Shown here: piece by piece, positions 1 to 34,415 of the stretch
How positions within the stretch are numbered: the first letter of the stretch is position 1
How the letters are laid out: each line of letters starts with the position of its first letter
Source: Tannerella sp.
GTDB lineage: Bacteria; Bacteroidota; Bacteroidia; Bacteroidales; Tannerellaceae
DNA: 34,415 nucleotides
Reading direction: 5' to 3'
NCBI GenBank assembly: GCA_031267935.1
Contig: JAIRYD010000146.1
Coordinates: forward strand, 1-34,415
Notes under the pieces: generated by a model
The model's input: the letters and a program-made list of their open reading frames with translations, nothing else
The model's database searches: none
What the model was told of the DNA's origin: nothing
Position numbers and translations under genes: made by a program

Positions 1-94
1 AGTACTGCATGATGAATCGCACCCTGCATCACCGATGGCAAAACATGAAATTCCTCGAAACGGCAAACTTTTCCGACGTTTTTTTGCACCCGAC

Positions 95-138
95 GCATAC
101 TCGAATGTCCGGAGTATGCAAAAAAAAGATTACATTTG
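95..138 (+). promoter_or_regulatory. Promoter with upstream inverted repeat, for the glycosyltransferase
   Basis: TACATTTG at 131-138 matches the Bacteroidota -7 box TAnnTTTG. It puts a transcription start near 143-145, about 18 bases before the chosen ATG at 162. No TTTG-type -33 element lies at the usual distance. Instead a perfect 8-bp inverted repeat, GCATACTC (95-102) and GAGTATGC (112-119) with a 9-base loop, covers that region. The placement suits an operator for an activator or repressor, but this is inference. Confidence 0.55.
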
Positions 139-161
139 CAGTTCAAAAAAAAATTGTGGAT

Positions 162-1145
162 ATGAACATGGCTTTTTCTGTGATAGTTCCGGTGTATAAC
201 CGGCCGGACGAGGTACAGGAATTATTGGAAAGTCTGAGCCGCCAGACGGATACGGCTTTCGAGACGATTATTATCGACGACGGCTCCTCCGTTCCGTGCA
301 GCCAGATTTGTCGTCGCTTCGAAGACCGTCTGAACCTGAGATATTTTTTCAAACCCAATTCGGGACGAAGCGACACGCGCAATTTTGGTATGAAACATGC
401 GTGCGGAAACTATTTCATCATCTTCGATTCCGACTGCATCATGCCTCCCGACTATATCGCTACCGTGAGGAAAAACCTCGAAAACAGCTACGTCGACTGC
501 TACGGAGGTCCCGACTGTGCCGATGTATCGTTTTCCGGCCTGCAGAAAGCAATCAGCTATTCAATGACATCGTTCTTTACCACGGGAGGCATCCGCGGCG
601 GTACCCGTCATGCGGACAGATTTTCGCCCCGTTCGTTCAACATGGGTATCTCCAAAGACGTATTCCTGACCGTCGGCGGCTACCGGAACATGATTGGTGA
701 AGACATGGATTTAAGCATCAGGATCAGAGCGGCAGGATACAACACTCTGCTCTTCAGGGACGCATACGTGTTTCACAAGCGCAGAATGACCTTTGGGAAG
801 TTTTTTCGTCAGGTAAAAACCTTTGGTCAAGGACGGGTTTTGTTGCACCGTATCCACAAAGGCTCGCTGAAAACAGTACATCTGCTGCCCGTATTTTTCG
901 TCCTGGGACATTTGCTGCTCATCGTGCTGAGCGTGATTTTTATGAACGGATGGTTTCTATTCCTTCCGGCATGCTATGCGGCACTGCTTTTTACCGATTC
1001 ACTGTTGAAAAACGGAAAACCGGCTATCGCCATCGTCTCCGTTGCCGCCGCCTACACCCAGTTGACCGGCTACGGTCTGGGATTCATGGAAGAATTCCTC
1101 TTTCGCAAAACCTCGAAAAAAACGCAGGAAGAACTCTACCGTTAA
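162..1145 (+). CDS. Glycosyltransferase family 2, membrane-anchored at the C terminus
   Basis: A 327-residue GT-A-fold glycosyltransferase that should move a sugar from a nucleotide donor to a surface glycan or lipid acceptor on the cytoplasmic face of the membrane. The N terminus shows the family 2 start (SVIVPVYNRPDEV), followed by the acidic pair in IIIDDGSS near residues 36-43. The metal-binding DSD motif is at 89-91, and GED (179-181) is the likely catalytic-base region. Hydrophobic segments after about residue 240 suggest membrane anchoring. The frame is open back to base 9, but ATG at 162 is preferred because the promoter box at 131-138 lies inside the longer version and the conserved fold begins only here. 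The gene stands alone, with its own terminator at 1213-1236. Donor and acceptor cannot be read from the sequence. Confidence 0.85.
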   Translation: MNMAFSVIVPVYNRPDEVQELLESLSRQTDTAFETIIIDDGSSVPCSQICRRFEDRLNLRYFFKPNSGRSDTRNFGMKHACGNYFIIFDSDCIMPPDYIATVRKNLENSYVDCYGGPDCADVSFSGLQKAISYSMTSFFTTGGIRGGTRHADRFSPRSFNMGISKDVFLTVGGYRNMIGEDMDLSIRIRAAGYNTLLFRDAYVFHKRRMTFGKFFRQVKTFGQGRVLLHRIHKGSLKTVHLLPVFFVLGHLLLIVLSVIFMNGWFLFLPACYAALLFTDSLLKNGKPAIAIVSVAAAYTQLTGYGLGFMEEFLFRKTSKKTQEELYR

Positions 1146-1212
1146 CCGACCGGTACGGATGCCCCGCCACATCCCGGTGCAAAACCTCCGTTTCCGCACA
1201 TTATATGTAACG

Positions 1213-1236
1213 GTTCTAAATTTAGAACGTTTTTTT
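1213..1236 (+). terminator. Intrinsic terminator after the glycosyltransferase
   Basis: GTTCTAAATTTAGAAC (1213-1228) is a perfect 16-base palindrome. It is followed by G and seven T (1230-1236), about 68 bases after the stop codon. The rest of the 334-base gap before purH (1146-1479) is AT-rich and shows no gene; it holds this terminator and the purH promoter. Confidence 0.7.
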
Positions 1237-1445
1237 ACGCGTATGCGCAAAAAACTCTATAAGAAGTTATTTTTAACAAAATACGCATTAATCATATAAG
1301 TATAAATGATTTGTATGCGGAGGGAAAGTGTTTTTTCAATCTGTCGCATTCATTTATATACTTTATTTAATCATTTTTTGCTCTACATTTCGCCTGAAGA
1401 AAGAATTTTATCTATCCGGTTATGTGTCAATTTAAAATAAATCAG

Positions 1446-1453
1446 TATTTTTG
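1446..1453 (+). promoter_or_regulatory. -7 promoter box for purH and possibly the mre operon
   Basis: TATTTTTG matches TAnnTTTG, 26 bases before the purH ATG. No clear -33 TTTG is seen. No further plus-strand box of this type was noticed between purH and mreB (18-base gap), so the elongasome genes may be read from here. Confidence 0.5.
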
Positions 1454-1479
1454 TGCGTGAATAAAAAGACTATATCCGG

Positions 1480-3003
1480 ATGACGATAGAAAAACAAATA
1501 AAGCGTGCGCTTGTTTCTGTATATCACAAAGACGGTTTGGATGCGACAATAAAAAAACTTCACAGTGAAGGAGTGATGTTTATCTCGACAGGAGGCACAA
1601 TGACCTATATCGAATCGCTTGGTATACCCTGCCGTGCGGTAGAAGACCTGACCGGTTATCCGTCCATTTTGGGCGGAAGAGTGAAAACGCTGCATCCCAA
1701 AATTTTCGGCGGAATATTGAATCGCCGCGACAATACCACTGATCAGGAACAGGCACTCCATTATGATATACCTGAAATCGACCTTGTTATCGTGGATTTG
1801 TATCCATTTGAAGATACTGTCGCATCGGGTGCGGACGAGGCTGGGGTGATCGAAAAAATTGATATCGGCGGCATCTCCCTCATACGTGCGGCAGCCAAAA
1901 ACTTTAAGGATGTAGTGATTATCGCCTCGAAGGCGCAGTACGCACCGTTCATGCAGATCCTGGAAGAAAAGGGTGCGCAGACGACGCTCGAAGAACGCCG
2001 GTGGTTTGCGAAAGAAGCCTTTGCCGTTTCGTCGGCATACGACTCTTCGATATTCGGTTATTTCGACGAAGAAGCCCGTTCCGCATTTCGTCTTGCCGTG
2101 AACCATCCGATGAAATTGCGGTACGGCGAGAATCCGCATCAGGATGGCATTTTCTACGGTCGTTTCGACGACTTGTTCGACCGGTTGCATGGCAAGGAAA
2201 TATCGTACAACAACCTGCTCGATATTGATGCCGCCGTATCGCTGATCGATGAATTTGACGAAGTTACATTCGCCGTGCTGAAGCATAACAATGCGTGCGG
2301 CATAGCTTCGCGCCCAACCGTGCTCGAGGCGTGGCACGATGCGCTGGCCGGCGATCCTGTTTCGGCTTATGGAGGCATATTTGTTGCTAACAGTTTGATA
2401 GACAATAATGTCGCTGAAGAAATAAACAGGATTTTTTTCGAAGTGATTATTGCGCCCGACTACACGATTGAAGCACTTGAAGTCTTGAAACAGAAGAAAA
2501 ACCGCATCATTCTGCTGCGGAAAAAAAGCATGTTGCAGGCACGGCAATACCGTTCACTGCTGAATGGCGTACTGGTGCAAGACAGGGATTTGAGCATTCA
2601 GACGGTTGCCGGACTGGAACCGATGACGGAAAAAACACCCGACGAACGGGAAACAGCCGACCTGCTATTTGCCGGCAAAGTAGTGAAACACAGCAAATCG
2701 AATGCCATCACACTGGTGAAAAACAGACAATTATGTGCAAGCGGAGTAGGGCAGACGTCGCGTGTCGACGCCCTGAAACAAGCCATCGAGAAAGCCGTGT
2801 CGTTCGGTTTCGACCTGAAAGGCGCCGTGATGGCCTCGGATGCATTTTTCCCGTTTCCCGATTGCGTCGAAATAGCAGACAAGGCGGGAATTACTGCCGT
2901 TATCCAGCCGGGCGGATCCGTCAAGGACGATCTTTCGACCGCCTATTGTAATGCGCACGGTATGAGTATGGTGAAAACCGGGATAAGACATTTTAAACAT
3001 TAA
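1480..3003 (+). CDS. purH: Bifunctional AICAR formyltransferase / IMP cyclohydrolase
   Basis: A 507-residue enzyme for the last two steps of IMP synthesis: formyl transfer from 10-formyl-THF to AICAR, then ring closure to IMP in the cytosol. The N-terminal IMP cyclohydrolase (MGS-like) domain covers about residues 5-195, with the phosphate-binding STGGT at 36-40 and GGRVKTLHP at 65-73. The transformylase domain follows, with MKLRYGENPHQ at 211-221, the catalytic Lys268-His269 in LKHNNACG, and DPVSAYGG at 292-299. The length is normal and no residue appears missing. The start is the ATG closest to a good -7 box. mreB begins 18 bases downstream, so purine synthesis and the cell-shape genes may share a transcript. 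Confidence 0.97.
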   Translation: MTIEKQIKRALVSVYHKDGLDATIKKLHSEGVMFISTGGTMTYIESLGIPCRAVEDLTGYPSILGGRVKTLHPKIFGGILNRRDNTTDQEQALHYDIPEIDLVIVDLYPFEDTVASGADEAGVIEKIDIGGISLIRAAAKNFKDVVIIASKAQYAPFMQILEEKGAQTTLEERRWFAKEAFAVSSAYDSSIFGYFDEEARSAFRLAVNHPMKLRYGENPHQDGIFYGRFDDLFDRLHGKEISYNNLLDIDAAVSLIDEFDEVTFAVLKHNNACGIASRPTVLEAWHDALAGDPVSAYGGIFVANSLIDNNVAEEINRIFFEVIIAPDYTIEALEVLKQKKNRIILLRKKSMLQARQYRSLLNGVLVQDRDLSIQTVAGLEPMTEKTPDERETADLLFAGKVVKHSKSNAITLVKNRQLCASGVGQTSRVDALKQAIEKAVSFGFDLKGAVMASDAFFPFPDCVEIADKAGITAVIQPGGSVKDDLSTAYCNAHGMSMVKTGIRHFKH

Positions 3004-3021
3004 AAATAAATATATTGCGAT

Positions 3022-4041
3022 ATGGGATTATTTTCCTTTACACAAGAAATTGCGATCGATTTGGGTACGGCAAACACGATTATTGTATGCGACGGTAAGA
3101 TTGTAGTAGATGCGCCATCTGTGGTGGCATTGGACCGTCGGACGGATAAAGTGCTCGCTGTGGGGGAGCAGGCTCGCCAAATGCATGGGAAGACCCATGA
3201 AAATATACGGACAATCAGACCTTTGCGCGATGGCGTGATTGCTGATTTTTATGCAGCCGAACAGATGATCCGCGGCTTGATCAAGATGATTCATTTCAAG
3301 AATCGCTGGTTTTCGCCGCCGTTGCGAATCGTGGTCTGTATCCCGTCGGGAAGTACGGAAGTCGAGATGCGTGCCGTACACGATTCGTCGGAACATGCCG
3401 GTGGCCGCGAAGTATATATGATATATGAACCGATGGCGGCTGCGCTGGGTATCGGTCTGGATATTGAAGCGCCTGAAGGAAATATGATTGTGGATATCGG
3501 CGGCGGGACGACGGAAATTGCCGTCATCTCGCTGGGCGGCATCGTTTCGAACAAGTCCATTCGCATTGCAGGCGACGACTTGACGGCTGATATTATGGAA
3601 TATATGCGTCGACAGCATAATATGAAAGTGGGTGAGAGTACGGCAGAATTGATTAAAATCAACGTGGGTTCGGTGTTGACGTCGCTCGAAAATCCGCCGG
3701 AAGATTACGTCGTGCACGGCCCGAACCAGATGACGGCGCTTCCGATGGAAGTGCCCATTTCGTATCAGGAGATTGCACATTGCCTGGACAAATCCATTTC
3801 GAAGATGGAAGTGGCCATTCTGAGTGCGCTGGAGCAGACGCCTCCCGAACTGTATGCGGATATTGTGAAGAATGGAATTTATCTGGCAGGCGGTGGCGCG
3901 CTGATGCGAGGTCTGGCCAAACGCTTCACCGACAAGATCAACATCCGGTTCCACGTGGCCGACGACCCGTTGCATGCCGTGGCCAAGGGAACAGGCATTG
4001 CCTTGAAGAATATTGACAAGTTCAAGTTCCTGATTAAGTGA
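3022..4041 (+). CDS. mreB: Rod-shape-determining actin homolog MreB
   Basis: A 339-residue bacterial actin that polymerises under the inner membrane and positions the PBP2-RodA wall synthesis machine. The phosphate-1 loop is DLGTANT, starting at Asp13. The phosphate-2 motif is DIGGGTTEIAVIS, and the C-terminal adenosine motif is IYLAGGGALMRGL. The length fits the family. It is first of five consecutive elongasome genes (mreB, mreC, mreD, mrdA, rodA). The 87-base gap to mreC is the only sizeable spacing in the cluster. No separate promoter box was found directly upstream, which fits read-through from purH. Confidence 0.97.
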   Translation: MGLFSFTQEIAIDLGTANTIIVCDGKIVVDAPSVVALDRRTDKVLAVGEQARQMHGKTHENIRTIRPLRDGVIADFYAAEQMIRGLIKMIHFKNRWFSPPLRIVVCIPSGSTEVEMRAVHDSSEHAGGREVYMIYEPMAAALGIGLDIEAPEGNMIVDIGGGTTEIAVISLGGIVSNKSIRIAGDDLTADIMEYMRRQHNMKVGESTAELIKINVGSVLTSLENPPEDYVVHGPNQMTALPMEVPISYQEIAHCLDKSISKMEVAILSALEQTPPELYADIVKNGIYLAGGGALMRGLAKRFTDKINIRFHVADDPLHAVAKGTGIALKNIDKFKFLIK

Positions 4042-4128
4042 GTTCCGGCGAATTAAATTCGGTCTGTTGCGTATTTCATTCGATACGGAAATGCCGGATA
4101 CGCCGATATTGTGTATATTTTTACGACT

Positions 4129-4980
4129 ATGCAAAGACTGCTTGAATTTCTTTTCAGGAAGAGGCATTGGTTTGTTTTTATCCTGTGCGAGGTCATAGCG
4201 GTGACGTTTTTATACCGTTACAATTCGTACCATCGAAATGTGTTCTTCAGTTCGGCAAATACCGTTGTCGGGCATGTCGTTTCCATATACAATTACGGAG
4301 CGTCCTACATCAAATTGCGTGAAGACAACAAAATCCTGTTTGAGCGAAACAGTATGCTCGAAATGGAAGTGATTGATCTTCAGCGGCAGATACAAACCTT
4401 GAAAGCCAATACACTCCCGTTCGACAGCCTTATGGTGGAGACCGGCTCAGCCGAATTCAGTTACATCACGGCACAGGTAGTAAACAACAGCATATCAGGA
4501 TATTTAAATTATATGACCCTCGACAGAGGCGCGAAAGACGGTGTTACCGAGGATATGGGCGTGGTATCTATTTACGGCATAGTAGGGATTGTGTCTACCG
4601 TCGGTGAACATTTTTCGGTCGTCATGCCGATATTGAATCCCAAGTCCAAGATTAGTTGCAAGTTATATAAAGGCGATTATTACGGTTCACTCTCGTGGGA
4701 CGGGCGTGACGTGCAGTATGCCAATCTGGAGGAATTGCCGCTTCATGCCGAATTTCAGGAAGGAGATACTGTGGTGACAAGCGGTTATTCGGCCGTATTT
4801 CCCCCCGGCGTAATCGTGGGGACGGTTGCCGAATTGGACGACAATCGCGCACATAACTTTTATTCGTTAAAAATAAAATTAGCAACTGATTTTCAGCGAT
4901 TGAAAGTAGTGCGAATATTGAATAACACATATTGGAAAGAACGAGTGATGGTCGAACGGGAAGCAAGAAGAAATGATTAA
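4129..4980 (+). CDS. mreC: Rod-shape-determining protein MreC
   Basis: A 283-residue bitopic inner-membrane protein whose periplasmic part activates PBP2 in the elongasome. One transmembrane segment lies near residues 12-30 (WFVFILCEVIAVTFLY). A probable coiled coil (about 60-95) precedes the two beta-barrel domains (about 110-265), which carry the family pattern MTLDRGAKDGV and VVTSGYSAVFPPGVIVG. I chose ATG at 4129 rather than GTG at 4111; the extra six residues (VYIFTT) lack conservation, and TATTTTTA just upstream resembles a weak -7 box. The stop overlaps the mreD start by eight bases, so translation is probably coupled. Confidence 0.93.
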   Translation: MQRLLEFLFRKRHWFVFILCEVIAVTFLYRYNSYHRNVFFSSANTVVGHVVSIYNYGASYIKLREDNKILFERNSMLEMEVIDLQRQIQTLKANTLPFDSLMVETGSAEFSYITAQVVNNSISGYLNYMTLDRGAKDGVTEDMGVVSIYGIVGIVSTVGEHFSVVMPILNPKSKISCKLYKGDYYGSLSWDGRDVQYANLEELPLHAEFQEGDTVVTSGYSAVFPPGVIVGTVAELDDNRAHNFYSLKIKLATDFQRLKVVRILNNTYWKERVMVEREARRND

Positions 4981-5491
4981 GAACATATTCAAAATAGTCG
5001 TCAATTTTTTGATTTTTACATCATTGCAGGTTCTGCTGCTGAATAATCTGCATCTGTTCGGGGTCACTACGCTGTTTCTGTACGTTTATGTGATTGTCAA
5101 GATCCCCACCAATATCACGCGTTCGCAGATAATTGTCATTTCATTTTTGCTTGGACTGGCTATTGATATGTTTACAAATACATTAGGGTTGCATGCGGCG
5201 GCGTGTACGCTGGCCGGTTTCTTTCGCGAGCCGTTGATGAACGTCTATACCGAACGTGAGATGCCTGAAGAAGGTACGCCTTCGTCCCGGCTACTGGGGC
5301 GCGGTGCATATATCCGGCTGGTGCTTTCCATCGTGATCCTGCATCATGTCACGCTGTTTCTGATAGAATCGCTGTCGCTTTTCGATCCGCTATTTTTGAC
5401 GCTTCGTATCATTACGAGTGTGATTATGACGTCATTATGTATATTTATTCTGGAATCTTTCAATATCCTTCGGCGACATGAGGCAATCTAA
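4973..5491 (+). CDS. mreD: Rod-shape-determining membrane protein MreD
   Basis: A 172-residue, very hydrophobic protein with about five membrane spans, of the size and composition of MreD. It acts with MreC in the inner membrane part of the elongasome. MreD sequences diverge widely, so the call rests on topology plus its place between mreC and the PBP2 gene. The segment LLGLAIDMFTNTLGLHAAA resembles the conserved GLLxDxxxxxxxGxxA region of the family. The start overlaps the end of mreC by 8 bases and the end overlaps mrdA by 14 bases. Confidence 0.9.
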   Translation: MIKNIFKIVVNFLIFTSLQVLLLNNLHLFGVTTLFLYVYVIVKIPTNITRSQIIVISFLLGLAIDMFTNTLGLHAAACTLAGFFREPLMNVYTEREMPEEGTPSSRLLGRGAYIRLVLSIVILHHVTLFLIESLSLFDPLFLTLRIITSVIMTSLCIFILESFNILRRHEAI

Positions 5492-7337
5492 ACGGAAATA
5501 TGTGTATGAAGAGAGGCGATATGTGATTATCGCTTCGGTGGTTTTCGTCCTTTTGATTTTTGCAGTACGTTTGTTTTATCTGCAAATCATTGACGATGAG
5601 TATAAAGGTTGGGCAGACAGTAATGCTTTTCTAAAAAAAACACTCTATCCCGCACGGGGCGTCATTTATGACCGGAACGAAAAATTGCTGGTCTACAACC
5701 AGCCGGCATACGATGTTATGCTGATTATGAGGGAGATCAATGCATTTGATACCCTCGATTTCTGCCATACGCTCGGCATCACGAAAGAGTTTTTCATCAA
5801 GCGAATCAATGACATCAAGGACCGGAAGCTGAATCCGGGATACTCCTCGTATGTGCCTCAGGAATTTATGAGCCAGCTGTCTACAAATGAATACGGTGTG
5901 TTTCAGGAAAAACTCTACAAGTTTCCGGGGTTTTACATCCAGAATCGTACCATCCGTGAATACGGCTATCCGAATGCCGCTTTGCTGCTGGGGAATATCG
6001 GTCAAGTCAATCGTAAAGACATTGAAAATGACAAGTATTATACTCGTGGCGATTATTCAGGGCGTTCGGGTGTGGAAAATTCGTATGAACACGTGTTGCG
6101 GGGCGAAAAAGGTATTGAAGTATTGCTGCGCGACGTGCACGGGCGTATTCAAGGCAAATATGAAAATGGTCGCCAGGATGTGATTCCCGTATCGGGGAAG
6201 AATATAAAACTGGCTATAGATATTGATCTTCAGGCGTATGGCGAGGCATTGATGAAAAATAAAAAGGGCAGTATCGTGGTGATTGAGCCGTCTACAGGCG
6301 AAGTGCTGTGTCTGGTTTCGTCGCCGTCGTACGATCCCGGCATACTGGTAGGCAGGCAGCGCGGACAGAATTATGCAGCGCTGGAGAGCAATCCGCAAAA
6401 GCCGCTGTTCGACCGTTCGATTATGAGCCACTATTCGCCCGGCTCAACCTACAAACCGGCGCAGGGGCTTGTGTTTCTGCAGGAAGATGTGATCACGCGG
6501 GACAAGATGTATACATGTGCGCACGGGTATACGTTCCGTGGCGGCAAACCGGCTTGCCACGGACATGTGTCTCCGCTCAATCTGATAACGGCACTGGCGA
6601 CCTCCTGTAATTCCTATTTTTGCTGGGGGCTGCATGACATGCTGGACAACAGAAAGTTCTATCCGACGATACAGGAGGCTTACGGTGCATGGCGAAATCA
6701 CATGGTTTCGATGGGATACGGCAACAGGCTGGGGATTGATCTGCCCGGTGAAAATAAAGGATATGTGCCTGACAGTAAATTTTATGACAATGTAAACAAA
6801 CGTCGCTGGTACTCCAGTACAATCATTTCGATCGCGATCGGGCAGGGCGAGATATCGACGACCCCGCTGCAGATATGCAATCTGGCGGCAACCATTGCAA
6901 ACAGAGGACATTATATTGTTCCTCACGTGGTGAAGGAAATTGAAAATGATGTGCTGGATACGCTTTACACACATAAAAAACAGACGACCATCGACCGTGC
7001 ACATTATGAAACGATTGCCGAAGGTATGCGTGGCTCGGTATTGCATGGCACGTGCATGGGGCTTAATCTGAGAGATATAGAAGTGTGTGGAAAAACCGGT
7101 ACGGTAGAAAATTCACAGGGAAAAGATCATTCGGCATGCATGAGTTTTGCGCCGTATAAAGATCCGAAGATTGCCATTTCGGTGTATGTGGAAAATGGCG
7201 GTTTTGGCGCCACGATTGCCATACCGATTGCGCGGCTGATGTTGGAGAGGTATTTCTACGGCGAAGTCCGGCCGGAAACGAAATATTTGGAAACGGATAT
7301 TATTAACAGAGTAATATTGCCATTCAATGTACGATAG
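5478..7337 (+). CDS. mrdA: Penicillin-binding protein 2 (elongasome transpeptidase)
   Basis: A 619-residue class B penicillin-binding protein that cross-links peptidoglycan during side-wall growth, anchored in the inner membrane with its catalytic domain in the periplasm. One N-terminal membrane span (about 15-35) is followed by the pedestal region with ARGVIYDRN near residue 58. The transpeptidase domain has all three active-site motifs: S323-T-Y-K326, S376-C-N378 and K539-T-G541. RodA, its glycan polymerase partner, follows directly with an 11-base overlap. The order mreBCD-mrdA-rodA is typical. Nothing is missing or truncated. Confidence 0.96.
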   Translation: MRQSKRKYVYEERRYVIIASVVFVLLIFAVRLFYLQIIDDEYKGWADSNAFLKKTLYPARGVIYDRNEKLLVYNQPAYDVMLIMREINAFDTLDFCHTLGITKEFFIKRINDIKDRKLNPGYSSYVPQEFMSQLSTNEYGVFQEKLYKFPGFYIQNRTIREYGYPNAALLLGNIGQVNRKDIENDKYYTRGDYSGRSGVENSYEHVLRGEKGIEVLLRDVHGRIQGKYENGRQDVIPVSGKNIKLAIDIDLQAYGEALMKNKKGSIVVIEPSTGEVLCLVSSPSYDPGILVGRQRGQNYAALESNPQKPLFDRSIMSHYSPGSTYKPAQGLVFLQEDVITRDKMYTCAHGYTFRGGKPACHGHVSPLNLITALATSCNSYFCWGLHDMLDNRKFYPTIQEAYGAWRNHMVSMGYGNRLGIDLPGENKGYVPDSKFYDNVNKRRWYSSTIISIAIGQGEISTTPLQICNLAATIANRGHYIVPHVVKEIENDVLDTLYTHKKQTTIDRAHYETIAEGMRGSVLHGTCMGLNLRDIEVCGKTGTVENSQGKDHSACMSFAPYKDPKIAISVYVENGGFGATIAIPIARLMLERYFYGEVRPETKYLETDIINRVILPFNVR

Positions 7338-8778
7338 AAAATCATATGTATGGCTGTCCGTTGATTGGATGACGATTGGATTATACGTGCTGATGATTGC
7401 GGCAGGCTGGTTGAGCATCTGTGGCGCCAGCTATGAGTTCGACACGGCAGGCCTGTTCGATCCTTCGGGACGTCCCGGCTCGCAGTTGATATGGATTGCT
7501 TCGTCGTTTGCACTTGTGTTTGTGATTTTGATGTTGGATAAGGATTTTTTCGAAACGTTTTCATACCCGATATACGGATTAATCCTTGTGGTATTGTTTA
7601 TTACAATTTTTGTTGCCCCCGATATCAAAGGTTCGCATTCATGGCTGGTGATGGGTCCGATACGTGTGCAGCCTGCTGAATTTGCCAAGTTCGCCACGGC
7701 GCTGGCATTGGCCAAGTTTATGAATAGTTATAATTTTAATTTGCTCACAATCAGAAAAATCATAATGGTGTGTCTGCTTGTTCTCATACCGATGGGATGC
7801 ATTCTGATGCAAAAAGAAACCGGTTCGGCGCTGGTTTACCTTGCATTTGCGCTGATGCTTTATCGCGAAGGAATGTCGGGATTTATCCTGTTGGCAAGCG
7901 TGTGCGCCGTGGTTTTTCTTGTGATTGTATTGAAGTTAGGCAATGATATGATTGCAAATAATACGCCTGCAGGCGAGCTGATTGTTTCATTGTTAGTTCT
8001 CCTTATAATGCTTTTTATGACATATCTTATTCGCCGTGACAAGATTGCAATGCGTGTGATTCTGTATTTGGTGGTGCTGGCTTTGCTGGCAGGTTTCATT
8101 GCCTCGCTGTTCATCCCTATCAATTTTGTGTGGATTGTAGTCGGGCTTATCGGTGTCATTGCGCTGTTTCTTGTCTTTATGGCAGTTAAGAATCTGATAT
8201 GGCATTATGTGCTGATTTCCCTGTTTGCCGTGCTTTCGTTGAGTTTCATGTATTCAATCGATTATGTATTTGAAGATGTACTGGAACCTCATCAGCAGAT
8301 GCGTATCAAGGTGGCGTTGGGATTGGAGGATGATCCTGCGGGAGCCGGTTATAATGTGAACCAGTCCAAGATTGCCATCGGTTCGGGTGGATTTTTGGGC
8401 AAAGGCTTCCTGAATGGTACGCAGACCAAGTTAAAATATGTGCCCGAGCAGGATACCGATTTCATTTTCTGCACGATAGGGGAAGAGTTCGGCTTTTGGG
8501 GTTCACTGCTGGTATTGGGGCTTTTCGGAGCGCTTATCATACGGCTGATCATTTTGGCAGAGCGACAAAGCACGACGTTTGGACGCGTATATGGGTATAG
8601 TGTGGCCTCTATTTTCTTTTTCCATGTGCTGATCAACATCGGGATGGTGATGGGACTGACGCCTGTAATCGGTATTCCATTGCCGTTCTTCAGCTATGGC
8701 GGATCTTCGCTTTGGGGCTTTACTATCCTTTTATTCATATTTTTACGGATAGATGCCGGAAGCAAGGAAGTGCGTTAA
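7327..8778 (+). CDS. rodA: Peptidoglycan glycosyltransferase RodA
   Basis: A 483-residue SEDS-family lipid II polymerase that works with PBP2 in cell elongation. It is a polytopic inner-membrane protein. Visible family motifs are DIKGSHSWLVMGPIRVQPAE in the first third, QKETGSALV, the periplasmic loop stretch YNVNQSKIAIGSGGFLGKG, and the C-terminal signature PFFSYGGSSL. It is longer than the E. coli protein; the extra length is a hydrophobic insert around residues 200-300, between QKETGSALV and the SKIAIGSGG loop. It is the last gene of the cluster. Its TAA interlocks with the TAA of gldH on the other strand (TTAA at 8775-8778), so no space is left for a conventional terminator. Confidence 0.96.
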   Translation: MYDRKSYVWLSVDWMTIGLYVLMIAAGWLSICGASYEFDTAGLFDPSGRPGSQLIWIASSFALVFVILMLDKDFFETFSYPIYGLILVVLFITIFVAPDIKGSHSWLVMGPIRVQPAEFAKFATALALAKFMNSYNFNLLTIRKIIMVCLLVLIPMGCILMQKETGSALVYLAFALMLYREGMSGFILLASVCAVVFLVIVLKLGNDMIANNTPAGELIVSLLVLLIMLFMTYLIRRDKIAMRVILYLVVLALLAGFIASLFIPINFVWIVVGLIGVIALFLVFMAVKNLIWHYVLISLFAVLSLSFMYSIDYVFEDVLEPHQQMRIKVALGLEDDPAGAGYNVNQSKIAIGSGGFLGKGFLNGTQTKLKYVPEQDTDFIFCTIGEEFGFWGSLLVLGLFGALIIRLIILAERQSTTFGRVYGYSVASIFFFHVLINIGMVMGLTPVIGIPLPFFSYGGSSLWGFTILLFIFLRIDAGSKEVR

Positions 8779-9242
8779 TCGAGTTTTTCGATGGTTAGTC
8801 CGATTTCTTCAATTCCTTTCAGCCGACTGTTTCTCATCCCTTGTCTGAGGCAAAAAGTATACTGTCCCTTGTGCGGAAAAATATAGCGGGTACGTATCGG
8901 AATGGTCAGGTGAAAGATGGAAACGCCTGTACCATACCATTTTCCGAAATCATCCGCCAACAAACATTCCACCGTATCGCGCCGGATAGGACCGACTGGC
9001 TGCTCTTCAGCGCAAAAAAGCCAAAGATTCTGGTAGGGATAAAAATTGTTGTTGCGCACATTGATGTATAGATTGTAGTGTGCCGTATTGTCGTCAATAT
9101 TGTATGTAAAGTAAAATTCCTTTTCCTTTTCCCAAGCTCCTTCTACCATCTGATATTGATCGTAAAAAAATGATTGAGAGCAAGAAAAACAGCCTGCTGA
9201 CAAGCAGCAAATCAGTAATATTCCATATCTTGCGGCATTCAT
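8775..9242 (-). CDS. gldH: Gliding motility lipoprotein GldH family
   Basis: A 155-residue exported lipoprotein with the GldH pattern: a short N-terminal signal ending in Cys-containing LSAGCFSC (candidate lipidated Cys18 or Cys21), then FFYDQYQMVEG and a beta-rich domain with YNLYINVRNN. In Flavobacterium GldH is needed for gliding. Bacteroidales that do not glide still carry it, and its role there is unclear. ATG at 9242 is chosen over an upstream in-frame ATG at 9287 because it gives a proper signal peptide and a 13-base gap from ricT instead of an overlap. It is the last gene of the spt-ricT-gldH unit. Confidence 0.88.
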   Translation of the reverse strand: MNAARYGILLICCLSAGCFSCSQSFFYDQYQMVEGAWEKEKEFYFTYNIDDNTAHYNLYINVRNNNFYPYQNLWLFCAEEQPVGPIRRDTVECLLADDFGKWYGTGVSIFHLTIPIRTRYIFPHKGQYTFCLRQGMRNSRLKGIEEIGLTIEKLD

Positions 9243-9255
9243 TTCACAGCATTTT

Positions 9256-10419
9256 TTACGTGTTGCGGGCGACTTTTGCCTGCACATGTTGTTTACCTTC
9301 GTGATGCGGATTGTTTTTATGTACTTTCCCTTTTTTCTTCTTTTTCTTTTTCATCGGATCGAAACGACTTACGCTATCTTCCAGAATATCGTGTGATTCC
9401 ATTTTTTTTGACTCCTGTTTTGCAGTGGCTTCCGGTTCCAGTGTGGCAGGTTTAATTCCTTTTCGGTTCAGGTTGATAATTTCGAAAGCCCGTTCCGCGG
9501 TGATGGTTTTCATGTTGACACCAATCACTTTATCTGTTGAATAAGAAATTTCTTTTTTCAGGATGTCTGTTTTGAAATGGAAATAGGTGTTGTCCTGCGT
9601 TTCCAGAGGGATTTTGCGCGAAGGCAATTGTTTATGGACTTCCATGTATGCATCGACCTCGTAGTTGTAGCAGCATTTCAGCTTGGCACATTGTCCCGCC
9701 AGTTTTTGCGGGTTCATTGAAATATCCTGAAAACGGGCCGCATCCGTTGCAACGGATACGAAATTTGTCATCCACGACGAACAGCAGAGTTCACGCCCGC
9801 ACGGGCCGATTCCTCCGATTCGTCCCGCTTCCTGACGTGCGCCGATCTGCTTCATTTCGATGCGCACTTTGAACGTTTCTGCCAGCACCTTAATGAGCTG
9901 TCTGAAATCAACGCGCTCATCAGCAATGTAGTAGAAGATGGCTTTATTCCCGTCCCCCTGATATTCCACATCACCGATCTTCATGCCCAGGCCCAGGTCG
10001 GACGCAATCTGACGCGAGCGAATCATCGTTTCGTGTTCCCTCGCTTTGGCCTCGTTGTATTTATCTATATCTGATTGTTTGGCAATACGATATACCTTTT
10101 TCGCGTCCTGGTCGTGGCGATATCGCATCTTGCGCATCTGTGCCAGCACCAGTTTTCCCGTCAACGTCACCATCCCGATGTCGTGTCCCGGTCCGGCTTC
10201 CACGGCGACGATATGCCCCTTTTCCAGCGGAATCTTCGCTTCGTTTAGAAAATAGCCCTTGCGCGTGTTTTTAAATTGGACTTCGACAAAATCAGTAGCT
10301 AACCCGGCCTCCTCGATATCGCATAACCAGTTGTATGTATTCAGTTTATTGCAACAAGCTTTGGAACATCCGTTCTTGCGCAGCGCGCAGCAACCGTTTG
10401 TGTTTTGTACGAAATCCAT
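9256..10419 (-). CDS. ricT: PSP1-domain protein RicT (YaaT) family
   Basis: A 387-residue cytosolic protein of the PSP1/RicT family. In Bacillus, RicT works with RicA and RicF in an iron-sulfur complex that affects RNA processing; those partners are not encoded in this window. The PSP1 core spans about residues 35-260. Cysteines of probable cluster-binding type lie at 207, 212, 213, 244, 249 and 250 (GPCGRELCC and QCAKLKCC). A second Cys-rich patch is at the N terminus (Cys10, 11, 18, 22, 23). The tail after about residue 340 is basic and low-complexity, with seven consecutive lysines, and could bind nucleic acid. It starts 6 bases after spt ends. The exact role in Bacteroidota is not established to my knowledge. 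Confidence 0.9.
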   Translation of the reverse strand: MDFVQNTNGCCALRKNGCSKACCNKLNTYNWLCDIEEAGLATDFVEVQFKNTRKGYFLNEAKIPLEKGHIVAVEAGPGHDIGMVTLTGKLVLAQMRKMRYRHDQDAKKVYRIAKQSDIDKYNEAKAREHETMIRSRQIASDLGLGMKIGDVEYQGDGNKAIFYYIADERVDFRQLIKVLAETFKVRIEMKQIGARQEAGRIGGIGPCGRELCCSSWMTNFVSVATDAARFQDISMNPQKLAGQCAKLKCCYNYEVDAYMEVHKQLPSRKIPLETQDNTYFHFKTDILKKEISYSTDKVIGVNMKTITAERAFEIINLNRKGIKPATLEPEATAKQESKKMESHDILEDSVSRFDPMKKKKKKKGKVHKNNPHHEGKQHVQAKVARNT

Positions 10420-10425
10420 CGTAGA

Positions 10426-11625
10426 TCACTTGTTAAGCAAATGATGCTTAATGAATATGTCCTGAATGGTATTCATTGCAAAATCCAACTGTTCAAAGGT
10501 ATGGGTCGCTATCAGCGAGAACCGTATTAAAGTGTCCTGTGGGGCCACGGCAGGCGCCACAACCGGATTCACGAATATGCCGGCCTCGAATAATTCCTTT
10601 ACAATCAGAAAGGTAAGCGAGTTGTCGCGTATAAACAGCGGGATGATAGGCGTTTCGGTATGTCCTATTTCGCAGCCCATCCGGCGGAATCCGTCCAGTG
10701 CATAATGCGTGAGTTTCCAAAGATGTTCAATGCGTTCAGGTTCACTGATCATAATGTCGAGGGCAGCGGATGCGGCAGCGGTGGCTGCGGGTGTGCTGCT
10801 TGCACTGAACATGTAGGGTCGCGAATAGTGGCGGAGGTAGTTGATGACTTCATAGTCCGATGCAATAAAGCCGCCTATCGAAGCCAGTGATTTACTGAAT
10901 GTTCCCATAATCAGGTCGACATCGTCCGTCACGCCGAAATGGTCGCACGTACCACGTCCCTGTCGCCCGAGTACGCCGATTCCGTGGGCTTCGTCTACCA
11001 TGACGGTGGCATTGTATTTTTTTGCAAGCTGCACTATTTCAGTCAATTTGACAATATCGCCTTCCATGCTGAAGACACCGTCGACTACGATCAGTTTGAT
11101 TTTGTTTTCGCCGCATTTTTGCAGTTGCTTTTCCAGCGAATCCATGTCGTTATGCCTGTATTTTAGCTTGGTAGAGTATGACAGTCGATGTCCTTCAATG
11201 ATGGATGCATGATCCAGTTCGTCCCAGAGGATGTAATCTTCACGCCCTGTCAGGCAGGAAACGACACCCAAATTTACCTGGAAACCTGTAGGATAGATGA
11301 TGACATCATCTTTGCCTACAAATTCGGCCAATCGTTTTTCCAGCTGGATATGCAGATCCAGCGTGCCATTGAGATAGCGCGAGCCGGCGCATCCCGAACC
11401 ATATTTGCGCGTGGCTTCAATGGCCGCTTCCTTCACTTTGGGATGGTTCGTTAAACCCAGATAGGCATTAGATCCAAACATCAGCACCTTTTTGCCATAA
11501 ATAATTACCTCCGTATCCTGATCGCTCTCAATAGGGCGGAAATAGGGATATATTCCCGCTTCCTTCGCTTCCCGAGCTTGCTGGAGAAGGTCATATTTTG
11601 CTAATTTTTCTTGTAATAGTTTCAT
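10426..11625 (-). CDS. spt: Serine palmitoyltransferase-like PLP enzyme (alpha-oxoamine synthase)
   Basis: A 399-residue PLP-dependent enzyme of the alpha-oxoamine synthase family. The best match in my knowledge is serine palmitoyltransferase of Bacteroidales, which condenses serine with a long-chain acyl-CoA or acyl-ACP to start sphingolipid synthesis. Visible features are HPKVKEAA and YGSGCAGSRYLNGT near the N terminus, His139 in DELDHAS stacking on PLP, D201-E-A-H204, and the PLP-binding Lys245 in GTFSKSLAS. 2-amino-3-ketobutyrate CoA ligase (kbl) has the same fold and is often confused with it; cysteate acyltransferase of sulfonolipid synthesis is a third option. It is first gene of the unit with ricT and gldH, and has its own -7 box at 11721-11728, giving a leader of about 90 bases. 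Confidence 0.85.
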   Translation of the reverse strand: MKLLQEKLAKYDLLQQAREAKEAGIYPYFRPIESDQDTEVIIYGKKVLMFGSNAYLGLTNHPKVKEAAIEATRKYGSGCAGSRYLNGTLDLHIQLEKRLAEFVGKDDVIIYPTGFQVNLGVVSCLTGREDYILWDELDHASIIEGHRLSYSTKLKYRHNDMDSLEKQLQKCGENKIKLIVVDGVFSMEGDIVKLTEIVQLAKKYNATVMVDEAHGIGVLGRQGRGTCDHFGVTDDVDLIMGTFSKSLASIGGFIASDYEVINYLRHYSRPYMFSASSTPAATAAASAALDIMISEPERIEHLWKLTHYALDGFRRMGCEIGHTETPIIPLFIRDNSLTFLIVKELFEAGIFVNPVVAPAVAPQDTLIRFSLIATHTFEQLDFAMNTIQDIFIKHHLLNK

Positions 11626-11720
11626 TTTGTTTTAATTCTCACTTGGTTCATGCATCTTCACCTTCGTTCCCTTCCGTTTGGGATGCATACTGATTTATTG
11701 TTATTACGTAAAATCAGATG

Positions 11721-11728
11721 CAAAAGTA
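11721..11728 (-). promoter_or_regulatory. -7 promoter box for spt-ricT-gldH
   Basis: Read on the minus strand this is TACTTTTG, matching TAnnTTTG, about 95 bases upstream of the spt ATG. No -33 TTTG stands out. It lies in the 225-base gap between trmN6 and spt, which otherwise shows no gene. Confidence 0.5.
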
Positions 11729-11850
11729 GAAAAAAAAATGGGATTTTCATATTATATTTGAATATTGAGCAATTTATTCGACATTAAAAATGCTGAATAG
11801 ATATAAAACATTGTTATTTGGTGGTGAAAGGCCGAAAAAAAGAGGCGTTG

Positions 11851-12564
11851 TCAGTCCAGATAGAAGTCTTTGACCAATGTCTTGTATGCCTCCGTACGCC
11901 GATGATTTATGTGTTCGAGGATCAGCGTGTCGGTTTGTATCGGAAGATGCGGTTGCGGCGAAAATTCTATCAACAATCGTTTCGGCTGTGCGCCTTCGAC
12001 GGGAATCACATGCATTTGGCGCACACAATGAAGGTTGTTTTGCGCCGCATGCCGACATGCTTCTTCCTGATGCAGGAATGGAAGAATGAGCGCAATACGT
12101 CCTTTGGGCGCCAATATGCGACGGCTTTTCGCAAGCAGGACGGCCAATGACAATTCGTCGTTATGGCGGGCGATATTTCGTTTGGATTCAGGGCATTTGA
12201 GCGACTTCACGAAGTAGGGTGGATTGGAAACGATTAAATCGTACGGATGGCGGACTGTGTTTACAAATTCCTGAAAAGAAGCATGATGGATGTGGATTTG
12301 TTGTGCGAAGGGCGATACCGAAACGTTTTCCGTCGCTTGTCGGCATGTGTCCGCATCCGTTTCGACGGCGTCGATCACCGCATAGCTTCCGCGCTGTGCA
12401 ATCATCAGTGCGACAAGCCCTGTTCCCGTACCTATATCTAATACGGTACGGCATGAAGACACGTCGACCCATGCACCGAGCAATGTGCCGTCGGTACCTA
12501 CTTTCATGGCGCATTTGTCGTGCCATATTGTAAATCGTTTGAAGCGGAAATAGGGGTTCGACAT
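11851..12564 (-). CDS. trmN6: tRNA1(Val) (adenine(37)-N6)-methyltransferase
   Basis: A 237-residue SAM-dependent methyltransferase of the YfiC/TrmN6 family, which methylates N6 of A37 in the valine tRNA anticodon loop. Visible are the family N terminus (FRFKRFTIWHDKCAMKVGTD), the SAM-binding DIGTGTGL at 43-50, and the amino-methylase motif NPPY at 114-117. The length is usual. It is transcribed away from lon from a shared intergenic region, with a -7 box at 12599-12606. Related NPPY enzymes such as HemK/PrmC differ at the N terminus, so this assignment is fairly secure. Confidence 0.92.
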   Translation of the reverse strand: MSNPYFRFKRFTIWHDKCAMKVGTDGTLLGAWVDVSSCRTVLDIGTGTGLVALMIAQRGSYAVIDAVETDADTCRQATENVSVSPFAQQIHIHHASFQEFVNTVRHPYDLIVSNPPYFVKSLKCPESKRNIARHNDELSLAVLLAKSRRILAPKGRIALILPFLHQEEACRHAAQNNLHCVRQMHVIPVEGAQPKRLLIEFSPQPHLPIQTDTLILEHINHRRTEAYKTLVKDFYLD

Positions 12565-12598
12565 GTCGCTATTTCATTTTATTTTCCGATAACATCGC

Positions 12599-12606
12599 CA
12601 AAATTA
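12599..12606 (-). promoter_or_regulatory. -7 promoter box for trmN6
   Basis: Minus-strand TAATTTTG matches TAnnTTTG, 35 bases before the trmN6 ATG. It lies 22 bases from the oppositely directed lon box, so the two promoters share their -33 regions and may compete. Confidence 0.5.
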
Positions 12607-12628
12607 ATGACTTTTTCCGTAAAAGTAG

Positions 12629-12636
12629 TAACTTTG
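12629..12636 (+). promoter_or_regulatory. -7 promoter box for lon
   Basis: TAACTTTG matches TAnnTTTG, 28 bases before the lon ATG. No obvious -33 element or heat-shock-type inverted repeat (such as CIRCE) is seen in the short divergent region. Confidence 0.6.
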
Positions 12637-12664
12637 GCACTTAATTTGTAGTGTATATTTCCGT

Positions 12665-15133
12665 ATGGATATGAAAAAATCTGGAACATTGTATTTGGCA
12701 GACAATTATGACGATATAAATGAGGCGGTAGGCATCGTGATGCCTATCTTGATGGAGTGCGACAAGGATGACGATTTTCTTGAAGGCATTGATAAAGTAG
12801 GGGATGAGTTGCCTATTCTTCCTTTGCGCAACATGGTTTTGTTTCCCGGCGTAGCCATGCCGGTGATCATCGGACGTGCCAAGTCGATGCGGCTGATACG
12901 GGAAGCGACCCATCGCAAACTGATGATAGGCGTGACTTGCCAGAAAGACACAGAAACGGAAGATCCTTCATTTCCAGATTTGTATAATATCGGCGTGGTG
13001 GCTGAAATTCTTCGCGTACTGGAGCTGCCGGATGGCTCGACGACGGTGATTTTGCAGGGAAAGAAACGTTTTCTGCTGCATGAATTGACCGAATCGGAGC
13101 CTTTCATGGTAGGACGCATTTCGTTGCTGGAAGACAACTTTCCACGAAAGAACGACCGGGAATTTGAAGCATTGGTTTCTACAATCAAAGACCTTACTAT
13201 CAAAATGTTGATTGCATCGGGCGATCCTCCGAAAGATTTGATTTTTTCGATACGGAACAATCAGAATCAACTTTATCTGATCAACTTTTCGTGCTGCAAT
13301 CTGATTACCCAGTCGATGGAAAGGCAGGAACTGCTGTCCATCAACGATCTGAAAGATCGCGCATATCATTTGCTGTTTCTGTTGAATCGTGAATATCAAT
13401 TGATTGAATTGAAAGCTTCCATTCAGATGAAAGCCCACGAAGATATCAACAAGCAGCAGAAGGAATACTTTCTCCAGCAGCAGATCAAAGCCATTCAGGA
13501 AGAATTGGGTGGGAATATCAACGATATGGAGATTAAGGTTTTTCGCGAAAAAGCGGCCAAAAAGAAATGGGCGAAGGATGTGGCGGAAGTTTTCGAGAAA
13601 GAGTTGGGCAAATTGGAGAGACTGCATCCCCAGTCGCCCGATTATTCCATGCAATTCCAATACGTTCAGACAATTATATCACTTCCATGGACTACATACA
13701 GCAAAGATAATTTCAATCTGAACCGCGCGCAGCGGATTTTGGATCGGGACCATTACGGCATGGAAAAGGTGAAAGACCGTATCATTGAGCACCTTGCGGT
13801 GTTGAAACTGAAAAAGGATCTGCGCTCGCCGATACTTTGTCTGTATGGACCGCCGGGTGTAGGCAAGACCTCGCTGGGTAAATCGATTGCCGAGGCGCTG
13901 AACAGAAAATATGTGCGCGTTTCGTTGGGCGGTTTACATGACGAAGCAGAAATACGCGGACACAGAAGGACTTACATCGGTGCAATGGCGGGCCGTATTA
14001 TTCATAACCTGCAAAAGGCGGGCACCTCGAATCCGGTGTTTATTCTGGACGAGATAGACAAGGTCGGGAACGATTTCAAGGGCGATCCGGCTTCGGCTTT
14101 ACTTGAAGTTCTTGATCCCGAACAAAATAGCACGTTTCATGACAACTATCTTGATATTGATTACGACTTGAGCAAAGTGTTGTTTATTGCCACAGCCAAT
14201 AATCTGGCTACGGTTTCACAACCGTTGCTGGACCGTATGGAACTGATTGAAGTCAGCGGATACATCATTGAAGAAAAAGTGGAAATTGCAATTAAGCATC
14301 TTATTCCAAAGCAAATGGATGCACACGGTATTCTTCGTGGCCAGATAAAGTTCCACCGTAAGGCCGTTCGCGAAATCGTCGAATCCTACACGCGTGAAAG
14401 CGGTGTCCGCGAACTGGAAAAGAAGATCGGCAAAATTATGCGCAAGATGGCGCGCAAACTTGCTTCGGATGAAGCGATTCCCGAAGTTATTCAGGCGGAC
14501 AGTCTGAAAGAATATCTTGGTGCAAAGGAATATACGCGTGACAAATATCAGGGTAACCAGTATGCGGGTGTAGTGACGGGATTGGCCTGGACGGCTGTAG
14601 GCGGCGAAATTCTGTTCGTCGAATCCAGTCTGAGCCGGGGCAAGGGTTCGAAACTGACGATTACAGGCAATTTGGGCGATGTCATGAAAGAATCTGCCGT
14701 TTTGGCATTGGAGTATGTGCATGCGCATGCCGCGCAGTTGGGCATCGGTGAAGACCGTTTCGAGAATTGGAACGTGCATATTCATGTACCGGAAGGCGCG
14801 ATTCCCAAAGACGGTCCCAGCGCGGGCGTGACAATGGTCACTTCGCTGGCATCCATTTTCACACAGCGGAAAGTCCGCAGTAACCTTGCCATGACGGGCG
14901 AAATCACCCTGCGTGGCAAAGTGCTTCCCGTTGGCGGAATCAAGGAGAAAATTCTTGCAGCCAAACGCGCCGGTATCAAGGAAATACTCCTCTCGGAAGA
15001 GAACCGTAAGGATGTGGACGAGATAAAAACCGTCTATCTGGAAGGGCTTGAATTTCATTATGTGAGCGATATTTCCGAAGTCATCGCTCTGGCGCTTCTG
15101 GACGAAAAAGTCGAACATCCGCTGTTCGACTGA
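12665..15133 (+). CDS. lon: ATP-dependent Lon protease
   Basis: An 822-residue cytosolic AAA+ serine protease that unfolds and degrades misfolded and regulatory proteins. The N-terminal substrate-binding domain covers about residues 45-245 ([14 protein letters not shown]). A helical coiled region follows. The ATPase module has the Walker A GPPGVGKT at 395-402 and Walker B FILDEIDK. The protease domain has the Ser-Lys dyad Ser719 (PKDGPSAGV) and Lys762 (GGIKEK). The length is normal for LonA. ATG at 12665 sits 28 bases after a good -7 box; an internal Met at residue 3 is possible. It converges on dnaX, leaving an 11-base gap between the two stop codons. Confidence 0.98.
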
Positions 15134-15144
15134 TATAGGGGCAT

Positions 15145-16857
15145 TTAATTGGTTATCAGGTCAAATTCGTCTTTTAGGGTGAGTAAGTACCTGTTTACCT
15201 CCGCGAGATATTCGTATTTTTCAGTTGCCGTATAAGCCAGTTTTTTTTCGTTCGTTTCGTCGATGACGACCCGTAGTTGTATGCGGCTGTTTTTTAGCTG
15301 AGTACGTAATTCTTTCAGGATGTCGGCGCTTTCGCTTACCAGTTCGTCTTTCTGGGTAGGGTTGTGCACGGCAATTTCGAACAGAAAGTTGTTCTTTAAG
15401 ACAGGTTTGCAGTTCATCATCGTATTTTTCAGATGCCCTTTTTGTTCGGGTACATTTGCGGCATATTCGTCCCAGCAGCGAATCAGATCTTCGGTACTGA
15501 AAGGTATTTCCGTGGATTCGGCTTTATGTTCAGCAGCTTGATATACAGGGTGTTGATCATTCAATATCAGGTTTATAGATGTGCTTTGGGGGCGATGATT
15601 CGTTATGCCCTGTGTTGGTGTCGGCAAAGTGGCCGGTTTTGCAACTTGCTGGATTTCAGGGACAATTTCGCTTGCCGCTATCCGGGGCGTTGCCGGAACC
15701 GTCGACGCCTCAACTATGGGTTGTATTTGCTTTTTTTTTTCTTCAGGTGGCTGGGCGCCGTCGACCGTCGTCAGCTGACAGAGCCGGATCAATGTCAACT
15801 CCAGCAATAACCGTTTGTTGCGACTTTCGCGATACTTCAAGTCACAATCGTTGGCCAGCGCAATCGCTTGATAAAGCAACTGTTCGGCGCATTGTTTCGA
15901 AATGAGCCTGTAACGGTCGCGAATGGATGCGCCCATTTCGAACAGGACAAGCGTACTTTCGTCCTTGCAGACGAGCAAATCTCTGAAATGTGATGCAAGT
16001 CCGGTGATAATATTCTGTCCGTCAAATCCTTTTTCTAAAATCTCGTTGAGTATCAACATGCCGTTGCGCACTTCGCCTTTGAGTATGACGTCCGTGATGC
16101 GGAAATAGTATTCATAATCGAGCACATTCAGGTTTTCTATCACCGACTGATAAGTGATGTTTCCGCCTGTGTAGCTGGCAATCTGGTCGAAAATGGAAAG
16201 TGCGTCCCGCATGCCGCCGTCGGCTTTCAGAGCGATGACGTTCAATGCTTCCGGTTCGGCGACGACGCTTTCGCGCGAGGCTACAAATTGCAGGTGTTCA
16301 ACCATATCGGCCGTAGTGATGCGTGCAAAATCGTATATCTGGCATCGCGAAAGTATCGTTGCGATCAGTTTCTGCTTTTCCGTAGTAGCAAGGATAAAAA
16401 TGGCATGCGAAGGCGGTTCTTCGAGCGTTTTCAGAAATGCATTAAAAGCGCTGGTACTGAGCATGTGTACCTCGTCTATAATGTATATTTTGTATTTGCC
16501 CAGTTGTGGTGGAATCCGCACCTGCTCGGTCAGTAAACGAATGCCGTCCACCGAGTTGTTCGATGCCGCGTCCAGCTCATGAATATTGAGCGAGCGCTGT
16601 TCGTTGAATGATATGCACGACTCACATTCGTTGCAGGCTTCTCCGCTGTCACTCAGGTTCATGCAGTTAATCGTTTTCGCGAAGATACGCGCACACGATG
16701 TCTTGCCTACCCCGCGAGGTCCGCAAAACAGGTAGGCATGTGCCAGCCTGTTCCGCTGAATGGCATTTTTCAAAGTGGTGGTCAGCGATTTCTGCCCCAC
16801 AACACTTTCGAACGTCGTCGGCCGGTATTTTCTTGCAGAAACAATATAATTGTCCAT
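15145..16857 (-). CDS. dnaX: DNA polymerase III subunit gamma/tau
   Basis: A 570-residue clamp-loader ATPase that opens the sliding clamp and ties the replisome together. Domain I has the Walker A GPRGVGKT at 46-53, zinc-binding Cys65, Cys75, Cys78 and Cys81, the DEVH box at 128-131, and SRC at 170-172. Domains II-III run to about residue 360 (LLLELTLIRLC). The remainder is a proline-rich linker and a C-terminal tau-type region. I start at 16857 (MDNYIVSARKYRP); the frame is open 39 codons further upstream, but that stretch covers the -7 box at 16875-16882. A run of ten A in the mRNA begins in codon 373, just past domain III; see the separate entry. Confidence 0.96.
   Translation of the reverse strand: MDNYIVSARKYRPTTFESVVGQKSLTTTLKNAIQRNRLAHAYLFCGPRGVGKTSCARIFAKTINCMNLSDSGEACNECESCISFNEQRSLNIHELDAASNNSVDGIRLLTEQVRIPPQLGKYKIYIIDEVHMLSTSAFNAFLKTLEEPPSHAIFILATTEKQKLIATILSRCQIYDFARITTADMVEHLQFVASRESVVAEPEALNVIALKADGGMRDALSIFDQIASYTGGNITYQSVIENLNVLDYEYYFRITDVILKGEVRNGMLILNEILEKGFDGQNIITGLASHFRDLLVCKDESTLVLFEMGASIRDRYRLISKQCAEQLLYQAIALANDCDLKYRESRNKRLLLELTLIRLCQLTTVDGAQPPEEKKKQIQPIVEASTVPATPRIAASEIVPEIQQVAKPATLPTPTQGITNHRPQSTSINLILNDQHPVYQAAEHKAESTEIPFSTEDLIRCWDEYAANVPEQKGHLKNTMMNCKPVLKNNFLFEIAVHNPTQKDELVSESADILKELRTQLKNSRIQLRVVIDETNEKKLAYTATEKYEYLAEVNRYLLTLKDEFDLITN
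15731..15740 (-). other. Ten-adenine slippery tract in dnaX
   Basis: The minus-strand mRNA carries ten A followed by G, read as GAA AAA AAA AAG (codons 373-376). This contains the heptamer A AAA AAG in the same phase as the E. coli dnaX frameshift site, and resembles the A-run of Thermus dnaX where transcript slippage occurs. One extra A gives TGA after six new codons (a 382-residue product); one missing A gives TAG after five (380 residues). Both products would keep domains I-III and lose the tau tail. I see no Shine-Dalgarno-like stimulator upstream and no hairpin at the usual 5-8 base spacing downstream, which favours transcriptional slippage over a programmed ribosomal shift. Function is inferred. 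Confidence 0.6.
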
Positions 16858-16874
16858 AATTTTTTTCCTTCGGA

Positions 16875-16907
16875 CAAAGGTAATGAATTTTTTTGTACAT
16901 TTGCAAA
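16875..16907 (-). promoter_or_regulatory. Promoter for dnaX (-7 and -33)
   Basis: On the minus strand the -7 box is TACCTTTG (16875-16882). A -33 TTTTTTG-type element ends at 16904-16907, with a 21-base spacer. This is one of the two best full promoters in the window. It rules out the longer dnaX start. Confidence 0.7.
16896..16903 (+). promoter_or_regulatory. -7 promoter box for divIC
   Basis: TACATTTG matches TAnnTTTG, 21 bases before the chosen ATG at 16925. It overlaps the -33 region of the divergent dnaX promoter, so polymerase binding at the two sites should be mutually exclusive. Confidence 0.6.
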
Positions 16908-16924
16908 AAACATTGCTACGGATT

Positions 16925-17230
16925 ATGTTGCAAATTGGAAATTTTTTCGGCAAGTATATATCCCGGCTGAACAAATATTGGCTGGTAACGATTGTGTTTC
17001 TACTGATTACGTTTACGGTGGGTGACAGTAATCTTTACGTGCGATACAAGTACGAGGAGAAAATTCGCGAACTGGAAAGAGAAATACGGTACTACCGGAA
17101 AGAAGTGGAGGTCAATCAGAAGAAACTGGACGATTTGCGTGCAAACAAGGAGCGTATGGAACGTTATGCGCGCGAGGAGTTTTTTATGAAGAAACCGGGT
17201 GAAGATATTTTTATCATTGTAGACAAATGA
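16925..17230 (+). CDS. Septum formation initiator, FtsB/DivIC family
   Basis: A 101-residue bitopic membrane protein of the FtsB/DivIC family, part of the divisome complex that licenses septal wall synthesis. Residues about 18-35 form one membrane span (WLVTIVFLLITFTV). A charged coiled coil follows (about 43-80, EEKIRELEREIRYYRKEVE), then the family tail ERYAREEFFMKKPGEDIFII. The start at 16925 is set by the promoter box at 16896-16903; ATGs at 16850 and 16883 lie upstream of it. The next gene overlaps by four bases (ATGA), which indicates coupled translation. Confidence 0.9.
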   Translation: MLQIGNFFGKYISRLNKYWLVTIVFLLITFTVGDSNLYVRYKYEEKIRELEREIRYYRKEVEVNQKKLDDLRANKERMERYAREEFFMKKPGEDIFIIVDK

Positions 17231-17550
17231 ATCAACAGACACGAACCTTCCTGTTTGTCATATCGGGCGCAATGGTGCTGGTAGGCGCCGTCATGTATAC
17301 AAGTTATTGGGAATATGCACCTTATTTTTTTGCGGTAGGATCGGCAGGAATCACCGTTTGTTACATGACCGTTCCGCGCGAGTCGCATTTCCGTCTGCGG
17401 CGTCTGAACCGGATGAATGTGTTTGCCGGAATCCTGATGATTACGGCTTCCGTATTTATGTTTATGCTGCGAAACGAATGGGTTGTGTTTCTGCTGATTG
17501 CTGCACTGTTGCAATTATATGCTTCGTCTGTGTGGCGAAGAGAGAAGTAA
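17227..17550 (+). CDS. Small multi-pass membrane protein of unknown function
   Basis: A 107-residue protein with about four hydrophobic segments (near 8-25, 33-50, 65-80 and 84-100) and few charged residues outside the middle loop (PRESHFRLRRLNRMN). I do not recognise a named family. It starts inside the stop codon of the divIC gene (ATGA), so the two are almost surely co-translated, which hints at a cell-envelope or division-related role. Similar small membrane proteins are, as far as I recall, found next to divIC in other Bacteroidales, but I cannot confirm that here. Confidence 0.75.
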   Translation: MNQQTRTFLFVISGAMVLVGAVMYTSYWEYAPYFFAVGSAGITVCYMTVPRESHFRLRRLNRMNVFAGILMITASVFMFMLRNEWVVFLLIAALLQLYASSVWRREK

Positions 17551-17592
17551 TATGCTATTCCTTTTCTGCGGATGAATTCCCGTGATATTTGG

Positions 17593-17700
17593 ACAATTAA
17601 TTGTGAAATACGGCAGCAGGCATGCCGGCTAATTTTCGAATCAATGCCGTACAGGAGCAAGCCTGAGTTTGCCCTTGTACGACATCGGGATTATTGATTC
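17593..17700. repeat. Palindrome-rich spacer between convergent genes
   Basis: Three nested or adjacent symmetric elements lie here. ACAATTAATTGT (17593-17604) is a perfect 12-base palindrome. GAATCAAT (17638-17645) and ATTGATTC (17693-17700) form a perfect 8-bp inverted repeat. Inside it, GTACAGGAGCAA (17649-17660) pairs with TTGCCCTTGTAC (17669-17680) with one bulge and one mismatch. The spacer separates the ends of two converging units, so a bidirectional terminator is the simplest reading, although there is no long T run. A REP-like repeat is the alternative. Confidence 0.5.
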
Positions 17701-17703
17701 AAA

Positions 17704-18318
17704 TCAATTGTTGCCGTTCGTTTTGCCCGACCATTTTTTGTTCAGATATTCAACCACTTCTCCGGTAATGTTATACCCTTCGTCGGCAAGAAAAATCGGA
17801 TTGGTGGCATCGCTGCTGATGATCACGTGATATTTCTTGTCCTTGTTGTATTCCTTGAGATGATGCATGATGGTATCGCGGAGTTGTTCGTTCATCTGCT
17901 GGTTTTCTTCGAGCAGGTCCTGCGTAAGTTTTTGTTCAAGCATCTGAATGTCTTGCTGTTTTCTCATCAGGCGTTCTTGTTCCTGTTCGGCTCTCGCTTG
18001 CGTAAGGAATGCACCGTTTTGTGCCTTGTATCTGAATTCGTTGACTTCCGATTCCAGATTTCGCATTTGCTGTGTCAGGTTGGCGCGGGCATTTTCCTGT
18101 TTGCGTGTGATCTGTTCGTTCAAGTCTCTCGCAAAATTGTAGTTAATCAGCAATGTATCAATGTGAAAATAGGCAATGGGCAGCGACAGCGAATCGGGGC
18201 TGTTCGCGATGTTTTTGCTCGTTGCAGGGACGGATTTGTGTCCTGAAAAGTGCATGATAAACAGGATAATTACTGCTGCGGCCAATACGCCGTTAATTAC
18301 GTAGTTAATATTCTTCAT
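17704..18318 (-). CDS. OmpH/Skp-family periplasmic protein
   Basis: A 204-residue protein with an N-terminal hydrophobic segment (residues about 5-26, VINGVLAAAVIILFIMHF) that looks like an uncleaved anchor. A short region with IAYFHIDTLLINY resembles the start of Skp/OmpH, and a long charged helical stretch (about 75-150, rich in Gln, Glu and Arg) resembles its coiled-coil arms. The C terminus contains YHVIISSDATNPIFLADEGYNIT. Skp proteins hold outer-membrane proteins soluble in the periplasm. ATG at 18318 is chosen over 18369 because it directly precedes the membrane segment. It follows a small membrane-protein gene by 28 bases, likely in one unit. Confidence 0.85.
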   Translation of the reverse strand: MKNINYVINGVLAAAVIILFIMHFSGHKSVPATSKNIANSPDSLSLPIAYFHIDTLLINYNFARDLNEQITRKQENARANLTQQMRNLESEVNEFRYKAQNGAFLTQARAEQEQERLMRKQQDIQMLEQKLTQDLLEENQQMNEQLRDTIMHHLKEYNKDKKYHVIISSDATNPIFLADEGYNITGEVVEYLNKKWSGKTNGNN

Positions 18319-18346
18319 AGAGAGTGATAATTGTTTTTTATGTGTG

Positions 18347-18559
18347 TTATTCGATTTCAATGCGTTCAAAAATATTCTTCTTCCTTATAGCCATCCAATC
18401 CTGCGTCGCCGCACAATGAATGCCCTTGCTTTTCAGTGCGGCACTGTTACCGACATGCGTATTCGGAAATGTCCCGCCTTTTTTCAGGAGAATCCTGACG
18501 CTCATCAACGCAACACTCACGATAAGAATTATGAGAGAAAATAGTGCCGTTTCAAACAT
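18347..18559 (-). CDS. Small membrane protein conserved in Bacteroidales
   Basis: A 70-residue protein with one N-terminal membrane span (residues about 5-25, LFSLIILIVSVALMSVRIL), followed by a short cytoplasmic or periplasmic part with KKGGTFPNTHVGNSAALKSK and GIHCAATQDWMA. The GxFPNxHVxxNxALxxxGIxC pattern recalls a family of short Bacteroidales proteins of unknown function. It precedes the OmpH-like gene by 28 bases and has a -7 box at 18580-18587, so both are probably transcribed together. Function unknown. Confidence 0.7.
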   Translation of the reverse strand: MFETALFSLIILIVSVALMSVRILLKKGGTFPNTHVGNSAALKSKGIHCAATQDWMAIRKKNIFERIEIE

Positions 18560-18565
18560 TTTCGC

Positions 18566-18573
18566 TATTTTTG
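18566..18573 (+). promoter_or_regulatory. Possible -7 box for pepD
   Basis: TATTTTTG matches TAnnTTTG on the plus strand and would give a leader of about 120 bases to pepD. It lies just past the oppositely directed box at 18580-18587. In this AT-rich gap a chance match is possible. Confidence 0.35.
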
Positions 18574-18579
18574 TGGTTA

Positions 18580-18587
18580 CAAAGATA
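18580..18587 (-). promoter_or_regulatory. -7 box for the small membrane protein and OmpH-like gene
   Basis: Minus-strand TATCTTTG matches TAnnTTTG, 20 bases before the ATG at 18559. No clear -33 element is seen. Confidence 0.55.
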
Positions 18588-18701
18588 GGAGTTTAAGTAA
18601 ATCGAAAATACGTTTTTTGAAATTTTTCTGTCTTTTTTTCGTGCATATCTTGTAATATGTTGATAATTAATTTATAATACAAATATAAAATATTAAAAAA
18701 A

Positions 18702-20159
18702 ATGAAGCAAATACTTAATCTGGAACCTGAAGCTGTGTGGAAGTATTTTCATGAAATTACGCAAGTGCCCCGTCCGTCCAAAAAAGAAGGAAAAATAATT
18801 CGCTATCTCGAAGACTTCGCGGCGACGCATCACCTGCCTCTGAAAAAAGACGGTGCAGGAAACATCCTCATTACGAAGCAGGCCACAATCGGCTATGAAA
18901 ATCTGCCGGTTGTCATTCTCCAATCGCATGTCGACATGGTCTGCGAGAAGAACAGCGATGTGGTGCACGATTTCGAGCTGGATCCGATCGAAACGGTTGT
19001 CGACGGCGAATGGCTACGGGCAAACGGGACGACCCTTGGCGCTGATAACGGGATCGGCATGGCGGTCGAACTGGCGATTCTTGCCGCCGGCGATATTGAA
19101 CACGGCACGCTGGAGTGTCTTTTCACGGTAGACGAAGAAACCGGCCTTACGGGCGCTAATGCACTGAAAGAAGGATTTATGACGGGCAAAATCCTGCTGA
19201 ATCTGGACAGTGAAGACGAGGGAGAATTGTTTATCGGCTGTGCGGGCGGAAAAAGTACGATGGCGACCTTCACTTATAAGCCGCAGCCGGCGCCGGCCGA
19301 CCGGCAGTATTTTAAAATCACGATAAACGGCTTGAAGGGAGGACATTCGGGGAGCGATATCCACTGTGGTCTGGGCAATGCGAACAAGATTCTGGCGCGT
19401 TTCCTTTACCGGTTGAAGATGAAATCCGATTTTGTCCTTTCGGAGTTGAAAGGCGGCAATCTGCATAATGCCATTGCGCGCGAATCTTTTGCCGTGATTG
19501 GCGTGAATGCGGGCGATCGCGAAACGATTCGCGTGATGCTTAATTACTTTACCGTCGATATTGAAAATGAGCTGAAACGTGTCGATCCGGATGTGCGCAT
19601 CGGCATGGAAACGGTCGAGAAACCGGACTTTCATATCGACCACGCGACGGCGGAAAAACTGATCTGTTCGCTGCTCGCCTGTCCGCACGGCGTGATGGCG
19701 ATGAGCCACGATATGCCGGGACTGGTAGAGACATCCACCAATTTGGCTTCCGTCAAAATGGAAGCGGGAAACAGGATCGTGGTCTGTACGAGCCAGCGCA
19801 GTTCCATTGAATCGGCGAAAAATGCGGTGGCAGACCAGGTTGCGGCCACGTTTCGACTGGCGGGAGCGGATGTGACGCATGGCGACGGATATCCCGGATG
19901 GGCACCGAATCCGGATTCGAAAATGTTGATCGCCGCACGGGAAACATACCGAAATCTGTTTGGCAAAGAGCCGAAAATAAAGGCAATACATGCCGGGCTG
20001 GAATGCGGGCTTTTCCTCGAAAAATATCCGTGGCTCGACATGATTTCGTTTGGCCCGACTTTGCGCGACGTACATTCGCCGAGCGAGCGGATACAAATCG
20101 AAACGGTAGGTTTGTGGTGGCAACATTTACTGGAGTTGTTAAAAAATATTCCTTCGTAA
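18702..20159 (+). CDS. pepD: Aminoacyl-histidine dipeptidase (peptidase D)
   Basis: A 485-residue metallopeptidase of the M20 family that hydrolyses Xaa-His and other dipeptides in the cytosol. Metal ligands and catalytic residues are in place: His76 and Asp78 (SHVDMV), bridging Asp115 (GADNGIG), the Glu145-Glu146 pair (VDEETGLTG), Asp169 (NLDSEDEGE), His430 (IHAGLECG) and His458 (DVHSPSER). The lid domain spans about 200-390. The length fits PepD rather than the shorter PepT or carboxypeptidase members. It is the first plus-strand gene after the divergent region; the next gene starts 42 bases after it and may be a separate unit. Confidence 0.95.
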   Translation: MKQILNLEPEAVWKYFHEITQVPRPSKKEGKIIRYLEDFAATHHLPLKKDGAGNILITKQATIGYENLPVVILQSHVDMVCEKNSDVVHDFELDPIETVVDGEWLRANGTTLGADNGIGMAVELAILAAGDIEHGTLECLFTVDEETGLTGANALKEGFMTGKILLNLDSEDEGELFIGCAGGKSTMATFTYKPQPAPADRQYFKITINGLKGGHSGSDIHCGLGNANKILARFLYRLKMKSDFVLSELKGGNLHNAIARESFAVIGVNAGDRETIRVMLNYFTVDIENELKRVDPDVRIGMETVEKPDFHIDHATAEKLICSLLACPHGVMAMSHDMPGLVETSTNLASVKMEAGNRIVVCTSQRSSIESAKNAVADQVAATFRLAGADVTHGDGYPGWAPNPDSKMLIAARETYRNLFGKEPKIKAIHAGLECGLFLEKYPWLDMISFGPTLRDVHSPSERIQIETVGLWWQHLLELLKNIPS

Positions 20160-20201
20160 AATAATACAGGGGAGAAATGCGTTCTTTAAAAAAATAATCG
20201 T

Positions 20202-21737
20202 ATGAATTTTACCGATTACGAAAAAGTTACGATTCTGAAGAAATGGATGTTTCTGTGTGTGTCTGCGTGCTGTTTGTTTTGTGCACTGGGCGGATGCGAG
20301 AGTATAAATGACTATTCCACAAATCCGAATCACCGGCTGACGTTTTCGGTCGATACGCTTTCTTTCGACACTATTTTTTCGACCGTAGGTTCCACCACCA
20401 AGCAGTTCATGGTCTACAATCCGAACGACGAGGCGCTGCGAATTGAGATGGTACTGCTGGCCAATCCGGGAAAAAACGGGTTCAGGATTAATGTAGACGG
20501 ACGTAAAGGCGATACTTTCAGAGATATAGATGTTTGGAAAAACGACAGTCTGTATGTGTCTGTCGAAGTGACGGTAGACCCGAACGGAACCGTTCAACCG
20601 TTAGTCGTCGAAGATTCGATACTTTTTTACGTCAACGGAATCCGCCAGTCGGTGTTGTTGCAGGCTTACGGGCAGGATGTGCATCTGCTGAAGGGTGGCG
20701 TGACGATTACGCGCGATACGACGTTCGTCGCCGACATACCATATTTAATATACGACAGCCTGAAAATAGCGGAAGGCGCCACGGCGACGATTGAAAAAGG
20801 CGTGACGATGTATATGCACAACGGGGCGAATCTGATCGTCGACGGGACAATCAAGGTCAAAGGCACGCAGGAGTCGCCTGTTACCATTCGGGGCGACCGT
20901 CTGGACGACATCAAGACGAGTGTGCTTCTTCCTTACGACCGGACGCCCGGCCAGTGGGGCGGTATTTGCTTCGGATCTTCCAGTTTTGAGAATGAATTTT
21001 ACCATGTTATTGTTCGTAACGGTGTTACAGGTTTGGTGTGCCGTGAATCGCAACCGGACAGGATGAAGATACATATTCGCCATTCGCAAATCACCAATAT
21101 GAGCAAATATCTGCTGCTGGCGATCAACTGCCATATTGAAGCGTCGGACAGCGAGTTTTCGAATGCGACGGATTCGACCGTGGCGCTTGTCGGCGGGAAA
21201 TATCAGTTTACACACTGTACGATCGCGAGTTACAATATTTTGACAAACAGAAATAGAGTGACGCCGTGCCTGGTGCTTTCCAATCGATGGGTAGAAGGAA
21301 CGTACAAAACATCTTACGCCCTGCAGCAGGCTTATTTCGATAACTGCATCATTGACGGTGGACATTCGGCAGACTCGACAAATCTGTATAGCGGTGAATT
21401 ATGGTTTGATGTGGAAGACGAAAACATGTCGGGAAACAGCGGGACATTCAATTACCGTTTCAATTCCTGCTTTGTCAAAACCGCTCGACTGAGCAACGAA
21501 CGATTTGTTAACAACCTGTTTATCCATAGTCCGTCATATCTGAAGACGGGAACGAAAGAGGATGAATACGTGTACGATTTCCGTCTGGCAAACAAATCGG
21601 TCGGTATCGGGAATGCAGACCGTTCCATTTCGGAAAAATATCCGGTTGACCGTTACGGCGTAGACCGTCTGTCGGCTGCCGAAGGGCCTTCTATCGGAGC
21701 GTATGAATATGTTTATCAGAAAGAAGCAGAAGATTGA
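20202..21737 (+). CDS. Lipoprotein with right-handed beta-helix
   Basis: A 511-residue exported protein. The N terminus carries two lysines, a hydrophobic core and a lipobox-like ALGGC with lipidation expected at Cys32. ATG at 20202 is kept because the next Met (20247) would lose the positive charges. Residues about 45-165 look like a beta-sandwich that opens with LTFSVDTLSFDTIFSTVGS. The rest (about 180-470) has repeated short strand patterns of the parallel beta-helix type (VTMYMHNGANLIVDGTIKV, then CHIEASDSEFSNATDSTVAL). Such helices often bind or cleave polysaccharide, but no catalytic residues can be assigned. The next gene begins inside its stop codon. Confidence 0.8.
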   Translation: MNFTDYEKVTILKKWMFLCVSACCLFCALGGCESINDYSTNPNHRLTFSVDTLSFDTIFSTVGSTTKQFMVYNPNDEALRIEMVLLANPGKNGFRINVDGRKGDTFRDIDVWKNDSLYVSVEVTVDPNGTVQPLVVEDSILFYVNGIRQSVLLQAYGQDVHLLKGGVTITRDTTFVADIPYLIYDSLKIAEGATATIEKGVTMYMHNGANLIVDGTIKVKGTQESPVTIRGDRLDDIKTSVLLPYDRTPGQWGGICFGSSSFENEFYHVIVRNGVTGLVCRESQPDRMKIHIRHSQITNMSKYLLLAINCHIEASDSEFSNATDSTVALVGGKYQFTHCTIASYNILTNRNRVTPCLVLSNRWVEGTYKTSYALQQAYFDNCIIDGGHSADSTNLYSGELWFDVEDENMSGNSGTFNYRFNSCFVKTARLSNERFVNNLFIHSPSYLKTGTKEDEYVYDFRLANKSVGIGNADRSISEKYPVDRYGVDRLSAAEGPSIGAYEYVYQKEAED

Positions 21738-22753
21738 GGCGCAAAATATCCCTTTTATTTACTTGCCTGACCGTCCTGTTTGTGGCAGGTTGTTTGGCGG
21801 CGCAGGAAACGCGGCAGACGTTTCAAGTTATGTTCTACAATGTAGAAAATCTGTTTGATACGTACGACGACCCGCATACCAGCGATAATGAATTTCTGCC
21901 CGAAGGCGTGCGGTATTGGACGCCGTATCGTTATTATTCGCATCTGCAACAGATTGCAAGAGTTGTCCACGCGGCAGGCGAATGGGATACGCCTGCACTG
22001 ATCGGCTTGTGCGAGGTCGAGAATGATTCCGTGCTGATTCACTTGACGAAACGTACTTCGCTGCGGGCGCAGAATTACCTGTATTGCATCACGCAAGGGA
22101 ATGACCCGCGCGGCATCAATATTGCCCTGCTTTATCAGGCGGACAAGTTCAGGCTTCTGAACTCCAGCTCCAAACGTATTCCGTTCAGACAAAAGACGCG
22201 CCGTTCGCGCGACATTTTGCATGTTTCCGGCCGGGTGATTACGGGCGATACGCTGGACGTGTTCGTCTGCCATTTCCCTTCGCGTCGTGGCGGCGAAAAG
22301 GCGTCCGAGCCTGCCCGCCTGGATGCGGCCACGTACCTGCGTCGTTTGTGCGATTCGGTTTGTGCCGTTCGCCGTACGCCAAATATCCTGATAATGGGTG
22401 ATTTCAATGACATGCCTTCGGACAGGAGCATGCAGACCCTCATCCGTTCGTCCGACGACCGACGACGCCTGACCAACCTGTTTGCCGATGCGAAAAAACT
22501 CAATCACACCGGAAGTTACAAATATCAGGGAAAATGGAATCAACTCGACCAGATAATAATAAACGATTCCTGGCAAAGATATTACAAGCCGGAAAGCGCA
22601 CAAATTTTCATGCCGTCCTTTTTGTTGACAGACGACAGGACGTATGGCCGGCAGCGTCCGTTCCACGTCTACAACGGATTTAAGTATGAAGGCGGTTTCA
22701 GCGATCATTTGCCGGTGATGGCTTATTTCTTATTGCCTGTATCTAAAAAATAA
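21734..22753 (+). CDS. Exported endonuclease/exonuclease/phosphatase-fold protein
   Basis: A 339-residue protein of the EEP (DNase I-like) superfamily with an export signal, so it acts outside the cytoplasm. Catalytic landmarks are present: Asn37 (FYNVENLFD), Glu94 (GLCEVEND), His180 (VCHFPSRRGG), Asp223 and Asn225 (MGDFNDMPSD), and Asp324-His325 (FSDHLPV). It could cleave nucleic acid or dephosphorylate a lipid or nucleotide. The start is a TTG at 21734 overlapping the previous stop (TTGA). The next Met (residue 33) lies inside the first conserved strand and would remove the whole signal. The signal ends in VAGCLAAQ, so lipidation at Cys20 or cleavage after Ala are both possible. Confidence 0.88.
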   Translation: MRRKISLLFTCLTVLFVAGCLAAQETRQTFQVMFYNVENLFDTYDDPHTSDNEFLPEGVRYWTPYRYYSHLQQIARVVHAAGEWDTPALIGLCEVENDSVLIHLTKRTSLRAQNYLYCITQGNDPRGINIALLYQADKFRLLNSSSKRIPFRQKTRRSRDILHVSGRVITGDTLDVFVCHFPSRRGGEKASEPARLDAATYLRRLCDSVCAVRRTPNILIMGDFNDMPSDRSMQTLIRSSDDRRRLTNLFADAKKLNHTGSYKYQGKWNQLDQIIINDSWQRYYKPESAQIFMPSFLLTDDRTYGRQRPFHVYNGFKYEGGFSDHLPVMAYFLLPVSKK

Positions 22754-22762
22754 AAAAACGCA

Positions 22763-24442
22763 ATGGCTCGAAAGATATTGTTTTTAGTAATATTTTGTGA
22801 ATTAGCATATTGTAGTATGGCGCAGCAAATGGGCAATCCATTCGCTTTTCCCATCGTCCTCAGCGGTAATTTCGGCGAGCTTCGTCCCAATCATCTCCAT
22901 TCGGGTCTCGACTTCAAGACACAGCAGCGGGAAGGCATGCCTGTTCATGCCGTGCGGGATGGATTTATCAGCCGTATTTCCGTCAGTCCCTGGGGCTACG
23001 GTCACGTAATATATATGAGCCACCCCGACAGTATCGTCACGGTTTATGCGCATCTGCAACGATTTGAAAAGGCGCTCGCCGACTACGTCCGGGCGAAACA
23101 GTATGAGGCGGAACAGTTTCAGGTAGACTTGACCTTTCCTCCCGGACAGTTTGCTTTCAGTCAGGGCGATGTGATTGGATACAGCGGCAATTCGGGCAGT
23201 TCGGGAGGGCCGCATCTGCATTATGAAGTGCGCGATGCACGCACGGACGAGGTACTCGACCCGCTTCCTTTCTACAAGGATCGTGTGGACGATACGCGTC
23301 CGCCCAAACTGCAGTCGATCATGATTTATCCGTCCGAAGGGCTTGGCGTAGTAAACGGCTCGTCTGAAAAGCGCCGGTTACAGCCGGTGACGGGCAAGGA
23401 CGGCCGCCTTTCGTTTCGCGACGGGGTGGAAGCGTGGGGGAGGATCGGTTTTGCCATCAATGTGGATGATTACATGGACGGTACGTCGAACGTATACGGT
23501 GTGAAGGAAATCGTCATGTCGGTCGACGGCCTGGAAGTGTTTCGCAGTGATCTCGATCGCTTCCTGCCGGGCGAATCGCGTTGTATCAATGCCTGGATAG
23601 ATTACGAAACGTGGGTTGACGAACGACGGTTTTATACGAAAACATTTGTAGAAGAGGGCAATCGTCTCCGGTTTATTACGAGCAAAAACAGAGGTTTCGT
23701 GACTGTCGACGAGCCGCGCACGTACCGGATCGATTTTCGCCTGACAGATGCATTCGGGAATACGTGCCGGTTCGGACTGGACGTGACGGGGAAAGAACAG
23801 GCCATCCCCGCGCCCGATACGGAAGGGGCGACGCCTTTTTACCGGCGAGGCGACAATCATTTCGGCGCGAGTGGTATACGTCTGCATATTCCCGCAGGGG
23901 GCATATACGGTCATTTCTATTTCCGCTACAAAGCGACGGCCGATTCGAGTTTTCAGACCGACATACATATACTTCACGACAGGCCTGTGGCGCTGTATCG
24001 CCCTGCACGATTGTCGTTGCGTTTGCTGCGCGACGAGGCGGCCGACAGGCGACAGTATGGCGTTGTCTCCTTACGCAACGGTAGAAAAGTTTGGATAGGA
24101 GGCGCTTATCGTGACGGATGGGTGGATGCGGAAATAGGCGAACTGGGCAATTACACCGTTTGTGTCGATTCCGTTGCGCCGGTGGTTACGCCTGTCAATC
24201 CTGCGCGGTGGACGGCGGCGCAGACCCTCACTTTCCGCCTGACGGACAACCTGAGCGGCGTGAATACCTGGCACGCGACAATCGACGGTGCGTATGCCCT
24301 CTTTAGTATGGACGGGAAAAAGGCGCTGATATCGTATGCGTTCGACCCCGAACGCCTGCCACGCGGAAAGCATGTCCTGCAACTGACCGTAGACGACGCC
24401 TGCGCGAACAGAACCGTTTACGAAACGGAGTTTGTGTGGTGA
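22763..24442 (+). CDS. Exported M23-family metallopeptidase
   Basis: A 559-residue secreted protein with a signal peptide (residues 1-20, cleaved near SMAQQ) and an N-terminal lysostaphin-type M23 domain (about 25-170). The zinc site has His46 and Asp50 (HLHSGLDF), with His97 (YAHL), His151 and His153 (GGPHLHYE). Such enzymes cut peptidoglycan cross-bridges or stem peptides during wall remodelling. The 390 residues after the M23 domain are beta-rich and unassigned, with segments such as VTPVNPARWTAAQTLTFRLT recalling Ig-like repeats. It follows the endonuclease gene by 9 bases and ends the exported trio. Confidence 0.92.
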   Translation: MARKILFLVIFCELAYCSMAQQMGNPFAFPIVLSGNFGELRPNHLHSGLDFKTQQREGMPVHAVRDGFISRISVSPWGYGHVIYMSHPDSIVTVYAHLQRFEKALADYVRAKQYEAEQFQVDLTFPPGQFAFSQGDVIGYSGNSGSSGGPHLHYEVRDARTDEVLDPLPFYKDRVDDTRPPKLQSIMIYPSEGLGVVNGSSEKRRLQPVTGKDGRLSFRDGVEAWGRIGFAINVDDYMDGTSNVYGVKEIVMSVDGLEVFRSDLDRFLPGESRCINAWIDYETWVDERRFYTKTFVEEGNRLRFITSKNRGFVTVDEPRTYRIDFRLTDAFGNTCRFGLDVTGKEQAIPAPDTEGATPFYRRGDNHFGASGIRLHIPAGGIYGHFYFRYKATADSSFQTDIHILHDRPVALYRPARLSLRLLRDEAADRRQYGVVSLRNGRKVWIGGAYRDGWVDAEIGELGNYTVCVDSVAPVVTPVNPARWTAAQTLTFRLTDNLSGVNTWHATIDGAYALFSMDGKKALISYAFDPERLPRGKHVLQLTVDDACANRTVYETEFVW

Positions 24443-24503
24443 TTGAAGAACTCCCGGTCAAATGCAGCGCTTCATGCGATCTTTCTGCAAAATTCCCGAA
24501 GCG

Positions 24504-24875
24504 TTACATCCTCCCCGCCTGCATCCCGACCCATACCGCAGCCAGACCGGCCAGCACGCTGGCAATAATATAAACAACCGCTAACGAGCCGTTTCCCGAC
24601 TGAAACAGCTGTGCGTTCTCTGCCGAAAAAGTAGAAAATGTCGTATAGCCGCCACAAAAACCGGTGATGAACAGCGCCCTCAAGTCGGAATACCCCGGCT
24701 GGCGACCGAACAGTCCTGCCAGCCATCCGATGACGAAACATCCTGCGACGTTGACGATAAACGTACCCAGGGGAAATGCGCCATGGAAATACTTGTTTGT
24801 CACGACGGAAGTCAGGTAGCGCAGGATGCTTCCCGCGCCTCCGCCAAATCCTATCAGAAGCAGTGTGCGTATCAT
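24504..24875 (-). CDS. crcB: Fluoride exporter Fluc/CrcB
   Basis: A 123-residue four-span membrane protein that lets fluoride leave the cytoplasm; the family works as an antiparallel dual-topology dimer. Visible landmarks are GGGAGSILRY with Arg19, the pore Asn42 (FIVNVAGCF), and GGYTTFSTFS at 75-84 with the Phe-box residues Phe80 and Phe83. A single copy is present, so it should form a homodimer. Its ATG overlaps the stop of the upstream acyl-CoA synthetase gene by four bases. There is no room for a fluoride riboswitch directly in front, so expression depends on the upstream gene. Confidence 0.95.
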   Translation of the reverse strand: MIRTLLLIGFGGGAGSILRYLTSVVTNKYFHGAFPLGTFIVNVAGCFVIGWLAGLFGRQPGYSDLRALFITGFCGGYTTFSTFSAENAQLFQSGNGSLAVVYIIASVLAGLAAVWVGMQAGRM

Positions 24876-26935
24876 TTTTCTATTCGTATGCGGGCATCTA
24901 CGGCGATGATGCCTCTGTTTGTAGCCAGCAGAGGATTGATATCCAACTCTTTTATCTCGACGGCAAACCGCAGCAGTGTCGAGAGTCGGACAATGATGCG
25001 GGCAAATTCAACTTCGTCGATACCTTTTTGTCCGCGTGCGCCTTCGAACACTTTATGTCCCTTGAGCGAGCGCACCATGGATACCGCTTCTTCGGTGGAG
25101 AGCGGCGCCAGCCCTGACGCTACATCCCTGAATATCTCCACAAAGATGCCACCCAGCCCGCACAGCACGACGTGTCCGAACCGTTCTTCGTATTTCGCTC
25201 CGGCAAACAGCTCGATACCCATCAGCATCGGTTGAACCATCACGGCCGTGGCGTCCGGAATTTTCATCAGTCGGCGAAACTCCATCTCAAGGTGTTCTTC
25301 CGAGCGGATGTTGAGTGCGACGCCGCCGATGTCCGATTTGTGTACCGGACCGACTACTTTCGCCACCACCGGATAGTGCACCGCCGTCGCAAAGTCGCGG
25401 ATGTCTTCCCACCTGTCGGATACCGTTTCTTCTACCATCCGGATACCCGCCGCTTCGAAAAGTTCGTGCACCGGCTGCGGCGGGATGTATCCCGAGCCGG
25501 GGATGTGGTCGATGATTCTGCGGATTGCGGGAACGTCTACACTTTTCAGTTCGAGGCTGTTGGCCGGGGGCGAAGGTGTTTTCAGTATCCTGGCCAGCAC
25601 GTCGGCCAGCACCGCCTCGTCGCTGAAGTTGACGTGTCCGCGTTTGACGAAAAAGTCGGTTTCTTCGCAGGCCGTCGTGACGGAGGGCAGGACGGGGAAA
25701 ATCGGTTTCGTGCATGTACGCATTTTTCTGTCCAGCACGTCGTAGGCTTCGTATACGCGTGTCAATCCCGGGCTGCCGAATATCACGGCGATGCCGTCGA
25801 CGTGTGCAAATTCCGATTCGCAGTAGTCGATGGCCAGCTCTAAGTGTTCGGGGCGTCCCGTCCCGAGGATATCTATCGGATTGCAGACCGACGATCCGGG
25901 CAGGAGGCTGTTTTTCAGCGCTTCGGCTGCGGGTGTTTCTGACAGTCGCGGTATCTCCAGGCCTCCTTTGGCCAGGGCGTCGGTGAGGATCACGGCCGGG
26001 CCGCCTGCGTGGGTCACGATGGCAATGTGCTTGCCTTTCAGTTCTCTGAGGGTAAACACGGCGCCGGCCGTAGCCAGTTCTTCGCGGCTGAAGCAGCGGA
26101 CAACGCCCGCCTTGCGCAGCAGCGCCTCGACGGCCAGGTCGGGGTTCGTCATGGCGCCCGTGTGCGACGAGGCGGCGCGGCTGCCGGCCTCGGACGTGCC
26201 CGATTTGATGGCCGCGATGCGGCAGCCTTTGCGTATCAGCGAGCTTGTATGTTCAAGCAACTTGTCCGGATCATTGATGGCTTCTATGTAGAGCAGTTTG
26301 ATACGCGAATCTGTTTCGGGATTGAAGTGCAGGTCCATGTATTCCAGCACGTCTTCGACGGAGATCTGTCCCGCGTTGCCGACGGACCACACGGAGTTGA
26401 AACGCAGTCCGCACCGTATCGACGATTCCATGATGAAGATGGCCGTGCCACCCGAACTGGAAATCATGTCGACCCCGAACGGATCCATTTCGGGTATGGG
26501 CAGAGTGAACAGGCTGCGGTGGTAGCGGTTGAGCAAGCCGATGCAGTTCGGACCGAGTAGCGCCGCGCCGGCTTCGGTAGCGACCTGCACGATTTGATGT
26601 TCGAGGATACGCCCCTCTTCGGATGTTTCGCCGAAGCCGGCCGTGAACATGATGAAAGCCTTGACCTGTTTCTCGCGTGCCAGGATGGTCACTGCTTCCA
26701 GACACGACGCGACGGGCAGCGAGATGATGGCCAGGTCGGCGGACGGGATATCGCGCACATGCTTGTAGCATCGCAGTCCCTGCACCGTGTCTTCACGGGC
26801 ATTGACCACGAACAGGTCTCCTGCATAATGGCCGTTCAGCAGGTTGCGGATGCAGTTTCCGCCCGGTTTGGACGTATTGTTCGAACCGCCTGCGACGACG
26901 ATACTTTTCGGGTTGATCAGTTCTTCCGTTATCAT
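24872..26935 (-). CDS. NDP-forming acyl-CoA (acetate-CoA) synthetase, fused alpha-beta form
   Basis: A 687-residue single-chain acid-CoA ligase of the ADP/GDP-forming type, which converts acetyl-CoA or a related acyl-CoA plus ADP and phosphate into the acid plus ATP. This is an energy-conserving end step of fermentation. The alpha part comprises a CoA-binding domain (about 1-130) and ligase domains, with the phosphohistidine at His258 in ASSHTGAM. The beta part is an ATP-grasp domain (about 470-687) with YPVVAKVVGPVHKSDIGGV and ELDINPLLA. ATG at 26935 is chosen because the -7 box at 26957-26964 covers the earlier in-frame start. Which acid it prefers cannot be seen. Confidence 0.93.
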   Translation of the reverse strand: MITEELINPKSIVVAGGSNNTSKPGGNCIRNLLNGHYAGDLFVVNAREDTVQGLRCYKHVRDIPSADLAIISLPVASCLEAVTILAREKQVKAFIMFTAGFGETSEEGRILEHQIVQVATEAGAALLGPNCIGLLNRYHRSLFTLPIPEMDPFGVDMISSSGGTAIFIMESSIRCGLRFNSVWSVGNAGQISVEDVLEYMDLHFNPETDSRIKLLYIEAINDPDKLLEHTSSLIRKGCRIAAIKSGTSEAGSRAASSHTGAMTNPDLAVEALLRKAGVVRCFSREELATAGAVFTLRELKGKHIAIVTHAGGPAVILTDALAKGGLEIPRLSETPAAEALKNSLLPGSSVCNPIDILGTGRPEHLELAIDYCESEFAHVDGIAVIFGSPGLTRVYEAYDVLDRKMRTCTKPIFPVLPSVTTACEETDFFVKRGHVNFSDEAVLADVLARILKTPSPPANSLELKSVDVPAIRRIIDHIPGSGYIPPQPVHELFEAAGIRMVEETVSDRWEDIRDFATAVHYPVVAKVVGPVHKSDIGGVALNIRSEEHLEMEFRRLMKIPDATAVMVQPMLMGIELFAGAKYEERFGHVVLCGLGGIFVEIFRDVASGLAPLSTEEAVSMVRSLKGHKVFEGARGQKGIDEVEFARIIVRLSTLLRFAVEIKELDINPLLATNRGIIAVDARIRIEK

Positions 26936-26956
26936 AATTTGGATCCAGTTATTGTA

Positions 26957-26964
26957 CAAAGGTA
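26957..26964 (-). promoter_or_regulatory. -7 box for the acyl-CoA synthetase-crcB unit
   Basis: Minus-strand TACCTTTG matches TAnnTTTG and lies 22 bases before the ATG at 26935. It falls over the longer in-frame start at 26959, which it argues against. Confidence 0.6.
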
Positions 26965-27082
26965 GTGAATACGGCGTATACCGCGGCCGTTTTTATCATT
27001 ATTAACCGAATCGGATCCGTTTCGACACGGTGTCGGGACGCGACATTCATTTTCAATTAATACAGCCTCTCAGTCGTGGTGT

Positions 27083-27200
27083 ACTGAGGAGTTGTCCAAA
27101 AATAAAGATACATTGTCGGCTGTCGCCCGCATATATTCCGTCCCGGCGGGGACGGAATGTGAAAGAAAACGGCATGGTTATTTTTAGACAGTGCCTGAGT
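27083..27200. mobile_element. 118-bp MITE-like element
   Basis: The ends form an imperfect terminal inverted repeat of 23 bases (27083-27105 against 27178-27200) with 18 matches, including GTC and the inner AAAAATAA. In the middle, ATTCCGTCCC (27135-27144) and GGGACGGAAT (27149-27158) make a perfect 10-bp hairpin with a GGCG loop. No credible gene lies inside. The structure fits a non-autonomous transposable element. I see no clear target-site duplication. Together with the small RNA, the cydB terminator and the G-rich run, it accounts for most of the gene-free stretch 26965-27477. Confidence 0.55.
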
Positions 27201-27208
27201 ATATCAAG

Positions 27209-27270
27209 AAAAAGCCCGACCCTCACGGCCGGGCTAATCCTGGTCTAACAATTTAATTTTATAGTTATGC
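27209..27270 (-). ncRNA. Putative small RNA or attenuated leader
   Basis: A minus-strand -7 box (27275-27282) is followed 40 bases later by a terminator: AGCCCG (27230-27235 complement) pairs with CGGGCT (27213-27218 complement), then five U. The predicted transcript is about 60 bases, contains no ATG-started reading frame, and ends just before the MITE. It could be an independent small RNA. It could instead be a terminated leader once joined to the acyl-CoA synthetase gene and now cut off by the MITE; that gene has its own promoter. No Rfam family is recognised. Confidence 0.5.
27213..27235 (-). terminator. Intrinsic terminator of the small transcript
   Basis: Six-bp stem of AGCCCG and CGGGCT, extended by two inner pairs past a mismatch, followed on the minus strand by five T (27209-27213). 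On the plus strand no T run follows, so it is directional. Confidence 0.7.
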
Positions 27271-27274
27271 GCTG

Positions 27275-27282
27275 CAAAGATA
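27275..27282 (-). promoter_or_regulatory. -7 box for the small transcript at 27209-27270
   Basis: Minus-strand TATCTTTG matches TAnnTTTG. The cydB gene ends about 195 bases upstream and has its own hairpin, so this box would start a new transcript. Confidence 0.5.
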
Positions 27283-27359
27283 GCAATGGTGTGGTGGAAA
27301 AGAAAACTCACGAATATGTTTTGCAACATATCGAATGTTTTTTTCGCCTTTACAGCCAG

Positions 27360-27376
27360 TAAAACAGCCTGTTTTA
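27360..27376. repeat. 17-base palindrome downstream of cydB
   Basis: TAAAACAG, one central C, then CTGTTTTA: a perfect 8-bp inverted repeat. A second one, ATATGTT (27314-27320) and AACATAT (27325-27331), lies 40 bases away. Purpose unknown; they may be part of 3' end processing of cydB or remnants of a repeat. Confidence 0.4.
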
Positions 27377-27399
27377 TATCCCTCCATACCCGTGGCAAA

Positions 27400-27434
27400 C
27401 CCCACCCCCGCACCGGTCACGGGCGCGGGTGGGG
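27400..27434 (-). terminator. Likely cydB terminator hairpin
   Basis: CCCCACCC (27400-27407) pairs perfectly with GGGTGGGG (27427-27434), with further inner pairs around a loop near 27415-27421. On the minus strand it follows the cydB stop by about 44 bases and is followed by only three T, so it is GC-strong but weak in its U tract. Confidence 0.45.
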
Positions 27435-27453
27435 TGGGGTGGGGGAGGGAGGG
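27427..27453 (+). other. G-quadruplex-forming run
   Basis: Six G runs of three to five, separated by single T or A, lie on the plus strand just past the end of cydB. This meets the usual G-quadruplex pattern with very short loops. The plus strand is the template for cydB transcription, so a quadruplex here could stall polymerase and help end the transcript. One G run also forms an arm of the hairpin at 27400-27434. Confidence 0.6.
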
Positions 27454-27477
27454 AAATCATTATGAGATAATAAAACA

Positions 27478-28635
27478 CTAATAGGTCTGATCGCCCTGTT
27501 CCATTTCGGCCTTGTCTATCTTGCGGAGATCCAGCGATCGCCATGCAAAGAAGATGTATACCAGCACGAAGGGAATCAGCAGCGAGACGACACTCATCGC
27601 CGTCAGCGTGAAATGACTGGACGAACTGTTTTCGATCGTCAGCGAACTTTGCAGGTCGGCTACCGAGGGATAATAAGCCGTATTGTTCCATCCTGCGACG
27701 AGCAGCAGGGCGAGCACCGTCAGCACCGTACCCGTGCCTGCAAACCAGATGCCCCTGCACTGTTTTGCGGAGAAGAGGGTGGAAATGATTCCGAAGAGTA
27801 CCAGCACGACGCCTGCAAGGAATACGCCCAGTACAACGGGCATCTCCAGCAGGTTGAACAGATACTTGTTGGGTGCAAGGAAGACCTCTTTCGTGGTGGG
27901 ATTGACGGCAAAGCCATCCTGAAGCAGCAGGTGAACGACGAACGTCAGGAAGAATACGAGAAACAGAACCGTTTCGATCCAGAGCTGTTTGCGCGAGCGG
28001 GCGTCGATTTCTTCATCGCGGATGTTGTTGATGAAATAGAGCAGCGCCAGTATGCGCGAGAGGAAGAACACGGCCAGTCCGAGACACAGATTCCAGATGT
28101 TGAGCGCCGCTTCCAGTCCGTGGAGTTGAAGGCCGTGATAGGTCGCCCATGAGGAAATGACGGGCATTCCCAGGTCGGTGATATTGGCCTTGTTCACGTA
28201 GAAGTTGGCGCCGTTGAAGAACGTCCCGACAGCTGCGCCGATCAGGACGGGTCCCAGTATGCCGTTGAGGAGCAGGAATATCTGATAGGTCTTTTTGCCC
28301 AGCAGGTTGCCTTTCTTCGACTGATATTCGTACGAAACGGCCTGCAGGACGAAACAGAGCAGGATCAGGATCCATACCCAGTAGGCGCCGCCGAAGCTGG
28401 TGGAGTAGAACAGCGGGAATGAGGCGAAAAATGCGCCGCCGAAAGTGACCAGCGTGGTGAACGTAAATTCCCATTTCCGTCCGGTAGAGTTCATCAGCAT
28501 TTTTTGCTGCGTTTCGTTCTTGCCGATGGTGAACAGCAACGACTGTCCGCCCTGTACGAACATGAGGAACACGAGTAAGGCTCCCAGCAGGGAAACCAGT
28601 AACCACCAATATTGTTGTAAGAATGAATAGTCCAT
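27478..28635 (-). CDS. cydB: Cytochrome bd ubiquinol oxidase subunit II
   Basis: A 385-residue inner-membrane protein with about nine spans, subunit II of the bd-type quinol oxidase that reduces oxygen to water at very low oxygen levels. Visible are WWLLVSLLGALLVFLMFVQGGQSLL at the start and a middle part with GPVLIGAAVGTFFNGANF. The C terminus is short and charged (KIDKAEMEQGDQTY). It is longer than the short CydB forms and matches the Bacteroidota type. ATG at 28635 is used; the frame is open 30 codons further, but that would overlap cydA. It starts 19 bases after cydA ends. Confidence 0.94.
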   Translation of the reverse strand: MDYSFLQQYWWLLVSLLGALLVFLMFVQGGQSLLFTIGKNETQQKMLMNSTGRKWEFTFTTLVTFGGAFFASFPLFYSTSFGGAYWVWILILLCFVLQAVSYEYQSKKGNLLGKKTYQIFLLLNGILGPVLIGAAVGTFFNGANFYVNKANITDLGMPVISSWATYHGLQLHGLEAALNIWNLCLGLAVFFLSRILALLYFINNIRDEEIDARSRKQLWIETVLFLVFFLTFVVHLLLQDGFAVNPTTKEVFLAPNKYLFNLLEMPVVLGVFLAGVVLVLFGIISTLFSAKQCRGIWFAGTGTVLTVLALLLVAGWNNTAYYPSVADLQSSLTIENSSSSHFTLTAMSVVSLLIPFVLVYIFFAWRSLDLRKIDKAEMEQGDQTY

Positions 28636-28654
28636 AATAATTCGGATTATAAAG

Positions 28655-30211
28655 TTATTGATTCTGCTCTTCCGCCAGTTCGGGACCTTTCTTGATGGCT
28701 TTGACCATGATCCGCACTTCGGCAATCAGCAGTATTGTGAATAGAGTCAGGAACAGGAAGAACGTGATCTGCACCGACGAAGTCGCCAGTTTGGATACGG
28801 CGGCATTGGTGGGCAGCAGGTCCTGTATCGCCCACGGCTGGCGTCCCACTTCGGCAACGGCCCAGCCTGCCTGTCCGGCGATGTATGCCAGCGGTATCGA
28901 CCACAGACAAATCCACTGCAGCCATTTGCGTTCGGCAAACGTCTTGCTCAGCAGAAGCGCCACGATGAACATCAGTATGAAGTAGCCTCCCAGAATGACC
29001 ATCACGTGGAACGAGTAGAACGTGAGCGGGACCGACGGAATCAGGTCGGTCGGTTTCGCGATGTATCCGTATCCGAAATAATCGAAGTTTTCCTTGAGGA
29101 TCGCGTGGTGTCGTTGTGCTGCGGCCTGATCCTTGTCCTTGACCGCCTGCCGGTAGTCGGCCAGGGCCTTTATCGCCACTTTGCCGCGGCTGATTTTTTC
29201 CTGAGCCGACGGCGCCACGCCCTGTTCCGTTTGATATCCGCCGTCGAGGAGGTCGGCGATGCCCGGCACGAAAGAATTTGTGTCCCAGTCAATCATATAG
29301 GACAGCATCTGCGGGAAGGCAAACTTGAAGAGGAACGGATCCGTACGGTCGTTGTAGGCTTTCCGGGTGGGATTCAAGACGCCGATACCTATCAGGTCGA
29401 CGCCGCGCTTGCCTTTGTACAGTCCTTCCATGGCTGCCAGTTTCATCGGTTGCTTGTCGGCTACCTGCTGTGCGGAACCGTGTCCCGTCCACAGCACCAG
29501 CAGCGAGGCCAGCAGTCCGAAAACGGCTCCGATCCGGATGCTTGCGAGGGCAAATTCGCGTTGCCGCTTTTTGAGCAGGAACCAGCTGCTTACGCCGATC
29601 ACGAACACGCTGCCGAGCACCCATGCGGAGAGCACCGTGTGGAAGAATTTGTTGATGGCCATGGGCGAGAGCGCGACGGCCCAGAAATCGACCATTTCGT
29701 TACGGACGGTGTCCGGATTAAATGCCATTCCGACAGGATACTGCATCCATGCGTTCGCGACAAGAATCCACAGCGCAGACAGCGTTGCACCGACCGTAGT
29801 GAGCCAGGTGGAAGCCAGATGCGCGCCTTTGCCCACCTTGTTCCATCCGAAGAACATGATGGCGATAAACGTCGCCTCCATGAAAAAGGCGACCACGCCT
29901 TCGATGGCCAGCGGCGCCCCGAAAATGTCGCCTACAAACCAGCTGTAGTTCGACCAGTTCGTTCCGAACTCAAATTCGAGGATAAGTCCCGTGGCCACGC
30001 CGATGGCAAAGTTAATACCAAACAATTTCATCCAGAACCGGGCGGTCTGTTTCCAGAAATCCTTTCCGGTCGCGAGATAAATCGTTTCCATCACGGACAT
30101 GATGACGCCCAGCCCGAGGGTGAGCGGTACAAAAATCCAGTGATAGGCAGCGGTAAGAGCGAATTGCGCTCTTGACCAGTCAATCAACGAGGAATCAATA
30201 CTTTCTACCAT
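28655..30211 (-). CDS. cydA: Cytochrome bd ubiquinol oxidase subunit I
   Basis: A 518-residue, multi-span subunit carrying hemes b558, b595 and d and the quinol site. His24 (AAYHWIFVPLTLG) corresponds to the b595 ligand. The b558 ligands should be the His in FFHTVLSAWVLGS and the Met in FHVMVILGG. GRQPWAIQDLLPTN matches the conserved GRQPW segment. The Q-loop region (about 250-350) has a Bacteroidota-specific charged insert. It is flanked by the DUF4492 gene upstream (42-base gap) and cydB downstream. The complex allows growth at nanomolar oxygen and helps remove oxygen in an otherwise anaerobic bacterium. Confidence 0.96.
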   Translation of the reverse strand: MVESIDSSLIDWSRAQFALTAAYHWIFVPLTLGLGVIMSVMETIYLATGKDFWKQTARFWMKLFGINFAIGVATGLILEFEFGTNWSNYSWFVGDIFGAPLAIEGVVAFFMEATFIAIMFFGWNKVGKGAHLASTWLTTVGATLSALWILVANAWMQYPVGMAFNPDTVRNEMVDFWAVALSPMAINKFFHTVLSAWVLGSVFVIGVSSWFLLKKRQREFALASIRIGAVFGLLASLLVLWTGHGSAQQVADKQPMKLAAMEGLYKGKRGVDLIGIGVLNPTRKAYNDRTDPFLFKFAFPQMLSYMIDWDTNSFVPGIADLLDGGYQTEQGVAPSAQEKISRGKVAIKALADYRQAVKDKDQAAAQRHHAILKENFDYFGYGYIAKPTDLIPSVPLTFYSFHVMVILGGYFILMFIVALLLSKTFAERKWLQWICLWSIPLAYIAGQAGWAVAEVGRQPWAIQDLLPTNAAVSKLATSSVQITFFLFLTLFTILLIAEVRIMVKAIKKGPELAEEQNQ

Positions 30212-30253
30212 AGTTTTTTTTGTTTAAGGTGTGATTATGATGATGTATAAGAA

Positions 30254-30484
30254 TCATTGACTTGTTGCCCGGTTTATCAGTTCGCCGGACACGTATTCTT
30301 CACGTTCGTCGTGAGTTTCGAAGCGGTTCAGGTATCGCGGGAAGAAGAAGATCCGAAGTACGACGAACATGATGAACAGTTTGATCAGGATGATCGCCCA
30401 GAGCGTACGTCCCCAGTCCATCGATTTGAATCCTTCAAGATAAAACCTGAATACCCGCACCGGCCATGCCGTCCTGTTTGCCAT
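30254..30484 (-). CDS. DUF4492 small membrane protein of the cyd operon
   Basis: A 76-residue protein with one membrane span (about 25-48, TLWAIILIKLFIMFVVLRIFFF) after an amphipathic RFYLEGFKSMDWGRT segment, ending in a charged tail. This is the DUF4492 pattern found at the head of cydAB operons in Bacteroidota. By position and size it may play the part that CydX or CydS plays elsewhere, stabilising the hemes of the oxidase; that is inference. It is first gene of the unit, with a -7 box at 30598-30605. Confidence 0.85.
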   Translation of the reverse strand: MANRTAWPVRVFRFYLEGFKSMDWGRTLWAIILIKLFIMFVVLRIFFFPRYLNRFETHDEREEYVSGELINRATSQ

Positions 30485-30597
30485 ATCGTTTCCTCCAAGT
30501 TAGTTCGTGTTGCACATATATTTATTTTTCAAGGTATTGTCCGGCACAGACGGGGTATTTCGGTATCATGTCCCGTCTGCGGCGGCGCTTGATAGTG

Positions 30598-30605
30598 CAA
30601 ATGTA
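30598..30605 (-). promoter_or_regulatory. -7 box for the DUF4492-cydA-cydB operon
   Basis: Minus-strand TACATTTG matches TAnnTTTG and gives a leader of about 105 bases. The remainder of the 398-base gap 30485-30882 holds this box and the two hairpins at 30756-30860; no gene is evident there. Confidence 0.6.
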
Positions 30606-30755
30606 TAAAACAAACTCAAACTTATTGTTCGGAAAAATCCCGAAAATCAATTTTTCCCCGAAAATTAACAATATTTGCGAGTTTGTGCCTTTCTTTTGGA
30701 TTATTGCTTACAGGCGGTAAAGATAATCGTTTTTCAAACAGACTCGAATATGGTG

Positions 30756-30780
30756 AAAAAAGAACGGGCGCCGTTTTTTT
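30756..30780. terminator. Bidirectional terminator-like hairpin
   Basis: AACGG (30763-30767), loop GCG, CCGTT (30771-30775), flanked by six A on the left (30756-30761) and a seven-T run on the right (30774-30780). It could stop transcripts from either side. On the minus strand it backs up the stronger terminator at 30823-30860. Confidence 0.5.
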
Positions 30781-30822
30781 CAGTGTAATCTCCCCGTCCG
30801 TTCCGCGGTCGCCAGCCTGATG

Positions 30823-30860
30823 AAAACGGGAGAGCACGCATGTCAGGCGTCGCTCTCCCG
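30823..30860 (-). terminator. Intrinsic terminator of the C10 protease unit
   Basis: CGGGAGAGC (30827-30835) and GCTCTCCCG (30852-30860) form a perfect 9-bp stem. On the minus strand it is followed by four T. It lies 23 bases past the stop of the lipoprotein gene and ends the protease-lipoprotein unit. Confidence 0.8.
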
Positions 30861-30882
30861 TTCATCCGGCCGGATCCGGTTT

Positions 30883-31422
30883 TTACTTTTCAATGAGGAA
30901 ATGCCGCAGGGCGGATTCGCCGCTACTGTAATCGTGATCGTAATATTTGTCCCATTTCAATTCCCCGTTAAAATAGATTCTGCTAACTATAACGTGATGC
31001 TCCGTCCGATTGGCAAATTCACAGACCAGCGTATCGTGTTCCGTCCGGCTCCATTCGATAATGGTCGTCGTCCTGTCCCAGCCCGAACGATGGTCGTCCG
31101 CAAACAGACGCAACTTATACAAATCGGGGTAACAGTCATCCGGATACCTATCGTCGGATGATACGACAATACAATTGCGGGGATAGTCATCATGGCTGTT
31201 AAACCTTTTATACCCGTCGCTTTCATTGTCGTAATAATGCAGGTATATGTCGTCGGCGTTGTAGGCCGTTGCATTTGCAGGGTTCAACAGGTCGTCTCCG
31301 TTTTTGTTAACCACAGTGATATGTACAACGGTATCATAAACGGTTGAGTACATGTCCGTGTTATTTTCGCAGCCGGGAAAAAGAAGACAGGATGTCAACA
31401 TTAATATAAGGTGTTTTTTCAT
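30883..31422 (-). CDS. Unknown lipoprotein paired with a C10 protease
   Basis: A 179-residue exported protein with a short signal and lipobox-like LFPGC (lipidation expected at Cys18), followed by ENNTDMY. The mature part is rich in Asp and Tyr and looks beta-stranded (TVVHITVVNKNGDDLL, IYFNGELKWDKYYDHDY), consistent with a small beta-barrel or beta-sandwich. I do not recognise a named family. It starts 6 bases after the C10 protease stop and precedes a strong terminator, so it is the second gene of a two-gene unit. C10 proteases of Bacteroides fragilis and streptococci are often linked to small inhibitors, so an inhibitor role is plausible but unproven. Confidence 0.8.
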   Translation of the reverse strand: MKKHLILMLTSCLLFPGCENNTDMYSTVYDTVVHITVVNKNGDDLLNPANATAYNADDIYLHYYDNESDGYKRFNSHDDYPRNCIVVSSDDRYPDDCYPDLYKLRLFADDHRSGWDRTTTIIEWSRTEHDTLVCEFANRTEHHVIVSRIYFNGELKWDKYYDHDYSSGESALRHFLIEK

Positions 31423-31428
31423 GACCTG

Positions 31429-32604
31429 TCAAGAATATATGGAAACCATTTTTGTATTGTTTGAATAATTATGCCCGTTAGGAGTATGCGACATATACCA
31501 GCCATCAAACTGTCCATCCCATCCCCAATTCATGTGAAAGGTGATATATCCGGCAGTGCCATGACCTCCAAGAGCACACGGTTGATATTCACTTACACCA
31601 TCACAAACCCAGACATGTCCTTTTCCCGAACTTTCACTGGCCATTAAAATAACAGGTCTTTGTGCCACAATGTGCGCTTTAACAGACTGTGAGCTATAGG
31701 TGCCTTGAAAAGCGTTGGCATATCCAAAATAATTTGTAAATAAATTCGCTATGTTATAATTACCGTTTACACCCGTACCGTCACAGGCATAAGTTATGGG
31801 GGAAGTAGCATTGATATAAGTATGAATATTAGCTATAAGCAATTGAGTTTCGGTTGTTCCGAAAGTATTTACCATTGCAGACCAATTATAGGAAGTCGGC
31901 TTCTGATGATATTTTAATATCTGGGCAACTGCAACCGGGACGCATCCTGCTTCCGGTTTAACGAGTGAACCGTTACAAATTATACTGTTCAAAGCGCTGT
32001 TATAACCTGTACCCTGCCCCCATGTGGTTGTCAACAGCTGAAAAATTGTAAGCTCGTAGTCGGTGCAGGGCGGTTCACTCGGCTGTTCACCTCTTATTGA
32101 AATCGACGCCGGCTCAACCAGTTTATTCCACAATACTGTTATTTCATCTATTTGCGGTTCTTCATTCTCCCGCAGATACTGGACGGTTTCCCTGCACTCG
32201 TCAAGCCAAAGCTGAAGACCATACGGCATATTGTCGTAATCATCATCGAAATAACCTTCTTCAGAATAAGCCAGTACAGGTTCCATCCGGTCGTCGGCAG
32301 AAACAAGGACAAACCCGTCGTCATCATCAAAATTGATAATGTGTAAAACCGTTTCGGCGTTTTCATCCTTGTAGGGAAGAACATTTTTGATCGACTTGTC
32401 AGCAGCAAGAGACAGGGATCGTGTTTGCAGATTACTGTCCTTGCGGGGAACATTAAAGTTAAGCGCAATTTTTTGCGCCGTCGCACCCGTCACAAAGTGA
32501 ACATCACCACTTTCGGCAGGTGTATCGACCTCCGAAATCTCATTCAGGTTATTACATCCAAAAAGGAGTAACCCCGATACCAGAATAAAGATAAAACGTT
32601 TCAT
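31429..32604 (-). CDS. Streptopain-like C10 cysteine protease, lipoprotein
   Basis: A 391-residue exported papain-fold protease of family C10 (streptopain/SpeB, interpain, Bfp). The signal peptide has the lipobox LLFGC with lipidation at Cys17. A propeptide of the Spi/C10 type spans about 30-165 (NFDDDDGFVLVSADDRMEPV, then a Trp-rich end) and normally keeps the enzyme inactive. In the mature domain the catalytic Cys is Cys221 (GCVPVAVAQILKYH) and the catalytic His is His330 (GKGHVWVCDG). NWGWDGQFDGWY matches the conserved C-terminal Trp motif. It is the first gene of a unit with an adjacent lipoprotein and has a long leader of about 190 bases. Confidence 0.93.
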   Translation of the reverse strand: MKRFIFILVSGLLLFGCNNLNEISEVDTPAESGDVHFVTGATAQKIALNFNVPRKDSNLQTRSLSLAADKSIKNVLPYKDENAETVLHIINFDDDDGFVLVSADDRMEPVLAYSEEGYFDDDYDNMPYGLQLWLDECRETVQYLRENEEPQIDEITVLWNKLVEPASISIRGEQPSEPPCTDYELTIFQLLTTTWGQGTGYNSALNSIICNGSLVKPEAGCVPVAVAQILKYHQKPTSYNWSAMVNTFGTTETQLLIANIHTYINATSPITYACDGTGVNGNYNIANLFTNYFGYANAFQGTYSSQSVKAHIVAQRPVILMASESSGKGHVWVCDGVSEYQPCALGGHGTAGYITFHMNWGWDGQFDGWYMSHTPNGHNYSNNTKMVSIYS

Positions 32605-32798
32605 TTCTTTTATAATTTAAGCTATTAATCAAATAAACAGCATTATTGAACATCTGCTGGAACTTTGGCGCAAGACGCGCGGTACGTTTTTAAATAATTT
32701 CTCCTTTCCAGTAGTTAATCGGTTGTTGACTGTTTTAAATCCTTTCGCATGTATTCAAAAATGACAGCAGTAAAACATTATTCAAACTGTTGAGGTTG

Positions 32799-32831
32799 CA
32801 AATATAGCGAAAATTATTTTATGCAGGCAAA
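32799..32831 (-). promoter_or_regulatory. Promoter for the C10 protease unit (-7 and -33)
   Basis: On the minus strand the -7 box is TATATTTG (32799-32806). A -33 TTTTTTG-type element lies at 32828-32831 and beyond, with a 21-base spacer, the same as at dnaX. The transcript start would be near 32793, so the leader is about 190 bases. The leader includes an 11-codon ATG-started frame (starting MRKDLKQS) that could act as an upstream ORF. The 341-base gap 32605-32945 contains this promoter and leader and nothing else I can name. Confidence 0.65.
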
Positions 32832-32945
32832 AAACGCTCCCGATTCACCCCGTTATGTTTTTTTTGATTTTTTCGGGGGACTTCCGGAAAAACCTTACCT
32901 GCATGAGCCGGTTTCTTTTTCGAACGCCGCCTGTTCTTCCGCCGG

Positions 32946-33170
32946 TCAGTAATGAAGGGTGACGGTGATCTCCCTGTCGAAGGCCTGGGGGTAGACGCGG
33001 TAGGCGGGGAGGATGGAGCGGGCGGTGCAGCCTGTGCCGGAGGTGGCATAATCGGGGTTGAACGTGATGCTTTCCTGCTTCTGAAGCTGACAGGTGTACA
33101 GCGCTTTCGTCAGGTGCGAGGTGGAATAGGGGTAGGCGTTATAGTTGAACTCCCGATTCTTCTGAAAAAA
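32946..33170 (-). pseudogene. 3' remnant of a LacZ-type beta-galactosidase
   Basis: The minus strand keeps an open frame of 75 codons ending in TGA at 32946, with a stop directly upstream (33171-33173) and no start codon. The translation matches the end of the LacZ small-chain domain: FNYNAYPYSTSHLTKAL, then FNPDYATSGTGC and ILPAYRVYPQ, as in the Bacteroidales pattern FNxSxYSxxxLxxAxH...DYxxxGxGxxxCxP..LxxYRL. The rest of the gene is missing. It lies 69 bases from a MITE at 33240, so loss of the 5' part may be linked to insertion or deletion there. Confidence 0.75.
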
Positions 33171-33239
33171 TTATCCAATTCTTTTCCCCTAAAAGTTGCA
33201 TTTACTGATTGAACTTACCATACCGTTATTTACGAAGAG

Positions 33240-33402
33240 GGGGCTGTCTCAAAAGCACGCAGACGATGCAGACCGAACGGATTTGCGCAGATTTTTTATA
33301 AATCCAAATTAGACGAAACGCAGACTGTCAGCTAATTGACAATCTGCGTTCATCTATAAAATCTGCGTTATCTGCGTGCCAAATGACTTTCGAGACAATC
33401 CC
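33240..33402. mobile_element. 163-bp MITE with CTGTCTC-type ends
   Basis: The ends form an inverted repeat of about 16 bases, GGGGCTGTCTCAAAAG (33240-33255) against the complement of 33387-33402, with 13 matches. Inside, GCACGCAGA (33255-33263) pairs with TCTGCGTGC (33371-33379). A long, nearly perfect central hairpin is built from CGCAGACTGTCA and TGACAATCTGCG with further pairing outside. The repeated CGCAGA/TCTGCG units recall widely spread Bacteroidota repeat elements. No gene is inside. It separates the LacZ remnant from the GH2 gene. Confidence 0.7.
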
Positions 33403-33440
33403 TTCACCTGCCTATGGGTCATGGGGTTTCCCCTGCCGTT

Positions 33441-34415
33441 TCATTCCTGCGTCGAGACGGTCAGGAGGCTTTCGGGGAGGCCGGGGGCGGTAGCCCGGAG
33501 GGTGATGACGCCGCCGGTGCGGGTGGACTGGATGATAGCCAGGGCGCGGCCGAAATACGTTGTGCGGCGGTTGCCTTTGCGCGGCTCGTGATTGCGCAGG
33601 TCGCCGTTGTCCACGCCGATAAGGCGTCCTTCGCCGGCGACCTCGAATGTTACCGGCAGGTCGCTGTTTGGTACGGCGGTCCCGTTTTCGTCGAGCAGGC
33701 GGACGGTGACGTGCGTCAGGTCTTGACCATCGGCGACGGGCGACGTTTTGTCGGCTGTCAGTTCGATGCGGGCGGGTTGGCCGGCGGTTTTCAGTTCGCA
33801 GACGGCTGTTTCGACGCCGCCGTTGTATCCTTTTGCAACGATGCTGCCGGGACGCCAGGGGGCGCGCCACTGGATCGTGTTGTTGGCGTAATCGGCAAGA
33901 CGGCGGCGACCCAGGGTGACGCCGTTGACCCAAAGTTCCACCTCCTCGCAGTTCGTGATGGTCTGCACGTGCAGGATGCGTCCCCTGTACTGCGGGAATG
34001 TCCAGTGCGAGGCGATCATGGGCCATGTCCAGAGGTCTTTCCCCGGATCGATGTCGAGCGACTGGTCGACGACGGCAATGCTTACCGCGGGTTTGTCCGG
34101 GTTCCACACCGCACGGAGGAAAGCCGCGTAGGGTTTTTCAAACATGCAGACATCGAACGGAGCCGTAGGCCAGCCCATACTCGGCCATCCGCTGCTCTCG
34201 CCGAGATAGTCGACGCCCGACCAGATGAAATAGCCCGCCACAAAATTGTTGTCGGCGGTGTCGTACCACGGATTCCGTTCGCCATACTCGCGGAAAAGTT
34301 CCCTGCCCGCCCTGTAATACGGGAGAACTTCCGAGCCGTAGATGATGCGGCTGGGGAACTGCCGGTGGTCGTCCGTGAAGAACTGATCCTGATAGTTGTA
34401 GCCGACCACGTCAAG
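33441..34415 (-). CDS. Glycoside hydrolase family 2 beta-galactosidase-like enzyme (C-terminal part)
   Basis: The last 324 residues of a GH2 enzyme whose 5' end lies beyond the right edge of the window; the frame is open at the edge. The visible part begins in the end of the TIM barrel (VVGYNYQD, then GYFIWSGVDYLGE and SSGWPSMGW). It continues with a DUF4982-type domain (about 110-215, WTFPQYRGRILHVQTITNCE) and ends with an Ig-like Big/invasin domain (about 220-320, IELTADKTSPVADGQDLTHV). Such enzymes release terminal beta-galactosides or related sugars from host or plant glycans. The catalytic acid/base and nucleophile are outside the window or not identifiable. It is a different subfamily from the LacZ remnant next to it. 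Confidence 0.9.
   Translation of the reverse strand, partial: LDVVGYNYQDQFFTDDHRQFPSRIIYGSEVLPYYRAGRELFREYGERNPWYDTADNNFVAGYFIWSGVDYLGESSGWPSMGWPTAPFDVCMFEKPYAAFLRAVWNPDKPAVSIAVVDQSLDIDPGKDLWTWPMIASHWTFPQYRGRILHVQTITNCEEVELWVNGVTLGRRRLADYANNTIQWRAPWRPGSIVAKGYNGGVETAVCELKTAGQPARIELTADKTSPVADGQDLTHVTVRLLDENGTAVPNSDLPVTFEVAGEGRLIGVDNGDLRNHEPRKGNRRTTYFGRALAIIQSTRTGGVITLRATAPGLPESLLTVSTQE

Follow-up and report, generated by a model that had tools for sequence, protein, structure and literature searches.

Cysteine proteases of family C10, such as SpeB, interpain, periodontain and the Bfp and Btp enzymes, have been studied as host-degrading enzymes; how Bacteroidota restrain them is, to our knowledge, largely unknown. 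Staphostatins, which are cytoplasmic and non-lipidated, are small β proteins encoded beside papain-like protease genes, where they inhibit the C47 staphopains. Beside the C10 genes of Bacteroides lie small, mostly β proteins (Bfi1A, Bfi1B and Bfi4, as well as BtiA, BtiB and BtiZ), encoded within a few bases of the protease, co-transcribed with it, and secreted or lipidated (PMC2873492, PMC3462683); an inhibitor role was proposed for them in 2010-2012, as a proposal only and without biochemistry in those reports. The Bfi proteins are reported to be unlike the propeptide and Spi, and to be staphostatin-like (PMC2873492), which corrects a sequence-only reading of the locus described here, where the C10-linked inhibitors of Bacteroides were said to resemble the propeptide; the propeptide analogue is the streptococcal Spi only. 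The potempins of Tannerella forsythia, also small lipoproteins, are reported to be specific inhibitors of the protease encoded next to them (PMC7296668).

The window analysed here, a stretch of 34,415 nucleotides from Tannerella sp., a gut-type bacterium (contig JAIRYD010000146.1), contains a C10 gene followed by a small lipoprotein gene (Table 1), at the coordinates of the sequence-only reading, which had left their common strand unstated. The protease has 391 residues and comprises a signal peptide with a lipobox (LLFGC17, Cys17), an I69 propeptide (Inhibitor_I69, PF13734, residues 38-140; 67.5 bits against a cut-off of 25, E 1.5e-18) and a catalytic domain at about residues 195-370 (Peptidase_C10, PF01640; 92.7 bits against a curated cut-off of 26, E 4e-26). 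A sequence search finds relatives of it in the PDB, namely interpain A and SpeB. No C10 protein retrieved is closer than 35-37% identity, and several of these nearest relatives are from Flavobacteriia. Cys221, His330 and, within the MNWGW motif, Asn359 are invariant among 11 aligned C10 proteins (the window protease and ten others); the enzyme, a complete streptopain-family lipoprotein as had been claimed, should thus be active.

Table 1. Features of the C10 protease-lipoprotein locus in the window
Feature	Coordinates	Strand	Evidence
C10 (streptopain-family) cysteine protease lipoprotein gene	31429..32604	minus	Pfam, PDB relatives, invariant catalytic residues
Intergenic gap, protease stop to partner start	31423..31428	minus	Sequence; 6 bases, operon-like
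Partner lipoprotein gene	30883..31422	minus	Family and neighbourhood survey, AlphaFold2
Terminator-like hairpin 3' of the partner gene	30813..30866	minus	RNA fold z-score -5.2

The partner has 179 residues and, like the protease, a lipoprotein signal (lipobox LFPGC18, Cys18); its mature form is acidic (pI 4.8) and rich in Asp (13.7%) and Tyr (9.3%), much as its first description had it. The residues after the lipobox Cys, where a lipoprotein export signal (LES) would lie, are weak as such a signal in both proteins. Of the strong terminator described after the partner gene, the hairpin (AACGGGAGAGC..GCUCUCCCGUUUUC) is indeed strong, but its U-tract is short and weak, and a consensus terminator scan missed it because its loop is long.

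The pair has the cyd operon on one side and a GH2 gene on the other (30254-33441; GH2 at 33441). Seven close congeners lack it at this site; there, the cyd operon is flanked by a Gfo/Idh-type oxidoreductase gene and then, where the sequence suffices, by a lipoprotein gene. The two genes are AT-rich, with GC3 values of 0.39 and 0.56, where the cyd genes reach about 0.72. Because of this composition and of the absence in congeners, the pair was likely acquired horizontally. Between the C10 gene and the GH2 gene, a 62-residue stretch on the minus strand (32949-33134) resembles, by eye, the C-terminal end of a β-galactosidase small domain, and is apparently a relic distinct from that GH2 gene.

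Searched as a single sequence, the partner has no relative in Pfam, NCBIfam, PHROGs, PADLOC or the PDB, and was in this respect rightly called unrecognised. The view of it as an orphan protein is overturned by iterative profile searches, which reveal it as one member of a divergent, unnamed Bacteroidota family. Its relatives, retrieved by searching the bacterial family and then the order, are weak but consistent and align over the whole length (155-180 residues); they share the motifs GxDLL[ND]P, W..xxDT and NGxxxW, and the lipobox Cys is invariant in the aligned family alongside the GxDLL and W..xxDT motifs. Drift along signal peptides is ruled out as the source of the family, which still coheres when rebuilt from mature sequences only (E-values of about 1e-60 to 1e-11); as a positive control, HHalign between two halves of the family gives a probability of 99.9%. 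No Pfam model recurs convincingly among the members, and the window partner matches none at E up to 10. Judged by these profiles, the family spans the whole phylum Bacteroidota and is not named in the databases searched.

Its linkage to C10 genes is apparent from both sides. When named genomes were scanned with a C10 alignment (79 loci), the partner family was found directly downstream of 15 of about 30 short C10 genes (encoding 500 residues or less) in this Bacteroidota sample, and of none of the 43 long ones (Fisher p 7e-8, from ORF counts); about nine further short C10 genes are followed by another lipoprotein, in some cases perhaps one too diverged to score. The paired genes are co-directional, their order does not change, and the gaps between them are mostly 2-44 bases. 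They occur in Flavobacteriaceae, Weeksellaceae, Flammeovirgaceae, Saprospiraceae, Chitinophagaceae, Sphingobacteriaceae and Bacteroidales, the hosts found from the C10 side including Aequorivita, Empedobacter, Aquimarina, Aureivirga, Chryseobacterium, Flammeovirga and Sphingobacterium, with members of Saprospiraceae and Chitinophagaceae. Since homologous pairs thus recur in many genera, in the same order and with gaps of a few bases, the pairing is beyond chance; it is real and old, and the C10 linkage for which the sequence-only reading had proposed a neighbourhood survey holds phylum-wide. Downstream of long C10 proteases (about 750-1000 residues) we observe a second, unrelated family of lipoproteins of about 170 residues, with the pattern VYKTKxDYxxLVPV...LLDNRGI (L139, L140, L149, L151, L153, L164, L167, L182, L189, L193 and L260), whose genes often overlap the protease gene by 4 bases; the one member scanned belongs to no Pfam family.

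From the partner side, the family is present in 32 of 393 genomes of the order, and the family and order searches yield 35 loci of a main clade. A C10 gene lies immediately upstream on the same strand in 16 of these (p < 1e-37 by chance, given that a genome has one to three C10 genes), a C10 remnant adjoins the partner in six more (L049, L050, L062, L052, L053 and L094), and in 13 the partner appears solo within the flanks examined. The homologues, which would have spoken against the pairing had they lain mostly away from C10 genes, are thus linked or next to a remnant in 22 of the 35 loci, as against the 13 solo ones and a nine-member sister clade that is never C10-linked and splits from the main clade with support 100/99; in the tree, the main clade has 54 rows (34 linked, 6 remnant, 14 solo), a count that includes loci found through C10. 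Because of the solo loci and the unlinked sister clade, the partner fold also serves elsewhere. Two orphan partners without C10 within about 6 kb are under purifying selection (dN/dS 0.32), and one locus (L076) carries tandem partner copies. A 466-residue lipoprotein (L063:1447-2847) consists of three tandem copies of the domain of the unlinked sister type (FGEFD...WGDGT).

Decay affects both genes of the pair. An intact partner ORF stands beside an eroded or stop-broken C10 gene at nine loci (L049, L050, L052, L053, L067, L068, L094, L120 and L134), a number biased by how the loci were found. Several genomes from the bacterial family to which the window belongs (L049, L050, L062, L052 and L053) retain of the C10 gene only its last 40-65 residues, directly upstream of the partner, which at L062 is itself frameshifted; at L067, L068, L120 and L134, the C10 gene is near-complete with in-frame stop codons, next to an intact partner ORF. 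The reverse case, a broken partner beside an intact C10 ORF, occurs at L132 and L138 and, together with the frameshift at L062, weakens a view in which the protease is always lost before the partner. There are also short C10 genes without any partner (L119, L122 and L141, also L124 and L170); these, and the broken partners at L132 and L138, imply that the protease can in some cases do without the partner.

For comparison with the described Bacteroides proteins, orthologues of B. thetaiotaomicron BtiA (L196) and B. fragilis Bfi1A (L257) were located through exact matches to published primers: the Bfi1A, Bfp1 and Bfp2 primers all match one Bacteroides genome and the BtiA primers another, and those for BtiB, BtiZ and Bfi4 have no match in the genomes searched. 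Like the Bti and Bfi proteins, the window partner is encoded a few bases from its C10 gene and has a lipobox; those proteins, however, have 116-138 residues and are known from Bacteroides, whereas the new family is longer and spans the phylum. Bfi1A further differs in being encoded upstream of the protease, without a clear lipobox. With mature profiles, neither BtiA nor Bfi1A matches the new family (HHalign probabilities of 0.09% for BtiA-like and 1.8% for Bfi1A-like sequences), nor does the ORF adjacent to Bfp2 (0.16%); a weak likeness to BtiA in the full-length profile (E 0.016) vanished with mature sequences. The partner profile matches none of the ORFs next to C10 genes in comparable Bacteroides clusters, and none of those adjoining the short C10 genes in the sample from that genus. 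Bfi1A itself (L257:1823-2173) matches DUF3244 near threshold (E 2e-5), and look-alikes of it lie upstream of C10 genes at L254, L255, L256, L252 and L251; DUF3244 may be a C10-partner family.

Spi shares with the partner a gene adjoining a C10 protease; in sequence, the partner has no similarity to Inhibitor_I69, with an HHalign probability of 0.58% and no I69 match in Pfam, and is not propeptide-like, as had been supposed. Here, I69 is the protease's own propeptide. The partner likewise has no match to the staphostatin sequence families in Pfam and the PDB. By these sequence comparisons, the partner family is separate from Spi, BtiA and Bfi1A. The potempins, again small lipoproteins beside a secreted protease and from the same bacterial order (PMC7296668), are partners of KLIKK rather than C10 proteases and their genes precede the protease gene; the window partner has no sequence match to any PDB chain.

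The mature window partner is modelled by AlphaFold2 (from 15 sequences) as an all-β protein (pLDDT 81, pTM 0.78), as is a homologue from Aequorivita with 35% identity (pLDDT 87, pTM 0.80). Foldseek gives no significant match in the PDB for either model; a further fold comparison ranks CnaB domains of Gram-positive pilins and adhesins at the top for both (Z 5.7 and 6.0), scores that are weak and may reflect merely a common sandwich arrangement. The fold is predicted to be a CnaB/Ig-like β-sandwich. Staphostatins have a lipocalin-like β-barrel; the matches listed include neither a staphostatin-like nor a chagasin-like fold, which is no evidence against either. A natural fusion of C10 and partner does not occur among the surveyed loci.

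We consider the partner to be a membrane-tethered cognate inhibitor or controller of the C10 protease, with a probability of roughly 55%. A controller, most simply a tethered inhibitor, is favoured because of the shared lipid anchoring, the fixed gene order and the tight spacing, and because the protease has a propeptide of its own, partners occur in tandem and intact partners stand beside broken proteases. Against an inhibitor speak the weak fold match, which is not to a known inhibitor fold, the short C10 genes with no partner or a broken one, the partners standing alone in 13 of 35 loci, and the unlinked sister clade. A dedicated folding, maturation or activation factor for the zymogen at the membrane would also account for a partner that is always downstream and co-directional, and would fit the report that Bacteroides C10 proteases were not obtained soluble or active in E. 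coli, as well as the proposal, cited there, of a chaperone role for staphostatins (PMC3462683); the decayed partners at L132 and L138, each beside an intact C10 ORF whose product may or may not be active, could be counted in its favour. We nevertheless regard it as unlikely, given that the I69 propeptide is normally a folding aid already, that several intact short C10 genes do without a partner, and that orphan partners are kept under purifying selection with no C10 gene within about 6 kb.

Somewhat less probable still is a lipoprotein that serves as an anchor or adaptor, or presents substrates, and so places the protease or its substrate at the surface: both proteins are lipoproteins and folds of the predicted type are frequent among surface adhesins and pilins, but the protease has its own lipid anchor, which makes an anchor protein redundant, the window pair shows weak export-signal residues, and this reading does not readily account for orphan and tandem copies. 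The latter, together with partners beside broken proteases and the patchy, apparently mobile occurrence of the AT-rich pair, would rather suit an effector-immunity pair, with the C10 lipoprotein directed against neighbouring or sister cells and the partner as its immunity protein; we give this only about one chance in ten, as the window has neither a delivery system nor a toxin-like N-terminal domain and the protease is a plain Sec lipoprotein. That the partner is a co-inherited but functionally independent envelope lipoprotein, as its occurrence away from C10 and in the never-linked clade might suggest, is very improbable given that, in many families of the phylum, the linkage far exceeds chance and order and spacing hardly vary.

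In the tethered-inhibitor reading, the locus would be a two-gene module, in which the protease passes through Sec in the form of a lipidated zymogen, kept inactive by its N-terminal I69 propeptide; the co-expressed partner, tethered to the same membrane, would act as a cognate, lipid-anchored binder that restrains the matured protease, protecting the cell envelope and setting where the protease may act. Co-transcription, binding, inhibition and the side of the membrane faced are inferred here. An adjacent lipoprotein inhibitor beside a protease is a known kind of arrangement, for which the Tannerella potempins offer the closest functional analogy; the partner family itself is new. The broader statement, that it constitutes a class of cysteine-protease inhibitors not described before, lipid-anchored, CnaB/Ig-like in fold, distributed through the phylum and dedicated to short C10 lipoproteins, we hold more tentatively, at a little under even odds. 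The survey in any case defines a C10-partner family separate from the Bti and Bfi proteins and far wider than these, with cultured, named hosts for direct inhibition tests (Aequorivita, Empedobacter, Aquimarina, Aureivirga and Sphingobacterium). To judge from the second partner family, that of the long C10 genes, partnering may be a general trait of C10 proteases, to which unrelated proteins have been recruited repeatedly.
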